64,000 nucleotides of DNA. Source: Acuticoccus mangrovi (GTDB lineage Bacteria > Pseudomonadota > Alphaproteobacteria > Rhizobiales > Amorphaceae). Position 1 is the stretch's first letter; every line of letters begins with the position of its first letter. The notes below the pieces were generated by a model. The model was not told the DNA's origin and did no database searches. It saw only the letters and a program-made list of their open reading frames with translations. Where the stretch lies: positions 1 through 64,000 of the forward strand of contig NZ_JAEKJA010000011.1 of the NCBI RefSeq assembly GCF_016411865.1. Reading direction: 5' to 3'. Positions 1 through 64,000 of the stretch are shown here, piece by piece. The translations under genes were made by a program, and so were the position numbers.

Positions 1-78
1 CACGAGAACGGTAAGGAAATGGTTAGGGCCGGAGCCTAGCGGATCGAGCGCGAGGTTCGAGTCCCGCCTCGGGTCCGG

Positions 79-2415
79 TCAGAGCTTCGTTTGCCGCAGC
101 CGCAGCGCGTTGCCGATGACGGAGACCGACGAGAGGCTCATCGCCAGCGCCGCGATCATCGGCGACAAGAGGAGGCCGATGGCGGGGTAGAGCACGCCCG
201 CCGCCACCGGCACGCCGAGCCCGTTGTAGAGGAAGGCGAAGGCGAGGTTCTGGCGGATGTTGGCCACCGTCGCCTCCGACAGGCGCCGTGCCTTGACGAG
301 GCCGTCGAGGTCGCCCCGCACCAGCGTGACGCCGGCGCTCTCGACGGCGACGTCGGCGCCCGTGCCCATCGCGATGCCGACGTCGGCGGCCGCGAGGGCG
401 GGCGCGTCGTTGACCCCGTCGCCGGCCATCGCCACCACGCGTCCCGCTTCACGCAGCCGCGCCACGTGGTCGTGCTTTTCCTGCGGCAGCACCTCGGCGA
501 TCACGTCGTCGATGCCGATCGCGGTGGCGACCGCCTCCGCGGTGCGGCGATTGTCGCCCGTCAGCATCGTCACGCTGAGGCCGGCGGCGTGGAGGGCGGC
601 GATCGCCTCCTTGGCGCCGGCCTTCGCCGTGTCGGCCACGCTGACGATGCCGGCGGGGGTCCCGTCGACGACCACGAACATCACGGTCTCGCCGTTCGCC
701 TGACGCTCGGTGGCGCGCTCGGCGAGGGCGCCCGCGTGACCCCCCTCGGCCTCCACCAGAGCGGCGTTGCCGATCGCCACGCGCCGACCGTCGATGTGGC
801 CGGAGATGCCCTTGCCCGCATGGCTGTCGAACTCGGCGACCGTCGCCGGCTCGATGCCGCGCTCCTTGGCGCCCGCCACGATGGCGCGGGCGAGCGGATG
901 CTCCGACAGCGCCTCGAGGCTCGCGACGAGGCGCAGGAGATCGGGCTCGGCGATCTCCCCGGCGGGCTCCACCGCGACGAGGGTCGGGCGGCCTTCGGTC
1001 AGGGTGCCCGTCTTGTCGACGACCAGCGTGTCGACGGCCGACAGGCGCTCCAGCGCCGCAGCGTTCTTGATCAGCACGCCCGCCTGCGCCCCCTTGCCGA
1101 CGCCGACCATGATCGACATCGGCGTCGCGAGCCCCAGCGCGCAGGGGCATGCGATGATGAGCACCGACACCGCCGCGATCAGCGCGTAGGCGAAGCGCGG
1201 CTCGGGACCGAACACCGCCCAGGCGGCGAACGCGGCCACCGCCACGGCGATGACCATCGGCACGAACCAGCCGGCCACGCGGTCGGCGAGCTTCTGGATC
1301 GGCGCCTGGCTGCGCTGGGCGTCGGCGACCATCTGCACGATCTTCGACAGCATGGTGTCGGCGCCCACCTTCTCGGCCCGCACCACCAGCACGCCGGCGC
1401 CGTTGATCGAGCCGCCGGTGACGGCATCGTCGCCGGCCTTGGCGACCGGGATCGGCTCGCCCGTCAGCATCGATTCGTCGACGTCGCTGCGCCCTTCCGT
1501 GACCACGCCGTCGACCGGCACGGCCTCGCCCGGCTTCACCCGCAGAAGGTCGCCCACCTGCACGAGATCGAGCGGAATGTCCCGCTCGCGCTTGCCGTCC
1601 ACCAGATGGGCGGTCTTGGGGGCGAGGTTGAGAAGGGCACGGATCGCCCCGCCGGTCGCCTCGCGGGCGCGCAGCTCCAGCACCTGACCGAGGAGGACGA
1701 GCGTGATGATCACCCCCGCCGCCTCGAAATAGACCGCGACGTCGCCCGACTGGTCACGGAAGGCGGGCGGGAAGAGGCCCGGCGCGAGCGTCGCCACCAC
1801 CGAATAGGCGAACGCCACCCCCGAGCCGAGCCCGATGAGGGTGAACATGTTCAAGTGGCCGGTGCGCACACTGTCGACGCCACGCACGAAGAACGGCGCG
1901 CCGCCCCACACCACGATGGGCGTCGCCAGCACCAGTTCGGCGAGGTTGAGCGCCCAGCCGGGCGCGAGGTCTTCGACCCCCGGCACCAGATGGCGCCCCA
2001 TGGCGATGATCACCAGCGGCACCGCGAGCACCAGCGAGACGCGGAAGCGGCGCAGCATGTCGACATATTCTTCGGACGGGCCATCGTCGAGCGACACCGT
2101 CTTCGGCTCCAGCGCCATGCCGCAGATGGGGCAGGTGCCCGGGCCGATCTGCTCGATCTCCGGATGCATGGGGCAGGTGTAGACGGCATCCTTCGGGCCC
2201 TGCGCCGGGCGCGCCTCGGCGAGGAAGATCTCCGGCCGGGCAGCGAACTTGTCGCGGCATCCGGCGGAGCAGAAATGGTAGGTGGTGCCGGCATGCTCGT
2301 GCGTGGGCTTGCCGGCGTCGAGCTTCACCGTCATGCCGCACACGGGATCGATGGCGGTGCCCTCCTGCGGGCTCGCCCCGTCTGACGAATGATGATGGTG
2401 ATGATGGCTTTCCAT
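79..2415 (-). CDS. copA: Copper-type P1B heavy-metal translocating ATPase with YHS domain
   Basis: Membrane ATPase that exports monovalent copper-type ions from the cytosol. The 778-residue protein begins with a run of six His (residues 4-9), then a YHS domain (DPVCGM at about 23, HFCSAGC following) and a CPMHP...CPICGM heavy-metal-binding motif at about 80-105 in place of a classical HMA domain. The P-type core is complete: TGEP actuator loop, CPC metal site near residue 423, DKTGT phosphorylation site near 466, SEHPLA and GDGVNDAP near 664. I chose the ATG at 2415 because it places the His-rich start directly before the YHS domain; an in-frame start 90 bases upstream would run into the CsoR operator. 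It diverges from csoR across a shared operator. Copper is inferred from CPC and from the regulator; silver is possible. Confidence 0.93.
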   Translation of the reverse strand: MESHHHHHHSSDGASPQEGTAIDPVCGMTVKLDAGKPTHEHAGTTYHFCSAGCRDKFAARPEIFLAEARPAQGPKDAVYTCPMHPEIEQIGPGTCPICGMALEPKTVSLDDGPSEEYVDMLRRFRVSLVLAVPLVIIAMGRHLVPGVEDLAPGWALNLAELVLATPIVVWGGAPFFVRGVDSVRTGHLNMFTLIGLGSGVAFAYSVVATLAPGLFPPAFRDQSGDVAVYFEAAGVIITLVLLGQVLELRAREATGGAIRALLNLAPKTAHLVDGKRERDIPLDLVQVGDLLRVKPGEAVPVDGVVTEGRSDVDESMLTGEPIPVAKAGDDAVTGGSINGAGVLVVRAEKVGADTMLSKIVQMVADAQRSQAPIQKLADRVAGWFVPMVIAVAVAAFAAWAVFGPEPRFAYALIAAVSVLIIACPCALGLATPMSIMVGVGKGAQAGVLIKNAAALERLSAVDTLVVDKTGTLTEGRPTLVAVEPAGEIAEPDLLRLVASLEALSEHPLARAIVAGAKERGIEPATVAEFDSHAGKGISGHIDGRRVAIGNAALVEAEGGHAGALAERATERQANGETVMFVVVDGTPAGIVSVADTAKAGAKEAIAALHAAGLSVTMLTGDNRRTAEAVATAIGIDDVIAEVLPQEKHDHVARLREAGRVVAMAGDGVNDAPALAAADVGIAMGTGADVAVESAGVTLVRGDLDGLVKARRLSEATVANIRQNLAFAFLYNGLGVPVAAGVLYPAIGLLLSPMIAALAMSLSSVSVIGNALRLRQTKL

Positions 2416-2472
2416 AGGCGCCTCCCGTCCCCTCGCCGACGCAAAGAGTGTTGGCATCGCGCGCAGCGATTT

Positions 2473-2489
2473 ATACCCTATAGGGGTAT
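2473..2489. promoter_or_regulatory. CsoR-type operator between copA and csoR
   Basis: ATACCCTATAGGGGTAT is an inverted repeat: ATACCC (2473-2478) and GGGTAT (2484-2489) separated by five bases. It matches the GC-flanked-by-AT style of known CsoR operators. It lies 57 bases before copA and 44 before csoR, so a single bound repressor could control both divergent promoters. The operator call follows from sequence form and context. Confidence 0.75.
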
Positions 2490-2533
2490 TGGGCTGCTGT
2501 TTCAACGGCCATCATGACGGCGGAGACCAGCGT

Positions 2534-2806
2534 GTGAAGCACAACAGACAGAAGGCGCTCGCCCGGCTGAAGCGGATCGAGGGCCAGGTGCGCGGAATTC
2601 AGAAGATGCTGGAGGAGGACCGCTACTGCGTCGACGTGCTGACGCAGACGATGGCGGTGCGGTCGGCGCTGAGGGGGGTGGAGCGGATCATTCTGCAGGA
2701 TCACGCCGACGCGTGCATCGAGCACGCCATCGCCCACCAGGACGCCGAGGACCAGCGGCAGAAATTCCGCGAGCTGATCGACATCCTCAACAAGTTCGGA
2801 TCGTGA
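2534..2806 (+). CDS. csoR: CsoR-family copper-sensing repressor
   Basis: A 90-residue helical metal-sensing repressor (CsoR/RcnR/FrmR family). Cys32, His57 and Cys61 have the same spacing as the C-H-C copper(I) site of characterised CsoR proteins (25 residues, then H-x3-C), so copper is the expected effector. The GTG at 2534 is chosen as start because GGAG stands about nine bases upstream and the protein then begins exactly at the family's first helix (KALARLKRIEGQVRG). It diverges from the copper ATPase gene over a palindromic operator and probably represses both. Confidence 0.88.
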   Translation: MKHNRQKALARLKRIEGQVRGIQKMLEEDRYCVDVLTQTMAVRSALRGVERIILQDHADACIEHAIAHQDAEDQRQKFRELIDILNKFGS

Positions 2807-2810
2807 GGAT

Positions 2811-2835
2811 CGGCCCCGCCGGCTGGGCGGGGCCG
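2811..2835. terminator. Hairpin between convergent csoR and the Pht5-like gene
   Basis: CGGCCCCGCC (2811-2820) pairs perfectly with GGCGGGGCCG (2826-2835) over a five-base loop, four bases after the csoR stop. There is no T tract, so it is at best a weak intrinsic terminator; its place between converging genes supports a termination role. Confidence 0.45.
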
Positions 2836-2890
2836 GGCGGCGGCGGCGCCGAGGGCGAGGCGGACGCCCGGTGGCGGGGCGCCCTCCGCG

Positions 2891-3907
2891 TCAGACGAAA
2901 TGCGGGAAGAAGTCTGTCTCCTGCAGCCGCTTCTCGGTGAGGCCCTGCTCCTGGCAGTAGCGGAAGAACGTCTCCATCGAGCGGCGATTCTTCTCGATTC
3001 CATAGGGCCAGAAATCGTCGCCGAAGACGGCCTCCGCCTCCTCGACGGCGTGCGGCAGAAACGGCAGCGAGGAGAAGTAGTACATCGTCTCGCGCAGCTC
3101 CTCGAGGGCGATGTTCTTGGCCGCGGTGAAGGCGCTCACCACCTTGCCCGGAAGGTCCGGATCCCGCGCCACGTCGGCACAGCGGATCGTCATCATGTGC
3201 ATGATCGGCAGGATGCCGGTGCGGGCGTAGAAGTCCTTCTCGCGCTCGTGGAAGTCGGGCATCAGACGCACGATCCCCGTCTTCTTGCGGAAGCGCTCGG
3301 GCCGCTTGATCGACAGGATCGCATCGATCTCGCCGCGCACCAGGAGCTCGGAGAGCGTATCGGTGCCGTTCGCCACCACCACCGAAGCGCCGGGCATGTG
3401 GCCGGCCTTCGGCTGGGACCAGCCCGACAGGCCCTCGTCGACCTTGCCGATCATCCAAGTGACTTCGCTGAGGTCGATGCTGAACTCGTCCTGCAGCATG
3501 CCCTTTTGCCAGATGTAGGTGGTGCCCATCAGGTCCGGCACGCCGATCGTCGCGCCGCGCAGGTCGGTCGGCTTGGCGATCCTGCCGCCCTCGCGGACAT
3601 AGATGGAGCCGTGGCGGAAGCTGCGGGCGATCGGGATCGGCAGGCCCGCATAGTCCCGCTTGCCGCTCTCCAGATAGCTCGCGAGGAAGCCCGGCGAGAT
3701 CTCCGCCACGCTCAGCTTGCCGCGCACCAGCGACGCGTCGAAGATCTCCAGCGAGTTCATCCGCGGCATCGCGATGTGGTAGCCGGGGATACCGACGCGG
3801 CCGTCGGCCATCGCCCGTACCCGGTCGAACCCGATGCAGCCGACCGAGAGTTCCTGTGTGCGCATCGGGGGCTCGGAACGGACGAGCTCCGTCGTCTTGC
3901 CGTGCAT
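2891..3907 (-). CDS. Pht5-like / periplasmic-binding-fold protein (4,5-dihydroxyphthalate decarboxylase family)
   Basis: A 338-residue protein without a signal peptide. Its body (LSVGCIGFDR near the N-terminus; DLRGATIGVPDLMGTTYIW; a central domain ending in LLVRGEIDAILS) resembles the family annotated as 4,5-dihydroxyphthalate decarboxylase, whose fold is that of periplasmic binding proteins. It is the last gene of a four-gene operon: its ATG at 3907 lies 11 bases after the FAD oxidase stop. A later ATG at 3865 is an alternative start. The substrate cannot be read from sequence; no phthalate genes are nearby, so the family name should not be taken as the reaction. Missing secretion signal argues against a transporter role. 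Confidence 0.7.
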   Translation of the reverse strand: MHGKTTELVRSEPPMRTQELSVGCIGFDRVRAMADGRVGIPGYHIAMPRMNSLEIFDASLVRGKLSVAEISPGFLASYLESGKRDYAGLPIPIARSFRHGSIYVREGGRIAKPTDLRGATIGVPDLMGTTYIWQKGMLQDEFSIDLSEVTWMIGKVDEGLSGWSQPKAGHMPGASVVVANGTDTLSELLVRGEIDAILSIKRPERFRKKTGIVRLMPDFHEREKDFYARTGILPIMHMMTIRCADVARDPDLPGKVVSAFTAAKNIALEELRETMYYFSSLPFLPHAVEEAEAVFGDDFWPYGIEKNRRSMETFFRYCQEQGLTEKRLQETDFFPHFV

Positions 3908-3918
3908 GTCGGTCACGC

Positions 3919-5109
3919 TCAACCTGTCTGTTGGGCCAGGAGATGGGTTTCGGCCCAGGGCGAGTCCGCCCGCATGAAGCGGTCGTGCCGGAACGCCGAG
4001 AGGTCGAGCGACGGCGCCCCGTCCACGATCCATTCCGCCATCAGCCGCCCCACGGCCGGCCCGAGGCAGAAACCGTGCCCGGAAAAGCCCGCGGCGGTGA
4101 AGAAGCCCTCCGGCCCGCCGACCGCCTCGCCCGAGATGTCGATGATCGGCATCTGATCCGGCGTGTTCTCTCGGATCCCGGCCCAACGTCCGACGATCTT
4201 GGCGTTGGCGAGCGCGGGGAACATCTCGCCGGCCTTCGCCGGCCGCGGCGTGTCGCTGAGCGGCGTGCCGAAGAAGCTCTTCGAGAAGGTGAACTGGGAG
4301 ATGTCCTTCGGCTGCGGGGCGCCCTGCGCGAGGAGCACGTTGCCGCCTTCGAGCTGGCGGATCGCCATGTTCTGGGACGCCGCCTGCACGAAGCAGTCGG
4401 ACAGATGCCCCACCGGCTCGGTGTAGGACATGTTGGTGCGCGCCGGATAGATCGGCAGGTAGACGTCGACGAGCTGGGCCACGAGCGGGGCCCACGGCCC
4501 GGCGCAGTTCACGATCACGCCCGTCTCGAAGATCGTCTCGTCGGTCTCGGCGGCGGTGATCTTGTGCGCCTCGGTGTGGATGCGGCGGATCGGCTGGTTC
4601 GCGGCGAGCCGCACGCCCGCCTCCTCCGCCGCGGCGGCGAGCGCCACCATGGCGACCGCCGGCTCGGCCGAGCCGTCCGTGGCGCAGAACTTCGCACCCG
4701 GGTAGCCGGGCTTCAGCCCCGGCGCCAGCTCGTAGAGCTGGTTCGGGCCGATGATCTCGGTCTCGAGCCCCACGGTCAGCTCCGAGGCGCGCATCTTCTC
4801 GAGCCGCTCGAGGTCGCCGTCGTTCTCCGCCACGTACATGTGGCCGGTCTGCCGGTAGCCGGTGCGCCGGCCGAGCTCTCCCTCGAGCCCCTTCCAGATG
4901 TCGATCGCCATCTGTGCCAGCGGGATCTCGGGCAGCAGACGCCCTTCGGCCCGCACGCCGCCGCCATTGCGGGCCGAGGCCTCGGTGCCGATCGAACCCT
5001 TGTCCAGAACAACGACCTGACGCCCCTTGCGCTGCAGCTCCCAGGCGATCGCCAGCCCGAAGATCCCCGCTCCGACGACGACGACGTCCGCCTTCGCTCG
5101 TTCCTTCAT
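3919..5109 (-). CDS. FAD-dependent amine/D-amino acid oxidase (DAO family)
   Basis: A 396-residue flavoprotein that oxidises an amine or amino acid. The N-terminal dinucleotide motif GAGIFGLAIAWEL is followed by VVVLDKG, and RNGGGVRAEGR is typical of the DadA/glycine-oxidase family. The C-terminus has GRWAGIRENTPDQMPIID and AAGFSGHGFCLGPAVG, the FAD-closing segment. The start overlaps the stop of the PLP enzyme upstream by four bases (ATGA), so the two are translationally coupled. It is the third of four operon genes. Pairing with a PLP lyase/aminotransferase suggests catabolism of one amino compound; which one is unknown. Confidence 0.85.
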   Translation of the reverse strand: MKERAKADVVVVGAGIFGLAIAWELQRKGRQVVVLDKGSIGTEASARNGGGVRAEGRLLPEIPLAQMAIDIWKGLEGELGRRTGYRQTGHMYVAENDGDLERLEKMRASELTVGLETEIIGPNQLYELAPGLKPGYPGAKFCATDGSAEPAVAMVALAAAAEEAGVRLAANQPIRRIHTEAHKITAAETDETIFETGVIVNCAGPWAPLVAQLVDVYLPIYPARTNMSYTEPVGHLSDCFVQAASQNMAIRQLEGGNVLLAQGAPQPKDISQFTFSKSFFGTPLSDTPRPAKAGEMFPALANAKIVGRWAGIRENTPDQMPIIDISGEAVGGPEGFFTAAGFSGHGFCLGPAVGRLMAEWIVDGAPSLDLSAFRHDRFMRADSPWAETHLLAQQTG

Positions 5110-6332
5110 GATTCGTGTCCCGCCGTGGTTAGCTTTCTCGTCGCCGTCAGAGTGCGATCGAGGATGCGATCGAGGATCTCGGCCGATGTCGCGAAGTTCA
5201 CGCGCACGAAGGTCGATCCGGCATCCGGATCGAACGCCGATCCGCCCGAGAAGCCGACCTTGGCCTCCTCCACGAAGAATTGCTGCGCCGGCACGTTGAG
5301 GCGCAGGCCGGAGCAGTCGAGCCAGGCCATGTAGGTGGCCTCGGGCGCATAGAGCTTCAGACCCGGCTCGCCGGCGAGCGCCGCGACGACGCGCGCGCGC
5401 CGATCCGCGAGCGCCGCCTTCACCGCGAGGAGCCACGGCGTGCCCTCGCGCCAGGCCGCGTTCGCCGCCTCGATGCCGAACACGCCGACCTGGCCGAGGA
5501 GCTTGCGCGGAACGCGCGCGAAGAAGCGCTCCTTCAGTGCCATCGTCCCGAAGTGCATCACCGCGGCCCGCAGGCCGGGGATGTTGAAGCTCTTGGTCGG
5601 CGAGTTGATCGTGACCGTGCGCGCGGCGATCTCGGGCGAGAGCGAGGCGATCGGAATGTGCTTGAAGGGCTCGTAGGTGAGATCGGAGTGGATCTCGTCC
5701 GACACGATGACGAGATCGTGCTCGATCGCCACCTGTGCCATCGCGAGGAGCTCGTCCTTGGTGAAGGCGCGGCCGGTGGGGTTGTGCGGATTGCAGATCG
5801 TGAGGATCGACGCCTCGGGCGCCAGCCGGCGCAGCGCGTCGAGATCGGGCACATAGCCGGTGCCGTCGTCGACCATCCGCATGGCCTTCAGAACGCGCCC
5901 CGGCGTCTCGACCGCATCGAAGAAGGGCGAATAGGCCGGCACCTGCACGATCACCCCGTCGCCGGGGTCGGAGAAGGCGGTGATCGCGGCGAATTTCGCC
6001 TGCACCAGATCCGCCAGCGGCTGAACCTCCTCGGCCGCGATCGTCCAGCCGTAGAGGCGCTGCATCCGGGCGGCGAAGCTCTCCGAGATCGTATATTCGG
6101 GGCGCTCGGTGTCGCGCTTGGGATAGCCGTAGTCCTGTTGGCGCAACACCCGTTCCAGCGCCGCCTGGATCGGCGGCGCCACGGCGAAATCCATCTCGGC
6201 CACGAAGGCCGGAAGCACGTCGGCCGGATATTGCGACCATTTCACATTGCGGCGGGTGCGAAGCTGGTCTTCCGACAGGTCGAGGTCGAAATCCGTGGTC
6301 GCCAAGGCGTGCGCGTCGCGCTCGGATGTCAT
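5106..6332 (-). CDS. MalY/PatB-type PLP-dependent aminotransferase or C-S lyase
   Basis: A 408-residue fold-type I PLP enzyme. CNPHNPTGR, SDEIHSDL and the Schiff-base lysine in SPTKSFNI (about Lys247) are all present, with the MalY/PatB hallmarks WSQYPADVLPAFVAEMDF at the N-terminus and YGYP. Members are cystathionine beta-lyase-like C-S lyases or aminotransferases. The ATG at 6332 has AGGA about ten bases upstream. It follows the thioredoxin-like gene by 32 bases and its stop overlaps the FAD oxidase start. A C-S lyase releasing sulfide beside a thioredoxin-like protein is plausible but is inference. Confidence 0.85.
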   Translation of the reverse strand: MTSERDAHALATTDFDLDLSEDQLRTRRNVKWSQYPADVLPAFVAEMDFAVAPPIQAALERVLRQQDYGYPKRDTERPEYTISESFAARMQRLYGWTIAAEEVQPLADLVQAKFAAITAFSDPGDGVIVQVPAYSPFFDAVETPGRVLKAMRMVDDGTGYVPDLDALRRLAPEASILTICNPHNPTGRAFTKDELLAMAQVAIEHDLVIVSDEIHSDLTYEPFKHIPIASLSPEIAARTVTINSPTKSFNIPGLRAAVMHFGTMALKERFFARVPRKLLGQVGVFGIEAANAAWREGTPWLLAVKAALADRRARVVAALAGEPGLKLYAPEATYMAWLDCSGLRLNVPAQQFFVEEAKVGFSGGSAFDPDAGSTFVRVNFATSAEILDRILDRTLTATRKLTTAGHES

Positions 6333-6364
6333 CGCTGCATTCGTCCTAACGTTCTCATCTCGGT

Positions 6365-6673
6365 TCAGGCCGCGGCGGCGCGAAGCCAGCTCATGCCCTC
6401 GGCCACGGTGTTCATGCCGTCGGCGCGCGAACCGGGCCGACCGTCGCGATAGACCACGAGCGTCGGCACCATTTTGAGGCCGAGCCTCTCCGAAACGGTC
6501 GGCTCCTCGTCGACGTCGATGCACAGGACATCGGGGGCGTCCGGGTCGGTCAGTTCGGCCATCAGGCGACGCGAGGTGCCGCACCACTCGGCGACGAATG
6601 CCACGAGCACCGGGCCGGACTTGCCCAGAACCTCGGACTCGAACTCACCCATGCCGATCTTCTGCCAGCTCAT
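6365..6673 (-). CDS. Thioredoxin-like protein with CGTS active site
   Basis: A 102-residue cytosolic thioredoxin-fold protein. The fold markers are present: PVLVAFVAEWC before the active site, the cis-proline loop KMVPTLVVY, and a C-terminal helix. The active site reads Cys31-Gly-Thr-Ser34, so the resolving cysteine is replaced and a normal dithiol cycle is not possible. It may form mixed disulfides, act as a scaffold, or serve a glutaredoxin-like monothiol role. It is the first gene of the operon running to 2891; the 140 bases upstream (6674-6813) should hold the promoter, though no clear -35/-10 is visible. Confidence 0.8.
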   Translation of the reverse strand: MSWQKIGMGEFESEVLGKSGPVLVAFVAEWCGTSRRLMAELTDPDAPDVLCIDVDEEPTVSERLGLKMVPTLVVYRDGRPGSRADGMNTVAEGMSWLRAAAA

Positions 6674-6813
6674 CTCGCCACTCCTCGCGCTGCGTTCGGA
6701 CGGCACCGACCGCGCGCGCCCAGTGGTGGCGATATTGGCCCAGTTCCCCCCGCACGAGATGACCGCGGCTTGCCAGAAAATGGCGAGGAGGCGCCATTGA
6801 ACCCCGGCGCCGC

Positions 6814-7968
6814 TCACGCCGCGTCGGGATGCACCGCGCGGGTCACGCTGTCGTGGAAATGGCCGGGCTTTCCGGTCCCGGCGGTGTTCGTCATGCTGAC
6901 CGCACTCGTTCCCGACGCCGGATCGACCCAGTAGGAAAGGCCATAGACACCGGCCCACCGCCAGGCCCCCTCGCCCCGCGCGGTGCCGGCGGCGGCCGGA
7001 TCGCGCAGCACCGCGACGCCGTGCCCGAACCCCCAGCCCGCCCCCGCCATCGGCACGTCGAGCCCCGCCACCTGATCGGTCACGAGAAGGCGCACCGCCT
7101 CGGGCGACAGGATCGGTGCCCCGCCGGTCCGGATCGCCTCGAGCAAGGCGAGGTAGTCGTCGAGGCTGCCGACCATCCCGCTGCCACCCGACGGAAACGC
7201 TTGGGAATCGAGGGCACGGCCCGGCGAATAGCGCACGATGCCGCCCGTCGAGGAGGGCAGCTCCTGGGGATCGCTCATGGGCACCACCCCATCGGGGCGG
7301 ATCGCATAGGCCTTGGTCAATCGTGCCGGGTCCACCGCGGTGAAGGCCGTGTCGACCATCCCGAGCGGGCCCGTCACGCGCGCCGACACCGCCTGCGGCA
7401 ACGGCTCGCCCGTGACGGCCTCGATCACGGCGCCCAGCACGTCGGTCGACACCGAATAGTTCCATGCCGACCCCGGCGCGCAGATCAGGGGGACCGTCGC
7501 GATGCGCCGGCAATTCTCCGCGAGGCTGAGACGGGCGTCGTCGAGACCGTCCGACACGCCGGCCGCGACCATCGGCCCGTCGACGGCGCCGAGGAAGCCG
7601 TAGGTGAGCCCACCGCTGTGGGACATCAGCTCGCTCAGCGTGATGTCGGCCGGCGTGCCGTCGGCGAGCCGGGTCTCGAACCACGGCAGATAGGTGCGCA
7701 CGGGCTCGGCGAGGTCGAGCCGCTTCTCGTCCCACAGGCTGAGCGCCGTCACCGAGGTGACGAGCTTCGTCAGACTCGCGAGACGATAGAGGCTGTCGGC
7801 GGTCACCCGCCGGCCGCTCTCGCGATCCGCGAATCCGTCGCACCGCATGTAGATTTTGTCTCCTTCGCGGGAGACAGCGACAGATGCACCCACCACATTG
7901 CCATCGACGACGAACCCGTCGAACACTGCGTCGAGACGGGCGACGACCTGCGAGTCAGAACTTCCCAT
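6814..7968 (-). CDS. Serine hydrolase, beta-lactamase/EstB family
   Basis: A 384-residue penicillin-binding-protein-like hydrolase (class C beta-lactamase fold). The nucleophile motif SLTK (Ser65-Lys68) and a WNYSVSTDVLG segment containing the Tyr of the second motif are visible, with GWGFGHGVAV near the C-terminus in the third-motif position. There is no signal peptide, which favours an esterase or amidase on small substrates over cell-wall work. The ATG at 7968 has GAGAGGA about eight bases upstream. It diverges from a LysR regulator with 66 bases between starts, the classic arrangement for regulator and target. Confidence 0.8.
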   Translation of the reverse strand: MGSSDSQVVARLDAVFDGFVVDGNVVGASVAVSREGDKIYMRCDGFADRESGRRVTADSLYRLASLTKLVTSVTALSLWDEKRLDLAEPVRTYLPWFETRLADGTPADITLSELMSHSGGLTYGFLGAVDGPMVAAGVSDGLDDARLSLAENCRRIATVPLICAPGSAWNYSVSTDVLGAVIEAVTGEPLPQAVSARVTGPLGMVDTAFTAVDPARLTKAYAIRPDGVVPMSDPQELPSSTGGIVRYSPGRALDSQAFPSGGSGMVGSLDDYLALLEAIRTGGAPILSPEAVRLLVTDQVAGLDVPMAGAGWGFGHGVAVLRDPAAAGTARGEGAWRWAGVYGLSYWVDPASGTSAVSMTNTAGTGKPGHFHDSVTRAVHPDAA

Positions 7969-8034
7969 GGTGCTGTCCTCTCTCTCTCAACACTTGCCGG
8001 CTCGCCGCACCGCCGCCGTCGCGGCCACCGGCAC

Positions 8035-9030
8035 ATGACCGGAGGCGGTCGCATCCGCCTGCCCGATCCGAGCGCCATCGAAGGCGATCGCATTACGCTG
8101 ATGATGACGTTCGTGACGGCGGCGGAGCATCTGAGCTTCGCGGAGGCGGCCACCCATCTGAACGTGATGCCGTCGACGATCAGCCGGCAGATTTCCCGCC
8201 TCGAAGACCGTCTCGGCGTACGTCTCTTCACCCGCACCACGCGGCGCGTGGCGCTGACGGAGGCGGGCGAGGCCTACTATCGCGAGGCGCTGGCCGTCCT
8301 CGCCCGCATCGCGGAAGTCGACGACATCATCTCCAACTTCCACAGCGAGCCGCGGGGGACGCTGCGCATCAGCGCGCCCGTCGCCTTGGGGCGGCTCTAC
8401 GTGAACGCCATCGTCCTCGACTTCATCACCCTCTACCGCGATCTGCAGGTGGAGGTGGACTACAGCGACACCTTCGTCGACATCGTCCGCGACGGCTACG
8501 ACGTGGTGATCCGCACGGGCGAGCTCGCCGATTCCGGCCTCATCGCCCGCCGCATCGCCACCAATCGCCGGATCCTCGTCGCCGCGCCGAAATACATCGC
8601 CAAGCACGGGGTGCCGGCGACGCCGCAGGACCTCGTGAACCACAATTGCGTGCGCTTCACCTACTACAGCGCCGCCGGCCGCCAGTGGCAGTTCACCCGC
8701 GGCGAAGAGGAGGTGACCGTCACCATCTCCGGCAACTTCGTGTCGAACAATTCCGACACGGTCGCCCATGCGGTTCAGCACGGCGTGGGCATCGGCCTCC
8801 TCGCCGGCTACCTCGCCGTCGAGGGCATCCGCAACGGCGACCTCGTCCAGCTGCTGCCGGAATGGACCAACCTGCCCGAGGCGGGCGTCTATTTCCTCTA
8901 TGCCAACGGGCGTCATCTTCCGCCCAAGGTCCGTGCCTTCATCAGCTTCGTCGAAGGCCGCCTGCGCGGGGCGGAGTGGAACACCGACCGCGTCCGGCGC
9001 AAGCTCCTGCCCGCGCCGAAAGCCCCGTAG
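8035..9030 (+). CDS. LysR-family transcriptional regulator
   Basis: A 331-residue regulator with an N-terminal winged HTH (FVTAAEHLSFAEAATHLNVM, then PSTISRQISRLEDRLGVRLF) and a C-terminal substrate-binding-like domain (GTLRISAPVALGR to about residue 310). The helix-turn-helix begins about 20 residues after the chosen ATG at 8035, as usual for the CrgA/DhcR-like subgroup. It diverges from the serine hydrolase, its likely target, and converges on the VOC gene with 12 bases between. The ligand is unknown. Confidence 0.88.
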   Translation: MTGGGRIRLPDPSAIEGDRITLMMTFVTAAEHLSFAEAATHLNVMPSTISRQISRLEDRLGVRLFTRTTRRVALTEAGEAYYREALAVLARIAEVDDIISNFHSEPRGTLRISAPVALGRLYVNAIVLDFITLYRDLQVEVDYSDTFVDIVRDGYDVVIRTGELADSGLIARRIATNRRILVAAPKYIAKHGVPATPQDLVNHNCVRFTYYSAAGRQWQFTRGEEEVTVTISGNFVSNNSDTVAHAVQHGVGIGLLAGYLAVEGIRNGDLVQLLPEWTNLPEAGVYFLYANGRHLPPKVRAFISFVEGRLRGAEWNTDRVRRKLLPAPKAP

Positions 9031-9042
9031 GCCCCGATCCGC

Positions 9043-9816
9043 TCAGGCAAACGACATCCGGGCCCCGTGCATCAGCGCCGCATCGAGCGACCCGATCCCG
9101 CCGGTCAGCTGCACCGAATAGAGCCCCTCCCCGCGGGCTTCGAGATGGGTGCGCATCTCCGACGGCCCCGCCGCGACCTCGTGCACCACGAGGAACCGAT
9201 CACCGAAGCCGAAGCGGAGCGAACGCGCTGCCCCATCCGGGCTCGCGACGGGGGCACCTGCCCCCAAGAGTGCCCCGAGCCCCGGCTCCAGCGCCTGAAG
9301 ATCGCCCGTCACCAAGGCGACGCTTCCGATCCCCGTCGCACCGTTGCCGTGGGTGGTGACGGCGTTCGGAACCCGCAACTCGCGCGGGGTCCCGTCGGAA
9401 ACGACGAACGGCATGCAGTGGCTGCCGACGCCCCAGCCGGTGAGGAGAAGGTTCACCACCCAGGGGCGCCCGTCTTCCAGCGTCTTCGAATAGCTCGTCG
9501 GATCCTTGAACGGCACGCCGGCCACCGAGAGCTTCGCCGCCTCTTCGGCGAGGTCCTCGCAGACCAGCGAATAATCGGCCCACCCGTCGCCATATTCGAG
9601 GAGCGGAAAGAAGCGGTGCGCCTTCTTGTAGTCCGGCTCCACCAGCATCAGGAGTTCCAGATAGGAGCCGTCGTCGAACACGATCAGCCGGTTTTCCGAG
9701 GGGCCTTTGCCCTTGTCCTGGCGCTGGATCACCTCGAAGCCGAGGGCAGAATAGTCCGCGATGGCCTTGTCGAGATCGGCGGTCAGCAGGATCAGGTGGT
9801 CGAATCCGGTTATCAT
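9043..9816 (-). CDS. VOC-fold glyoxalase-like protein
   Basis: A 257-residue protein starting FDHLILLTADLDKAIADYSALGFEV, the signature of the glyoxalase_3 type vicinal-oxygen-chelate proteins, and with a second weaker repeat after about residue 150 (IGSVALVTGDLQALEPGLGALLG). Metal ligands could be the early His and Glu. It is the last gene of the hyuA-hyuB operon, 18 bases after hyuB. Members of this group are often found with hydantoinase or lyase genes; the reaction is not known. Confidence 0.75.
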   Translation of the reverse strand: MITGFDHLILLTADLDKAIADYSALGFEVIQRQDKGKGPSENRLIVFDDGSYLELLMLVEPDYKKAHRFFPLLEYGDGWADYSLVCEDLAEEAAKLSVAGVPFKDPTSYSKTLEDGRPWVVNLLLTGWGVGSHCMPFVVSDGTPRELRVPNAVTTHGNGATGIGSVALVTGDLQALEPGLGALLGAGAPVASPDGAARSLRFGFGDRFLVVHEVAAGPSEMRTHLEARGEGLYSVQLTGGIGSLDAALMHGARMSFA

Positions 9817-9834
9817 CGGTTGTTCGCTTTCCGC

Positions 9835-11814
9835 TCAGAGGGTTTCGACGGCCGCCACGAACTCGTCCCGCCGCTCGGGGGACAAGATCTTCGCGAAGGC
9901 CGTCTGCCGGTCGGCGAGTTCGGGAAAGAGGCGCATCAGCACCTCGCGCCGCTTCACCGCCCGCTCGATGGCCGGATAGGCCGACAGCTTCTCGACGAAG
10001 GCGTTCACCGCCTCGTCGTCGAACACCGTCTCCCAGGCTTCACGCTCCTCGCCCCAGGCGAATTCGGCCGGGGCGGATCTCGACACACCGCGCAGGCGCG
10101 CCGTCGCCGCCGCGTCGACGGCGCTGTCCTCGGTCAGGCTCACGCCGTAGTCCGCTTCGGCCGACGCACGGCTCACGAGGCCCCGCACGACGTCGCGGCG
10201 CACGGCCTCGACATCGCGCTCGAACGGGTCGCCGAAGCCGCCGCCGCCCGGGGTGACGATGGTGAGCGTGTCGCCCTTGTTGAGGGACACGACGTCGATC
10301 TTGCCGAACTCCTGCTCGCCCTGGGTGCCGAGATTGAGGATCGTCCGCGCCCGATGCCCCGGCAGACCGCCGCGCGCGCCCCAGGGGCGGAAGCGCATCC
10401 GCTCCATGCCGCGGCCCAGCACCGTGCACCCGTCGCGCAGCACCTCGAAGGTGAAGGAGATGCCGCAACCGCCGCGCCATTTCCCCGCCCCGCCCGAATC
10501 GGGAACGAGGGTGAAATCGCGGACGACGACCGAAGCGCTGTCCTCGACGGTCTCGAGTGGATTGTTGAGCATGTTGGCGAGACTGCCGCCGCGCCCGTCC
10601 ACGCCGTCGAGCTCGTTCGCCGCGCCGAGCCCGCCCATCATCAGCTCCAGCACCATGACGTTGCCTTCGCGCTCCGCACTCGCCGGCTCGGCGAAGACGA
10701 CGGGGATGATCACCCCCGCCGAGCACGCCGGCATGACGTCCGGCATCGCCTTGAGAAGCGCCCCGTTAATGACGTCACGCGCCCGCAATCCCGCGGCATG
10801 GCGCACGCCCGTCGCCGCCGGCCAGACCGGGTTCAGCACCGTGCCTTCGGGGATCTTCACCTTCACGTCGCGCAGGATGCCGTGATTCTTCGGGATCGCC
10901 GGGTCGAGGGTGGTGACGAGCATCATCAGCCCCGCCGTCAGGAAGGCGTGGCGCTTGCCGGCCGTCGGCACGTTGAAGGCGGCGCCGGACTGGGGGTCGG
11001 TACCGGTGTAGTCGAGCGTCAGCAGCCCGTCCTCGACCTCGATGGCGAGCCGCATGCGGACCGGCAGGGTGGTGACGAGATCGTCGTCGAGATAGTCCCA
11101 GAACTCGTAGCGGCCGTCGGGAATGCGCCGCATGATCTCCCGCGTCCTGTCGGCGGAATAGTCGATGAAATCCTCCTGGCACTGGAGGAAGGCGTCGAGC
11201 CCGTGCTGGGCGATCACCTCGCCCACCCGCTGTTCGGCGAAGCGATGGGCGGTGAGCATCGCCTTCAGATCACCGAGATTGGGATCGGGGGAACGGGTGT
11301 TCGACGTCATGAAGGCGAGGACGTTGGGATCGAACTCACCCCGCCGCATCAGCTTCATCGGCGGGATCAGCACGCCCTCCTGGAAGATCTCCGTGGAGGT
11401 GGGCGAGATCGAGCCGGGCACCTTTCCGCCCATGTCGGAGATGTGCAGGAACGACCAGCCGTAGCAGACGAGCCGGCCCTCGTAGAAATAGGGCACCACG
11501 AGGTTGATGTCGGGGGTGTGGGTCGACAGCCCCTGCGACGCATAGGGGTGGTTGGTGACGATCACGTCGCCCGGCTCCAGATCGGGCACGGCACGGATCG
11601 TCGGACCGCAGTCGAGATCGACGAAGTTCGAGACGCCGATCGCCGAGGGATAGGCGAAGAAATGGCCCTCGTGGTTCGCGAGCGCCGTGCCGAAATCCGA
11701 CATCTCGCGGATGAACAGCGAGTGGGCGAGCCGCTTGATGGTGAACCCCGCTTCCTCGGTGATCGAGGTCAGCTTGTTGTTGAGGATCTCCAGCATCATG
11801 GGACTGGTCTTCAT
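9835..11814 (-). CDS. Hydantoinase B / oxoprolinase subunit B
   Basis: A 659-residue HyuB-family protein. The family blocks are recognisable: MLEILNNKLTSITEEAGFTI at the start, ITNHPY-like VTNHPYASQGLSTHTPDI, the acidic/Asp-rich middle, PDSGGAGKWRGG and the C-terminal TPGGGGFGDPFERD. HyuA and HyuB together hydrolyse cyclic amides such as hydantoins or 5-oxoproline with ATP. The start lies four bases after the hyuA stop, so the two are clearly coupled. Substrate class (hydantoin, oxoproline or acetone/acetophenone carboxylase-like) cannot be decided from the sequence. Confidence 0.88.
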   Translation of the reverse strand: MKTSPMMLEILNNKLTSITEEAGFTIKRLAHSLFIREMSDFGTALANHEGHFFAYPSAIGVSNFVDLDCGPTIRAVPDLEPGDVIVTNHPYASQGLSTHTPDINLVVPYFYEGRLVCYGWSFLHISDMGGKVPGSISPTSTEIFQEGVLIPPMKLMRRGEFDPNVLAFMTSNTRSPDPNLGDLKAMLTAHRFAEQRVGEVIAQHGLDAFLQCQEDFIDYSADRTREIMRRIPDGRYEFWDYLDDDLVTTLPVRMRLAIEVEDGLLTLDYTGTDPQSGAAFNVPTAGKRHAFLTAGLMMLVTTLDPAIPKNHGILRDVKVKIPEGTVLNPVWPAATGVRHAAGLRARDVINGALLKAMPDVMPACSAGVIIPVVFAEPASAEREGNVMVLELMMGGLGAANELDGVDGRGGSLANMLNNPLETVEDSASVVVRDFTLVPDSGGAGKWRGGCGISFTFEVLRDGCTVLGRGMERMRFRPWGARGGLPGHRARTILNLGTQGEQEFGKIDVVSLNKGDTLTIVTPGGGGFGDPFERDVEAVRRDVVRGLVSRASAEADYGVSLTEDSAVDAAATARLRGVSRSAPAEFAWGEEREAWETVFDDEAVNAFVEKLSAYPAIERAVKRREVLMRLFPELADRQTAFAKILSPERRDEFVAAVETL

Positions 11815-11818
11815 CGTC

Positions 11819-13894
11819 TCAGCTCCGCGTGACCGTGATGATGCCGGAGGAATCCATCGTCCCCTTCCAGCCCGAGAGGATCCACGTCGTCGTGTCCTCC
11901 TGCGTGACGAGGGCGGGGCCGTGAACCACGTCGCCGGCGAAGAGATCGCCGCGCGCGACGACCGCCGCCTCGATCCAGGCGCCGCGCGAGAAGACGCGGC
12001 GCGTTTCGGTGGGCGGCTTCCCCGCCCCGCGCGGAGCCACCACCGGCAGCACGATCTCCGGCATCTTGCCGACCACCTGGGAGCGCAAGGAGATCACGTC
12101 GATCTCGCTCTCGAGCTCCTGGAAGCCGTAAATCGCCATGTGCTTGGCGTGATAGCTCTCGCGGATCGTCTCCATCCCGCCGGGCTCGATGGCCGCCCCC
12201 TCGAGCTCGACGGTGAGTTCGTGCCCCTCGCCGGCGTAGCGCAGATCCGCGGTCCAGCTCGTGACGATCTCGCCGGCGATGTCGCTCTCCTGTTCGAGCC
12301 ACTCCGCCGCCTGCACGCGCAGGCTCTCGGCAAGGTCGGGGATCAGCCGGGCGACTTCACCGTCCGCCCCGTCGACGCGACGGCGGATGGTGCGCACATA
12401 GTCGCGCTTGAAGTCGGTCATCAGCGCGCCGAACGCGCAGAGTGTGCCGGGCGACGGCGGCACGAGAACCGCGCTCAGCCCGATCTCCTCGGCGAGAAAG
12501 TTCGCGTGGGTCGGCCCCGCCCCGCCATAGGCGATCAGGGTGAACTCGCGCGGGTTGAGGCCACGCTTGGCGCAGGTCTTCAACAGCTCCGTCGCCATCT
12601 TCGCCGTCGCGATCTGCAGCGCCGCCTCGGCGAGGAGGCACGCCCGGTCGGGCCCCGTGAGGCCGATCTTCTCGGCGAGGGCGTCGAGCGCCTTCTGAGC
12701 CGATTCGCGGTCGAGCTTCATCCGCCCGCCGAGAAAGCCGTCCTCCGCCAGCATGCCGGTGACGAGATAGCAGTCGGTCACGGTGGGCTCGGTGCCGCCG
12801 CGGCGATAGCAGATGGGCCCCGGCTGAGCGCCGGCGCTCACCGGCCCCACCTTCAGCACCCCCTGCCCGTCGACCCAGATGATCGACCCGCCACCGGCGC
12901 CGATGGCCGACACGTTCACGACCGGGAGCATCAGGGGGAAATCGCCGACGGTGGTGTAGGTGGCGAGCTCGGGCTTGCCTCCCACCGAGACGGCCATGTC
13001 GGAGCTGGTGCCGCCCATGTCGAAGGTGATGATGTTCTTGGTCTCGGCGAGCTCGGCGAGGCGGGCCGAGGACACCACCCCCGCCGAGGGTCCGGAGAGA
13101 ACCGTTTCGATCGGCCTCGCCCGCACCGTGTCGAGCCCGAGCGTTCCGCCGTTGTTGGTGGTGAGGAGCAGCTGAGCGGTGATGCCGTTCCCCGCGAGGC
13201 GCTCCTCGAGGCGGTCGAAATAGGCGCCCATCAGCGGGTTGATATAGGCGTTGAGGCTCGCGACGAGCGCCCGCTCGAATTCGCGGATCTCGGGCCAGAT
13301 CGCCGCCGACGCGGTGACGAGGACACCCGGAAGCCGCTCGCGGATCGTCTGCGCCACCTCCGCCTCGAGCTCGGGATGGAGGTAGGAGTTGAGGAAGGTG
13401 ACGGCGACCGCGGAGACGCCGGAGGCCTTCAGCGCGGCGACGAGGCGATCATAGTCCTCCGGTGCCGGGCGCTCCTCTATGGTGCCGTCGTAGAGCGTGC
13501 GCGCCGGAAGCTCGAAGACGAGCTCGCGCGGCACCAGCGAATCCTCCTTCGTCGAACGCAGGTCGAACGCGTCCGGCACCTTGCCTCTGCCGATCTCGAA
13601 GATGTCGCGATTGCCCTTCGACACGACGAGCGCGAGCGGCGCGCCCCGGCGCTGGATGATCGCGTTGAGGCCGATGGTCGTACCGTGCACGATCAGATCG
13701 ACGTCCGCCGGCTGAAGTCCCGCCCGGTCGAGAAGCCCGAGAATGCCCTTCTCCACCGCTTCCGACGGGTCGGACGGCGTCGACGGCTCCTTGAAGAAGA
13801 CCAGCCGTCCCGTCTGCGAATCGGACAGAACGAGATCGGTGAAGGTCCCGCCGACGTCCACGCCGATCCGAAAGCGCAGCTTCGTTTTGGTCAT
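11819..13894 (-). CDS. Hydantoinase A / oxoprolinase subunit A
   Basis: A 691-residue ATP-binding subunit of the HyuA family. It opens with RIGVDVGGTFTDLVL, the phosphate-binding loop, and carries VHGTTIGLNAIIQRRG, a conserved FDMGGTSSDMAV (about residue 285) and YGGAGPTHA. The start at 13894 has GAGAA nine bases upstream; an in-frame ATG at 13903 has no spacing for a ribosome site. It is the first gene of an operon with hyuB and the VOC gene. The 475 bases upstream must contain its promoter; the AraC gene just beyond could regulate it. Confidence 0.87.
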   Translation of the reverse strand: MTKTKLRFRIGVDVGGTFTDLVLSDSQTGRLVFFKEPSTPSDPSEAVEKGILGLLDRAGLQPADVDLIVHGTTIGLNAIIQRRGAPLALVVSKGNRDIFEIGRGKVPDAFDLRSTKEDSLVPRELVFELPARTLYDGTIEERPAPEDYDRLVAALKASGVSAVAVTFLNSYLHPELEAEVAQTIRERLPGVLVTASAAIWPEIREFERALVASLNAYINPLMGAYFDRLEERLAGNGITAQLLLTTNNGGTLGLDTVRARPIETVLSGPSAGVVSSARLAELAETKNIITFDMGGTSSDMAVSVGGKPELATYTTVGDFPLMLPVVNVSAIGAGGGSIIWVDGQGVLKVGPVSAGAQPGPICYRRGGTEPTVTDCYLVTGMLAEDGFLGGRMKLDRESAQKALDALAEKIGLTGPDRACLLAEAALQIATAKMATELLKTCAKRGLNPREFTLIAYGGAGPTHANFLAEEIGLSAVLVPPSPGTLCAFGALMTDFKRDYVRTIRRRVDGADGEVARLIPDLAESLRVQAAEWLEQESDIAGEIVTSWTADLRYAGEGHELTVELEGAAIEPGGMETIRESYHAKHMAIYGFQELESEIDVISLRSQVVGKMPEIVLPVVAPRGAGKPPTETRRVFSRGAWIEAAVVARGDLFAGDVVHGPALVTQEDTTTWILSGWKGTMDSSGIITVTRS

Positions 13895-14369
13895 CGCATC
13901 CATTTCTCGGCACCAAGTCACGTTGCGGCGTTCGGCTCGGCAGACTCCGGCCGCCGCCGGGGGCTCGCCGCGCCGATGCGCCCGATGTGTCGCCCATCAT
14001 CGTTGATCGGAGGGGGCTCCCCGCGTCCGGCGCCGAGGGGACGCCCGGAACGGCGATGTCTCGATCGAAAGCAGGAGGACTGCAACACTTGCCGTTCTCG
14101 GGAGGACCGCCCCTGTTCACCCTGCGACGGAGGGCCCCGCAGGCACGCCTTAACCTAATGGGAGGGCGCCCCGCACCGATCACCCCGAGAGGTCAGCTTA
14201 TGATGCGCGCAAGACAACTTCGGTCGGACGCAGCACCCCAGCGGGACGGCTCGGACCGCCCGCGGCGCGGCGCGCGCCACCGGCGCGATTGGGCACATAT
14301 ACCCAAAGCCTATGAAGTAAAATGGGAAATGGCTCCCGCAACAGGCGCGCGATCATCGCACCCGGCGCA
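13895..14369. other. Non-coding stretch upstream of hyuA
   Basis: No gene is supported here. It separates the AraC gene stop from the hyuA start on the same strand and so should contain the hyuA promoter. The part around 14284-14340 is less GC-rich than its surroundings. I see no clear promoter or operator repeat. Confidence 0.4.
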
Positions 14370-15128
14370 CTAATCGCGGAAGTAGCGGGCGGGGGTCGTC
14401 CCGACGGTGCGCTTGAAGGCGACGATGAAGGCGTTGGGGCTCTCGTAGCCGACGTCGTAGGCCGCGTTGACGACGGAGCTGCCGTCGGCGAGCAGCTCGA
14501 TGGAGCGCAGGATGCGCGCCTGCTGCCGCCAGTTGGAGAATGTGAGGCCGGTTTCCGAAACGAACAGTCGGGCGAGGGTCCGCGTGGAGGCACCCGCACA
14601 ACGCGCCCAGTCCTGCAGCGAGCGGTCCTCGGCCGGCTCCTGCGCCAGCGACAGCGTCACTTTGCGAAGCCGCGGATCGGAGCCCATCTGGAGATTGAGC
14701 GAGGAGGTCGCCTCCGGCGCAAGATTGTCGAGCAGCACGGAGAACAGGCGGCTCGTGCGGGCGGTCGGCTCGAAGTCGATGTCGAGGTGGGTCGCGGAGA
14801 TGATCAGCTCGCGCAGGAGCGGCGGCACCGTGATCGTGCCGGGAGTCTCCGGTAACGGCTCGGCGACCGTGTGCTCGTCGAACCAGATCGCGTGCAGCTC
14901 CATCGGGCGGCTGAAGATGATCTGGTGCTCGACATCGCCTGGAATATAGATCGCACGGTTGGTCGAGCTCACCCGATACCCGTCGTCGGTGCGGATCGAG
15001 ACGTGGCCCTTCGAGGCGTAGAACAGCTGGCCGAACGGGTGGGAGTGCGAGGGGGAGGAGTAGGCCTCGATCAGGTGCCGGTGGCCGAAGATCGAATGAC
15101 CTACGTTCTGCGGCTCCAGATAGAACAT
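14370..15128 (-). CDS. AraC-family transcriptional regulator
   Basis: A 252-residue regulator with an N-terminal cupin-like sensor (SPSHSHPFGQLFYASKGHVSI, a His-containing strand) and a C-terminal double HTH ending VGYESPNAFIVAFKRTVGTTPARYF, the standard AraC signature. The ATG at 15128 is chosen because the cupin domain starts immediately after it. It is on the same strand as, and 183 bases downstream of, the ABC-importer/SDR operon, and upstream of hyuAB, so it may control either. The effector is unknown. Confidence 0.88.
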   Translation of the reverse strand: MFYLEPQNVGHSIFGHRHLIEAYSSPSHSHPFGQLFYASKGHVSIRTDDGYRVSSTNRAIYIPGDVEHQIIFSRPMELHAIWFDEHTVAEPLPETPGTITVPPLLRELIISATHLDIDFEPTARTSRLFSVLLDNLAPEATSSLNLQMGSDPRLRKVTLSLAQEPAEDRSLQDWARCAGASTRTLARLFVSETGLTFSNWRQQARILRSIELLADGSSVVNAAYDVGYESPNAFIVAFKRTVGTTPARYFRD

Positions 15129-15242
15129 GTGCGACAAATCCCGGGACCTTGATCTATCGCATATTGAGAGCCGCAAACTGCACAGTAAAGCAGCATGCCA
15201 GAACAACATTCATTCCGCTGGTGCACGAATGGCCGAGCCCAG

Positions 15243-15277
15243 CGCGCCGCCTCCACGCCGGGAGGCGAGGCGGCGCG
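15243..15277 (-). terminator. Hairpin after the ABC-SDR operon
   Basis: CGCGCCGCCTC (15243-15253) pairs perfectly with GAGGCGGCGCG (15267-15277), an 11-bp stem with a 13-base loop. It follows the last SDR stop and precedes the AraC gene. Without a T run it may act as a processing or partial stop signal. Confidence 0.4.
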
Positions 15278-15311
15278 GGCTGGCGAGATGAGCGGCTGAC
15301 GCCGCGGCGGC

Positions 15312-16046
15312 CTAGATCCCGCCGTCCACGGCGAGCATCTGCCCGGTGATGCCGTTGGCGAGATCGGCGGCGAGAAACACCGCCGTATTGGCGACGTCCT
15401 CGGCGGTGGCGAGGCGCCCCAGCGCGGTGCGGCCGGCGAAGGTTCGCAGCGCGGCCTCCACCTCCACTTCGCTGCCGAGACGGCGCCGCATCCGCGCGAG
15501 CAGCGCCGGCGTCGCGATCGGCCCGGGAGCGATGGCGTTCACGCGGATCCCGCGGGGGCCGAGATCACGGGCCGCCGCGCGGGTGAGGCCCAACACGGCG
15601 TGCTTCGTCGCCGTATAGACGCCCTGCCCCGCCTCGGCCCGCCACGCGTTGAGCGAGGCCATGACGACCACCACCCCGCCATCGGGCAGAAGCGGCGCAC
15701 CGGCGCGGATCGTCGCCATGGCGCCGCGCACGTTGACGGCGAACGCCACCTCCCAGTCGGCATCGCAGATGGTGCCGATGTCGGCCCACGGCGGGGCGAA
15801 GGCGGCGTTGGGGATGAGGACGTCGAGCCCGCCCAGCCGTCGCGCGGCCTCTCCGATGGTCCGGGTCACGCCGGCGCTGTCGGTGACGTCAGCCGCCAAC
15901 CCGATCCAGCCGTCGGGCACCTCGGGCGTGGTGAGATCGAGCCCGACGCCGATGGCCCCTTCGCGGGCGAATGCGGCCATCAGCGCCGCGCCGATGCCAC
16001 CGGCCGCTCCCGTCACCAGCACGCGACGACCGCTGGAAAGTCCCAT
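15312..16046 (-). CDS. SDR-family oxidoreductase
   Basis: A 244-residue short-chain dehydrogenase. TGAAGGIGAA is the cofactor loop, the catalytic Ser sits in VVMASLNAW and the YxxxK is YTATK; the C-terminal ITGQMLAVDGG closes the fold. The residues after the second strand (GLDLTTPE) carry an Asp, which usually favours NAD(H). Its start is two bases after the preceding SDR stop. It is the last gene of the seven-gene importer operon, so it likely oxidises or reduces the imported substrate or a breakdown product. Confidence 0.86.
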   Translation of the reverse strand: MGLSSGRRVLVTGAAGGIGAALMAAFAREGAIGVGLDLTTPEVPDGWIGLAADVTDSAGVTRTIGEAARRLGGLDVLIPNAAFAPPWADIGTICDADWEVAFAVNVRGAMATIRAGAPLLPDGGVVVVMASLNAWRAEAGQGVYTATKHAVLGLTRAAARDLGPRGIRVNAIAPGPIATPALLARMRRRLGSEVEVEAALRTFAGRTALGRLATAEDVANTAVFLAADLANGITGQMLAVDGGI

Positions 16047-16048
16047 GG

Positions 16049-16837
16049 TCAGTAGAGCCCCGTTCGTCCGCCGTCGATGAACAGCGTCGCACCCGTCACG
16101 TAGGCGGCGTTGTCGCTCGCCAGAAAGAGAACCGCTCCGGCGACGTCGCCGGGCTCGCCGAGCCGACCGAGGGGCGTGCGATCGAGCGCCCTCGCGCGGC
16201 GCACCGGGTCTTCGAAGCGCTCCCGCACCATCTCGGTGACCACCGTGCCGGGCGCGACCGCGTTGACGCGGATGCCGTGGGGCCCGAGTGCGAGAGCCAT
16301 CGCCCGCGTCATCGACTGCACCCCGCCCTTCGCGGTGGCATAGAGTACGGTGTCGGGGGTGGTGTAGGAGACGCCCACCGAGGCGGCGTTCACGATGGCC
16401 CCGCCATGGCCCGATGCCCGCACGATCCGCCCGAACGCCTGGCTGCACAGAAAGACCGATTTCAGGTTGACCGACATCGTCCGATCGAAGAGGGCCTCGT
16501 CGGCCTCGAGGAAGTCGGCGGCGGCGAAAACCGAGGCGTTGTTGTAGAGAACGTCGAGCCGGCCGGTGCGGGCCTCGATCTCGGCCATCGCCTCGCGCAC
16601 CTCGTCCGCCTTCGAAACGTCGCAGCCGAGCGCGGCGACCGACAGCCCCTCCCTCGCCAGCCCCTCGACGGCCCGCCCCGCGGTGGCGGCGTCGATGTCG
16701 AGGATCGTCACCGCGGCACCCGCGAAGGCGAAGCGCCGGGCACACTCATGGCCGATACCGGAGGCACCGCCGGTGACCACCACGCTGCGGCCGGTGAAGT
16801 CGGGGTCGCGCACCGGCACGCCCGGCACGGGGCTCAC
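16049..16837 (-). CDS. SDR-family oxidoreductase
   Basis: A 262-residue short-chain dehydrogenase with TGGASGIGHE cofactor loop, LDIDAAT (Asp for NAD preference), NNASVF and YATAK; the C-terminus is AYVTGATLFIDGG. The most convincing start is the GTG at 16837, which overlaps the TGA of the ATP-binding gene upstream (GTGA), indicating coupling; no ATG lies between it and the first strand. It is paired with a second SDR two bases downstream, and both belong to the peptide-type importer operon. The two SDRs are distant paralogues, not a duplication. Confidence 0.84.
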   Translation of the reverse strand: MSPVPGVPVRDPDFTGRSVVVTGGASGIGHECARRFAFAGAAVTILDIDAATAGRAVEGLAREGLSVAALGCDVSKADEVREAMAEIEARTGRLDVLYNNASVFAAADFLEADEALFDRTMSVNLKSVFLCSQAFGRIVRASGHGGAIVNAASVGVSYTTPDTVLYATAKGGVQSMTRAMALALGPHGIRVNAVAPGTVVTEMVRERFEDPVRRARALDRTPLGRLGEPGDVAGAVLFLASDNAAYVTGATLFIDGGRTGLY

Positions 16838-17826
16838 CCGCCTGCCCTCACGAAACAGGCCACCCGGTGGCCGGGCTCGGTTTCGACGAGCGTCGGCCGT
16901 TCGGCGCGGCAACGCTCGGTCGCGAGCGGGCACCGCGTGACGAAGCCGCAGCCCTTCGGCGCGCTCAACGGGCTCGGCAGCTCGCCCGTCAGCTTGATCC
17001 GGTCCCGCATCCGCGCCCGCGTCGGGTCCGACTGCGGCACCGCCGACATCAGCGCGCTCGAATAGGGGTGGGTCGGGTTGGCGAACACCATAGCGCTCGG
17101 CCCCTCCTCCACGATCCGGCCGAGATACATCACCGCCACGCGGTCCGCGACGTAGCGCACCACCGACATGTCGTGGCTGATGAAGAGATAGGAGAGGCCG
17201 AACCGGGCCTGGAGATCGAGGAGCAGGTTGATCACCTGGGAGCGGATCGAGACGTCGAGCGCCGACACCGGCTCGTCGCAGATGATGAGCCGGGGCCGGA
17301 GGGCAAGCGCCCGGGCGATCACGATCCGCTGGCGCTGCCCGCCCGAGACCTCGCTCGGATAGCGCCCATAGGCGCCCTCCCCGAGCCCGACGAGCTCCAA
17401 TAGCTCGAGCGCCCGCGCCCGCCGCTCCGCCGCCGGCACGCCCCGGGCACGCAGGGGCTCTTCGATGCTGGTGCCGATCTTCATCCGCGGGTTCAGCGCC
17501 GAGGTCGGATCCTGGAAGATCACCTGCATGTGCGACATCGGATCGTCGTCGGTGCCGCCGTCGAAGGCGATGTGCCCGCCCGTTGGATGCAGCAGGCCGA
17601 GGATCGCGTTGCCGGTCGTCGACTTGCCGCAGCCCGATTCGCCCACCAGCGCCAGCGTCTCGCCCCGTCCGATGGTGAGCGACACCCCGTCGACGGCGCG
17701 CACCTTGGCCTTCACGCGGTTGAAGAACCCGCCTCGCACCGGAAAATGGACTTCGAGATTCTCCACCTCCAACAGGGGTGCCTCACGCTCCACGGCCGAT
17801 GTCTCCCATCTCACCGCGCCCATCAT
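16834..17826 (-). CDS. Oligopeptide-type ABC importer ATP-binding protein (OppF/DppF)
   Basis: A 330-residue ATPase that powers a peptide/nickel-family importer. Walker A is GESGCGKST, the signature is VSGGQRQR, Walker B is LIICDEPVSALD and the switch His is in ISHDMSVVRY. The C-terminal oligopeptide extension has GCGFVTRCPLA and ERCRAERP, a Cys cluster seen in this family. Its first 44 bases overlap the end of the OppD-type gene; a GTG at 17814 is an alternative start. It acts with the second ATPase and the two permeases upstream. Confidence 0.9.
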   Translation of the reverse strand: MMGAVRWETSAVEREAPLLEVENLEVHFPVRGGFFNRVKAKVRAVDGVSLTIGRGETLALVGESGCGKSTTGNAILGLLHPTGGHIAFDGGTDDDPMSHMQVIFQDPTSALNPRMKIGTSIEEPLRARGVPAAERRARALELLELVGLGEGAYGRYPSEVSGGQRQRIVIARALALRPRLIICDEPVSALDVSIRSQVINLLLDLQARFGLSYLFISHDMSVVRYVADRVAVMYLGRIVEEGPSAMVFANPTHPYSSALMSAVPQSDPTRARMRDRIKLTGELPSPLSAPKGCGFVTRCPLATERCRAERPTLVETEPGHRVACFVRAGG

Positions 17827-18862
17827 TGAGCCAGCACGCCCAGCGATGACCGCTCGACCGGTCGTCGCCCGTTTCCGGCGGCCGCTCCTTGTGGCAGCGC
17901 TCCATCACCTTCGGGCAGCGGGAGGCGAAGCGGCATCCCTCCCCCCAATGGCGCGCATCCGGCACCGCACCGGAGATGGTGGACAGGCGCCCCTTGGGCG
18001 TGCCGTTCTCGAGTGCCCGCATCGTCTCGAGGAGAAGGCGCGTATAAGGATGGCGCGGCGATAGGAACACCTCGGTCACGAGCCCCGTCTCCACGACGCG
18101 CCCGGCATACATCACGGCGACCCGATCAGCGGTCTCGGCGACGACGCCCATGTCGTGGGTCACCAGAACGATGGCGCTGCCGACCTCCTCGCGCAGCCGC
18201 TTCAGGAGGTCGAGGATCTGCGCCTGGATCGTCACGTCGAGGGCCGTCGTGGGCTCGTCGGCGAGGAGAAGGTCGGGATGGCAGATGATCGCCATGGCGA
18301 TCACGATGCGCTGGCACATGCCGCCCGACAGCTCGAACGGATATTGCCGATAGCGGCGCGCCGGATCGGGAATGCCCACCTGATCCATGATCTCGAGCGC
18401 CCGCTGGCGGGCCCAGCGCTTCAGCTCGCGCCGGCCGCGGCCGCGGCCCGCCGCGCTGCGGTGGACGAGCAGCGCTTCGGCGATCTGCGGCCCCACCTGC
18501 ATCAGCGGATTGAGCGAGCCCATCGGATCCTGAAAGATCATCGCGATGCGGTTGCCGTTGAGCGCCTCGGGACCGCTCGGCGGAAATTCATAGACGCTGC
18601 GCCCGCGGAAGGTGACCGATCCGCCGGCGACCTCGGCCCCGGTCGCGAGGAGGTTCATCACCGCGAGCGAAGTCACCGACTTGCCGCAGCCCGATTCCCC
18701 CACGAGCGCCAGGATCTCGTGCGGGCGCACCGCGAGCGACACCCCGTCGACCACGCGCTTGCCGCGGATCGCGACGCAGAGCTCGCGCACGTCGAGGATG
18801 AAGCCGCTGTCGTCCGTCGCCGGCTCCAGCACGGCGTCGTGGGGATCGATGGTCGTCGTCAT
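17783..18862 (-). CDS. Oligopeptide-type ABC importer ATP-binding protein (OppD/DppD)
   Basis: A 359-residue ATPase subunit. Walker [10 protein letters not shown], the family-typical signature LSGGMCQR, Walker [13 protein letters not shown] and the H-loop VTHDMGVV are complete. The C-terminal extension [17 protein letters not shown] is characteristic of the dipeptide/oligopeptide branch. Its start is two bases after the permease stop. It forms a heterodimer with the OppF-type ATPase encoded next. Confidence 0.9.
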
Positions 18863-18864
18863 CC

Positions 18865-19743
18865 TCAGCGCCCCTTGGGGTCGAGCCGGTCGCGCAGCTC
18901 GTCCCCCATCACGTTGACGACCGCGATGAGGGCGAACAGCACGAGCCCCGGAATGGTCGCGATCCACCACGCACTGGCGGCATAGACACGGCCGCCGGAC
19001 AGCATGTTGCCGAGGCTCGGGGTCGGCGGCTGCACGCCGAGACCGAGGAAGGAGAGGCTCGCCTCCCACAAGATCATCAGACCGAACTCGAGAGTGGCGA
19101 CCACCGCGAGCGGCCCGATGATGTTCGGCAGGACGTGGCGGGTGAGGATGTAGACGGTCGACGAGCCCATGTGCTTCGAGAGGCGCACGAAGGGTTGCGA
19201 AGAGAGCTGCAGCGTCTGCGCGTAGGCGACGCGCGCATAGCGCGGCCAGCGCGTGATGGTGAGCACCAGGATGACGTTGATCATGCCCGGCCCGAGCGCC
19301 GCCACGACGATCAGCGCGATGAGGATGCCCGGCACCGACAAGATGATGTCGGTGAGGCGCATCAGCACCGCCTCGGCGATGCCGCCGCGATAGGCCGCGA
19401 ACATCCCGACGGAGACCCCGATGAGCGCCGAGGCGATGACCGAGGAGAAGGCGACGGCGAGGGAAATGCGTGCGCCGTAGAGCACCCGGCTCAAGACGTC
19501 GCGCCCGAGCTCGTCGGAGCCGAGCAGGAAGAAGGTGCCCCGCGCCGTGGTCCCCGGCGGCTTGAGCCGACCGAGGAGGTTCTGGCGGAACGGATCCTCC
19601 GGCGCGATCAAGGGGGCGAACACCGCCGCGAGGATGAAGAGCGCGAAGAGGATCAGGAGGAACACGAGCTTGCGGTTGCCCGGTGCCCAGATCCATCGGA
19701 GGCGGGCGAAGCGGGGCGCGCTCTCGGCGTCGGTCAGGGCCAT
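18865..19743 (-). CDS. Oligopeptide-type ABC importer permease (OppC/DppC)
   Basis: A 292-residue inner-membrane permease. A first membrane helix at about 25-45 is followed by the periplasmic LGSDELGRDVLSR motif and five further helices; the EAA-type cytoplasmic loop lies around SSQPFVRLSKHMGSS. LSFLGLGVQPPTPSLGNM is diagnostic for the DppC branch. It starts two bases after the OppB-type stop and pairs with it to form the channel. Confidence 0.9.
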   Translation of the reverse strand: MALTDAESAPRFARLRWIWAPGNRKLVFLLILFALFILAAVFAPLIAPEDPFRQNLLGRLKPPGTTARGTFFLLGSDELGRDVLSRVLYGARISLAVAFSSVIASALIGVSVGMFAAYRGGIAEAVLMRLTDIILSVPGILIALIVVAALGPGMINVILVLTITRWPRYARVAYAQTLQLSSQPFVRLSKHMGSSTVYILTRHVLPNIIGPLAVVATLEFGLMILWEASLSFLGLGVQPPTPSLGNMLSGGRVYAASAWWIATIPGLVLFALIAVVNVMGDELRDRLDPKGR

Positions 19744-19745
19744 GG

Positions 19746-20672
19746 TCAGCCTCCCCTCCCGACGCGGATGCGCGGATCGACGGCGCCATAGAGCACGTCG
19801 GCGAGGAAGTTCAGGCTGATCGCGGTGACGGCACCCAACAGCACCACGCCCTGGACGACCGGAAAGTCACGCGCTCCGATCGACTGCACCGCGAGCTGGC
19901 CGAGCCCCGGCCAGGCGAACACGGTCTCGACCACGGCCGCCCCGGCGAGAAGGTTCGCCAACTCGAGGGCGAGCATGGTGATGAGCGGGATCAGCGAGTT
20001 GCGCATCAGGTGGCGCGCGATCATCGCGTTCTTCGGCACCCCCTTGGCACGAGCGGTGCGGATATAGTCCTTGGAGAGCTCGTCGATCATCGCCGTGCGC
20101 ATGACGCGGGCGAAGGTCGCCATCGAAAAGAGCCCGAGCGCCACCATCGGCAGGATCACGCTGTTCGGTGTCCGCGCGCCCGACGAGGGCAGCCAGCCGA
20201 GACCGACGGCGAAGATCAGGATGAACATGATGCCGCTCCAGAAGGTCGGCAGGCTCTGCCCGGCGAGCACGATGGTCGAGGGGATCGCCATCAGCTTGTG
20301 CCGGCGCCACACCGCCATGATCACCCCGAGCGGCACGCCGAGCACCAGGGCGAACACCAGCGAGGAGACCGCGAGCCAAAGGGTGTAGGGCAGCCGGCTC
20401 CAGATCAGGTCCGAGACGGGGATGCTCTGCGCCAGCGAGCGGCCGAGATCGAGCCGGACGACGCCCCACAGGAAGTCGAGATATTGCACGATCAGAGGCC
20501 GATCGAGCCCGAGGGAATGGCGGATCCGCTCGAGGTCCTCCGCCGTGGTGTTGACCGGCGCGAGGAGCGCCACGGGATCGCCGGTGAGGCGCTGCAGGAA
20601 GAACACGAACGTCAGAACGCCGAAGACGGCGATGAAGGCCTGGAACAGCCTCTTCAGAATGAACGCGCCCAT
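19746..20672 (-). CDS. Oligopeptide-type ABC importer permease (OppB/DppB)
   Basis: A 308-residue inner-membrane permease with about six helices. The N-terminus FILKRLFQAFIAVFGVLTFVF and the C-terminal ETVFAWPGLGQLAVQSI are typical of the DppB family. The ATG at 20672 has a strong GAGGAGG ribosome site about eight bases upstream. It follows the substrate-binding gene after a 164-base gap that holds a perfect hairpin, so its expression is probably lower than that of the binding protein. Confidence 0.9.
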   Translation of the reverse strand: MGAFILKRLFQAFIAVFGVLTFVFFLQRLTGDPVALLAPVNTTAEDLERIRHSLGLDRPLIVQYLDFLWGVVRLDLGRSLAQSIPVSDLIWSRLPYTLWLAVSSLVFALVLGVPLGVIMAVWRRHKLMAIPSTIVLAGQSLPTFWSGIMFILIFAVGLGWLPSSGARTPNSVILPMVALGLFSMATFARVMRTAMIDELSKDYIRTARAKGVPKNAMIARHLMRNSLIPLITMLALELANLLAGAAVVETVFAWPGLGQLAVQSIGARDFPVVQGVVLLGAVTAISLNFLADVLYGAVDPRIRVGRGG

Positions 20673-20776
20673 GCTTCCTGCCTCCTCATGTACACTGGCG
20701 GCACGCCGCTGGAGCATCCTGCGTCCGGAAGAGCGCACACACGATGCTCTCACGCTTTGGGAGCGAGCAGCTTTCT

Positions 20777-20804
20777 CCCACCCTGCTCATACCGGCAGGG
20801 TGGG
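20777..20804 (-). terminator. Intercistronic hairpin after the peptide-binding protein gene
   Basis: CCCACCCTGC (20777-20786) and GCAGGGTGGG (20795-20804) form a perfect 10-bp stem with an eight-base loop. On the transcribed strand it lies after the binding-protein stop and before the permease ribosome site. Such elements protect the 3' end and attenuate read-through, raising binding protein over permease. Confidence 0.6.
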
Positions 20805-20836
20805 GGCTGTTCTGACGCGCTATCGCTGCCGTCGGC

Positions 20837-22375
20837 TCACTCCGACCAGGCCATCCGGTTGATGAACATGGTCTCATTGGGCGTCGGGGTGAACGAGAGC
20901 TTTTCGTTCATCGCGTAGATCTGGCTGACCTGATACATCGGGATGATCGGCAGCGTCTCGGCCACCCAGTCGGCCATCGCCTCGTAGGCCTCCATCCGCT
21001 CGCCCTCGTCGAGGGTCGTGCGGCCCTTGACGAGAAGTGCCTCGGTCTCGTCCGTCGCGCCGGTCGCCTTGGCGAAGTTCGCGCCCTTGCCGAACACCAG
21101 TGTGAAGAGTCCGTCGGCATCCCCGCACGAGCAGGACATGTTGATGAAGTAGCCGTCCGGGTGCTGGGCCGGATCGCCGGTCACTTGCTGATACCAGGTG
21201 CCGCCTTCCTTCACCTCGAGGGTCGCGTCGAAGCCGACGTCGATGAGCATCTGCTGCACCGCTTCGGCGACCGACTGGGAATAGGGTGGGCGGTTGACGA
21301 GCGTCATCGGGATCGGCCCGTCGGGGCTGACTTCCTTGACGAGTTCGCGGGCGTGGTCCGGATCATAGGCCGGGAAGGCCGGCGGGTTCGGGTCGGAGCC
21401 GAAGCTCGACGGGGCGATGAGCTGCTCGGATTCGACGCCCCCGATGCCGAGGAGGAGGCCCTGCACCAGGCCCTCGCGATCGATGGCCGAAGCGATCGCC
21501 TCACGCACGCGGATGTCGTCGAAGGGCTTCGCTTCGAGGTTCAGCTTCAGATAGGCCATCCGCTCCGTCGCCACCGTCTCGACCTTGAGGCCGGGCTCGG
21601 CCTGGATCTGCACGGCAAGGTCGGGCGTCAGCGTGACGATGAGATCGGCCGCGCCGGTCTGCAGGTCCGCAACGCGCGTCGCCGCATCCGGCACGATGCG
21701 GAACTCGGCCTTCGGAAATTCGGGCTTTTCGCCCCAATAGCCGTCATAGGCGGCCATATCGACGCTCACGCCGCGGTTCCAGGCGACGAACTTGTAGGGG
21801 CCGCTGCCCACCGGGCTGAGGTTGAACGCCTCGTCGCCGACCTTCTCGACCACCGCCTTCGGCACCACCGGCAGCTTGGTCATCATGCCGAGCGTCAGGG
21901 GATAGACGGTCTTCGTCGTCACCTTGACGGTGTTGGGGCCCGTCGCCTCGGCGCCCGCGATGGCGGCGAAGGTCGAGATCCAGTCCGAGCCATAGGCGGG
22001 GTCGATGATCCGCTGGATCGAGAACGCGACATCCTCGGCCGTCAACGGCGAGCCGTCGTGGAAGGTCACGTCGTCGCGAATCGTGAATTCGATTTCCGTG
22101 TCCGACAGCTGCGACCACTTGGTCGCGATGTTCGGGATGATCTTGCCGGCGTTGTCACGCGTCAGCAAGTTGTCGAACATGTTGCCGTAGGTATAGAGGG
22201 CGCTGTTGTTCGCATGCAGATGCGGGTCGAGCGACTGCGGCTCGTCCACGAGATCGATGACGATGGTCTCCTTGGCAAGCGCGGCGTGCCCGGAGAGCCC
22301 GGCAAAGGCGATCACCGAAGACAACAGTGCAGCGCGTAACCATCGGCCGCGTGGAATGACCGGATTAGCTATCAT
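20837..22375 (-). CDS. ABC importer substrate-binding protein, family 5 (peptide/nickel type)
   Basis: A 512-residue periplasmic binding protein. The N-terminus has a basic start and hydrophobic stretch ending SGHAALA, a signal peptide, without a lipobox Cys. TIVIDLVDEPQSLDPHLHANN and the DGSPLTAEDVAFSIQRI block are standard for SBP family 5. It binds a peptide or a modified small molecule in the periplasm and hands it to the permeases encoded downstream. It is the first gene of the operon that ends with two SDRs; promoter elements between 22376 and 22501 are not obvious. Confidence 0.91.
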   Translation of the reverse strand: MIANPVIPRGRWLRAALLSSVIAFAGLSGHAALAKETIVIDLVDEPQSLDPHLHANNSALYTYGNMFDNLLTRDNAGKIIPNIATKWSQLSDTEIEFTIRDDVTFHDGSPLTAEDVAFSIQRIIDPAYGSDWISTFAAIAGAEATGPNTVKVTTKTVYPLTLGMMTKLPVVPKAVVEKVGDEAFNLSPVGSGPYKFVAWNRGVSVDMAAYDGYWGEKPEFPKAEFRIVPDAATRVADLQTGAADLIVTLTPDLAVQIQAEPGLKVETVATERMAYLKLNLEAKPFDDIRVREAIASAIDREGLVQGLLLGIGGVESEQLIAPSSFGSDPNPPAFPAYDPDHARELVKEVSPDGPIPMTLVNRPPYSQSVAEAVQQMLIDVGFDATLEVKEGGTWYQQVTGDPAQHPDGYFINMSCSCGDADGLFTLVFGKGANFAKATGATDETEALLVKGRTTLDEGERMEAYEAMADWVAETLPIIPMYQVSQIYAMNEKLSFTPTPNETMFINRMAWSE

Positions 22376-22501
22376 GGGCAGGTCTCGCTTGTTCCTGTCC
22401 CCGCGTCATCGCGGGATGCTCTGGTTGCTGCCGCGCCGCCAACACGTGGACCGACCTTGTTACGCGCGGGCAGACCAATCGTAGCGGTCCGCCCTGCAGC
22501 G

Positions 22502-23135
22502 TCATGATCGCGAGCGGTCAAATAATAATGGCGAATTGCCAGGGGCGGTCGACGCGACGCCGTCGCGCGGCAGGATCTGAGGCGGGTCGTAGACGGTGAG
22601 CGCCGGCGCCGTCCCCTCGAGCGGGGTGACCTCGACGAGACGGCTCTGCGCCGCGCACCCCTGCCCGATCCCGGAGGTGCCGACGTCCGGCGTCAGCACG
22701 TTGGGGTTGGCGTTCCGGTCGTTGCCGGAGGTGTCGGGATCATAGAAGGCGCCCGTGGCGAGGAGCGCGACGCCGGGGCGGACCCCCGCGTCGACGTCGG
22801 CCGAAGCGAGACAGCTCCCCCGGTCGTTGTGGACGCGCACGATCGTGCCCACCTCGATCGCCCGCGCCGCGGCATCGTCCGGATGAAGCCACAGGATCTC
22901 GCGGCCATCGCCGCGCTTCGCCCCGCCGTCCTCCTCGAGCGAGCCCCGCCGCACCGCGGGACGGGCGGCGTGCAGCCGGGAATGGACCATCTCCGGCCAA
23001 GAGCGGATGAGCTCGGTCGGCGCTGGGTCCCCGGCAAAGGGCCTCACGTCGACGAGACGTCCCTCTTCGATCACCATCCCTCTCGATCAGCCTGCGAAAC
23101 GCGTCCCAATGGGATGCGGAGGGAACTTCCTTCAT
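22502..23135 (-). pseudogene. Remnant of a molybdopterin oxidoreductase (BisC/TMAO reductase type), frameshift plus large internal deletion
   Basis: Two pieces of one protein family are joined. From 23135, MKEVPSASHWDAF is the usual N-terminus of biotin/TMAO-reductase-type molybdoenzymes. A near-duplicated element (TGATCGAGAGGG / TGATCGAAGAGGG) then shifts the frame, after which RLVDVRPFAGDPAPTELI and RPAVRRGSLE continue in the second frame (ATG at 23077). At about 22885-22910 the sequence jumps directly to the C-terminal cofactor-binding domain: WLHPDDAAARAI, VRVHNDRGSCL, LATGAFYDP, NPNVLT and a QG...LVEV ending. The whole catalytic middle, about 550-600 residues in intact members, is missing. 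The C-terminal 130 residues remain open, so a short product could be made, but it cannot be an active reductase. Confidence 0.8.
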
Positions 23136-23523
23136 ATCACTCTCGCGCCGGCGGCTCCTTCCGCGACGGCGAGAAGAATAGCTCGGCAAGGTTGCGTCCG
23201 AATGTGGGGCCGGGGTGGAGGGGCCACCTCGGTCGCAGCCGCCCCGCAGCCACCCCGCATCCACGATGTCGTGCCCGGCGATCCGCCGCCCTACCGCGCG
23301 TCGGCGGCGTCGCGCGGTCAATTCGCCGGCTCCGGAATGACGCGGCGGCGTCATAGATTGACCGGTGTACGACATCCTTCGTCCGGCTTCGCGCCGAAGA
23401 TGGCCGGGCGGCCGTCGGTCGGGCCGAGCGAGCCGACCCACACCGGCGGCCGCCCCCAACGCCTGCTGCCCCAAACGCCTGCCGGCGGCGGCGCCTTCGA
23501 TCCAAGAGCCCCTCGGAGCCATC
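23136..23523. other. Non-coding stretch between the molybdoenzyme remnant and the sulfurtransferase
   Basis: No gene is supported. The interval separates divergent genes, so it probably contained promoters for both. The sequence is GC-rich and I see no convincing promoter, operator or hairpin. Confidence 0.35.
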
Positions 23524-24384
23524 ATGAGCCGTGACCGGACCCCTCCTCTCGTCAGCGCCGACTGGCTGCGCACGCGTGTCGACGACCCCGACACCGTGAT
23601 CCTCGACGGCACGACCTTCACCCCCGGCACCGGCCTCAGCGCGCCGGAGAACTACGAAGCGCAGCGCCTGCCGGGGGCGATCTTCTTCGACATCAACGCC
23701 GTGGCGCGGCGCGTCCCCGGACCGCCGCACCGCATGCTGCCGACGCCGGCGGAGTTCGCGGAAGACCTCTCCCGCCTCGGGCTCGAGCACGGCCGGCATT
23801 ACATCGTCTACGACAGCCACGGCCTCTACAGCGCGGCGCGCGTCTGGTGGATGTTCCGGATGCACGGCTACGAGCGGATTTCGGTTCTGGACGGCGGCCT
23901 GCCCGCATGGCGCGACGCGGGCGGCGAGATCGTCTCCGGTCCCGGCCGCGTGCGACCCCGCACCGCATGGCCGGTCGGTCGGCTCGGCCCCTGGGTGCGC
24001 GACTGGCGCGAGATCCGCGACAATCTCGCGACGGGCGCCGAGATCGTCGTCGACGTCCGCCCCTACGAGCAGTTCAACGGCGATACCTCCCACTCCTATC
24101 CCGGGGTGCGACCCGGCCACATCCCCGGTGCCGTCCACCTCTCGCAGCGCGACCTCAGAACGGCGCGGGGCGACTTCCTGCCCAAGGAGAGGATCGTCGC
24201 GCTGCTGGCGCAGAAGGGGCTGTCCGCCGACAGCCCGATCGTCGCGAGCTGCGGCTCGGGCGTCACGGCCTGCATCCTGTCGCTGGCGATGGACGTGCTG
24301 CGCGGCGAGCCCTGCCCCGTCTACGACGGGTCCTGGGAGGAATGGGGCGGGCGCGCGGACCTGCCGAACGAGCTCGATTTCTGA
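23524..24384 (+). CDS. sseA: 3-Mercaptopyruvate sulfurtransferase-type rhodanese
   Basis: A 286-residue tandem-rhodanese enzyme that transfers sulfur from 3-mercaptopyruvate to an acceptor. The first domain is inactive-type (YDSHGLYSAARVWWMFRMHG); the second carries the active-site loop CGSGVTAC with nucleophile Cys243, the loop typical of mercaptopyruvate rather than thiosulfate transferases. ARP-like VDVRPYEQF and the HIPGAVHL motif are present. The ATG at 23524 has CGGAG about six bases upstream. It stands alone, next to the remains of a molybdoenzyme. Confidence 0.9.
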   Translation: MSRDRTPPLVSADWLRTRVDDPDTVILDGTTFTPGTGLSAPENYEAQRLPGAIFFDINAVARRVPGPPHRMLPTPAEFAEDLSRLGLEHGRHYIVYDSHGLYSAARVWWMFRMHGYERISVLDGGLPAWRDAGGEIVSGPGRVRPRTAWPVGRLGPWVRDWREIRDNLATGAEIVVDVRPYEQFNGDTSHSYPGVRPGHIPGAVHLSQRDLRTARGDFLPKERIVALLAQKGLSADSPIVASCGSGVTACILSLAMDVLRGEPCPVYDGSWEEWGGRADLPNELDF

Positions 24385-24527
24385 GCGCGGCCGGGCCCGC
24401 GAGACCTCGGGGCGGGCGCGTACGGCACGAACGCCCCGTCGCTCTTCGGGACCGAGGGCGAGCGAATGTCCAAACCATCGGGAATTGTCGGGGTCTTGCG
24501 CCGACTCCCCAGGCCAGGCTGGAGGAG

Positions 24528-24603
24528 TGGTGCCGCATGCCGGACTCGAACCAGCGACCCCATCATTACGAATGACGTGCTCTACCAACTGAGCTAATGC
24601 GGC
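24528..24603 (-). tRNA. tRNA-Thr (anticodon CGT)
   Basis: Read on the minus strand, the acceptor stem GCCGCAT (24603-24597) pairs with ATGCGGC (24538-24532), followed by discriminator A and an encoded CCA (24530-24528). The D arm (AGCTCAGTTGGTAGAGC), T arm (GCTGG TTCGAGT CCGGC) and anticodon arm (CGTCA TTCGTAA TGATG) all fold. The loop TTCGTAA puts CGT at 24570-24568, reading ACG threonine codons. Confidence 0.95.
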
Positions 24604-24979
24604 GTAGCCTTGCGGCGAACCCTCCTATCGCTGCACGCCGGGCTTGTCCAGTGCGAGCCTGCCTCCCGCTGTCTCCGACGTGGCATGCTGCCGCACTTCA
24701 TCCCTGTGTACAGATGTGTGCGCGTCAAATAAAGGGGCGCGCTCGATCGGTCCGCCGACTGCCTCGACGGGGCCGTCGGCGAGTTCGTATACGGATTGAG
24801 CAGCGTTCGCGCCCGATGATGCCGCCGAATGACTTGAGAGTCACGCCGTCGTTAGGCATTCGATGGCACAAAACCGTGATCACAGCTATCAATTCAACCA
24901 CTTCGGCGAGACTGTCTTCCCTGCGGCAAGCTTTTGTGCAAAGGCTGAACGTCAGAAGAATACGAGAGGGAGTGTCCCA
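24604..24979. other. Non-coding stretch between tRNA-Thr and dctP
   Basis: It should hold the tRNA-Thr promoter on the minus strand and the TRAP operon promoter on the plus strand. An open frame runs from 24863 into dctP, but the strong ribosome site and signal peptide place the true start at 24980. I see no regulatory motif I can name. Confidence 0.4.
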
Positions 24980-25978
24980 GTGAAGGCTCTGATTTGCGCA
25001 ACTGCGCTCGCCCTGGCCGCCGCCACCCCGGCGCTTGCCGATTGTGACGACGGCGAGGTCGTCATCAAATTCAGCCACGTCGTCGCCGAAAAAGGCCACC
25101 CGAAGGGCGAGATGGCCGCCGCCCTCGCCGAGCGCATCAACGACGAGATGGACGGCAAGGCCTGCATGCAGGTGTTCCCCAACTCGCAGCTCTACGACGA
25201 CGACAAGGTGATGGAGGCCCTGCTCCTCGGCGACGTGCAGATCGCCGCCCCGTCGCTGTCGAAGTTCGGCGCCTACACCCGCAAGCTCGGGCTATTCGAC
25301 CTGCCCTTCCTTTTCCAGGATCTCGCGGCAGTCGATCGCTTCACCGAGAGCGATGCCGGCAAGAGCCTGCTCACCTCGATGCAGGACGTGGGCTACATAG
25401 GCCTCGGCTACATCAACAACGGCCTGAAGCAGTTCTCGGCCGACAAGCCGCTGCTCACCCCCTCGGACGCGAAGGGGTTGAAGTTCCGCGTCCAGACGTC
25501 GGACATCGCCCAGGCGATGATCGAGGCGCTCGGCGCCAACGCCCAGAAGCTCGCCTTCAACGAGGTGTACGGCGCGCTGCAGCAGGGCGTGGTGGACGGC
25601 CAGGAGAACACTTACACCAACATCTACACGCAAAAGTTCTTCGAAGTTCAGGACGGGATCACCGAGACCAACCACCAGATCCTGACCTACTTTGCCGTAA
25701 CCACCGACGAGTTCCTCGACAGCCTCGACGACGAGACGCGAGAGCAGTTCCTGTCGATCTTCAAGGCGGTGTCGGACGAATACAACGCCAAGTCCGCCCA
25801 GCTGAACGAAGAGGCCAAGCAGGCGATCATCGACGCCGGCGGTACCATCCGCACCCTCACGCCCGAGCAGCGTCAGCAGTGGGTGGACGCGATGAAGCCG
25901 GTGTGGGCCGAGTTCGAGGACGAGATCGGCAAGGACCTCATCGACGCGGCCGTCGCCGCCAACAACGGCGGCGCCTGA
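24980..25978 (+). CDS. dctP: TRAP transporter substrate-binding protein (DctP family)
   Basis: A 332-residue periplasmic protein that captures an organic acid for a TRAP importer. The GTG at 24980 is preferred because GAGAGGGAG lies just upstream and the product then starts directly with a signal peptide (VKALICATALALAAATPALA). The DctP core follows: IKFSHVVAEKGHPKG, the ligand-carboxylate Arg in LKFRVQTSD, and GVVDGQENTYTNIY. It is first in the dctPQM operon. The motif set fits C4-dicarboxylate or related acids, but exact ligand is unknown. Confidence 0.9.
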   Translation: MKALICATALALAAATPALADCDDGEVVIKFSHVVAEKGHPKGEMAAALAERINDEMDGKACMQVFPNSQLYDDDKVMEALLLGDVQIAAPSLSKFGAYTRKLGLFDLPFLFQDLAAVDRFTESDAGKSLLTSMQDVGYIGLGYINNGLKQFSADKPLLTPSDAKGLKFRVQTSDIAQAMIEALGANAQKLAFNEVYGALQQGVVDGQENTYTNIYTQKFFEVQDGITETNHQILTYFAVTTDEFLDSLDDETREQFLSIFKAVSDEYNAKSAQLNEEAKQAIIDAGGTIRTLTPEQRQQWVDAMKPVWAEFEDEIGKDLIDAAVAANNGGA

Positions 25979-26010
25979 TCGGCGACCGACACTTCCGGGT
26001 GAGCGGGGCC

Positions 26011-26030
26011 GGGCCGGCAAGGTCCGGCCC
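26011..26030 (+). terminator. Intercistronic hairpin between dctP and dctQ
   Basis: GGGCCGG (26011-26017) pairs with CCGGCCC (26024-26030), six-base loop, with further G/C pairs possible outside. No T run follows. It lies 32 bases after the dctP stop and 60 before dctQ, suited to partial termination or mRNA stabilisation that favours the binding protein. Confidence 0.5.
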
Positions 26031-26089
26031 CTTCCGCTTCATCGAGTGGCGCGCCGCCGCTGCGGCCGCCTCGCGTCGAAGGCCGCACG

Positions 26090-26779
26090 ATGTATCACAT
26101 TCTGATCGCCTACCCGCTCCTCACGCTCATCTGCTTCGTGGGGCTCTACTTCATCCTCGACCGGCTGGCCCCGCGCGCCATGGCGAGCTTCGAGGAGATC
26201 TTCATCGCCGTCATCCTCGCGCTGATGACGCTGGTCGCCTTCGTTCAGGTCGTCCTGCGCTACGGCTTCAACACCGGCATCACCGGAGCGCTGGAGCTCA
26301 ACCGCATCCTGTTCGCCTGGCTGATCCTCTTCGGCATGAGCTACGGGGTGCGCGTCGGCACCCATCTCGGCATCGACACCCTCATTCGCACCTTCCCGCG
26401 GCCGGTGTTTCGCGCCTTCGCCGTGTTCGGCGCCGCCGCGGCCCTGCTCTGGGCGGTGATCCTCATTTCGGGCGACTGGCTGACCCATCTCGGCGCGACC
26501 ACCCGCGGCGGCGGCGCCGTCGACTATTGGTGGCGCTTCTTCCGCGTCGGCACCGGGCTCGACGACCTGATGTACCCCTCCTTCATGCGCGAGTGGGCCG
26601 GGCAGGACCGCGTGCACCGCTGGGTCGCCTACCTCATCCTGCCCATCGGCCTCGGCCTCTTCGCCATGCGCACGCTTCAGGCTCTCGTCGAGATCGTCCA
26701 GGGCAAGCGTGACCTCATCATCGCGAGCCACGAGGCCGAAGACCTCGTTGCCGAAAACAAAGACGCCCTGAGGGACTAA
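26090..26779 (+). CDS. dctQ: TRAP transporter small permease (DctQ family)
   Basis: A 229-residue inner-membrane protein with about four helices (first at about 5-25, then 40-60, 80-95 and 105-130). FEEIFIAVILALMTLVAFVQVVLRY and ELNRILFAWLILFGMSYGVR are the family hallmarks. Between helices three and four there is an insert rich in Gly and Trp (residues 125-165) that makes it somewhat longer than most DctQ proteins. The ribosome site GAAGG is eight bases upstream of the ATG. Its stop overlaps the dctM start by one base. Confidence 0.88.
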   Translation: MYHILIAYPLLTLICFVGLYFILDRLAPRAMASFEEIFIAVILALMTLVAFVQVVLRYGFNTGITGALELNRILFAWLILFGMSYGVRVGTHLGIDTLIRTFPRPVFRAFAVFGAAAALLWAVILISGDWLTHLGATTRGGGAVDYWWRFFRVGTGLDDLMYPSFMREWAGQDRVHRWVAYLILPIGLGLFAMRTLQALVEIVQGKRDLIIASHEAEDLVAENKDALRD

Positions 26780-28380
26780 TGGAACCCATCATCCTCTTCG
26801 CGCTTGTTTTCTTCTTTCTGCTGACGGGCGTCCCGGTCGCGGTGTCGCTGGGCCTGTCGTCGCTCCTCCTCATCGCCTTCTTCTCCACCGACACCATCTC
26901 CTCGGTGGCGCTGCAGCTCTACACCGCCAGCCAGAACTACACGCTCCTCGCGATCCCCTACTTCATCCTCGCCTCGGCGTTCATGTCGACGGGCGGCGTG
27001 GCCCAGCGCATCATCCGCTTCGCCATCGCCACCATCGGCTCCTTCCGGGGCGGCCTCGCGATGGCCTCGGTGCTCGCCTGCATGCTGTTCGCGGCGCTGT
27101 CGGGCTCCTCGCCCGCGACGGTCGTCGCCATCGGCACCATCGCCATCGCCGGCATGCGGCAGGTGGGCTACTCGAAGGAGTTCGCCTCCGGCATCATCGC
27201 CAACGCCGGCACCCTCGGCATTCTCATCCCGCCGTCGATCGTGATGGTGGTCTACGCCGCCGCGACCGACGTCTCGGTGGGCCGCATGTTCCTCGCCGGC
27301 GTCATCCCCGGCATCGTCGCCGGCCTGATGCTGATGATCACCATCTTCATCATGGCGCGCGTCAAGAACCTGCCGAAGGGCGAGTGGCTCGGCTGGGGCG
27401 AATTCTTGCGCGCCGGCAAGGATGCGGCCTGGGGCCTCTTCCTCATCATCATCATCCTCGGCGGTATCTATGGCGGCGTCTTCACCCCGACCGAGGCGGC
27501 GGCGGTCGCGGCGGTCTACGCCTTCGTCATCGCCCTCTTCGTCTATCGCGACATGGGGCCGCTCAAGGGCAAGCGCTTCCTGCCGGAAGGTGCCTCGCCG
27601 GCGACCCGCACCGGCTTCTTCGCCTGGGTCTACGGCCTCGCCCTCTTCGTGGTCGTGCTGATCGTCACCTATTTCGTCTTCGGCGAAGGCGAGATCGCCG
27701 ACCGGACCATCCTGTCGGCGATCCTCGGCGCCGTGGGCGGGCTCGCCTACCTGCTGCGCCGCCAGGGGGCCGCGGGGGCGCCGGTCGCGCTCGCCGCGGG
27801 TCTTGCCGCCCTCGCGCGCAATCTCGCCCAGTCGCTGCTCTACGCGCCCCTCACCATCGTCCACCATGACACGCGCAAGGTGATGATCGACGCCGCCCGC
27901 ACCACGATCATGCTGATGTTCATCATCGTGAACGCGCTGCTCTTTGCGCACGTGCTCACCTCCGAGCGCATCCCGCAGGCGATCACCGAGTGGATGCTGA
28001 CCGCCGGCTTCGACTGGTTCACCTTCCTCATCGCGGTGAACGTGCTGCTGCTCATCGGCGGCCAGTTCATGGAGCCGTCCGGCCTCCTCCTCATCGTGGC
28101 GCCGGTGGTGTTTCCGATCGCGGTGGAGCTCGGCGTCGACCCGATCCACCTCGGCATCATCATGGTGGTGAACATGGAGATCGGCATGATCACCCCGCCG
28201 ATCGGGCTCAACCTCTTCGTGACCTCCGGCATCACCGGGATGAGCCTCGTGCAGGTGGTGCGCGCCGCCGCGCCCTTCGTGGCGGTGCTCTTCCTGTTCC
28301 TCATCCTCATCACCTACGTGCCGGTGATCTCCACTTTCCTGCCCACCACGCTGATGGGGCCGGAGATCGTCACCCGCTGA
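26779..28380 (+). CDS. dctM: TRAP transporter large permease (DctM family)
   Basis: A 533-residue inner-membrane transporter with about 12 helices. LLTGVPVAVSLGLSSLLLI opens it; SGSSPATVVAIGTIAIAGM and NAGTLGILIPPSIVMVVYA form the first inverted repeat, and GGQFMEPSGLLLIVAPVVFPIA and MITPPIGLNLFVTSGI the second. It is longer than the usual 425-440 residues because of an extra segment (about residues 265-365) with two or three predicted helices before the second repeat. It couples sodium flow to uptake of the DctP ligand. Overlap with dctQ is TAATG. Confidence 0.9.
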   Translation: MEPIILFALVFFFLLTGVPVAVSLGLSSLLLIAFFSTDTISSVALQLYTASQNYTLLAIPYFILASAFMSTGGVAQRIIRFAIATIGSFRGGLAMASVLACMLFAALSGSSPATVVAIGTIAIAGMRQVGYSKEFASGIIANAGTLGILIPPSIVMVVYAAATDVSVGRMFLAGVIPGIVAGLMLMITIFIMARVKNLPKGEWLGWGEFLRAGKDAAWGLFLIIIILGGIYGGVFTPTEAAAVAAVYAFVIALFVYRDMGPLKGKRFLPEGASPATRTGFFAWVYGLALFVVVLIVTYFVFGEGEIADRTILSAILGAVGGLAYLLRRQGAAGAPVALAAGLAALARNLAQSLLYAPLTIVHHDTRKVMIDAARTTIMLMFIIVNALLFAHVLTSERIPQAITEWMLTAGFDWFTFLIAVNVLLLIGGQFMEPSGLLLIVAPVVFPIAVELGVDPIHLGIIMVVNMEIGMITPPIGLNLFVTSGITGMSLVQVVRAAAPFVAVLFLFLILITYVPVISTFLPTTLMGPEIVTR

Positions 28381-28393
28381 GGCTGCCGATACG

Positions 28394-28423
28394 AAAAAGG
28401 CCGGGGCGCGTGCCCCGGCCTTT
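28394..28423. terminator. Bidirectional rho-independent terminator after dctM
   Basis: GGCCGGGGC (28399-28407) pairs with GCCCCGGCC (28412-28420), preceded by AAAAA and followed by TTT, so the stem extends by A-T pairs. It sits between the converging dctM and PRC-barrel genes and can stop transcription from both sides. Confidence 0.8.
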
Positions 28424-28442
28424 CTCTCGCCGCCCGTGAGGA

Positions 28443-29609
28443 TCAGCGCACGATCATCGCTTCGGGCAGCTCCTCGTAGTCATCGTCGTCGACCTCGGGC
28501 ATCGCCTTGATCTCGGCGCGCGTGAGGGTGGTGTTCAGCACCACGTCGTCGCCGGTGATGGTGAAGTCGTCGTAGGGGAAGGCGACGTCGCGGTCGCCGA
28601 TGCCGAGAAAGCCGCCCACCGACACGATCACCACCGGCTTGCCGGATGCCGGGTCGAGCATGACCTCGTCAATCTCGCCGATCTCCTCGCCGGCGCTGTT
28701 GAGGACGTCCTCGCCCTCGAGCTCGTCGACGCGGATCGAGTAGGACACGACGGCGTCCGGCGCCTCGGCGGTGACGCTGTCGGTGGTCGGAGCCGGCGTG
28801 GAGTTCGCCGCGACCATCGTGGAATCGGTCTGCGTGCCCGCGGCCTGCTCGTCCGCATCACCCGCCGCCAGCTCCACCTCCGGCGCCGCATCGTCGACGG
28901 CGACCTTTGGGCTCGCCTGCTCCACGTCGACGTCGAGCTCGGGCTGCTCGACCTGGACGTCGGGCTCGGCGGTCTCGACATCGACCTTGGGCTCGGCCGT
29001 CGCCACCTCGACGCCGGGCTTGCCCGGCTCCACCGTCACGTCGGGATCCGGCTGCGACACCGACACCTTGGCCTCAGGCTGCGACACGGTGACGGTGGGT
29101 TCGGGCTGCGTCACGCTGACCTTGGGTTCCGCCTCGGTCACCGTCACCTCGGGCTTGGGCTGCGACACCGCGACCTGCGGCTCCTCGCTCTTCACCGTCA
29201 CCTCGGGCTCGGGCTGGTTGACGCTCACCTTGGCCGGCGGCTGCGACACGGTCACCTCCGCCGCGGGCTGGGTCACAGTGATGGTGCCCTTGGGCGCATC
29301 CGCCGCGGCACCGCCCACCTCGACCTCGGCGAGCACCAGCTTGCCGTCGCCGTCGGTGTCGGCCGCCTCGTAGTCCGCGGCGAAGCGGGCCTTGGACGCC
29401 TCGTCGAGCGTGATGTTCGCCTCGGTGAGGCAGGCCCGATACTCGTCCATCGTCAGCGTGGAGTCGTGGTCGGCATCGAGATCGGCGAAGGTCTCGCCGG
29501 TCATGTCCGCGATGGCGCACTTTCCGAACTCCGACGGCGTCTGCGCCAGCGCCGGCGTTGCCACGAGAACCGCAGCGAGAGCGCTCCCCATCATCCACTG
29601 GGTCGTCAT
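28443..29609 (-). CDS. Exported EF-hand / nine-residue repeat / PRC-barrel protein (paralogue 1)
   Basis: A 388-residue protein of uncharacterised function. Layout: signal peptide to about residue 22 (LVATPALA); two EF-hand loops, D45-x-D47-x-D49 to E56 and D84-x-D86-x-D88 to E95; fifteen tandem copies of the nine-residue unit V-x-V-x-Q-P-x-P-x (110-244); a Ser/Thr/Ala linker; and a PRC-barrel at about 290-372 (VDELEGEDVLNSAGEEIG, VIVSVGGFLGIGDRDVAFPY). The C-terminus DDDYEELPEAMIVR resembles the ends of the two neighbouring paralogues. GGGGAA lies seven bases before the ATG. Calcium binding is expected from the EF-hands; the repeats may form an extended beta structure. It should act in the periplasm or at the cell surface. 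Confidence 0.85.
   Translation of the reverse strand: MTTQWMMGSALAAVLVATPALAQTPSEFGKCAIADMTGETFADLDADHDSTLTMDEYRACLTEANITLDEASKARFAADYEAADTDGDGKLVLAEVEVGGAAADAPKGTITVTQPAAEVTVSQPPAKVSVNQPEPEVTVKSEEPQVAVSQPKPEVTVTEAEPKVSVTQPEPTVTVSQPEAKVSVSQPDPDVTVEPGKPGVEVATAEPKVDVETAEPDVQVEQPELDVDVEQASPKVAVDDAAPEVELAAGDADEQAAGTQTDSTMVAANSTPAPTTDSVTAEAPDAVVSYSIRVDELEGEDVLNSAGEEIGEIDEVMLDPASGKPVVIVSVGGFLGIGDRDVAFPYDDFTITGDDVVLNTTLTRAEIKAMPEVDDDDYEELPEAMIVR
28878..29282 (-). repeat. Fifteen 27-bp coding repeats (V-x-V-x-Q-P-x-P-x)
   Basis: The coding sequence has a strict 27-base period that gives units such as VTVSQPPAK, VSVNQPEPE, VAVSQPKPE and VSVSQPDPD. The first and third Val are almost invariant; Q-P is often replaced by acidic residues toward the C-terminal end. 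Units differ by several bases, so this is an old repeat, not a recent slippage. Confidence 0.9.
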
Positions 29610-29616
29610 GTGTTGG

Positions 29617-29664
29617 TTCCCCATCATTGATCTACTTGGCGGCATTGCACCGCCCTATGGGGAA
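29617..29664 (-). promoter_or_regulatory. Nested inverted repeats upstream of PRC-barrel paralogue 1
   Basis: TTCCCCAT (29617-29624) and ATGGGGAA (29657-29664) enclose a second stem GGCGG (29638-29642) / CCGCC (29650-29654). On the transcribed strand the inner outer arm overlaps the ribosome site GGGGAA of the gene starting at 29609, so folding could hide it. Leader control is inference. Confidence 0.4.
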
Positions 29665-29783
29665 TCAATTCAAAGACGTGCCGACTGTTCCGTGGTTTTT
29701 CGCACGTTCTTCAGCTCATCCTCCGGGCGAACAACACGGGACCGACCTACGCCTTTACTCCAACGAACGAGACAACCAGATGC

Positions 29784-29817
29784 GAAAGCGGCCGACGATA
29801 GAGTGCCGGCCGCTTTC
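29784..29817 (-). terminator. Hairpin after PRC-barrel paralogue 2
   Basis: GAAAGCGGCCG (29784-29794) and CGGCCGCTTTC (29807-29817) form a perfect 11-bp stem with a 12-base loop, five bases after the stop of the gene starting at 31522. The A-T pairs at the base give a short T stretch, so it can serve as a terminator. Confidence 0.6.
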
Positions 29818-29821
29818 TTGT

Positions 29822-31522
29822 TTATTTCACCATCTCATCGGGGAGCGGCGCGTAGGCGTCTTCCTCGTACTCGGGACGGTTTTCCAGGGCGTCGTCGGTC
29901 TGAGCCGTGGTCAGTGTCGCGGCGTCGTCCGCGATGGAGAACTCCTCGTACGGCACCACGAGCAGCGTCTGATTGAGGCCCAGGAAGCCGCCGACGGCGA
30001 CGACCACCACCGGCGTCTGCGATGCCGGATCGAGCACCACGTCATCGATCTTGCCGAGCTTGTCGCCCTCGGCATTCACCACCGGAAGGCCGGTCAGTGC
30101 GTCACGATCGATCTCCACCGAGGGCGTCGTCTCGACCGCCGCGGGTGTCTCGGCACCGTCCGTGGAGGGGACCGCGGCGAGGGCGTCGGCCGCCTGCTCG
30201 GCGGTCCGGGCCGCCTCGATGGTCGGCGCAGGGGCCGCCGTCTCGGCCTCCCCGGCGGTGACCTCGCCCGTCGGCTCGGCCTCGCCGGTCATCTCTTCCG
30301 CCGTGGCGGCGTCGGGCACCGCCTCCTCGGCCTCGCCCGTCGCGGCCGTCTCGTCGGCGGGCTCGGTGCTGTCCGGCGTCGCCGTGGCCGTCGTGTCCGC
30401 AGCAGGCTCCGCCTCGTCGGCGGGGCTAGCGGCCTCTGCCGTCGCCTCGTCGCCAGCCGCGGCCGGCGACGTCTCGGGGGTGGTCGCGGCCGCGTCCGTC
30501 GCCGGCTCTTCGGCGGGGGCGGCGGCCTCGTTGGCTGTCTCCTCGGCCGGCGCCGCCTCGGGAGCGCTCGTCGTGGCGTCCGTGGTGGGCATCGCCTCTT
30601 CGGCGGGAGCGGCCGTTTCGCTCACCTCCTCGTCGGCGGAGGGCGCGACCTCGGGCGCAGTCGCCGCGGTGTCCGTCGCCGGCTCCGCCTCTTCGGCGGG
30701 AGCGGGAGCAATGGCCTCTTCCTCGCTCGGGGCGGCGGGTGTGTCGCCGGCGCTTGCCGGGGCGGCGTCGGAGGCCGTTTCCGCCTCCGATACGGGGCTG
30801 ATGGGCCCTGTCGGCGTCTCCGTATCCGCGGCCTCGGTCTCCGCCGGCATCGAAGCTTCTGCCGCCGTCTCCTCCGCCGGGGCGGCAGGCTCGGTCGCCT
30901 CGCCCGCGGTCGGCACGTCTGCAGCCGCTTCGTCCGTGGCAGCCTCGCCCGCAGTCGCCTCGTCCGTGGCAGCCTCGTCCGTCACCGCAACAGCGGCCGG
31001 CGCCTGCTCCACCTCGACCTTCGGGTCGGCCTGCTCGACCTCCACGTCGAGCTTGGGCGGGGTGACCTCAACCTGGGGCTCCGGCGAGGCAACGGACACC
31101 CGCGGCGGCTGCGGCTCGACCGTCACCACCGGGTCGGCCGGCACGACCTTCACCGTCGGGTCCGGCTGCGTCACCGACACCTGCGCGTCGGGCTGCTCCA
31201 CCGCCACCTTCGGCTCCGGCTGCTCCACGATCACCTCCGGATCGCGCAGCTCCACCTTCACGTCCGGCTTGGCGGGGGTCACCGTCACGTCCGGCTCGTG
31301 CTGGGTGACGGTCACCACCGGATCGTACTGCCGCACGGTGATCTTGGGAGCGGGCTGCTCGACCGTCACCGTCACCGCAGGCTCGAACACGCGCACCTTG
31401 GCTTCCGGCTGCTGCACGGTCACGTGGGTGCGATCCGGCGCCGCATCCTCGGTCGCCTGCTGGGCCAGCGCCGGCGTCGCCGCCACGAACGCCACCAGCG
31501 CCGTGCGAAGTATGAGGGTCAT
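29822..31522 (-). CDS. Exported nine-residue repeat / acidic low-complexity / PRC-barrel protein (paralogue 2)
   Basis: A 566-residue protein related to its two neighbours. Signal peptide MTLILRTALVAFVAATPALA; then, without any EF-hand, sixteen nine-residue units (residues 34-177: VTVQQPEAK, VTVEQPAPK, VAVEQPDAQ and so on); then about 270 residues almost entirely Ala, Glu, Thr, Pro, Ser and Asp, with recurring AEEA, ATDAA and APE words; then a PRC-barrel from about 460 (ALTGLPVVNAEGDKLGKIDDV, VVAVGGFLGLNQTLLVVPY). The tail EEDAYAPLPDEMVK matches paralogue ends. GAGAG lies about eight bases before the ATG. The acidic tract looks like a flexible spacer, as in surface-anchored proteins. No anchor or sorting motif is visible. 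Confidence 0.84.
   Translation of the reverse strand: MTLILRTALVAFVAATPALAQQATEDAAPDRTHVTVQQPEAKVRVFEPAVTVTVEQPAPKITVRQYDPVVTVTQHEPDVTVTPAKPDVKVELRDPEVIVEQPEPKVAVEQPDAQVSVTQPDPTVKVVPADPVVTVEPQPPRVSVASPEPQVEVTPPKLDVEVEQADPKVEVEQAPAAVAVTDEAATDEATAGEAATDEAAADVPTAGEATEPAAPAEETAAEASMPAETEAADTETPTGPISPVSEAETASDAAPASAGDTPAAPSEEEAIAPAPAEEAEPATDTAATAPEVAPSADEEVSETAAPAEEAMPTTDATTSAPEAAPAEETANEAAAPAEEPATDAAATTPETSPAAAGDEATAEAASPADEAEPAADTTATATPDSTEPADETAATGEAEEAVPDAATAEEMTGEAEPTGEVTAGEAETAAPAPTIEAARTAEQAADALAAVPSTDGAETPAAVETTPSVEIDRDALTGLPVVNAEGDKLGKIDDVVLDPASQTPVVVVAVGGFLGLNQTLLVVPYEEFSIADDAATLTTAQTDDALENRPEYEEDAYAPLPDEMVK
30992..31423 (-). repeat. Sixteen 27-bp coding repeats (V-x-V-x-Q-P-x-P-x)
   Basis: Sixteen units without interruption, each starting V/I-x-V and usually ending P-x. 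Unusual units include VRVFEPAVT, ITVRQYDPV and VKVELRDPE, so this copy is more diverged than the arrays on either side. Confidence 0.88.
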
Positions 31523-31586
31523 GGATATTCTCTCGTCATTCTCGCTGTTCTGAAAGCTGTCCCAGCCGGGCGCTCCGCCACGACGA

Positions 31587-31613
31587 AGAGCCGGAGCATA
31601 GGGCCCCGGCTCT
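31587..31613 (-). terminator. Hairpin after PRC-barrel paralogue 3
   Basis: AGAGCCGG (31587-31594) pairs with CCGGCTCT (31606-31613), 11-base loop, 23 bases after the stop of the gene starting at 32860. No T run; likely a weak terminator that separates paralogues 3 and 2. Confidence 0.45.
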
Positions 31614-31636
31614 CCGCCAGCACTCTGAGCAGAGCT

Positions 31637-32860
31637 TTAGCGCACCACCCGGTCCTCTGGCACCTCGACATAGGCGCTCTCGTCGTAGTCCGTCCGATCC
31701 TCCACCGTCTCCGCGGTGAGGTCGGTGTCGATCATGACGTGGTCGTCGGAGATCGACGCGCTCTCGTAGGGGAACACCACGTCGGTGTCGCCGATCCCCA
31801 GGAAGCCACCGGCCGACACGACGAGGAAGAGCTCGCCGCTCGACTGCTTCATCACGATGTCGGTGATCTTACCGACCTTCTCGCCGGCATCGTTGTAGGC
31901 AACCTCGCCCTCGAGCTCGTCGAACGGCACGCCCATCGCCACCGAGGAGGCCTCCACCGGGACGCCGGCGGCGCCGTCGTCGGTCGCCGTATTGGCCGCC
32001 ATCGCGATGGGCTCGTCGGCGTCGGCGCTCGACGTGGCGGCGGCCTCATCGCTCGCCTGCGGCGCAGCGTCGCTGACGCGCTCGATCACCACCTGCGGCT
32101 CACCCTGCTTCACCACGACGCGGGGCTCCTCGGTCTCGACCTCCACGTCGGCGTCCGCCTTCTCCACCGTCACCACCGGATCGGGCTGCTCAACCGACAC
32201 CTTCGGCTTCACCTGCTCGACGGTCACCTTGGGCTCGGCCTGCGTCACCTCGACCTTGGGGGGCGGCGCGTCGATCGCGACCTGCGGCGCGGGCTGATCC
32301 ACCGACACCGTCGGCTCGCCCTGCTCCACCTCCACGGTCGGCTCCGGCTGACGCACCGACACTTCCGGCTTCTTCTGCGTGACCTCGACCTTCGGCTTCG
32401 GCTGGTTCACCGCCACCTGCGGCTCCGGCTGCTCCACGGCGACCTTCGGATCGCCCTGGGTGACACGCACCTCCGGCGCGGGCTGGTCCACCTTCACGGC
32501 GGCGGGGGCCTCGGCCACCGTCACCTCCGCCGGCTCGGCGGCGTCGGCGGCCTCGGTGCCGGCCGCACCGTCGAGCTCGGCCACCACCAGGCGGTCGTCG
32601 TCGTCGATGTCGAGCCGCTCGAACTCGGCCAGCATCGCTGCGCGCCGGTCGTCCGGAATCTCGTTGGTGGCGAGACACTCCTCGTATTCGGCCAGCGTGA
32701 TCGTTCCGTCGCCGTCGAGATCGATGGTCTTTCGCGCCTCGGCGCGCACCGACCCATCCGGCATGTCGGCCAGCACGCACATCTCCACGTCCTGCGCCAG
32801 CGTGGGGGTCGCGGCCAGCAGAGCAGCCAGCGCGGCACCGCCCAGAATCGTGCGGGTCAT
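31637..32860 (-). CDS. Exported EF-hand / nine-residue repeat / PRC-barrel protein (paralogue 3)
   Basis: A 407-residue protein with the full architecture: signal peptide (LAALLAATPTLA, about residue 22), two EF-hand loops (D47-LDGDG to E58 and D84-IDDDD to E95), sixteen nine-residue units (113-256) plus a partial one, a short linker, and a PRC-barrel from about 310 (VPFDELEGEVAYNDAGEKVGKI, VVSAGGFLGIGDTDVVFPY). The tail is DESAYVEVPEDRVVR. A strong ribosome site GAGAGGG precedes the ATG. It has its own promoter that fits the general-stress EcfG consensus, 65 bases upstream. A calcium-responsive envelope protein made under stress is a reasonable inference, with no known homologue function to rely on. 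Confidence 0.86.
   Translation of the reverse strand: MTRTILGGAALAALLAATPTLAQDVEMCVLADMPDGSVRAEARKTIDLDGDGTITLAEYEECLATNEIPDDRRAAMLAEFERLDIDDDDRLVVAELDGAAGTEAADAAEPAEVTVAEAPAAVKVDQPAPEVRVTQGDPKVAVEQPEPQVAVNQPKPKVEVTQKKPEVSVRQPEPTVEVEQGEPTVSVDQPAPQVAIDAPPPKVEVTQAEPKVTVEQVKPKVSVEQPDPVVTVEKADADVEVETEEPRVVVKQGEPQVVIERVSDAAPQASDEAAATSSADADEPIAMAANTATDDGAAGVPVEASSVAMGVPFDELEGEVAYNDAGEKVGKITDIVMKQSSGELFLVVSAGGFLGIGDTDVVFPYESASISDDHVMIDTDLTAETVEDRTDYDESAYVEVPEDRVVR
32093..32524 (-). repeat. Sixteen 27-bp coding repeats (V-x-V-x-Q-P-x-P-x)
   Basis: Units such as VKVDQPAPE, VAVEQPEPQ, VAVNQPKPK and VSVEQPDPV follow one another without spacers. The most regular of the three arrays; variable positions alternate between acidic and basic residues. 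Confidence 0.9.
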
Positions 32861-32892
32861 TCTTTTCCCTCTCGTCTCGATATTGTCTCGTT

Positions 32893-32914
32893 AGGAAAGG
32901 ACTCCTCCTTTCCT
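32893..32914 (-). promoter_or_regulatory. Leader hairpin upstream of PRC-barrel paralogue 3
   Basis: AGGAAAGGA (32893-32901) and TCCTTTCCT (32906-32914) form a perfect 9-bp stem with a four-base loop. It lies between the putative promoter and the start codon, in the transcribed leader, and may affect mRNA stability or translation. Confidence 0.4.
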
Positions 32915-32926
32915 TCTCCTGAATTC

Positions 32927-32952
32927 AACGACCACTCGGGCGAAACTGTTCC
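32927..32952 (-). promoter_or_regulatory. EcfG-type general-stress promoter for PRC-barrel paralogue 3
   Basis: On the minus strand GGAAC (32952-32948) is followed after 17 bases by CGTT (32930-32927), the consensus spacing and sequence of promoters read by the alphaproteobacterial general-stress sigma factor EcfG. The start codon is 66 bases downstream. One match of this length can arise by chance; context in an intergenic gap supports it. Confidence 0.5.
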
Positions 32953-33156
32953 TGTCATCTGGGCGGCTGACCTTCGAAGATTGACAAAGGTGGCCGATGA
33001 CGATTGCGTTGGCCCCCCAGAGCGCTTGGTCCTCAAGCGCACCCGCGGCGCCCCCGCGCGCCGCGCCATCCGATCGCTCCGACGGGCGTCCATCGCCCGC
33101 CGACAGGCTCGGTCGTCCCGTACGGGCAGCGGCCGCAAACGAGAAGAGGGAGACGC

Positions 33157-34116
33157 ATGAACAAGATTATGCTGGCGCTCGTCGCCGCAGCGGCCATGAC
33201 CGCGACCGGCGCGTCGGCGCAAGACAAGTTCATCACCATCGGCACCGGCGGCGTGACCGGGGTGTACTATCCGACCGGCGGCGCCATCTGCCGCCTGGTC
33301 AATCGCGGCCGCCGCGACCACGGCATCCGCTGCTCGGCCGAGTCCACCGGCGGTTCGGTCTACAACATCAACACCGTGCGGTCCGGCGAGCTCGACTTCG
33401 GCGTGGCCCAGTCCGACTGGCAGTATCACGCCTACCACGGCACCTCGAGCTTCGCCGATCAGGGGCCGTTCGAGAAGGAGCGCGCGGTGTTCTCCGTGCA
33501 CCCCGAGCCGTTCACCCTGCTCGCGAAGTCCGACTCGGGCATCACGTCCTTCGAGGACCTCAAGGGCAAGCGCGTCAACGTGGGCAACCCGGGCTCCGGC
33601 CAGCGCCTGACGATGGAGATCGTCATGGACGCCTTCGGCATCAGCATGGACGACTTCGCCCTCGCCACCGAGCTCAAGGGCTCCGAGATGGCCCAGGCCC
33701 TCTGCGACGGCAAGATCGACGCCATGATCTACACCGTCGGCCACCCTGCCGCCGCGATCCAGGAGGCGGTCAACTCCTGTGACGTCGACCTCATCGACGT
33801 CGACGGCCCGCCGATCGACAAGCTGATCGCCGAGAACCCCTACTACCGCGCCGCCGTCATCCCCGGCGGCATGTACAAGGGCAACGACGAGGACGTGCAC
33901 ACGTTCGGCGTCGGCGCCACCTTCATCACCTCCGCGGACGTGCCGGACGACGTCGTCTACGAGGTCGTGAAGGCCGTGTTCGACAACTTTGAGCAGTTTA
34001 AGCAGCTCCACCCCGCCTTCGCCAATCTGAAGGAGGAGGAGATGATCACCGACGGTCTCAGCGCCCCGCTGCACCCCGGCGCCGAGAAGTACTACAAGGA
34101 GCGCGGCTGGATGTAG
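33157..34116 (+). CDS. TAXI-family TRAP transporter substrate-binding protein
   Basis: A 319-residue periplasmic binding protein. The signal peptide ends GASAQ; the body begins [25 protein letters not shown], the TAXI-family signature. [25 protein letters not shown] and [23 protein letters not shown] continue the fold. Members bind glutamate, 2-oxoglutarate or similar ligands. The ATG at 33157 has GAGGGAG five bases upstream. The fused permease it needs is at 36331. It diverges from PRC-barrel paralogue 3. Confidence 0.92.
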
Positions 34117-34124
34117 GCCGCTCC

Positions 34125-34148
34125 GCGCCGCTCCTCCGGGAGCGGCGC
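34125..34148 (+). terminator. Intercistronic hairpin after the TAXI binding protein gene
   Basis: GCGCCGCTCC (34125-34134) pairs perfectly with GGAGCGGCGC (34139-34148) around a TCCG tetraloop. It is 8 bases after the stop and just before the racemase gene. It probably limits read-through and stabilises the binding-protein message. Confidence 0.6.
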
Positions 34149-34170
34149 CCCCCGCGACGATGGTTCCTCA

Positions 34171-34863
34171 ATGAAGAAGATCGGCCTGATCGGTGGCCTC
34201 TCTTGGGTCGCGACGGCCCACTATTATCGCCGCATCAACGAGCTGACCCAGGCGTGGCTCGGCGGCGTCCACTCCGCCCGCATCGCCATGGAGAGCGTCG
34301 ACCGCCAGGACTATGTCGACGCCGTGATCGAGCGCGAGGACGAGGCCGCCGCCTGCGCCCAGATCCTCGACGCCGCGGCGGCGCTGGAGCGGGCGCGCGC
34401 CGACTTTCTCGTCATCACCTGCAACGACGTGCACCGCTTCGTGCCCGAGCTCGCGCCGCGCCTCGGCGTGCCCTTCCTCCACATCGCCGAAGCCACCGCC
34501 GCGGCGATCCTCGCCGAAGGGCTGAGCCGCGTCGCTCTCCTCGGCGTGCGCAAGACCATGGAGGGCGACTTCTATCCCTCGATCCTGTCGCGCCACGGCA
34601 TCGAGACCATCGTCCCGAACGAGGCGGAGCGCGCCGAGATCCACGCCACCATCTACGACGAGCTGGTGCGCGACGTCTTCCGCGAGGAGACCCGTGCCCG
34701 CTATCGGGCGATCGTCGAGGCTCTGGCGGCCCGCGGTGCCGAGGGCGTCATCCTCGGCTGCACCGAGATTCCCCTCCTCGTCGGCCCGCAGGATCTCTCG
34801 ATCCCGTCCTTCTCCACCACCGAGCTCCATTGCGCGGCGGCGGTGGCGCGCGCTATCGGCTGA
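34171..34863 (+). CDS. Aspartate/glutamate racemase family protein
   Basis: A 230-residue cofactor-independent racemase. IGLIGGLSWVATAHYYRRIN is the typical start; the two catalytic cysteines are Cys84 (ITCNDVH) and Cys197 (ILGCTEIPLL). It interconverts L- and D-aspartate or a related acid in the cytosol. Its place between a TAXI binding protein and a class III aminotransferase suggests it processes the imported amino acid. The first Cys environment TCND differs from the common CCNT, so the substrate may differ. Confidence 0.88.
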   Translation: MKKIGLIGGLSWVATAHYYRRINELTQAWLGGVHSARIAMESVDRQDYVDAVIEREDEAAACAQILDAAAALERARADFLVITCNDVHRFVPELAPRLGVPFLHIAEATAAAILAEGLSRVALLGVRKTMEGDFYPSILSRHGIETIVPNEAERAEIHATIYDELVRDVFREETRARYRAIVEALAARGAEGVILGCTEIPLLVGPQDLSIPSFSTTELHCAAAVARAIG

Positions 34864-34886
34864 GCGATCCACCGACGCGAGGCCCC

Positions 34887-35549
34887 ATGCCCTTTTCCGC
34901 CGACGCCTGGGCGAACAACGCCGCCCGCTACGAGACCATCCGCACGATGGGCTTCAACGAGGAACTCGCCGCGGGCACCCTCTCGCGCCAGCGCTTCGAG
35001 CACTACATCGTGCAGGACGCCCACTATCTGGTGGGCTTCGGCCGCGCCCTCGCCATCGCCGCCGCCAAGGCGCCCGATTCGGAGCGCATCGTGCAGTTCT
35101 GCGACGCGGCCCGCGAGGCGATCGTCGGCGAGCGGGAGCTTCACACCGCCTTCTTCGCCGACTGGGGCATCTCGCCGGAGGCCTTCGCCGGCATGGAGAT
35201 CTCGCCCGGCGCGCACCACTATATTTCCTATCTCGTCGCCACCGCCTATGCCGAGCCCTACGAGGTGGTGCTCGCCTCGCTGCTCCCCTGCTTCTGGATC
35301 TATGCCGAGGTGGGCAAGGACCTCCTCGCCCGCAGTGTGGCCGACAACCCCTTCGCCGCCTGGATCGACACCTATGCCGGCGAGGAGTTCGACGCCGCCG
35401 TCCGGGCGATGATCGAGGCGACCGACGCCGCCGGCGCCGGCGCCTCCCCGAAGGTGCTCGCAGCGATGCACGAGGCCTTCACCACCGCGACGCGGCTCGA
35501 ATATGTGTTCTGGGAGCGCGCCCACCGGGGCGATCCCTGGCCGGTGTAG
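34887..35549 (+). CDS. tenA: TenA-type aminopyrimidine aminohydrolase / thiaminase II
   Basis: A 220-residue all-helical enzyme of the TenA family, which releases HMP from degraded thiamine or hydrolyses aminomethyl pyrimidine. The nucleophile falls at Cys135 (LLPCFWIYAEVG), the same number as in the characterised Bacillus enzyme, and the C-terminal Glu is in VFWERA. FEHYIVQDAHYL and GEEF are also conserved. It follows the racemase by 23 bases in the same direction. No other thiamine gene is nearby, so it may serve another amine here. Confidence 0.88.
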   Translation: MPFSADAWANNAARYETIRTMGFNEELAAGTLSRQRFEHYIVQDAHYLVGFGRALAIAAAKAPDSERIVQFCDAAREAIVGERELHTAFFADWGISPEAFAGMEISPGAHHYISYLVATAYAEPYEVVLASLLPCFWIYAEVGKDLLARSVADNPFAAWIDTYAGEEFDAAVRAMIEATDAAGAGASPKVLAAMHEAFTTATRLEYVFWERAHRGDPWPV

Positions 35550-35569
35550 GCGCCCGACAGGCCCCCCGC

Positions 35570-35587
35570 CCGATCGAATGCGATCGG
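35570..35587. terminator. Short hairpin between tenA and the DUF924 gene
   Basis: CCGATCG and CGATCGG form a 7-bp stem with an AATG loop, between converging genes. There is no T run; terminator role is tentative. Confidence 0.35.
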
Positions 35588-35606
35588 ACGGAAAGGCCGC
35601 CCGCTT

Positions 35607-36155
35607 CTAACTGCCGAAACCGCCGGAGGCGAGATAGTCGGCCTCCTGCGCCGTGGTCTCGCGCCCCAGCGCCCTGTTGCGGTGGGGGAAGCGGCCGAAG
35701 CGCTGGATCGCGTCGGCGTGGATCAGCGCCCAGTGATAGGCCTCCTTGTCGCCCGCCCGGCGATAGAGGTCGACCCCGCGCATCTGCACGGTGAGGTCTT
35801 CCGAATGCTGGAACGGCAGGTAGAAGAAGTTCTTCACCGGCATCGTCTGGGTGTGGTCGAAGCGCTGGGCGATCGCCGCCTCGGCCGCGGCGAGCGCCAG
35901 CGGATCGGTCGCGAACTGATCCGGCGATCCGCGGAACACGTTGCGCGGGATCTGGTCCAACAGGATGATGCGCGCGAGGCTGCCGGCGGCCGTCGCCATC
36001 CACTCGGTGTGGCCTCCGTCGCGCGCCTCTTCCCACAAACCGATCCATCGCCGGCAGGTATCGTCGAAGGCGTCGCCGCCGCCGAACCACAGTGTGGATC
36101 CGGCATCGAGCCAGAAGGCCAGGAAGCCGAGTGCCGTCTCGTTCTCACCGTTCAT
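35607..36155 (-). CDS. DUF924 family protein
   Basis: A 182-residue cytosolic protein of unknown function. The family signature is complete: IILLDQIPRNVFRGSPDQFATD, FFYLPFQHSEDLTVQ and FGRFPHRNRALGR. The ATG at 36155 has AGGAG eight bases upstream; an earlier ATG at 36173 lacks one. DUF924 proteins resemble tetratricopeptide-like helical folds. It lies on the opposite strand inside the TAXI-TRAP cluster, so it is not part of that operon. Confidence 0.88.
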   Translation of the reverse strand: MNGENETALGFLAFWLDAGSTLWFGGGDAFDDTCRRWIGLWEEARDGGHTEWMATAAGSLARIILLDQIPRNVFRGSPDQFATDPLALAAAEAAIAQRFDHTQTMPVKNFFYLPFQHSEDLTVQMRGVDLYRRAGDKEAYHWALIHADAIQRFGRFPHRNRALGRETTAQEADYLASGGFGS

Positions 36156-36330
36156 CGCGCATTCTCCTGTCAAAAAGGCCTTTGCCTCTCACAAAAAGCA
36201 TGGAACGCTGCGCTCGGATCGCGCGCGTCGACACTGGCGCGGTGCGGTTCGGGCGGGTGGTGGCGTGCGTGCGCGGCGGCACCGTCGCCCTTCGGTCTTG
36301 CTCGGAGAGCCTTGACGACAGGATGACAGG

Positions 36331-39003
36331 ATGACGACCCAAGCCACCGATCCCAACGCTTCTGGTGCCGCCACTGCCGCCGACGACCTCGTCGCCTCGG
36401 TCGATTCCGGTGCCCGCAACCCGCTGGGCTGGCAAATGTGGCTGATCCCGGGCCTCGCCTTCATCTGGTCGCTGTTCCAGCTCTACGTCGCCTCGCCGCT
36501 GCCCTTCATCGTTCAGGAGCAGACCGGCTTGAGGGTGGTGTTCAACAACACCGAAATCCGTGCCATCCACCTCGGCTTCGCGCTGCTCCTCGTGTCGATG
36601 GCCTTCCCACTCACGCCGAGCTCGCCGCGCCACCGGATCCCCTGGTACGACTGGGTGCTCGGCCTCGGCGGTCTCGCCACCTGTCTCTATCTCATCGTCT
36701 TCAAAGACCAAATCGCCGCCCGCCCCGGCCTTCCCACCAACACCGACCTCGTCGTCTCCACCCTCGGCCTGGTCGCGGTGGCGATCGCCGTCTATCGGGC
36801 GCTGGGGCTGCCGCTCCTCATCGTGGTCGGCATCTTCCTCGCCTACGTCTTCTTCGGCTCCTCGCCGTGGCTGATGGAGGCGATCCGCTGGAAGGGCGCC
36901 TCCTACGGCAAGGCGATGTGGCACTTCTGGATGCAAACCGAAGGCGTCTTCGGCGTCGCCCTCGGCGTGTCGGCCTCGCTGATCTTCCTCTTCGTGCTCT
37001 TCGGCGCGATCCTGGAAAAAGCCGGGGCAGGCAACTTCTTCATCAAGATCGCCTTCGCGCTGCTCGGCAATCTGCGCGGCGGGCCGGCGAAGGCGGCGGT
37101 GGTCGCCTCCGGCCTCTCCGGCATCTATTCCGGCTCCTCGATCGCCAACGTGGTGACGACGGGCACCTTCACCATCCCCTTGATGAAGCGCACCGGCTTC
37201 CCGGCCGAGAAGGCCGGCGCCGTGGAGGTCGCCTCCTCCACCAACGGCCAGCTCACCCCGCCGGTGATGGGCGCTGCGGCCTTCCTCATCGCCGAGTTCA
37301 CCGGCACGCCCTACACCGACCTCATCGTCTACGCCTTCCTGCCGGCGATCGTGTCCTACATCGCACTCGTCTACATCGTGCACCTCGAAGCCCTGAAGCT
37401 CGGGCTCAAGGGGCTGCCGAAGCCGCCCTCCAAGGCCCAGTCGATGGCGCGCAAATTCGGCGGCTTCCTGCTCGGTGCCGCCTTCATCGCCGTGCTCGGC
37501 GCCTTCGTCCACTTCGTCCTCGGCTATGCGAGCCGGGCGATGCCGGGGGCGACGATGGAGGTCGCCGTCGGCATCTTCCTGCTCTTCTACCTCGTCTGCC
37601 TGCTCATCGCCTCACGGCGACCCGATCTCGAGGTCGACGATCCGGAGGCGAAGATCGTCGAGCTGCCGCGCGCCGGCGAGGTGGCGCTGACGGGTCTCCA
37701 CTTCATCCTGCCGATCATCGTGCTGCTCTACTGCGTGATGGTGGTGCGGATGTCGCCGGGCCTCTCGGCCTTCTGGGCGACCACCGCGATGATCGTCATC
37801 GCCCTCACCCAGCACCCATTGAAGGCGATCATGCGCGGCGGCACGGGCTTCGCCGGCTCGTTCCGCCAGGGCTGGGACGAGTTCGCCGAGGGCATGATCT
37901 CCGGTGCCCGCAACATGATCCCCATCGCCGTAGCGACGGGCGCCGCCGGCATCATCGTCGGCACGATCTCGCTCACCGGAGCGCACCAGGTGGTGGCCGG
38001 CTTCATCGAGGCGCTCGCCAGCGGCTCCCTGATGCTGATGCTGATCTTCGTCGCGGTGATGAGCCTCATCCTCGGCATGGGCCTGCCGACCACGGCGAAC
38101 TACATCGTGGTGTCCTCGCTGATGGCCCCGGTGATCATCTCGCTGGGCGCCTCCGAGGGGCTGATCATCCCGGCCGTCGCGGCGCACATGTTCGTCTTCT
38201 ATTTCGGCATCCTCGCCGACGACACGCCACCCGTCGGCCTCGCCGCCTACGCCGCGGCGGGCATCTCCGGCGGCGACCCCATCAAGACGGGCTTCCAGGG
38301 CTTCGGCTACGACATCCGCACCGCCCTGCTGCCCTTCCTCTTCATCTTCAACACCGAGCTCCTCCTGATGCACGTCGTCATCGTCGACGGCGTGCCGCAT
38401 CCGGAGTTCGTGCCCTGGTACACCGGCCTCAAGGCGTTCGTGATCGCCGTCGTCGCGATGATGGCCTTCGCCGCCGCCACGCAGCGCTACTTCCTGACGA
38501 AGAGCAACTGGTTCGAGACGGCCCTGCTCCTCGTCGTCGCGCTCACCCTGTTCCGGCCGGGGGTCTGGCTCGACATGGTGCAGCCGCCCTACGTGGAGCG
38601 GCCCGGCACGGCGATCTACGACGTCGCCGCCGCCGAGCCCGCCGGCACCAACCTCCGGCTCGAGCTCGTCGGCACCGACTTCAACAACCCGGACCGGCGC
38701 AACTCGATCTTCGTGGTGGTGCCGCTCGGCGAGGGGGCGACGGCGGAGGACAAGCTCGCCGACGTCGGCCTCACCTTCTTCGAGGACGGCGACACGCTCA
38801 CCGTGGAGGAGCCCTTCCCCGGCACCCCCTTCGCCTATTTGAGCCAGGACTTCGACTTCTACGCCGACGACCCGGTGATCCTGCAGACCGTGCAGACGAA
38901 CGCGGAGCGGCTGCCGAAGGAGATCTTCTACATTCCCGCCTTCCTGGTCCTCGCCCTCGTGGTGGTGATGCAGCGCCGGCGACAGACGGAGCCCGCCTTC
39001 TGA
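36331..39003 (+). CDS. TRAP transporter fused permease, TAXI type, with DUF3394 tail
   Basis: An 890-residue inner-membrane protein that joins the small and large TRAP permeases. After about 35 soluble residues, roughly four helices (to about 190) are the DctQ part; the DctM part follows with SGLSGIYSGSSIANVVTTGTF, NGQLTPPVMGAAAFLIAEF and the second-repeat MGLPTTANYIVVSSLMAP and DDTPPVGLAAYAAAGISG. The last 150 residues, including a soluble domain (about 765-870) and a final helix, match the DUF3394 extension. It works with the TAXI binding protein at 33157. Its stop overlaps the aminotransferase start (TGATG). Confidence 0.91.
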   Translation: MTTQATDPNASGAATAADDLVASVDSGARNPLGWQMWLIPGLAFIWSLFQLYVASPLPFIVQEQTGLRVVFNNTEIRAIHLGFALLLVSMAFPLTPSSPRHRIPWYDWVLGLGGLATCLYLIVFKDQIAARPGLPTNTDLVVSTLGLVAVAIAVYRALGLPLLIVVGIFLAYVFFGSSPWLMEAIRWKGASYGKAMWHFWMQTEGVFGVALGVSASLIFLFVLFGAILEKAGAGNFFIKIAFALLGNLRGGPAKAAVVASGLSGIYSGSSIANVVTTGTFTIPLMKRTGFPAEKAGAVEVASSTNGQLTPPVMGAAAFLIAEFTGTPYTDLIVYAFLPAIVSYIALVYIVHLEALKLGLKGLPKPPSKAQSMARKFGGFLLGAAFIAVLGAFVHFVLGYASRAMPGATMEVAVGIFLLFYLVCLLIASRRPDLEVDDPEAKIVELPRAGEVALTGLHFILPIIVLLYCVMVVRMSPGLSAFWATTAMIVIALTQHPLKAIMRGGTGFAGSFRQGWDEFAEGMISGARNMIPIAVATGAAGIIVGTISLTGAHQVVAGFIEALASGSLMLMLIFVAVMSLILGMGLPTTANYIVVSSLMAPVIISLGASEGLIIPAVAAHMFVFYFGILADDTPPVGLAAYAAAGISGGDPIKTGFQGFGYDIRTALLPFLFIFNTELLLMHVVIVDGVPHPEFVPWYTGLKAFVIAVVAMMAFAAATQRYFLTKSNWFETALLLVVALTLFRPGVWLDMVQPPYVERPGTAIYDVAAAEPAGTNLRLELVGTDFNNPDRRNSIFVVVPLGEGATAEDKLADVGLTFFEDGDTLTVEEPFPGTPFAYLSQDFDFYADDPVILQTVQTNAERLPKEIFYIPAFLVLALVVVMQRRRQTEPAF

Positions 39004-40337
39004 TGGCCTCGCCGCACGTCTTTCAGCGCGCTTCGGCGGTGGACATGCCCGTCGCCGTCGGCGGCGACGGGGTGTTCATCCTCACCAAGGACGGCCGCCG
39101 CGTGCTCGACGGCTGCGGCGGTGCCGCCGTCTCCTGCCTCGGCCACTCCGATGCGATGGTGGTGGAGGCGATCAAGCGGCAGCTCGACGCCCTCCCCTAC
39201 GCCCACACCGGCTTCTTCACTTCCGAGGCGGCCGAGACGCTCGCGGCGATGCTGGTGGAGCGCGCCCCGAAGGGGATCGGCCGCGCCTATTTCGTGTCGG
39301 GCGGATCGGAGGCCGCTGAGGCGGCGATCAAGCTCGCCCGCCAGTATTTTCTGGAGAAGGGCGAGCCGGCGCGCTCGCGCATCATCGCCCGCCGCCAGTC
39401 CTATCACGGCAACACGCTGGGGGCGCTCGCGGCCGGCGGCAACGAGTGGCGGCGGCGCCAGTTCGCCCCGCTCCTCACCGACGCGATGAGCCACATCGCC
39501 CCCTGTCACTACTGGCGCTGGGGCGAGCCGGGCGAGAGCGCCGAGGACTACGGCCGGCGCGTCGCCGACGAGCTCGAGACCGAGATCAAGCGCGTCGGCC
39601 CGGAGACGGTGGCGGCCTTCATGGCCGAGCCGGTGGTCGGCGCCACCATGGGCGCGGTGCCGGCGGTGCCCGGCTACTTCAAGCGCATCCGCGAGATCTG
39701 CGACCACTACGGCGTGCTCCTGATCCTCGACGAGGTGATGTGCGGGATGGGCCGCACCGGCCACCTCTTCGCCTGCGAGGAGGACGGGGTGGCGCCCGAC
39801 ATGATCATGATCGCAAAGGGTCTCGGCGCCGGCTACCAGCCCATCGGGGCGCTGCTCGTCGCCGAGGACATCCACCAGGCGATCGCCGACGGCAGCGGCT
39901 TCTTCCAGCACGGCCACACCTATATGGGCCACCCCACCGCCGCGGCGGCGGGCGTCGCCGTGCTGGAGGCGATCGAAGGGCGCGACCTCCTCGCCAACGT
40001 GCAGGCGATGGGGGCGCGGCTGCGGCAGGGGCTCGAAGCTCGCTTCGGCCAGCACCCCAACGTCGGCGACATCCGCGGCCGCGGCCTCTTCCTGGGGCTG
40101 GAGCTTGTCGCCGACCGCGAGACCAAGGCACCGCTGCCGCCCGAGGCGAAGACCCACGCCAAAGTGAAGCGCGCCGCCCTCGCCCGCGACCTGATGGTCT
40201 ACCCGATGGGCGGAACCATCGACGGCGTCCAGGGCGACCACGTGATGCTCGCGCCCCCCTTCATCGTGACGGAGGAGGAGGTGGCGATGATCATCGACCG
40301 CCTCGCCGGCGCCCTCGAGGAGGCGCTGCCCGCCTGA
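39003..40337 (+). CDS. Class III PLP-dependent aminotransferase
   Basis: A 444-residue omega-aminotransferase family enzyme. VSGGSEAAEAAIKLARQY binds the cofactor phosphate; YHGNT, the Asp in LLILDEVMCGMGRTG and the Schiff-base Lys in MIAKGLGAGYQPIGA are present, followed by GHTYMGHPTAAAAG. It transfers the amino group of an amino acid, diamine or beta-amino acid. Translational overlap with the TAXI permease indicates that its substrate comes through that transporter. The exact donor is not readable. Confidence 0.9.
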   Translation: MASPHVFQRASAVDMPVAVGGDGVFILTKDGRRVLDGCGGAAVSCLGHSDAMVVEAIKRQLDALPYAHTGFFTSEAAETLAAMLVERAPKGIGRAYFVSGGSEAAEAAIKLARQYFLEKGEPARSRIIARRQSYHGNTLGALAAGGNEWRRRQFAPLLTDAMSHIAPCHYWRWGEPGESAEDYGRRVADELETEIKRVGPETVAAFMAEPVVGATMGAVPAVPGYFKRIREICDHYGVLLILDEVMCGMGRTGHLFACEEDGVAPDMIMIAKGLGAGYQPIGALLVAEDIHQAIADGSGFFQHGHTYMGHPTAAAAGVAVLEAIEGRDLLANVQAMGARLRQGLEARFGQHPNVGDIRGRGLFLGLELVADRETKAPLPPEAKTHAKVKRAALARDLMVYPMGGTIDGVQGDHVMLAPPFIVTEEEVAMIIDRLAGALEEALPA

Positions 40338-40350
40338 CCTGCCGCCCCAC

Positions 40351-42384
40351 CTATTTCCGGGTGATGCGAGAGGGACGCCGCGCCAGCCCGTGGGTGGTCT
40401 TGCGCCAGTGGTGCGGTTTGCGGACGATGTCGTGGATGGCGATGATCACGGCGCACCCCATCAGCACCCAGTAGCCGGGCAGCCAGAAGACGATCCAGGG
40501 GCTGAGCCGGGAGCGGCGGCGCACGGTGACGACGCCGAGGGCGAGGCTCGCCCCGTAGCCGGCCAGCACCGCCACGCTTTGCGCCGCCATGAGGACCGGC
40601 GAGCCGCCGCCCAGCAGCGGCAGCCCCATCACCGCGAGCGGCGCTTGCACCATGAAGAGGATGTGGGCGAGGCCCGCCGTCAGCGAGCCGATGATGAAGA
40701 GGTGGAACACCCCGGCGTCTGCCCAGCCCACCTCGCGCACGAGCCGCACCGGCTCGCGGTTGTGCACCAGCCAGGTCTGGATGTAGCCCTTGAACCACCG
40801 CGAGCGCTGCTTCACCCAGGCGTCGGCGGAGAGCGGAGCCTCCTCGTGGGTCTCCGAATCGATCATGGCGAGGCGGTAGCCGAAGCGCCGGAGCCGCACT
40901 GCGAGGTCGGCATCCTCGGTCACGTTGAAGGGATCCCATCCGCCGACCTTCAACAGGGCCTCGATGCGGAAGTGGTTCGACGTGCCGCCGAGGAGGAGCA
41001 GCCGCCCCATGCTCGACACCATCGGCATCACGTGCTCGAACAGGCAGGCATATTCGATGGCGAACATCTTCGGCAGCCAGCCGTCGCTCAGATTCTCGAT
41101 GGTGAGGCGCGCCTGGAGGGCGGCGAGCTCGGGCGGCGCCGCCGCGAACGTCTCCGCGGCGATGCGGAGCTGCTCGGGGTCGGGGCGATCCTCCGCATCG
41201 AAGATCGTGACGAGATCGCCCTCGGCCTGACGCAGCCCCACGTTGAGCGCCCGCGGCTTGGTGCGCGGCACGCCCGCCGGCACGATCGTCATCCGGCAGG
41301 GAAAGTGCCGCGCCTCCCGCTCGATGGCGCGCTGGGTGATGTCGTCGTCGGCCTCCACCAGGAACTGGATGTCGAGCTTGTCGGCGGGATAGTCGAGCCG
41401 GCGCAGCGCGCGGATGAGGTGGGCGAGCCCCTCGTCCTCGCGGTAGAGGGGGATCAGCACCGTGTAGACCGGCAGCTCGGCGCTCTTCAGCGGACGCCGC
41501 GGCAACCCCGCCCAGCGGTCGTGGACGAGGGGGATGCCCCGGCTCGCAGCGTAGGCGAGGAGCACCGCCGTCACCGCGATCGTCGCGCCGCCGACGATCG
41601 ACACCGGGGCGAGGATGCTGCCGACCGCCACGATCATGGCGACCGCGAGGAATGTGACGATCTGCCCCCGCGTCACGACCTTGTCGGCAAGGTCCGACGG
41701 CGGCACGGCGTGGAGCGGGTCGAGCCGGCCGCGCCAGCTGAGCGGCCCGTCGTGGCCGGCGACGCGCACCAGCGCCCGCGGCGACACGATGAGGAGGCGC
41801 GCGCCGAGCTCCGGCCGCCGGGTCAGCAGCGCCGCGAGCCCCGGTAGCCATTCCGGGCACGGGGCGATCGCGAGCCTCTCCCCACCGCTCGCCGGAAAAC
41901 GCAGGATCGCGGCGCCGGGCTCGAACACGATCGAAGGCCGGCCTTGCCGGGCGAGCCGGCGCAGCTCCTCGCCGTCGTCGAAGCGGCAGCCGAGCCAGCG
42001 GGCGATGGCGGCATAGTAGGCCCGATCCTCGAAAGGCGGTGACGACGCCACCCCGTGACTCCCGGCCACGACCTCGGACGGACGGCCGGCGGCGAGGGTG
42101 AAGGCGGCGTCGAGGCAATCTTGCGGCGTCGCCTGGGCGAGCTTGACCGCCAGCGCCTCGTTCGCTTCGCGCCGCGCCCGATTGCCCGCGCCGACGTTGC
42201 GCAACCCGAGCAGGACGCAGGCTTCGCGCGCATCGACCGCGTCGGCCCGGCTCGGCCTACAACGATTGCGGTTGAGAAATGCGAGCTCTTCGACCACCGG
42301 CGACGGTGCGGCCGCCCGCCGCGCCGCGGCACGGGGAGCCGAGATGGAACCTCGTCGCCACCAGACCCCATCCGGTAATTGCAT
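40351..42384 (-). CDS. Membrane family-2 glycosyltransferase (cellulose-synthase-like)
   Basis: A 677-residue processive-type glycosyltransferase. The first 220 residues are soluble and resemble the regulatory part found in bacterial beta-glucan synthases; two helices follow (about 230-265). The GT2 domain starts at YTVLIPLYREDEGL and contains FDAEDRP (DxD), VTEDADLAVRLRR (the TED general base) and QRSRWFKGY (QxxRW). Several helices then form the exit channel. It likely makes an extracellular polysaccharide. It ends 13 bases from the convergent aminotransferase and has no companion exopolysaccharide genes in the window. Confidence 0.85.
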   Translation of the reverse strand: MQLPDGVWWRRGSISAPRAAARRAAAPSPVVEELAFLNRNRCRPSRADAVDAREACVLLGLRNVGAGNRARREANEALAVKLAQATPQDCLDAAFTLAAGRPSEVVAGSHGVASSPPFEDRAYYAAIARWLGCRFDDGEELRRLARQGRPSIVFEPGAAILRFPASGGERLAIAPCPEWLPGLAALLTRRPELGARLLIVSPRALVRVAGHDGPLSWRGRLDPLHAVPPSDLADKVVTRGQIVTFLAVAMIVAVGSILAPVSIVGGATIAVTAVLLAYAASRGIPLVHDRWAGLPRRPLKSAELPVYTVLIPLYREDEGLAHLIRALRRLDYPADKLDIQFLVEADDDITQRAIEREARHFPCRMTIVPAGVPRTKPRALNVGLRQAEGDLVTIFDAEDRPDPEQLRIAAETFAAAPPELAALQARLTIENLSDGWLPKMFAIEYACLFEHVMPMVSSMGRLLLLGGTSNHFRIEALLKVGGWDPFNVTEDADLAVRLRRFGYRLAMIDSETHEEAPLSADAWVKQRSRWFKGYIQTWLVHNREPVRLVREVGWADAGVFHLFIIGSLTAGLAHILFMVQAPLAVMGLPLLGGGSPVLMAAQSVAVLAGYGASLALGVVTVRRRSRLSPWIVFWLPGYWVLMGCAVIIAIHDIVRKPHHWRKTTHGLARRPSRITRK

Positions 42385-42459
42385 TGCGAGATTTCCACCA
42401 TCTAGGATAGTGGTAGCATCGCGGCCCCCTTCAGTTCAAGGAGGCAATATCGTGCCGCA

Positions 42460-43890
42460 TCAGCGCTCGTCGGAGGAGCGTACGAAGGCGAGCTGCAGCA
42501 CGTTGGTGACGCCCGGCGTGTGGAGCGGCACGCCGGCGACGGCGACGAGCCGGTCCCCGGTCCGGGCGATCCCGTAGTCGACCGCCACGGCGCCCGCCGC
42601 GGCGATGAACTCGTCGACGTCGCTCGCCCGCTCGGCGACGATCGGATCGATGCCCCAGGTGATGCCGAGGCGGCGGGCGGTCTTGATCTCCGGGCAGAGG
42701 GCGAGCACCTCGGCGAACGGGCGCTCGCGGGCGACGCGCAGCGCCGTGGAGCCCGACGTCGTGTAGCAGGCGATGATCTTGACGTTCAGCGTCTCGGCGA
42801 TCTGACGGGCCGCGACGGCGAGCGCATCCGCCCCCGTCGCCTCCGGCTCGAAGCGCTGGGCGGTGACGACGGAGCGGTAGTTGAGGTCACGCTCGACGGC
42901 CTGGGCGACGCGGTCCATGGTCGCGACGGCTTCGACCGGAAACTCGCCGGCGGCGGACTCGGCCGACAGCATGACCGCGTCGGCGCCCTCGAACACCGCC
43001 GTCGCGACGTCCGACACCTCCGCGCGGGTAGGCACCGGCGAGGTGATCATGCTCTCGAGCATCTGCGTCGCCACCACCACCGGCTTGCCGGCGCGGCGGG
43101 CGGCGCGAACGATGCGCTTCTGCAGGCCCGGCACCTGTTCGAGCGGCATCTCGACGCCGAGATCGCCGCGGGCGACCATCAGCGCGTCGGACAGCTCGAT
43201 GATCTCCTCGAGACGGTCGATCGCCTGCGGCTTCTCGATCTTGGAGAGGATGCCGGCCTTGCCGCGTGCCATCTTGCGCGCGTCGGCAAGGTCCTCCGGC
43301 CGCTGGATGAAAGAGAGCGCGATCCAATCCACCTCGGCGGCGACCACCGCTTCGAGATCGCTCCGGTCCTTCGCGGTGAGCGCGCCGACGGCGATCAGCG
43401 TGTCGGGACAGCTGACGCCCTTCCGGTTGGACAGATAACCGCCCTGCTCGACCACCGTCACGGCCCGCTTGGCGGCGGCCTCGGTGACCCTCAGCTGGAT
43501 CTTACCGTCGTCGAGGAGCAGCCGGTGGCCGGTGCGCAGCGCGGTGAGGATCTCGGGATGAGGCAGATAGACCCGCTCCACGGTGCCGGGCGACTTGTCG
43601 CTGTCGAGCACGAACGTCGCGCCGTTTTCGAGCGTGACGCCGTCGTCGGCGAAGGTGGTGACGCGCAGCTTGGGGCCTTGCAGATCGGCGAGGATGGTGA
43701 TGGGCGAGCCGGCCTCGGTCTCCACGGCGCGGATGCGCTCGACGAGGGCGCGCATCTGATCGTGCGCGGTGTGGCTCATGTTGATGCGGAAGACATCCGC
43801 GCCGGCACCGTGGAGTGCCGCAATCTGCGCTTTTTCTGAGGAGGCCGGGCCGAGTGTCGCGACGATCCGCACTCGTCGCGCGCGTCTCAT
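42460..43890 (-). CDS. pyk: Pyruvate kinase
   Basis: A 476-residue glycolytic enzyme that makes pyruvate and ATP from phosphoenolpyruvate. RIVATLGPASS, FRINMSH, ILADLQGPKLR, the catalytic Lys in ILSKIEKPQAI, the signature VARGDLGVEMPLEQVP and VATQMLESMI are intact. C-terminal residues 350-476 form the effector domain. It overlaps the DUF1036 gene by four bases (ATGA), an arrangement common in Hyphomicrobiales. Confidence 0.96.
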   Translation of the reverse strand: MRRARRVRIVATLGPASSEKAQIAALHGAGADVFRINMSHTAHDQMRALVERIRAVETEAGSPITILADLQGPKLRVTTFADDGVTLENGATFVLDSDKSPGTVERVYLPHPEILTALRTGHRLLLDDGKIQLRVTEAAAKRAVTVVEQGGYLSNRKGVSCPDTLIAVGALTAKDRSDLEAVVAAEVDWIALSFIQRPEDLADARKMARGKAGILSKIEKPQAIDRLEEIIELSDALMVARGDLGVEMPLEQVPGLQKRIVRAARRAGKPVVVATQMLESMITSPVPTRAEVSDVATAVFEGADAVMLSAESAAGEFPVEAVATMDRVAQAVERDLNYRSVVTAQRFEPEATGADALAVAARQIAETLNVKIIACYTTSGSTALRVARERPFAEVLALCPEIKTARRLGITWGIDPIVAERASDVDEFIAAAGAVAVDYGIARTGDRLVAVAGVPLHTPGVTNVLQLAFVRSSDER

Positions 43891-44342
43891 TGTCCGCCGA
43901 TACCCGACTTCGGTCGCTCCGTCAGCTGCACGGTCCAGGACAGCTTGTCGCCCGTGTCCACTTCGACGAAGCCTCGACGCTCATAGCCGCGGGCCACGCA
44001 GTCGCCGGTTCCTTCGATGGTGAACTCTTTGTCGTGAGTGCACATGAAGGCCGTACCGCCCCAGGCGCCGCCCTCTTCGTAGTCCAGCGCGTAGAGGTAG
44101 TAGTAGCGGGAGGGAAGCGGGCCGTCGACGACGACCTGGCAGCTGTCTGCCTCGAGGTTCCACCAACCTTCGCTCACCCAGTCCTGGTGGCTCTTATAGC
44201 CGATGGCGATACCGATCTGGACGGGGGTCTTGTTGCAGAGCCGAAGCTCGGCCTTCGCTTCGGGAGCCATTGCCAGCAACGCGGCGCCGGCGAGAAGGAT
44301 AGGCAGGAAAGCGAGCGATACTCGGCCAAAATAGCGGAACAT
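43887..44342 (-). CDS. DUF1036 exported protein
   Basis: A 151-residue protein with a signal peptide (hydrophobic 8-26, ending PEAKA). The mature part has RLCNKTPVQIGIAIGYK, WVSEGWWNLEADSCQ and three or four Cys that could form disulfides, the DUF1036 pattern. Function unknown. It is co-transcribed with pyk: the ATG of pyk lies over its stop. The pairing is a well known conserved neighbour pair, without a known reason. Confidence 0.88.
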   Translation of the reverse strand: MFRYFGRVSLAFLPILLAGAALLAMAPEAKAELRLCNKTPVQIGIAIGYKSHQDWVSEGWWNLEADSCQVVVDGPLPSRYYYLYALDYEEGGAWGGTAFMCTHDKEFTIEGTGDCVARGYERRGFVEVDTGDKLSWTVQLTERPKSGIGGQ

Positions 44343-45064
44343 GTGCTGCGAGCCGTCCTATTGTTCGTTCATCATAAACGTGTTCGCGGCGCAAACCTAC
44401 GCGTTCATGCGAGGTTGCTCGCCCCTTGTCAATCGCGCCGGGATGGCGACACGCGGCGCGTACGCCACCACACGGCCTGTGGTTAACGGCTGCGAATCAA
44501 TCCCGCAACACAATGTTATCGACATCTCGCATCCTCTGCTTGCGTGAAGCTGAAATCTCCACAAGGCGCCTCGGGCCGACAGGCCTCTTCGATAGCTGCC
44601 CTATATGTCGAGAATTTTTCCCCCAGATGGTTGGCTTGCTGAATTTTTCCGACCCTTGAGAAAAGTTTCCCCCCGTATCGTTTCTCAATTCTTGCAAAAG
44701 CCGTTCCAATTTTCTGGTGTTGCGCCGAAGGCCGACGCATCAAACAAGCATAAACGGGTCTGCATCTCGCAACAAACCAAAAGCTTGTTCTATTTTTGCC
44801 ACGCGTTATGCAAGCGATGATTGTTCGGACGACGCCCTTCAACTGCGCGTCGCCCTCGCCGCCGCGTCGGCCGGACCCTTGTGCGCGGACGGGCGCTGCA
44901 GCGCAACATCACAGTGCCCCTTCTGTTGCAGACCGGCTTTGCATTTAACGCGGCCTTCACACAGCGGGCGGAAGACAATGAAGATCGGGGACCGACGCGC
45001 GGAACGCGTTGATCCCACGTCGTGCTGCGGCAATCTCGTGCCGTCTGAAACTGGGAGAAGTGCC
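44343..45064. other. Long non-coding region between DUF1036 and gapR, locally AT-rich
   Basis: No gene is supported across 720 bases. Divergent promoters for DUF1036-pyk and gapR should be here. GC content falls clearly between about 44500 and 44830. In that part GAATTTTTCC occurs at 44612-44621 and again at 44641-44650, 29 bases apart, with a related GAAAAGTTTCC at 44660-44670. Small open frames lack ribosome sites. A small RNA cannot be excluded. Confidence 0.5.
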
Positions 45065-45346
45065 ATGGTGAATGGTGGAGTGGCCGGCGAACAGCTGCGC
45101 CAGATCGTCGAGCGCATCGAGCGGCTGGAGGAGGAGAAGCAGGGCATCGCCGACGACATCAAGGACGTCTACGCCGAAGCCAAGGGCAACGGCTTCGATA
45201 CGAAGGTGCTGCGGCAGATCATCCGCATGCGCAAGCAGGAGCCGAACGAGCGGCAGGAGCAGGAGGCCGTGCTCGACCTCTACATGCAGGCCCTCGGCAT
45301 GCGCTTCAGCGAGGACGACGCCGCGAGCCGCGCCGAAGCGGCGTGA
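45065..45346 (+). CDS. gapR: GapR-like DNA-binding protein (DUF2312)
   Basis: A 93-residue helical protein of the DUF2312 family. The Caulobacter member GapR is a nucleoid protein that clamps overtwisted DNA and helps gyrase. [36 protein letters not shown] is the coiled-coil helix; [29 protein letters not shown] is the second conserved block. The ATG at 45065 has GGGAGAAG just upstream. The long AT-rich region before it may contain its regulatory sites, in line with GapR preference for AT-rich DNA. Confidence 0.9.
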
Positions 45347-45351
45347 CGCGA

Positions 45352-45385
45352 TCGCCCGCGGTCACCTAAACAGGGCCGCGGGCGA
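45352..45385 (+). terminator. Hairpin after gapR
   Basis: TCGCCCGCGG (45352-45361) and CCGCGGGCGA (45376-45385) form a perfect 10-bp stem with a 14-base loop, six bases after the stop. No T run. Confidence 0.5.
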
Positions 45386-45499
45386 CCTCCGGATCTTCCG
45401 ATCGATATCGTCGGGTGCGGCCGCACGCCTGGATCCGCCACCGCATCCTCACGATGCCCGGAGCATCCCGCGGTCGGTCTCCTCGCCGGATCAGACTAT

Positions 45500-45548
45500 T
45501 CCCGCTCAAGCAATTCCACTCGAGCGGGACGTATTTTCGAGCGGGACG
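45500..45548. terminator. Hairpin and repeated half-site between gapR and the DUF882 gene
   Basis: TCCCGCTC (45500-45507) pairs with GAGCGGGA (45522-45529), followed by a CGTATTTT stretch. The right arm CGAGCGGGACG (45521-45531) is repeated at 45538-45548, giving two alternative stems. Between converging genes; terminator likely. Confidence 0.5.
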
Positions 45549-45551
45549 AGT

Positions 45552-47297
45552 CTAGGAGCGCGGCCGGGCGTAGACGGTGATGCGGACGCCGGTGAACGAC
45601 TTCGTGCTCGGCCAGTTGGTCGTGCCCCTCTGGAAGCCCGACGGAGCCCCCAGGAAGCCCTGCGCCATCAGCACGCCGCCCTGTGCGGCCCCCTCGTGAT
45701 CGCGCGCCGTGAGGCTGGAGAAATCGCCCTCGCCGATCGAGCTGCTGTTGGCGATCAGCGCCGGGCTCGCGCCGCGCACCGGTGAGAGCAGACCTCCCAC
45801 CTCGGCCTGCGGCGCCGATGCGAAGCTCGCGCCCGAGGGGCCCGGCGGCGTCGGCGTCATCGCGGTCCGCGGGATCATCGCCGTGGTGGCACTCATGGGC
45901 GACGACGGGTCCGTCACGTCCTCGCCGTGGGAGTAGGCGAGCGGTGTGGGGTTCGCGTCGCTCCGCGTCCGCAGCAGGCTCGCCGGACGCTGCGGCGGCA
46001 GAGCGGCGACGGTGATCGCCCGAAGCGATTCCTCGTCACCCTCGCCTTCGGCCTCGGCGTCCTCGTTGGTCTCGCTCGGCACCGCCTCGAGCACGCCGCG
46101 CGGCGCGATGCGCGGGATCGGCGCCGGACCGGCGGGAGCGCTCGTCGCCTCCTCCGCCGCCGGCTCCACCGACACGGCGGTCAGCGGCGCGTCGGGCAGC
46201 GCGACGGGACGCACCTCGGGCTCCTCGCTCGCCTCCTCCGGCTCGTCGCTGTTGCGGAAGCGGCCGATCAGGCCGCCCAGCGAGACGCCGGGGAGCTGAC
46301 GGAAGCCGCCGCTGCGCTCCTCCGCCGGCTCGGGCGTGGCGCGCGCGGAGGCGCCGAGCGAGGCGGTCTGGACCTCGGCGGGCTTTTCTTCCGGCTCCTC
46401 CCGCGAGCGCGACGGGGTGCGTGGCGGCGGCGAGGCCGTGCCTTGACCGGGGCGGATCACGCCGCTGTTGACGGCCGCGACCTGCGTCCCTCCGGAGCTC
46501 GTCGCGCTGCGGCCACCGCCGCCAAAGGCGAACAGCGAGCCGACGCCAACGCCGGTACCGCCGCGGCCATGGTCGAGCTTGGCGAGCTTGCCCGCCTTCT
46601 CGAGCTGCTGCGCGTCGGAATAGCCGGAGAGGGGCTTGCCGCTCGAGGGAAGGTGCAGGGTCTTGCCGTCCGGGAAGAGCTTGACGAGCTGCGAGCGCGA
46701 CATCCGCGGCCAGGCGCGCACGCTGCCCGTGTCGAAGTGCACGAAGGGGCTGCCGCTGGTCGGATAGTAGCCGACGCCGCCGACCTGCCGCCGCATGCCC
46801 GCGGCACGCAGCTTCGCGAGGTCGACGCCCTTGATGTAGAAGTCGATCGCCCGGCCGGCCATGTGCTGCGACTGCTTGGCGACGCCGCGCGAGCGCTGGC
46901 GCAGCATCCGGTTGGTCGCCGGCGAGCGGTAGGCCGACACGACGGAGATGGTGCGCCCGCCGAACTCCTGCTGCACGTCCCACAACAGGTCGAACAGCTC
47001 GGGGTCCATCTTGGTGGCTTCGTTGCGCCGCCAGTCGCGCAGGAAGCGGTTGAGATCGCGCAGCGCCCCCGGCACATACTGGCCGTTGCGCTTGTAGACG
47101 ATCTTCAGACTCTCGCGGGTGTGGGTGAAGTAGAGGTCCAGCGTGCGATTTTCGGCGCGCGCCTCGAGGGCGCTGCCCCACAGCGCGCCGGCTGCGGCGA
47201 GCACCACCGCCGCCACCCGGCTCCATCCGGCGCCATGGCGGAATGCCAAGCGCCGGCCAGGCCCGCCCGCGCCACCAGCGCGGGGACGTGCGACCAT
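45552..47297 (-). CDS. DUF882 / M15-like exported peptidoglycan hydrolase
   Basis: A protein of about 581 residues. A membrane or signal segment (VAAVVLAAAGALWGSALEARA) is followed by the DUF882/peptidase M15_2 domain: SAYRSPATNRMLRQRS, then QHMAGRAIDFYI and PFVHFDTG, whose His, Asp and His match the zinc ligands of VanX/VanY-like enzymes. The last 370 residues are low complexity, rich in Pro, Ala, Glu and Ser, with no known domain, which is long for the family. Start choice is uncertain: in-frame ATGs at 47297, 47306 and 47321 all lack good ribosome sites. Neighbouring the L,D-transpeptidase gene supports a cell-wall role. Confidence 0.83.
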   Translation of the reverse strand: MVARPRAGGAGGPGRRLAFRHGAGWSRVAAVVLAAAGALWGSALEARAENRTLDLYFTHTRESLKIVYKRNGQYVPGALRDLNRFLRDWRRNEATKMDPELFDLLWDVQQEFGGRTISVVSAYRSPATNRMLRQRSRGVAKQSQHMAGRAIDFYIKGVDLAKLRAAGMRRQVGGVGYYPTSGSPFVHFDTGSVRAWPRMSRSQLVKLFPDGKTLHLPSSGKPLSGYSDAQQLEKAGKLAKLDHGRGGTGVGVGSLFAFGGGGRSATSSGGTQVAAVNSGVIRPGQGTASPPPRTPSRSREEPEEKPAEVQTASLGASARATPEPAEERSGGFRQLPGVSLGGLIGRFRNSDEPEEASEEPEVRPVALPDAPLTAVSVEPAAEEATSAPAGPAPIPRIAPRGVLEAVPSETNEDAEAEGEGDEESLRAITVAALPPQRPASLLRTRSDANPTPLAYSHGEDVTDPSSPMSATTAMIPRTAMTPTPPGPSGASFASAPQAEVGGLLSPVRGASPALIANSSSIGEGDFSSLTARDHEGAAQGGVLMAQGFLGAPSGFQRGTTNWPSTKSFTGVRITVYARPRS

Positions 47298-47558
47298 CCT
47301 TCGCATGGAGGCGCAAAGCATGGAGGCGCAGAGGCCCGGTACTAGTGGTTGAGCAAACAAACCGCCCCCTGTCGGACACATTGCCAGGGCACGCCGGGAA
47401 TTGGGCGCTACACTCGACACTAAACACCAACGCTTGATGGAGGCTTAACCGATCGGCCGCCATCGCGGAAGGTCAACAGGTCCCATGCCACCATCCGTTG
47501 CCGTTTGGCAACAAAATCTCACGGTCGTCCACGCTCGCCGTGCGGTGCCGGCGGGCGC

Positions 47559-49187
47559 TCAGAGCCCCAAGGCGCGCTGGGTGCGGGCGTCGAAGCCGTA
47601 GATGTCGGCAAAGCGCTCGATCCGGCCGGTCGCATCCACCGTGCGCGTGAAATAGGCGAGGTGCACCGGAATGTGCCGGCTGACGTTCAGCCATTTCTGA
47701 TTGCCGCCCACCATCCGCTTGATTCGCGAGCCGCTGAGGTCCGGATTCTCCGACAGCAACGCGTCGGCGAACGCGAACGGCTGGTCGACGCGCACGCATC
47801 CGTGGCTGAGCGCCCGGGTGGACCGGCCGAACAGGCTCGGGCTCGAGGTATCGTGGAGATAGACCGCGAACTCGTTGGGAAACAGGAACTTGACGTCGCC
47901 CAGCGCGTTCCCGCGGCCGGGCTTCTGGCGGATGCGCACGCGCCGCAGCGCGTCCTTGTTCCAGGCGATGGAGGCCGGGTTCACCACGCGTCCGTTGACC
48001 ACCGCCTCGTAGCCGCGGCGGGCGAAGTAGCCGGACGGATTGGCGGCGATCGCCCCGAGCATCTCGTTCGACGCAATGGAAAAGGGCACGTTCCAATAGG
48101 GGTTCACCACGATGTGCTCGATCTCGTCGGAGAAGATCGGCGTCGGGTTGCCGGGCGCGCCGACGATGACGCGACCGTCGTAGACCACCTTGCCGTCGGT
48201 GATCACCTGCACCCGGTAGGAGGGCACGTTGACGAACACGTAGTGCTCGCCGAGGTCGCGCGGCATCCAGCGCCAGCGCTCCATGTTGGAGATCAGCGCG
48301 GCGGTGGGCTCGTCCTCGATCCCCTCGTCGAGGAGGGCGATGGTGCGCGGACCGACGATGCCGTCGGCGGCGAGGCGATTGGCCCGCTGAAAGTCCTTCA
48401 CCGCGACGTCGAGCCCGACGTCGAACATCGTCGGGTCCGTGCCGCGCATCACCGTCACGCCGAGACGCGAGCGCAGCACCGCAACGCGCGGCTCCGACAC
48501 GCCGAGCTTGAGGTTCGGCCCCTTGCCGACCGCCGGCGGGGCCTCGTGGCCGGTGTCGACGATCGCCCGCAGCTTCGCCCGCAGCGCCTGATACTGGGGA
48601 TGCTGCGGATGCACGCTCTCCAGCACCGCGCCGATGTCGGCGACCTGCGACAGGCGCTCCAGGAAGCGCTCGCCGTCGAGCCGCGGCGGCGTCATCTTCA
48701 TGATGCGCGAGATCTTCGCGGGATCGACGCGCCCCGAATGGGCGTCGTTCGCGTAGCGCAGCGCCGCCTCGCTGAGCGAGACCTCCTCGGCCGCCTGCGA
48801 CAGGACGCCCGGCGTCGCGCGCGGCACGTAGTAGTCCGCCGGGACGAGCCCGTCGCCGGCGGCGGCCGCGAGCCGGGCGCGCAGCGCGGCCGCCCGCTCC
48901 TCGGTCCAGATCGGAGCGAAGTCGTGGGCCGCGTAGAAGGCCGCGACGGCGTTGGACACGTCCACCGCCACCTCGCGCTCGATGGCGCGCGGCAGCGGCA
49001 GTTCGGGCCCGACGTCGAGCGGCGCCGTCGCCGCGACGGCGGAGTGGCTCGCCACCGCGACCATCGACGTCGGAGCGAGGCGCGGGACGGGCACCTCGGC
49101 CCTTGCCGGCGGGGCGAGCGCAACGGCGCCCGCCAACGTCGCCCACGCCATCAACGCGCGCGTGCACGACGATTGCATCTGTGTCAT
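47559..49187 (-). CDS. L,D-transpeptidase (YcbB/LdtD-like)
   Basis: A 542-residue exported enzyme that forms 3-3 peptidoglycan cross-links. Signal peptide about residues 10-29 (ALMAWATLAGAVALAPPARA), an N-terminal scaffold domain (about 60-250), a peptidoglycan-binding motif (VAVKDFQRANRLAADGIVGPRT, about 270-300) and the YkuD catalytic domain with ALSHGCVRV, nucleophile Cys464. NPYWNVPFSIA and FLFPNEFAVYLHDT are typical of the LdtD/YcbB branch. The ATG at 49187 has GGAG eight bases upstream. It is divergent from the M3 peptidase gene. Confidence 0.9.
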   Translation of the reverse strand: MTQMQSSCTRALMAWATLAGAVALAPPARAEVPVPRLAPTSMVAVASHSAVAATAPLDVGPELPLPRAIEREVAVDVSNAVAAFYAAHDFAPIWTEERAAALRARLAAAAGDGLVPADYYVPRATPGVLSQAAEEVSLSEAALRYANDAHSGRVDPAKISRIMKMTPPRLDGERFLERLSQVADIGAVLESVHPQHPQYQALRAKLRAIVDTGHEAPPAVGKGPNLKLGVSEPRVAVLRSRLGVTVMRGTDPTMFDVGLDVAVKDFQRANRLAADGIVGPRTIALLDEGIEDEPTAALISNMERWRWMPRDLGEHYVFVNVPSYRVQVITDGKVVYDGRVIVGAPGNPTPIFSDEIEHIVVNPYWNVPFSIASNEMLGAIAANPSGYFARRGYEAVVNGRVVNPASIAWNKDALRRVRIRQKPGRGNALGDVKFLFPNEFAVYLHDTSSPSLFGRSTRALSHGCVRVDQPFAFADALLSENPDLSGSRIKRMVGGNQKWLNVSRHIPVHLAYFTRTVDATGRIERFADIYGFDARTQRALGL

Positions 49188-49303
49188 TGAAACGCTCCGG
49201 CCTACCACTCGTCCACAGTCTGGCCACGGGAAAATCGGATACTTAGATACCACTGTGGGAGTGGTGCTCGGCGCCGCCTCACGTTCCGTTGAAGGCTTCC
49301 TCG

Positions 49304-51160
49304 ATGAATTTCACGCTCACTCGCGCAATTTTGCCACACGATACCGCCGAGCGGGCCCGAGCGGCCACGCGTCTCGGCCGCTTGCCCGAGTGGGATCTCA
49401 GCGATCTCTACGCCGCACCCGACGCGCCCGAGCTCAAGGGCGACCTCGCGGCGCTGGCGGCCGACGCCAAGGACTTCGAGATCGCCTACAAGGGCACCCT
49501 CGCCACGACCCTCGCCGGCGCGGACGGCGGCGTGCGCCTCGGCGAAGCGCTCGCCCGCTACGAGGCGATCGAGGACCGCATGGGCAAGGTGGGCTCCTAC
49601 GCCGGCCTGCTCTACGCCACCGATACGACGAACCCCGCCTACGCCAAGGCCTACGGCGACCTCTCCGACAAGCTGACGAGCCTTGCGAGCCACCTCCTGT
49701 TCTTCCCGCTGGAGCTCAACCGGGTCGACGACGCGGTGATGGACGCCGCCCTCGCCGACCCGGCGGCGGCCCACTACAAGCCGTGGATCGAGGACCTTCG
49801 CAAGGAGCGCCCCTACCAGCTCGCCGACGACATCGAGCGGCTGTTCCTCGACAAGTCCGCCTCCTCCCGGGTCGGCTGGTCGCGCCTCTTCGACGACACC
49901 ATCGCGGCGATCCGCGTGCCGCTCGGCGCCGGCGACCCGGTGACGCTGGAGGAGGCGCTCAACAAGCTGCTGTCGTCCGAAGAGGCGACGCGCAAGCGTG
50001 CCTCCGACGGGATCGCCGCGGCGCTGAAGGCCAACGAGCGCACCTTCACCCTCATCACCAACACCCTCGCCAAGGACAAGGAAGTGTCCGACCGCTGGCG
50101 CGGCTTCGACGACGTGGCCGCCTCGCGCCACCTCGCCAACCGCGTCGAAGGCGAGGTGGTCGACGCACTGGTGTCGGCGGTGCGGGAGGCCTACCCTCGG
50201 CTCTCCCACCGCTACTATCGGATGAAGGCGCGCTGGTTCGGCAAGCCCGCTCTCGACACCTGGGACCGCAACGCCCCCCTCCCCGAGGCCGACGACCGCA
50301 CCATTCCCTGGACGAAGGCCAAGGAGACGGTGCTCGAAGCCTATGGCGGCTTCTCGCCGAAGCTCGCCGAGCTCGCCGCCCGCTTCTTCGACAACCCGTG
50401 GATCGACGCGCCGGTGCGCCCCGGCAAGGCGCCCGGCGCCTTCGCCCACCCCACGGTGCCCTCCGCGCACCCCTACGTGCTGCTCAACTATCAGGGCCGC
50501 TCGCGCGACGTGATGACGCTCGCCCACGAGCTCGGCCACGGCGTGCACCAGATTCTCGCCGGCCCCAACGGCGCGCTCATGGCGCCGACGCCGCTGACGC
50601 TTGCCGAAACCGCCTCGGTGTTCGGCGAGATGCTCACCTTCCGCCGGCTGCTCGAGGCTGCGCCCGACGCCCAGACGCGCCGCATGATGCTCGCCTCCAA
50701 GGTGGAGGACATGCTCAACACCGTGGTGCGGCAGATCGCCTTCTACACCTTCGAGCGCCACGTCCACACCGAGCGCCGCGAAGGCGAGCTCACCTCCGAG
50801 CGCCTCGGCGAGATCTGGATGGAGGTGTCGCGCGAATCGCTCGGCCCCTCGGTGCGGCTCGGCGAGGGCTACGAGGTGTTCTGGTCCTACATCCCCCACT
50901 TCATCAACGCGCCCTTCTACGTCTACGCCTACGCCTTCGGCGACTGCCTCGTGAACTCGCTCTACGGCGTCTACGAGAAGAACCCGGACGGCTTCGCGGA
51001 GAACTACTTCGCCCTGCTCGCGGCCGGCGGCACCAAGCACCATTCGGAGCTTCTCGCCCCGTTCGGTCTCGATGCGCGCGAGCCGGCCTTCTGGCAGACC
51101 GGGCTGAGCCTCATCTCCGGGCTCATCGACGAGCTCGAAGCGGCCGACGCCGTCGCTTGA
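49304..51160 (+). CDS. M3-family oligoendopeptidase (PepF-like)
   Basis: A 618-residue cytosolic zinc metallopeptidase that cleaves oligopeptides. The zinc site is HELGHGVH (from about His408) with the downstream Glu in ETASVFGEM. The upstream helical half (WDLSDLYAAPDAPELKGDL) matches PepF proteins. It can use peptides delivered by an oligopeptide importer. Its stop overlaps the start of the DUF3445 gene by one base (TGATG). An in-frame TTG at 49289 is less likely as start. Confidence 0.92.
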   Translation: MNFTLTRAILPHDTAERARAATRLGRLPEWDLSDLYAAPDAPELKGDLAALAADAKDFEIAYKGTLATTLAGADGGVRLGEALARYEAIEDRMGKVGSYAGLLYATDTTNPAYAKAYGDLSDKLTSLASHLLFFPLELNRVDDAVMDAALADPAAAHYKPWIEDLRKERPYQLADDIERLFLDKSASSRVGWSRLFDDTIAAIRVPLGAGDPVTLEEALNKLLSSEEATRKRASDGIAAALKANERTFTLITNTLAKDKEVSDRWRGFDDVAASRHLANRVEGEVVDALVSAVREAYPRLSHRYYRMKARWFGKPALDTWDRNAPLPEADDRTIPWTKAKETVLEAYGGFSPKLAELAARFFDNPWIDAPVRPGKAPGAFAHPTVPSAHPYVLLNYQGRSRDVMTLAHELGHGVHQILAGPNGALMAPTPLTLAETASVFGEMLTFRRLLEAAPDAQTRRMMLASKVEDMLNTVVRQIAFYTFERHVHTERREGELTSERLGEIWMEVSRESLGPSVRLGEGYEVFWSYIPHFINAPFYVYAYAFGDCLVNSLYGVYEKNPDGFAENYFALLAAGGTKHHSELLAPFGLDAREPAFWQTGLSLISGLIDELEAADAVA

Positions 51161-52008
51161 TGCGGCCGCTCCACACGCCCTACGCGGGCCGCCATCGCCC
51201 CTTCTCGATCGCGATGGCGCCGCTCGAGGAGGACGTGTGGCTGGAGGTCGACGACCACCGCGCCGCCGACCTCGCGCAGAAGGCGGAGATCTTCGCCAGC
51301 GCCGACGACGCGTTCCTCGCCGAGCTGGACACCGAGGCCGCCCAGGCGGAGGCGCTCGCCCTCGTCGAGGAGCACCTCGCCCGCCGCAGGCTTCTGGCGG
51401 GGGTTCCCGCGCCCGCCGCCGACGCGCCGCCCCTCATGCGGGCGGCGATGCTCGTTCAGGACGATCTCACGCTGATGCGGCGCGGTGAGGACGGGTGGCG
51501 CCTCGCCGTCAGCGCCGTGTGCTTTCCGACCGCCTGGTCGCCGGCCGAGAAGTTCGGCCGGCCGATGGACGCGATCCACACCAACGTGCCGGGCTGGGCC
51601 GGGCCGATGGGCACCCGCGTCAGCCGGATCTTCGACCAGCTGAAGCCCGGCGCCCTCGTGTGGCGCCTCAACTGGTCGCTGCAGTTCGGCGACGCCATGC
51701 GCCGTTCGCTCTCCAAGCACACGGCCCCCCGCCCCGACGGCCCGATGGAGGCGCTGATGGTGCGGGTGGAGCGCCAGACGCTGCGCAAGATGCCGGGCTC
51801 GGGCGACATCCTCTTCACGGTCAAGATCCTGCTCGACCCCATTGCCGCGATCGCCCGCCATCCGGAGGCGGCGCGCCTCGCGGCGGGACTTTCCGATCAG
51901 CTCGCCGGCCTTTCCGACGCCGAAGTCGCCTACAAGGGGCTCACCGCGACCCGCGCGTCGATCCTCGCCCGGCTCTCAGAAATCGGCGCGCAGGCTTCGG
52001 CGGTATAG
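51160..52008 (+). CDS. DUF3445, haem-dependent oxidative N-demethylase family
   Basis: A 282-residue protein matching the DUF3445 family, whose characterised members use a PAS-fold haem domain and iron to demethylate dimethylamine oxidatively. The hallmark blocks are MLVQDDLTLMRR, SAVCFPTAWSPAEKFGRPMDAIHTNVPGW and VWRLNWSLQFGD, and VRVERQTLRKMPGSGDILFTVKI near the end. It is translationally coupled to the M3 peptidase. The last 79 bases are antisense to the GT39 gene. Amine demethylation is inferred from the family only. Confidence 0.87.
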   Translation: MRPLHTPYAGRHRPFSIAMAPLEEDVWLEVDDHRAADLAQKAEIFASADDAFLAELDTEAAQAEALALVEEHLARRRLLAGVPAPAADAPPLMRAAMLVQDDLTLMRRGEDGWRLAVSAVCFPTAWSPAEKFGRPMDAIHTNVPGWAGPMGTRVSRIFDQLKPGALVWRLNWSLQFGDAMRRSLSKHTAPRPDGPMEALMVRVERQTLRKMPGSGDILFTVKILLDPIAAIARHPEAARLAAGLSDQLAGLSDAEVAYKGLTATRASILARLSEIGAQASAV

Positions 52009-53468
52009 ATCCTCACCGTCACCGGCATGGTGCGGCGGGTCCAGTTGCGCAGCGCCGGATCGGGCGCGAGGCGGGCCGCCTCGCAGAGACCGGCGGGCTC
52101 GTCCCACACCCCCTCCGGCAGTTCCCGATGGCCGGGCCAGAGCCGCACCAGCACGGTGCCGGGGGGATGCACGCGATCGCCCTCGGCCACCGCGTCGCGG
52201 CCGGCATAGCGCAGGGCGAGCGCGGTGTTGACGGCAAGGTCTGGAAGCGGCGAGGCGACGGTGATCCGCCCCGCCGGCGCCGCCGCGGCGATGGCGTCGC
52301 CCACCGCCTGATAGGGGCGGGCGAAGCGGTGCTTGTCGAGCATCGTCATGGCGACGATGCCGATCGGCACGGCGAGGAAGGCGGCGACGCCCGCGGCGAC
52401 GAAGAGGCCCCGCCACCGCCATCGGCCGAGCTCCAGCGCGGCGATCAGCGGCACCGTGACGAGGAGCGGCGTCAGGTAGCGCTCGCGCACGAGGTGGACG
52501 TCGGCCGCGAGCACCCCGACCGCGGCGAGCGCCAGGCCGATGAAGAGGGTGAGCGTGAGCACCCTTTCGACCGCCGCCGCCTCGCCGGCGGGCCGCCGTC
52601 CGCCGACGATCAGCGCCGCGAGCACCAGGCCCGCCGAGGCGAGGATCGCGAGGAGCAGCGACAGGAACCCGTCGAACCCGACGAAGGGGACGTCCAGCGC
52701 GCCGGTGAGGCCGCTTTCAACGTAGAGCTTTTCGAGCCGCTCGGTGGAGGCGCCGAGGTGAAGCGCCGCGGCGACGAGCGCCGGGCCGGCGAGGAGGACG
52801 AACACCACCGGGGCGAGCCAGGCCGCGGGCGTCGCGAAGCTGCGCCGGATCGCGGGGGTCGCCGCCACGGCGACGGCGAGCGGCACGATCAGGAAGGCGA
52901 TGTTGTATTTGCCGAGCGCGCCGACGCCGGCGGCGAGGCCGAGCCAGGCGAAGGCGGCCGGCGACGGGCGCGCCGCGATGAGCACCGTCGCGTGGACCAC
53001 CCCTGCCGCAGCCGCCATCACCAGCACCGAGTGGGCAAGGGTGTGCGCCGACATCCAGCTCACCTGCGGCATCAGCGCCGCGGCGGCGAGCGCGACGACG
53101 CCCCCTGCGACCCCGGCGACGCGGCGGGCGGCGTCGAAGGTCAGGAGATGGGTGGCGGCGAGCAAGCTGCCCTTCACCAGCGCCACCGAGAGCGGCCAGT
53201 TCCACCCGGTGAGCTCGAGCGCGCCCCGCACCAGCCAGTTGTAGAGCGGCGGGTGGGAGTTGCCGTAGACGAGGCGAAGGTCCACGGCGCCCATGAACTG
53301 CGCCTCGTCGATCTCGAGGAAGGGCGAGAGCGACAGCCGCACCGCCATCACGAGGCCAACATAAAAGAGGATGGCGGCCACCACCGCGGCGGCGGGCAGC
53401 CGGTCGAGCCCGTCGCCGACGGTCGTGAGCGACCACCTGCTCTGCTGCCGGTCGAGGTTCGCGCGCAT
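51930..53468 (-). CDS. GT39-type membrane glycosyltransferase (ArnT-like)
   Basis: A 512-residue multi-pass inner-membrane protein of the dolichyl/undecaprenyl-phosphate sugar transferase type. The first periplasmic loop contains SPFLEIDEAQFMGAV with the expected acidic residues, followed by SHPPLYNWLVRG. About ten helices follow, and a soluble C-terminal part from about residue 410. It adds a sugar from a lipid carrier to an envelope glycan or lipid. AGGAT lies seven bases before the ATG at 53468. Its 3' end overlaps the convergent DUF3445 gene by 79 bases. Confidence 0.83.
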   Translation of the reverse strand: MRANLDRQQSRWSLTTVGDGLDRLPAAAVVAAILFYVGLVMAVRLSLSPFLEIDEAQFMGAVDLRLVYGNSHPPLYNWLVRGALELTGWNWPLSVALVKGSLLAATHLLTFDAARRVAGVAGGVVALAAAALMPQVSWMSAHTLAHSVLVMAAAAGVVHATVLIAARPSPAAFAWLGLAAGVGALGKYNIAFLIVPLAVAVAATPAIRRSFATPAAWLAPVVFVLLAGPALVAAALHLGASTERLEKLYVESGLTGALDVPFVGFDGFLSLLLAILASAGLVLAALIVGGRRPAGEAAAVERVLTLTLFIGLALAAVGVLAADVHLVRERYLTPLLVTVPLIAALELGRWRWRGLFVAAGVAAFLAVPIGIVAMTMLDKHRFARPYQAVGDAIAAAAPAGRITVASPLPDLAVNTALALRYAGRDAVAEGDRVHPPGTVLVRLWPGHRELPEGVWDEPAGLCEAARLAPDPALRNWTRRTMPVTVRIYTAEACAPISESRARIDARVAVSPL

Positions 53469-53605
53469 GGGATGGATCCTGCCGATGGGAGGCGCTGAAT
53501 GGCTCTCCCCGTCTGCGGCAAAGCGCGGATCGGGCTTTGCCGTCAAGGCCCTTTACCCGGAACGCGGCGCACCGGATGCTGCGCCCCGGCTCGGGAGGAG
53601 GCTGC

Positions 53606-54358
53606 ATGAGCGAACCAAGGAGCGCGCTGGTCACCGGCGCGGCGCGTCGGATCGGGCGCGCCATCGCGTCGGATCTCGCCGCACACGGCTACGCCGTCGC
53701 GATCCATGCCCACCGCTCGGTGGACGCCGCGCACGAGCTCGCCACCGACCTCGCCGCCGCGCACGGCGTCGCGACCGGCGTCGTCACCGGCGATCTCGCC
53801 GACCCCGACGACGTGGCGCGCCTGGTGCCCGCCGCCACCGAGGCCGTGGGCCCGCTCGGCGTGCTCGTCAACAACGCCTCGATCTTCGAGGCCGACGAGG
53901 CGCCGCACCTCGACAGCGCCCTATGGCGGCGGCAGATGGCGATCAACGCCGAGGCGCCGGCGATGCTCGCAAGCGCATTCGCCCGCATCGCCGGCCGCGG
54001 CCTGGTGGTCAACCTGATCGACCAGCGCGTCTGGAAGCCGACGCCGCGCTACGCGAGCTACAGCGCCTCCAAGGCGACGCTGTGGTGGCTCACCCGCACC
54101 CTCGCCCAGGCGCTCGCCCCCGCGGTGCGCGTGGTGGCGGTGGCACCGGGGCCGGTGCTGCCGGCCGCCAGCCAGTCGCAGGACGAGTTCGACCGGCTGA
54201 CTTCGACCATCCTGTTGCAGCGCGCCCCGGCGCTCGCCGAGTTCGGCAAGACCATCCGCTTCCTGCACGACACCCCGTCACTCACCGGGCAGATGATCGC
54301 GCTCGACGGTGGTCAGCACCTCGGCTGGGAGACCCCCGACGCCCTCGTCAACGAGTGA
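53606..54358 (+). CDS. FolM/pteridine-reductase-like SDR
   Basis: A 250-residue short-chain dehydrogenase. TGAARRIGRAI with the double Arg after Ala is the mark of FolM and pteridine reductases, which use NADPH to reduce dihydropterins. NNASIFEADEAP, the DQR loop (LIDQRVWKPTPRYASYSASKA) and the Tyr/Lys pair YSASK agree. GGGAGGAG is just upstream of the ATG. The place directly before uvrC is conserved in the order. Substrate is likely dihydromonapterin, not proven. Confidence 0.85.
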   Translation: MSEPRSALVTGAARRIGRAIASDLAAHGYAVAIHAHRSVDAAHELATDLAAAHGVATGVVTGDLADPDDVARLVPAATEAVGPLGVLVNNASIFEADEAPHLDSALWRRQMAINAEAPAMLASAFARIAGRGLVVNLIDQRVWKPTPRYASYSASKATLWWLTRTLAQALAPAVRVVAVAPGPVLPAASQSQDEFDRLTSTILLQRAPALAEFGKTIRFLHDTPSLTGQMIALDGGQHLGWETPDALVNE

Positions 54359-54361
54359 GCC

Positions 54362-54658
54362 CTACAGCGAAAAATGCTGCCGCTCACGGGTATGCGCGAA
54401 GCTGTCGCGCGTCCTGTCGAGGATGGTTTGCAAATGGCTGAAGATTTTCTCCACCTCGTCGTCGGTGTAACTGTACGAGGTTTGATTCGATAAGTTTCTC
54501 ACCCGCCGAAGTGTGGTTTCGACGTTCCGTACCCGCCGGATGGCGGCTTCGCGGAACTTTTCAGCCTTCTCGACGTCATCCGTTTTCATGTCAAATGACC
54601 TGCGTTGTGTATCGCGGTTGTCATCATTCAAGGCAAATTTTGAGCGCCTGTCAACCAT
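54362..54658 (-). CDS. Small helical protein of unknown function
   Basis: A 98-residue charged protein I do not recognise. AGGAGAG nine bases before the ATG at 54658 supports this start; an internal ATG at 54589 has a poorer site. Heptad-like stretches (VEKAEKFREAAIRRVRNVETTLRRVRN) suggest a coiled coil, followed by SYTDDEVEKIFSHLQTILD. It ends three bases from the folM-like stop and diverges from uvrC. The lower GC than its neighbours and good ribosome site argue for a real gene. Confidence 0.65.
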   Translation of the reverse strand: MVDRRSKFALNDDNRDTQRRSFDMKTDDVEKAEKFREAAIRRVRNVETTLRRVRNLSNQTSYSYTDDEVEKIFSHLQTILDRTRDSFAHTRERQHFSL

Positions 54659-54732
54659 AGATTGCGACTCTCCTGTGCATCCGATCGGGCACGGCGATTG
54701 CAGCGACCGCGCCGCCGCGCCACATTGAGCCC

Positions 54733-56727
54733 ATGAACGAGATCTCCCGCATCAAGGACGCGCCGGAGCACGGCACCGCTCGAGGAGCCGGCGGCGAGGA
54801 GGTGCGCTTCCGCCGGCCGACGACCGAGGCGACCGGCTTCGAGCTCATCGCCGAGACGGTGAAGCGTTTGCCCAACGCGCCCGGCGTCTACCGAATGCTC
54901 GACGACAAGGGCGACGTTCTCTATGTCGGCAAGGCGCGCAGCCTCAGGAAGCGGGTGGTCAACTATTCGCGTCCGACGGGCCTGTCGGCCCGGCTCATGT
55001 CGATGGTCAACCGCACCGTCGCGATGGAGTTCGTCACCACCAACACCGAGACGGAGGCGCTGCTTCTCGAAGCGAACCTCATCAAGCGCTTCCGGCCGCG
55101 GTACAACGTCTTGTTGCGGGACGACAAGTCGTTTCCCTACATCCTCCTGACGAGCGGTCACGAGGCGCCGCAGATCCTGAAGCACCGCGGCGCCCACTCG
55201 CAGAAGGGGGACTATTTCGGCCCGTTCGCGTCGGCGGGTGCCGTCGATCGGACGATCAACGCGCTGCAGAAGGCGTTTTTGATCCGCTCCTGCTCCGACG
55301 CCGTCTACGAGCAGCGCACCCGGCCCTGCCTGCTCTTCCAGATCAAGCGCTGCTCCGGGCCCTGCACCGGCGAGATCTCCGTCGACGACTATCAAGTGCT
55401 CGTCGGCGAGGCGAAGGCCTTCCTCTCCGGCAAGTCCAAGGCGATCCGGCAGAAGCTCGGCGCCGAGATGGAGGCCGCCGCCGAGACGCTGGAGTTCGAG
55501 CGCGCCGCCCGCATCCGCGATCGCCTCGCCTCGCTGTCGCACGTCGACAGCCACCAGGGCATCAACGCCCAAGGGATCGAGGAGGCCGACGTCTTCGCCG
55601 TGCACCAGGAGGGGGGCGAGACCTGCGTGCAGGTGTTCTTCTTCCGGACCGGGCAGAACTGGGGCAACCGCGCCTTCTTCCCGCGCGACGAGGGGCTCGA
55701 CGCGCCCGACGTGCTGCAGACCTTTCTCGCCCAGTTCTACGACGACAAGCCGGTGCCGCGCGCCCTCTTCCTGTCGCACGAGGTGCCGGAGCGGGCGCTC
55801 CTCGCCGAGGCGTTCGCCGAGAAGGCGGGGCGGAAGGTGGAGGTGGCGGTGCCCCAGCGCGGAGTGAAGCGGGAGCTCGTCGACCACGCCCTCGCCAACG
55901 CCCGCGAGGCGCTCGGCCGGCGCCTCGCCGACAAGCAGAGCCAGGAGAAGCTTCTCGCCGGCGTCGCCGAGACGTTCGGCCTGCCGCGGGTGCCGCGCCG
56001 GGTGGAGGTCTACGACAACTCCCACATCATGGGCTCCCACGCGGTGGGGGGCATGATCGTCGCCGGCCCGGAAGGCTTCTCCAAGGCGCACTATCGCAAG
56101 TTCAACATCCGCTCGGAGGACATCACCCCCGGCGACGATTTCGGCATGATGCGCGAGGTTCTGACCCGCCGCTTCTCCCGCCTCCTGAAGGAGACGCCGC
56201 GCGAGGAGGTGGCGCACGAGGAGGCGACCGCCGCCGAGCCCGTGGCCGAGGGCCTCGGTCCGTGGCCCGATCTGGTGCTGATCGATGGTGGCGCGGGCCA
56301 GCTTGCCGCCGCCAAGGGCGTGCTCGAGGAGCTCGGCATCACCGACGTGCCGATGATCGGCGTCGCCAAGGGTGTCGACCGCGACGCCGGGCGCGAGGAG
56401 TTCCACATCGACGGCCGCAAGCCCTTCCGCCTGCCGCCGCGCGACCCGGTGCTCTACTTCATCCAGCGGCTCAGGGACGAGGCGCACCGTTTCGCCATCG
56501 GCGCCCACCGCGCCAAGCGCAAGAAGGCGCTGGTGGCGAACCCGCTCGACGAGATCTCCGGCATCGGTGCGGCGCGCAAGCGGGCGCTGCTGCGCCACTT
56601 CGGCACGGCGAAGGCCGTCGCCAAGGCGGGCATCGACGATCTCGTCGCCGTCGACGGCATCTCCGAGAGCGTCGCCCGCAAGGTCTACGACCACTTCCAC
56701 GCTGCCGGCGCCCCGGCCTCACGCTGA
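54733..56727 (+). CDS. uvrC: UvrABC excinuclease subunit C
   Basis: A 664-residue nucleotide-excision-repair nuclease that makes both incisions. The GIY-YIG domain spans about residues 38-120 ([20 protein letters not shown]), Cys motif [13 protein letters not shown] near 200, UVR domain about 235-270, the RNase H-like UvrC domain with [17 protein letters not shown] and [12 protein letters not shown], and two C-terminal HhH motifs. Full length. It is upstream of the flagellin and pgsA genes. Confidence 0.96.
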
Positions 56728-57064
56728 CCCGTCCGACCGGTGCCGCGTCCCGCGCGCAGCGCCCCATGCGCCAAGGCCGCGCGCGTGCGGGCACGCGTGC
56801 GGGCGGCGATTAGCGGACAGTATTCAAAATACTGCCAGACAGAAATCGAACGTCATTTAAAGCAGGTTTCTACTAGACACAGCGAAAAATACGCGCTTGC
56901 GCCATCGCCGCCGCGAGAGAGGGCGCTAACTCCGTGTCTGGATGCAGGCGGCACTGACACACGGCTCCGAGAAAAGCCACCGTCGCCTCGGCATGACGCC
57001 CACGCATCGGCCTTGCAGGCATGTTTAGCCTTTCCCTTTTGTACATCATCGAAGGATCTCGACA
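56728..57064. other. Non-coding stretch between uvrC and flagellin
   Basis: Holds the flagellin promoter region. It includes the palindrome at 56818-56834 and is AT-rich from about 56818 to 56895. A ribosome site AAGGA lies at 57051-57055 before the flagellin ATG. No canonical sigma-28 or sigma-54 promoter is certain. Confidence 0.45.
56818..56834. promoter_or_regulatory. Palindrome upstream of the flagellin gene
   Basis: CAGTATT (56818-56824) CAA AATACTG (56828-56834) is a perfect 7-bp inverted repeat with three-base centre, in AT-rich context. It may be an operator for the flagellin gene 230 bases downstream, or the uvrC terminator, 90 bases after its stop. Confidence 0.4.
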
Positions 57065-57931
57065 ATGCCGATCTCCAACCTCGCCGCCACCAGCGCCCTG
57101 CAGACCCTCCAGAACATCAACAAGCAGCTCGAGACCACCACGCAGCGCATCTCCACCGGCAACCGCATCAACTCGGCCAAGGACAACGCCACCTACTGGT
57201 CCGTCGCCGTCACCGCCCAGTCCGACGTCGGCGGCATGGAAGCGGTGAAGACCTCGCTCGACTACGCCTCGGGCTATCTGAGCGTCGCAGTGTCCGGCAT
57301 CGAGCTCGCCCGCGAGAAGCTGCAGGAGGCCCGCGACGTGCTCGTCACCGCCAACAACGCCGGTGCCGACTTCGACCTCATCGACTCGCAGACCCGCGCG
57401 CTGATCGACGACGCCCTCGCCGCCGTGAACGGCTCGGAGTTCAACGGCACCAACCTCCTCACGCTCGACAGCGCCTCCACCACCAGCGTGTCGTTCGTGG
57501 TGGCGCTCGAGAACGGCTCCGGTGCGCCGGCCACCATGTCGATCGCCACGTCCGGCCTGACCATGGTGAACGCCACGACGGCCGGCCAGCTGAACCCGGT
57601 CACCGATGCCTACGCCACGGGCGGCAGCGTCGCGAGCATCAACACCGCGGCGCTGGCGAACACTGCCATCGGCGTCATCGACACGGCCATCGACAATCTG
57701 TTGAGCGCGGAGGGCACGCTTGGGGCATCGCTCACCCGCGTCGAATCCCAGCAGACCTTCAATCAGGCGCTGATCGACGCCAAGAGCCAGGCGATCAGCG
57801 ATCTGCTCTCGGCCGACATGGAAGCGGAGTCGACCCGCCTCCAGGCGCTTCAGACGCAGCAGGCGCTCGCCATCGAGGCCCTCGCCATCGCCAACAACCA
57901 GACGAGCAGCATTCTCGCTCTCTTCCGCTGA
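57065..57931 (+). CDS. Flagellin
   Basis: A 288-residue filament subunit. Both conserved ends are intact: N-terminal NLAATSALQTLQNINKQLETTTQRISTGNRINSAKDNATYW and C-terminal RVESQQTFNQALIDAKSQAISDLLSADMEAESTRLQALQTQQ, ending SILALFR. The variable middle (about 145-200) is short, so the filament surface is minimal. It has a ribosome site AAGGA nine bases upstream and a hairpin after the stop, so it is a single-gene unit. No other flagellar gene is in the window. Confidence 0.93.
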   Translation: MPISNLAATSALQTLQNINKQLETTTQRISTGNRINSAKDNATYWSVAVTAQSDVGGMEAVKTSLDYASGYLSVAVSGIELAREKLQEARDVLVTANNAGADFDLIDSQTRALIDDALAAVNGSEFNGTNLLTLDSASTTSVSFVVALENGSGAPATMSIATSGLTMVNATTAGQLNPVTDAYATGGSVASINTAALANTAIGVIDTAIDNLLSAEGTLGASLTRVESQQTFNQALIDAKSQAISDLLSADMEAESTRLQALQTQQALAIEALAIANNQTSSILALFR

Positions 57932-57975
57932 TCGGGTCTCACCCTAACCCGCCCAGCTTTACTGGGACTTGCCGA

Positions 57976-58003
57976 GGCCGGGACCCCTGCACGGGACCCG
58001 GCC
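57976..58003 (+). terminator. Hairpin after flagellin
   Basis: GGCCGGG (57976-57982) and CCCGGCC (57997-58003) pair, with an inner CCC/GGG extension after one A-A mismatch. It lies 44 bases after the stop; no T run. Confidence 0.5.
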
Positions 58004-58157
58004 GAGGCGACGACATGCCCGACAACGCCCCTCTCTTCACGGGAATGACATAGCGCTATTTCCTTGCACGAGGCTTTTCGCCTCGGATCGCCGCCGCTCG
58101 CCCGTCGCGCGGCGGCGACGCTGTGCAGGGCCGCCGATCGCGCTATAGGTGCCGGGT

Positions 58158-58784
58158 ATGCACATCGTACCCAACATCCTCACTGTGCTGCGCTGCCTCG
58201 CCGTCATCGTCGTCGCCGTGCTCCTGGTGCCGCCGCTCGGGCCGCAGCTCTGGCCGGCGTTCGTCATCTTCGTGCTCGCCGCGGTGACCGACTGGTTCGA
58301 CGGCTACATCGCCCGCACCTTCCAGGTGACGTCCGACTTCGGCCGCATGCTCGATTCCATCGCCGACAAGCTCCTCGTCGCGGTGACGCTCCTCACGCTC
58401 GTCGCCGCCGGGCTGATCCCCGGTTGGCACGCCATCGCCGCCGCGGTGATCCTCTATCGCGAGATCGCGATCTCCGGCCTGCGCGAGCATCTCGGCCCCA
58501 AGGGCATCGTCATCCCCCCCTCGATGGCCGGCAAGCTGAAGACCACGGTGCAGCTCGTCGCCATCGCCGCGCTGATCGCCGCGCCGCTGACGCCGCTGCC
58601 GCGCATCGCCCTCTGGAGCGGCCTCGCCCTCCTCTGGATCGCGGCCGCGTTGACCATTATCTCAGGCGTGCAATACGCTTGGGGCGCGCGGACGGCGTTC
58701 GGCGGCCGTCCCGCCGCCCCAATGCCGGCGGACGCGCGCGCCGCGTCGCCGACCATGCCCGAGGCACGCAAGGAAACGCCATGA
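58158..58784 (+). CDS. pgsA: CDP-diacylglycerol--glycerol-3-phosphate 3-phosphatidyltransferase
   Basis: A 208-residue inner-membrane enzyme that makes phosphatidylglycerophosphate. The CDP-alcohol phosphotransferase motif D45-x2-DG-x2-AR ... G-x3-D-x3-D is complete (DWFDGYIARTF and FGRMLDSIADK). About six helices follow the usual pattern. The ATG at 58158 gives the family start (MHIVPNILTVLR); a GTG nine bases earlier is possible. It overlaps moaD by four bases. The last 30 residues are a soluble Ala/Pro tail. Confidence 0.93.
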   Translation: MHIVPNILTVLRCLAVIVVAVLLVPPLGPQLWPAFVIFVLAAVTDWFDGYIARTFQVTSDFGRMLDSIADKLLVAVTLLTLVAAGLIPGWHAIAAAVILYREIAISGLREHLGPKGIVIPPSMAGKLKTTVQLVAIAALIAAPLTPLPRIALWSGLALLWIAAALTIISGVQYAWGARTAFGGRPAAPMPADARAASPTMPEARKETP

Positions 58785-59032
58785 AACTCAAGTATTTCGC
58801 CTGGGTTCGCGAGCGCATCGGCCTCGCCGAGGAAGACATCGCCCTGCCCGACGACGTCGCCACCGCCGGCGACCTGATCGTGTGGCTCAAGGGGCGCGGC
58901 GAAGGCTATGCCTATGCGCTCGAGCGCGACGCCTTCATCCGCGTCGCCATCGACCAGGAGCACGCCCTTCACACCGCCCCCGTCCGCGGCGCCCGCGAGG
59001 TCGCCCTGTTCCCGCCGATGACGGGCGGATGA
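58781..59032 (+). CDS. moaD: Molybdopterin synthase small subunit
   Basis: An 83-residue ubiquitin-like sulfur carrier for molybdopterin synthesis. MKLKYFAWVRERIGLAEE opens it and the C-terminal Gly-Gly (PPMTGG) needed for thiocarboxylation is present. It overlaps both pgsA and moaE by four bases, so all three are translated together. Confidence 0.92.
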   Translation: MKLKYFAWVRERIGLAEEDIALPDDVATAGDLIVWLKGRGEGYAYALERDAFIRVAIDQEHALHTAPVRGAREVALFPPMTGG

Positions 59033-59484
59033 TCTCGGTCCGCATCAGCGGCGATCCGCTCGACCTCGCCGCCGAGGCCGCGGCCCTCGGCAGCGACGAC
59101 GACACCGGCGCCGTTGCCACCTTTCTCGGCCTCTGCCGCGGCGAGGCCGGGCGTCTCACCGGGCTCGAGCTCGAGCACTATCCCGGCATGGCCGAGGCAG
59201 AGATAACGCGCATCGCGCAAGCGGCGATGGAGCGCTGGCCGGTCCAGGCGATCCACGCCGTGCACCGCCACGGCCTCGTCGGGGTGGGCGAGCCGATCGT
59301 GTTCGTGGCCGCCCGCTCGGCCCACCGCGACGCCGCCTTCGACGCCGTGCGCTTCGTGATGGACTTCCTGAAGACTGAGGCCCCGTTCTGGAAGCGCGAA
59401 CACCTCCTCGACGGCACCACCGGGCCGTGGGTGGAGGCGAAGGACGCCGACGACCGAGCCCGCGAGCGCTGGGCCGCCGCATAG
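59029..59484 (+). CDS. moaE: Molybdopterin synthase large subunit
   Basis: A 151-residue catalytic subunit that inserts sulfur from MoaD into cyclic pyranopterin. GAVATFLGLCRGEAGRL, LELEHYPGMAEAEI, HRHGLVGVGEPIVFVAARSAHR and the Lys-rich APFWKREHL active-site region are conserved. It ends 22 bases from the convergent capsule gene. Active molybdenum cofactor synthesis contrasts with the ruined molybdoenzyme at 22.5 kb. Confidence 0.94.
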   Translation: MISVRISGDPLDLAAEAAALGSDDDTGAVATFLGLCRGEAGRLTGLELEHYPGMAEAEITRIAQAAMERWPVQAIHAVHRHGLVGVGEPIVFVAARSAHRDAAFDAVRFVMDFLKTEAPFWKREHLLDGTTGPWVEAKDADDRARERWAAA

Positions 59485-59506
59485 GCCGCCGGCCGGCCGC
59501 GCGACC

Positions 59507-60775
59507 TCAGCGGATGCCGAGCCGCCGCGCCCGCGAATGCCGGGGTGGCGGCGGGTCCGTCGCGCCGGGCACGCCCACCGTGCCGTCCACGATGCGGCGG
59601 GCGATCGCCTCCGCCGCCGCCCTGGTGCCCGCCCGCGAGTAGATCGTGCCCCGCACCTGAACGCTCGCCGCGAGAAGGCGCAGGAACGCGTCGAACAGCT
59701 CGGCATCGGGCGGGTCGGCCGCGCTCCAGAAAGCGTCGATGTCGCCCTGGAAGGTGAGGCCCGGCACGTCGTAGATCGCCGGCGACAGGCAGATCGTCGG
59801 GAGCCCCGCCGCGAGCCCGTCGAGGCCGGCGCTGGAATTGACCGTGACGAGACCCGCCGCGTCGGCGCACCAGACGCTCATCGAGAGACCGTCGGCGAAG
59901 GCGACACGCTCGGCAATGCCGGCCGCACGCGCGAGCCGCGGCACGTGGCGCGCCCAGTCGACGGGGCCGAGATCGCCCGGGTGCTTCTTCACGACGAGCC
60001 GCGCGGCCGCCGGAGCATGCGCCGCGAACGACGCGAAGGTGAGGCGAAGCGCCTCCTCCATGTCGGCGAGCTGCGAGTTGGTGCGAATCTGGAAGTCCGT
60101 ATCCGTCTGCATCGCGAACAGGAAGAAGGGCGGGCCGATCTCTCGCCGCACCGCCGTCGCCGCGCGATCGCGCGCGCCGCGCTGCGCCTCGCGCCACAGA
60201 AAGCGCGCGTAGGCGACGAACGGATGGTAGAGCCCGTGCTGACGGTAGTAGGGGTACAGGAACCAGGCGAAGAAGTTCGGCAGGCTGTTCTTGAGGTCGT
60301 CGACCGTCTCGAGACCCGCCTCACGCGGATAGCGCACCGGCGTCTCGACCGGCGGCAGATCGGCCGCCAGCCCGAGGATCGTGTCGGGATCGGTCGGCAC
60401 CAGCGAATCGACGGAGTTTCCGTAGCGCTCCAACGTCATCCAGTCGGGACGCAGATAGCCGAGCTCGGTCACGAGCACGTCGACGCCGAGCCGCCGTGCC
60501 TCCGCCGCGGCCTCGCGGTGATAGGGGCGCTGCTCGGAGTGCATCAGCACGGCGTCGATGCCGTGACGCGGCATGAAGTCGGCGACGAAGGCCGGCCAGC
60601 CCGCCTTCCGCCCGCGATAGGCGACGGCGCGGGAGAGGCCCCACGCCACGCTGTCTCCCGGGCAGAGATTGATGCGGTGGACGGCGACGCCGGCCGCCTC
60701 GAGATGGCGGCCGACCTGGCGATAGAGCGGCGACAGCGGGCCCTCCAGAAGGAGGACCGCCGCGGGGCGCGTCAG
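59507..60775 (-). CDS. Capsular polysaccharide biosynthesis protein (KpsS-like)
   Basis: A protein of about 422 residues of the KpsS/Capsule_synth family, which adds Kdo units to the lipid anchor of capsule chains. Family features: AAVLLLEGPLSPLYRQVG near the N-terminus, INLCPGD, TELGYLRPDWMTLER, PPFFLFAMQTDTDFQ and a C-terminal VTVNSSAGLDGLAAGLP. Conserved coding starts upstream of the first GTG at 60649, and no in-frame ATG, GTG or TTG precedes it near the edge of grpE. The best start is therefore a CTG at 60775, overlapping the grpE stop as CTGA. That start is inference. No other capsule gene is in the window. Confidence 0.75.
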   Translation of the reverse strand: MTRPAAVLLLEGPLSPLYRQVGRHLEAAGVAVHRINLCPGDSVAWGLSRAVAYRGRKAGWPAFVADFMPRHGIDAVLMHSEQRPYHREAAAEARRLGVDVLVTELGYLRPDWMTLERYGNSVDSLVPTDPDTILGLAADLPPVETPVRYPREAGLETVDDLKNSLPNFFAWFLYPYYRQHGLYHPFVAYARFLWREAQRGARDRAATAVRREIGPPFFLFAMQTDTDFQIRTNSQLADMEEALRLTFASFAAHAPAAARLVVKKHPGDLGPVDWARHVPRLARAAGIAERVAFADGLSMSVWCADAAGLVTVNSSAGLDGLAAGLPTICLSPAIYDVPGLTFQGDIDAFWSAADPPDAELFDAFLRLLAASVQVRGTIYSRAGTRAAAEAIARRIVDGTVGVPGATDPPPPRHSRARRLGIR

Positions 60776-61440
60776 CCGCGCTCTCCGCTCTCCCCGGCGT
60801 CGTCGGCGGCGGCTTCCTTCTGCGCCTCGCTGGCCTTCGGCCCGCCCTTCGCGATGCCCACCATCGCCGGCCGCAGCACGCGGTCGCCGATCATCGACCC
60901 GGTCTGCACCACCTGCACGATGGTGCCGTGGGCGACGTCCGGGTTCTCCACCTCGAACATCGCCTGGTGGCGGTTCGGGTCGAAGCGCTGGCCCACGGGG
61001 TCGATCGACGTGATGCCGTGCCGCTCCATCACCGAGGCGAGCTCGCGCTCGGTCATGGTCACGCCCTCGAACACGCCCTTCAGCTCCGCGGGGATCTGAC
61101 CGTCGTCGATCCCCTCGGCAGCCTGCATCGCGCGTTTGAAGTTGTCGGCAACGTTCAGCAGGTCGCGCGCGAAGCTCGTCACGGCGTACTGGCGCGCGTC
61201 CGACACGTCGCGCTGGGCGCGGCGACGGACATTCTCCGTCTCCGCGAGAGCGCGCAGCATCGACTGCCGCATCTCGTCATATTCGCGGCGGAGCTCCTCG
61301 AGCTGGTCGAGAAGCGCCGTCTCGGACGAGGCGTCGTCGGCCGGAGCCGCCGTCTCGCCCATGATCTCCGCCGCGTCGGGGACCAGCGTGTCCCCAACTT
61401 GCGCGTCTTTCGATGCGCTCGGCTTGTTGTCGTCTGCCAT
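60772..61440 (-). CDS. grpE: GrpE nucleotide exchange factor
   Basis: A 222-residue cochaperone that releases ADP from DnaK. An acidic disordered start, the long helix (LLDQLEELRREYDEMRQSMLRALAETENVRRRAQRD) and the beta-wing with RFDPNRHQAMFEV and VVQTGSMIGDRVLRPAMVGIAK are all present. It begins 14 bases after trxA and its stop is overlapped by the capsule gene. In many relatives grpE follows hrcA; here it is in an addA-trxA run. Confidence 0.95.
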   Translation of the reverse strand: MADDNKPSASKDAQVGDTLVPDAAEIMGETAAPADDASSETALLDQLEELRREYDEMRQSMLRALAETENVRRRAQRDVSDARQYAVTSFARDLLNVADNFKRAMQAAEGIDDGQIPAELKGVFEGVTMTERELASVMERHGITSIDPVGQRFDPNRHQAMFEVENPDVAHGTIVQVVQTGSMIGDRVLRPAMVGIAKGGPKASEAQKEAAADDAGESGERG

Positions 61441-61454
61441 GCCCGCCCCTGCGG

Positions 61455-61775
61455 TTAGATGGACGAATTGATCCAGGCGAGGAGCTTGCCCTTCGGCGCC
61501 GCCCCGACCTGCGTCGCTGCCGGCTCACCATTCTTGAACATGATGAGCGTCGGAATCGAGCGGACGCCGTATTTCATGGCGATCGCCTGATTCTCGTCGA
61601 CGTTCAGCTTGGCGATCTTCACCTTGCCGTCCATCTCGCTCGCGATCTCCTCGAGCGCGGGCGCGATCATCTTGCAGGGGCCGCACCATTCGGCCCAGAA
61701 ATCGACGATCACCGGCTCGTCGGCCTGGATCACGTCGGCGTCGAACGACGCATCAGTCACGGTGGAGGGGGACAT
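61455..61775 (-). CDS. trxA: Thioredoxin
   Basis: A 106-residue dithiol reductant. WCGPC carries Cys31 and Cys34, and the cis-Pro loop is [14 protein letters not shown]; all canonical. It is preceded by addA by 59 bases, the usual order in Hyphomicrobiales, and followed by grpE. Contrast with the CxxS protein at 6365. Confidence 0.96.
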
Positions 61776-61834
61776 GCCTCACCTTTGTCTGTCAGGAGGT
61801 TCGATCGTACAGGTATGAGCCGCCGGGGGGAGCG

Positions 61835-64000
61835 TCAAGCAGCCGCGACGGCGGACACCTCCGGCAATTCTCCGTCGAGCCGCATGAAGCGCGGCACCGC
61901 CGTCCACACCAGCGCCGTCTCGACGTGGTGACCGGGCAGGATGCGGCGCACCAGCGCCCGATAGATGGCGAGCTGCCGACGGTAGGGGGCGGAGACCTCC
62001 GCCGCGCTCGCCGGCACGACGCGATCGGTCTTGAAGTCCACGATCAGCGCCCGATTCCCGTCGATCTGCAGCCGGTCGATGCGCCCGCTCGCCCGCCGCA
62101 CCGCGCCGCCGGCGAGCCGCACGTCGCCGATCACCGCCACCTCGCGCCGCACCTTGGGCGCCGCAAGCTCGGGCAGCGCCATCACCGCGCGCGCCTCCGC
62201 CACAATGGCCGCCACGGCATCGCTGCCGAGCGTGGGGTGAAGGGCGGCGACGCGGGCCGCCATCGTCGCGGCGTCGGCGTCGCGCTCCATCAGCGCGTGC
62301 AGCACGTCGCCGAACTCGGCGGCCGGCAGCGGTCGCGCCGCGAGAGCCTCGCCCTCGGCCGTCTCGTGCTCGCCCTCGGAGGGGGCGAGCGGCTCCGGCG
62401 CCCCGGCCGGCACGATCGCCGGCGCCCGCAGCCAATCGGGCGCCGGCACCGGGCGGCGCGTCGGCGCGCGGCGGGCGGCGGAGGGGAGCGACGTGCCGGC
62501 GGGCTCGCGGAAGGCGAGCGCCGGCTCGGCGTGCCCCGGCAGCGCGAAGGGCGTCGCGTCGCCGGCGAGCGCCTCGCCCACGATCTCGTGCCACATGCCG
62601 GCCTCGGGCGTGCGGGTGCGGTAGGCCCCACACACCACGAGATGCCGCTCGGCGCGCGTCATCCCGACATAGAGGAGGCGGTAGTGCTCGGCCTGCTCGG
62701 CGGCGCGCGCCGCCTCCTCCCGCGCCGCCACCACCATGGGCTTGTGGTCCCTGGTCGGCGCGAAGAGCAGCACCTCCCCTCCGTCTTCGGCCCTGAGCGG
62801 CACGAGGCGGGGCCGGGTGCGCCCGGCGACGGCGCGGCTGCCGACGTCGGCGAGGAACACCACCGGCGCCTCGAGCCCCTTGGAGCCGTGCGCCGTCATC
62901 ACCCGCACCGTGTCGCCGTTCCCCTCGGTGGAGCGGCGCAGCTCGGTGCGCGTCTTGGCGAGGCGCATCAGAAAGGTCTCGAGGGCGGGAATGCCGCGGC
63001 TTTCGAAATCGAGCGCGATGTCGAGGAAGGCGTCGAGCGCATCTTCGGCCTCCGAACCCATGCGGGCGGCGAAGTCGGCGCGCCGCCCCTCGCCGGCGAG
63101 GATGCCAGCGAAGAGGTCGAACGGCCGCCCGGTGGCCGCGAGCCGCCGCCAGCGCACCAGGGTGGCGTGCGCCTCGCGCGCCGCCGCGTCGCCCTCCGCC
63201 AGCGCGGCGAAGAGGCTGCCCGCCCGGCCGTGCGCCACGCGGAACAGTGCCTCGTCGGAAAAGCCGAACAGAGGGCCCCGCAGCACCGCGGCGAGCGACA
63301 GGTCGTCCCGCGAGATCAACGCGCGGGCGAGGGCGACCATGTCCTTGACCGCGATATGCTCGGTGACATCGAGCCGGTCGGCGCCGGCGGCTGGGATCCC
63401 GCGCCGCTTCAGTTCGCGGTTCATCAGCGTGGCGAAGGGCTCGCGCTTGCGGGCGAGGATCAAGACGTCGCCCGGGCGGATCGGCGGCCCGCCGTCGGGC
63501 CCGTCGACCATCCAGCGCTCGATCTGGTCGGCGATGGCCTGCACCAGCTTGGCGGGGCCGTCCTCGTCGGCGGTCTCGTCGAAGGGGGCGTCCCAGTCGC
63601 CGGGCTTCTCCGCCACCGTGCTCGCAAACAGCGGCCAGACGTCGACGCCGCCCGCCGCCTGCCGCGTCGCAAGGTGGCGCACGCCGCCCGGCGGCGCGCC
63701 GACGGCGGCGGCAAGCTCCGGCCGGGCGAACACCCGATCCACCGCCGCGAGCACCTGCGGGGCGGAGCGCATCGAGTGGGCGAGCTCCACCGCATGGAAG
63801 GTGAGATCGATGTCGGCGGCGGAGGCCTCGTAGGCGGCCCGCTTCTCGGCGAAGAGGCGCGGCGCGGCGCCCTGGAAGGAGTAGATCGACTGCTTCTCGT
63901 CGCCCACCACGAAGAGGGTACGGTGAGCTTCCCGCGCTCCCACCCCGGCGAAGAACTCCTCGGTGAGCGCGCCGACGAGGTCCCACTGGGGAGGCGAGGT
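61835..64000 (-). CDS. addA: AddA helicase-nuclease, C-terminal part (cut by the window edge)
   Basis: The last 722 residues of a double-strand-break-repair helicase-nuclease. UvrD-type helicase motifs are seen in order: VVGDEKQSIYSFQGA, HSMRSAPQVL, VRVMTAHGSKGLEAPVVFLAD and LLYVGMTRAERHLVV. The C-terminal PD-(D/E)xK nuclease has RIDRLQIDGNRALIVDFKT and YRRQLAIYRALV. The frame is open to position 64000, so the N-terminal half, including Walker A, is outside. It is followed by trxA on the same strand. Confidence 0.94.
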   Translation of the reverse strand, partial: TSPPQWDLVGALTEEFFAGVGAREAHRTLFVVGDEKQSIYSFQGAAPRLFAEKRAAYEASAADIDLTFHAVELAHSMRSAPQVLAAVDRVFARPELAAAVGAPPGGVRHLATRQAAGGVDVWPLFASTVAEKPGDWDAPFDETADEDGPAKLVQAIADQIERWMVDGPDGGPPIRPGDVLILARKREPFATLMNRELKRRGIPAAGADRLDVTEHIAVKDMVALARALISRDDLSLAAVLRGPLFGFSDEALFRVAHGRAGSLFAALAEGDAAAREAHATLVRWRRLAATGRPFDLFAGILAGEGRRADFAARMGSEAEDALDAFLDIALDFESRGIPALETFLMRLAKTRTELRRSTEGNGDTVRVMTAHGSKGLEAPVVFLADVGSRAVAGRTRPRLVPLRAEDGGEVLLFAPTRDHKPMVVAAREEAARAAEQAEHYRLLYVGMTRAERHLVVCGAYRTRTPEAGMWHEIVGEALAGDATPFALPGHAEPALAFREPAGTSLPSAARRAPTRRPVPAPDWLRAPAIVPAGAPEPLAPSEGEHETAEGEALAARPLPAAEFGDVLHALMERDADAATMAARVAALHPTLGSDAVAAIVAEARAVMALPELAAPKVRREVAVIGDVRLAGGAVRRASGRIDRLQIDGNRALIVDFKTDRVVPASAAEVSAPYRRQLAIYRALVRRILPGHHVETALVWTAVPRFMRLDGELPEVSAVAAA

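Follow-up and report, generated by a model that had tools for sequence, protein, structure and literature searches.

A tandem trio of putatively exported nonapeptide-array/PRC-barrel proteins in Acuticoccus mangrovi and the EcfG-type promoter conserved upstream of its first gene

What is the role of three neighbouring genes of the marine bacterium Acuticoccus mangrovi whose products place a long nonapeptide array and a PRC barrel behind a signal-like N-terminus? The genes, here called A, B and C, lie in a 64,000-nucleotide stretch of contig NZ_JAEKJA010000011.1, the whole of which is referred to as the window (Table 1). The first-pass annotation had described them as adjacent paralogues with a shared layout, and this is confirmed, with coordinates and order correct: A, B and C are neighbouring minus-strand paralogues in the gene order A-B-C, with acidic C-terminal tails as stated. 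It had also regarded the arrangement of EF-hands, array and PRC barrel as uncharacterized, and our searches of an open-access library turned up no paper describing such an arrangement. The proposed three size classes were not borne out, since A and C are alike (407 and 388 aa) and B is longer only because of a low-complexity linker, which ranges from 21 to 405 aa across seven B orthologues.

Table 1. Positions of the trio genes, their domains and the associated regulatory elements in the window
Feature	Position	Strand	Description
Gene A (P0003, 407 aa)	31637..32860	-	signal-like N-terminus, EF-hand pair, 17-unit array, linker, PRC barrel, acidic tail
Gene B (P0002, 566 aa)	29822..31522	-	signal-like N-terminus, 17-unit array, long A/E/P/T linker, PRC barrel; EF-hands absent
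Gene C (P0001, 388 aa)	28443..29609	-	signal-like N-terminus, EF-hand pair, 16-unit array, linker, PRC barrel
A EF-hand pair, residues 39-102	32555..32746	-	canonical loops at residues 47-58 and 84-95; block-mean pLDDT 84-92 over residues 41-90
C EF-hand loops, residues 45-56 and 84-95	29325..29477	-	two canonical loops
A array, 17 units, residues 113-265	32066..32524	-	nine-residue steps; predicted disordered, pLDDT about 33
B array, 17 units, residues 34-186	30965..31423	-	last unit degenerate; model strands spaced by 9
C array, 16 units, residues 110-253	28851..29282	-	nine-residue steps
A PRC barrel	31721..31921	-	PF05239, E 1.5e-9 (genome search), 3.1e-9 (Pfam); fold match 3htr
B PRC barrel	29909..30106	-	PF05239, E 2.5e-11 (genome search)
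C PRC barrel	28530..28736	-	PF05239, E 2.7e-12 (genome search)
EcfG-type promoter of A, GGAAC-N17-CGTT	32927..32952	-	92 nt upstream of the start codon; in 6/6 Acuticoccus A genes examined
Possible weaker EcfG-type promoter of C, GGAAC-N16-AATT	29667..29691	-	sequence pattern
G+C-rich hairpin between A and B	31577..31621	-	-32.5 kcal/mol, without T run; not reported by terminator scan
G+C-rich hairpin between B and C	29784..29817	-	-24.5 kcal/mol; not reported by terminator scan

By reading, all three N-termini are signal-like, with a hydrophobic run followed by A-L-A ahead of Q, and export of A, B and C is supported by these putative signal peptides of ordinary look. The start of C is probably at 29609 and not at 29645, because the former provides the signal-like N-terminus. 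The scanner reported no sigma-70 promoters or classic terminators; the hairpin search, which ran without a shuffle control, counted Ts inside the stem and is therefore used lightly, placed a T run downstream of A in four of six genomes (absent in G000 and G004). NCBIfam gave only weak matches for the trio, to calcium-binding and RimM models and far under the cut-offs, and a defence system was rejected, PADLOC giving no matches at E ≤ 0.01.

With respect to the C-terminal domain, PF05239 is above its Pfam cut-off in all three proteins (44.8, 41.6 and 37.1 bits against 21.2; E 1.2e-11, 1.3e-10 and 3.1e-9). In both fold and sequence, A matches 3htr best, a PRC-barrel protein of Rhodopseudomonas palustris, although the match is confined to the PRC part (about 60-84 positions) and neither EF-hands nor an array is mentioned for 3htr. 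Fold matches of the A barrel also include archaeal CdpB1/CdpB2 (8qzo) and PRC1/PRC2 (8onw), by their entry titles PRC barrels able to pair as heterodimers, but these are distant from the trio (about 20% identity) and match without a repeat array. The view that PRC barrels are normally cytosolic or photosynthetic modules is not supported: signal-like PRC proteins recur in relatives, on plasmids and elsewhere in this genome (C6:12252), and, judged by such N-termini, exported PRC domains are common.

EF-hands had been proposed for two of the three proteins, and we indeed observe two canonical 12-residue loops in each of A (DLDGDGTITLAE and DIDDDDRLVVAE) and C (DADHDSTLTMDE and DTDGDGKLVLAE), and none in B by reading. 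The loops follow a self-made pattern (acidic or oxygen ligands at positions 1, 3 and 5, with N, S and G permitted at 5, and D/E at 12), which recovers two canonical loops per protein in all 12 A and C proteins of the six genomes covered; 11 of these 12 also carry a cysteine pair within the EF region. Pfam EF-hand scores of the trio proteins are below the cut-off (21.2 and 17.6 bits, cut-off 25.4), and that of the G135 homologue is above the cut-off applied there (34.6 versus 25). Despite the canonical loops of A and C, the label "calcium-responsive" is not supported for the system, B being without any. EF-hands fused with other SH3-like domains, not PRC, are described in the accessible portion of PMC5906684.

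The array had been read as 15-16 uninterrupted V-x-V-x-Q-P-x-P-x units. It is unbroken, with V/I/L-x-V/I/L in each nine-residue step and no step missed among those listed, but the counts are 17, 17 and 16 in A, B and C, and the complete motif describes a consensus from which single units often depart. Across the genus (91 A, 110 B and 71 C units), Q occupies position 5 in 76%, 60% and 66% of units, P position 6 in 39%, 47% and 52%, and P position 8 in 83%, 73% and 76%; V or I stands at positions 1 and 3 in 98-99% of the units of all three, a figure that is partly circular because units were detected via V/I/L-x-V/I/L. The likeness between the arrays is not due to chance, since the A array as query finds those of C (E 2.8e-24) and B (E 1.1e-12) and, over the whole 5.46-Mb genome, the four matches that it gives with E ≤ 0.01 all fall inside the trio. 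Between orthologues, positions 1 and 3 hold the same residue in 182/192, 282/320 and 180/180 comparisons, about half of them with different codons, versus 391/672, 713/1120 and 301/630 at the other positions, which argues that the array is under selection for V-x-V. Fifteen of the 18 trio-family arrays hold 16-17 units (by family, A 5/6, B 7/7, C 4/5); shortened arrays occur in G004_C (12 units) and G005_A (13 units), and G005_C has none.

Comparison of the locus in related genomes revealed that the order A-B-C is retained in six of eight Acuticoccus genomes. A survey of the class with the array profile matched 9 of 385 genomes, of which G135, G388, G177 and G111 (the last cut by a contig end) are real or likely besides the genome itself, and G051, G147, G188 and G420 proved on reading to be other repeats or wrong frames; a repeat of this survey over 385 genomes, not independent of the first, gave six matches, with G188 and G420 again spurious. 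At the level of the order, 14 of 397 genomes matched, namely seven of the eight Acuticoccus and seven others. All seven of the latter show a signal-like start, an array and a PRC-like C-terminus by reading, and PRC is above the Pfam cut-off in the five scanned. Array-PRC proteins recur sparsely across Alphaproteobacteria. In G007 the same array is joined to an OmpA domain (Pfam, E 1.6e-14) that replaces PRC; no OmpA-like PF00691 domain is found in the trio at E ≤ 1. The tree leaves out 6 of 39 rows because they lack the anchor motif (G002_B, G004_B, G388_2, G007_OmpA, G006_arr and Parac_marc).

The best functional clue to the trio is, as judged from sequence conservation, an EcfG-type promoter, which is absent from the first-pass annotation. 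A perfect GGAAC-N16/17-CGTT stands 80-92 nt upstream of the A start in all six Acuticoccus species examined, as compared with a mean of 0.015 of 6 (maximum 1) when the 120 nt preceding A are dinucleotide-shuffled. Four of the five relative loci of 14-16 kb hold no other such site (N15-18), whereas it is one of two in the fifth, L041, and in the window. Furthermore, ecfG, nepR and phyR are present in this genome (Pfam PhyR, NepR), and the stretch separating phyR from nepR-ecfG carries the same GGAAC...CGTT motif on both strands. Any one site is of little weight, because the genome-wide count is 49 versus 41 for the reversed control, so that conservation is what matters; the genus-wide presence of the promoter, together with ecfG-nepR-phyR, supports placing gene A in the EcfG regulon. 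Five of six C genes carry a looser GGAAC-N16/17-..TT, a pattern (AATT type) chosen after the sequences were seen, and none of seven B genes, which lie behind the hairpin, has an EcfG box upstream.

Single PRC-barrel genes are already known from published EcfG/RpoE2 regulons, as far as the accessible parts of the two reports go: in S. melonis, #1478 ("PRC-barrel domain") changes by log2 -4.5 without ecfG (PMC6599016), and in S. meliloti, SMb20522 is listed at 3.1 upon RpoE2 overexpression (PMC6180224). Both resemble the trio in PRC domain and GGAAC...GTT promoter, and for both EcfG/RpoE2 dependence was measured; those parts of the reports mention neither array nor EF-hand. The exported PRC gene on S. 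meliloti psymB does not have the promoter published for SMb20522 but a separate strict box, 191 nt upstream of its start. Outside Acuticoccus, 6 of 17 array-PRC genes carry GGAAC-N16/17-NGTT within 120 nt (shuffle mean 0.05, maximum 1) and one of 17 the strict box, with the box of G480 at -162; an NGTT box within 250 nt is absent in G388_2, G388_3, G013, G670, G462, G469 and Parac_marc.

Surveys of PRC genes, in which start codons are rough, extend this pattern to many other alphaproteobacterial PRC genes. In the order, the strict box lies within 250 nt of 6 of 10 PRC genes with a signal-like start (from 15 loci, two dropped for want of an ORF by anchor and three for want of a signal-like start). 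It does so for 14 of 46 top-scoring PRC genes other than RimM and PuhA versus none of 12 RimM/PuhA genes (from 60 loci, two dropped for short upstream DNA), a division made by eye from the N-termini once the box results were visible. Under automatic classes, which are wrong for several genes (RimM labelled as signal), the counts are 4/14 with signal, 10/43 without and 0/1 for RimM. Since the strict box also precedes short PRC proteins without signal peptide, it marks PRC genes and not export.

Taken together, we tentatively read the trio, from its sequence features, as exported envelope proteins induced by the general stress response that would serve as tethers or scaffolds, not enzymes; we judge this quite possible, if not quite probable. 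Regulation by EcfG is supported by sequence, and we infer the mechanism as follows. PhyR would release EcfG from NepR, whereupon A would be transcribed, B with it by read-through past the hairpin, whereas C would rely on its own, weaker site. The signal peptides would carry all three proteins across the inner membrane, where the PRC barrel may dock on a putative partner, either another PRC barrel or an envelope component, and the EF-hand pair of A and C may bind calcium and steady or engage a second putative partner. The Val/Pro array would keep the EF-hand and PRC ends apart, and in a stressed envelope the proteins would act as tethers or scaffolds. An envelope location is suggested by the signal-like N-termini, the cysteine pair in the EF region and the array-OmpA fusion in G007; PRC as a pairing module by the fold matches to 8onw and 8qzo; and a spacer under selection by the strict V-x-V, with positions 1 and 3 conserved between orthologues despite differing codons. 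Counted against tethers are the array being dispensable in G005_C and the B genes lacking a box. PRC-barrel proteins are among the many functionally obscure general-stress genes of Alphaproteobacteria, and if exported ones are envelope tethers, the trio, whose two ends are recognizable, whose spacer can be measured and whose promoter is conserved, gives a clear handle on this response outside the cytoplasm.

The array could instead be a long two-stranded antiparallel beta ribbon or an oligomeric beta-helix to which each of several chains contributes one strand per unit, making a stiff stalk of set length that displays EF-hands and PRC, perhaps as an A-B-C hetero-oligomer. The near-fixed unit count and strict V-x-V speak for such a structure, as does the AlphaFold2 model of the B array (25 rows; best of five models pLDDT 62.8, pTM 0.29, block means 57-77 across residues 1-100), which has one low-confidence strand per unit (residues 2-5, 9-14, 18-22, 27-31, 36-40, 54-58, 63-67, 72-76, 81-85 and 90-92); the strand centres may pair about residue 47 (sums 94-94.5) as one long hairpin. 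However, the other four models have mean pLDDT of 41-50, the A array (pLDDT about 33) is predicted without secondary structure, and the array is lost in G005_C. Foldseek returned 61 matches for the B model at E ≤ 10 and none at E ≤ 0.001, and the best VIA-align match reached Z 3.3 (rmsd 4.5, 50 residues aligned), the matches being mostly beta-hairpin stems of pore-forming toxins, which we regard as uninformative; solved relatives of the array are absent except for one match at E-value 0.68. Of the rod or short-rung beta-solenoid suggested earlier, a low-confidence periodic beta-ribbon is thus predicted for B, but disorder for A, and we hold the stalk to be unlikely, though worth keeping in view.

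Alternatively, the proteins may be protective, in the manner of LEA proteins: acidic and mostly unfolded, they would hold calcium or water in the envelope under osmotic or drying stress, with PRC and EF-hands merely localizing them. The net charge of the 18 trio-family arrays (-3 to -30), the long low-complexity linkers, the predicted disorder of the A array and the general-stress promoter are in line with this, but selection holds V-x-V and the nine-residue step, needless for a hydrophilic coil, and the arrays of relatives G135, G013 and G656 have net charges of +3, 0 and 0, which leaves this alternative rather doubtful.

Improbable, in our estimate, is a single hetero-oligomeric envelope device made of A, B and C, with the arrays zipped into a new kind of nonapeptide beta-rod of set length with PRC pairs at one end and calcium-loaded EF-hands at the other, which would be built under stress to brace or re-link the envelope and whose mobile rod module would elsewhere carry OmpA. 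Surface or matrix proteins released from the cell as calcium-dependent glue of cells or particles would fit the signal-like N-termini, EF-hands and repeat array, as well as the estuarine isolates that the genus includes (PMC5747140, accessible part), but they are very improbable: we noticed neither a type I secretion signal nor a partner for export across the outer membrane beside the trio genes, whose neighbours are TRAP transporters, and the OmpA-domain relative indicates the periplasm.

TonB-type periplasmic spacers may offer a parallel to the arrays, being Pro-rich, charged, extended segments that link a binding domain to its anchor in the envelope; the arrays, however, are acidic with strict V-x-V. 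The RTX beta-roll, with its GGxGxDxUx repeat, was rejected, the array consensus not being a glycine/aspartate nonapeptide. So was the T4 gp5-type triple beta-helix, whose octapeptide VxGxxxxx has an 8-residue period with glycine, whereas the array has period 9 and V, I or L at position 3 in 96-99%; the arrays may work as an oligomer similar to that helix. DUF6470 (PF20074, cut-off 28.9 bits) is exceeded by the arrays of P0001 (44.2), P0002 (29.0) and P0003 (51.6) and in 5 of 10 relatives scanned, but only repeat-like profile parts match, several times over (best stretches at positions 17-50, 15-59 and 3-90 of 178), and the likeness may be convergence of nonapeptides. To our knowledge, neither PRC nor a signal peptide is part of this family, which among 14 control genomes occurs in Bacillus subtilis only, in a protein that we take to be YviE. 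The nonapeptide array may represent a separate repeat family, at present half-hidden under DUF6470.

The N-termini of A, B and C are all signal-like and end in A-L-A|Q, each protein carries the array and a PRC barrel (PF05239) over the Pfam cut-off, and A and C each contain two canonical EF-hand loops, which bears out the layout described in the first-pass annotation. The nine-residue units run without a break as that annotation had stated, although their number is 17 (A), 17 (B) and 16 (C) rather than 15-16. In the same genome the array is confined to the trio at E <= 0.01, and PF05239 is found at two further loci, one RimM-like by sequence and the other coding for an exported, array-free PRC protein whose linker is of low complexity. 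The PRC barrel, the EF-hand and the EcfG regulon are known kinds of parts, and we found no description of their combination in the open-access literature searched.

Coordinates of the trio, its promoter box and its neighbors in the window
Feature	Position	Strand	Size or sequence
Gene A	32860..31637	-	407 aa
Gene B	31522..29822	-	566 aa
Gene C	29609..28443	-	388 aa
EcfG-type box of gene A	92 nt before start	- (strand of A)	GGAACAGTTTCGCCCGAGTGGTCGTT
DctPQM TRAP operon, convergent, one side of trio	24863-28380		
Gene reading like a TAXI-type TRAP receptor, divergent, other side of trio	33157-34116		

With respect to regulation, each of the six A genes examined has GGAAC-N16/17-CGTT between -80 and -92, within surrounding DNA that has diverged, and shuffling these upstream stretches returned the box in at most one of six. 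EcfG, NepR and PhyR are encoded side by side in the same genome, with the EcfG motif on both strands of the gap between phyR and nepR. The looser form GGAAC-N16/17-..TT precedes five of six C genes, the exception (noted post hoc) being the array-less C gene of genome G005, and none of the seven B genes has an EcfG box. Counting against EcfG control, the genome as a whole shows no clear excess of the motif (49 sites versus 41 for a reversed control); the sole other GGAAC-N16/17-CGTT match in the window is at 47885-47909 on the + strand. Taken by itself, the regulatory part of our reading, in which expression of the trio would be EcfG-dependent, seems quite probable.

Across the class, the box is characteristic of PRC genes that are neither RimM nor PuhA. 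It precedes 14/46 of these versus 0/12 RimM/PuhA genes (Fisher p 0.028, classes assigned by eye), genes for short PRC proteins lacking a signal peptide among them, and, in a separate count, 6/10 signal-like PRC genes of relatives. Stand-alone PRC proteins look like a general-stress family across Alphaproteobacteria, and two published regulons contain a PRC-barrel gene preceded by a promoter of this type (PMC6599016, PMC6180224). Outside the genus, GGAAC-N16/17-NGTT occurs within 120 nt of 6/17 array-PRC genes, in the strict form once. The short proteins (about 120-140 aa, no signal peptide; L165-L224) often have a strict box 26-93 nt upstream, and an exported PRC gene on S. meliloti psymB (L163, position 1028) has one 191 nt upstream, distinct from the published SMb20522 promoter.

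Because units were located via V/I/L at positions 1 and 3, conservation there is partly circular: counted over A, B and C, 98-99% of 272 units have V or I at these two positions, and orthologues are identical there in 182/192 (A), 282/320 (B) and 180/180 (C) comparisons. Position 8 is P in 73-83%, otherwise mostly A, and Q occupies position 5 in 60-76%. Outside positions 1 and 3, the seven remaining positions agree between orthologues in 391/672 (A), 713/1120 (B) and 301/630 (C) comparisons. Since 95 (A), 133 (B) and 98 (C) of the identical position 1/3 comparisons use different codons, the array valines are nevertheless maintained by selection, not through recent copying. The arrays comprise 17, 17, 17, 16, 13 and 17 units in six A proteins, 17 in five and 16 in two of seven B proteins, and 16, 16, 16, 12, 0 and 16 in six C proteins. 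The protein lacking units (G005, L039:6372-7658) retains EF-hands and PRC barrel around a low-complexity Ala/Glu/Pro-rich stretch, indicating that a plain spacer can substitute for the array at least once. The length of the B linker ranges between 21 and 405 aa, and the likeness of DUF6470 to the array is limited to the repeat.

The AlphaFold2 model of A (11 alignment rows) has block means of 84-92 for the EF pair (residues 41-90) and 73-90 for the PRC region (311-400), whereas residues 101-309 score <50 and are without secondary structure. Listed fold matches to this model are PRC barrels (3htr, archaeal PRC heterodimers, RimM and reaction-centre H). For the B array alone (25 rows), the best model (62.8, pTM 0.29) places one short strand per unit across most of the first ten units, and its strand centres may pair about residue 47, like one long antiparallel hairpin; the remaining four models score 41-50, and fold searches with the B array model gave no firm match. 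Around the observed layout, its conservation, the promoter motif and the ecfG switch of the genome, we tentatively favor a tether or scaffold, in which the proteins would be exported to the periplasm, A and C would bind calcium, the PRC barrel would be the docking end and the array a spacer. Of the main rivals, a rod of stiff beta structure, which A, B and C might form as an oligomer, is rather unlikely, a protective hydrophilic protein is more doubtful than the rod, and a secreted matrix protein, which the signal-like N-termini would also allow, is very improbable.

Within Acuticoccus (Alphaproteobacteria; Hyphomicrobiales, Amorphaceae in NCBI taxonomy), the order A-B-C is kept in 6/8 genomes (G000, G002, G003, G004, G005 and G007). 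No trio was found in G001 (89% complete), and G006 has B and an exported array-only protein of 165 aa (L040:7597-8094, immediately upstream of B), with A and C not found. A midpoint-rooted tree built on 33 PRC domains recovers A (98/94) and B (100/99) as single groups and C as a less firm one (78/85), and splits all three (96/94) from 16 array-PRC rows, namely 15 extra-generic ones and the G006_L044 protein; duplication before the Acuticoccus species diverged is therefore the most likely origin of the trio. Beyond Acuticoccus, array-PRC proteins occur in seven genomes among 397 of the order and, besides our own, in 4/385 of the class survey (one truncated by a contig end). Plasmids of Paracoccus, Pelagibacterium and Indioceanicola also encode them, annotated just as PRC-barrel (4/6 such records inspected), and one survey genome, G135, has the complete EF-hand, array and PRC layout with EF-hands over the cut-off. 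A G007 protein (L045:5488-7071) fuses a 27-step array to an OmpA-family domain (PF00691, E 1.6e-14); the array is a module that swaps partners. The trio adjoins the convergent TRAP operon in all six relative loci searched (in G006, B adjoins it, with DctP partly inside the locus), a constant neighborhood that is more informative on inheritance than on function.
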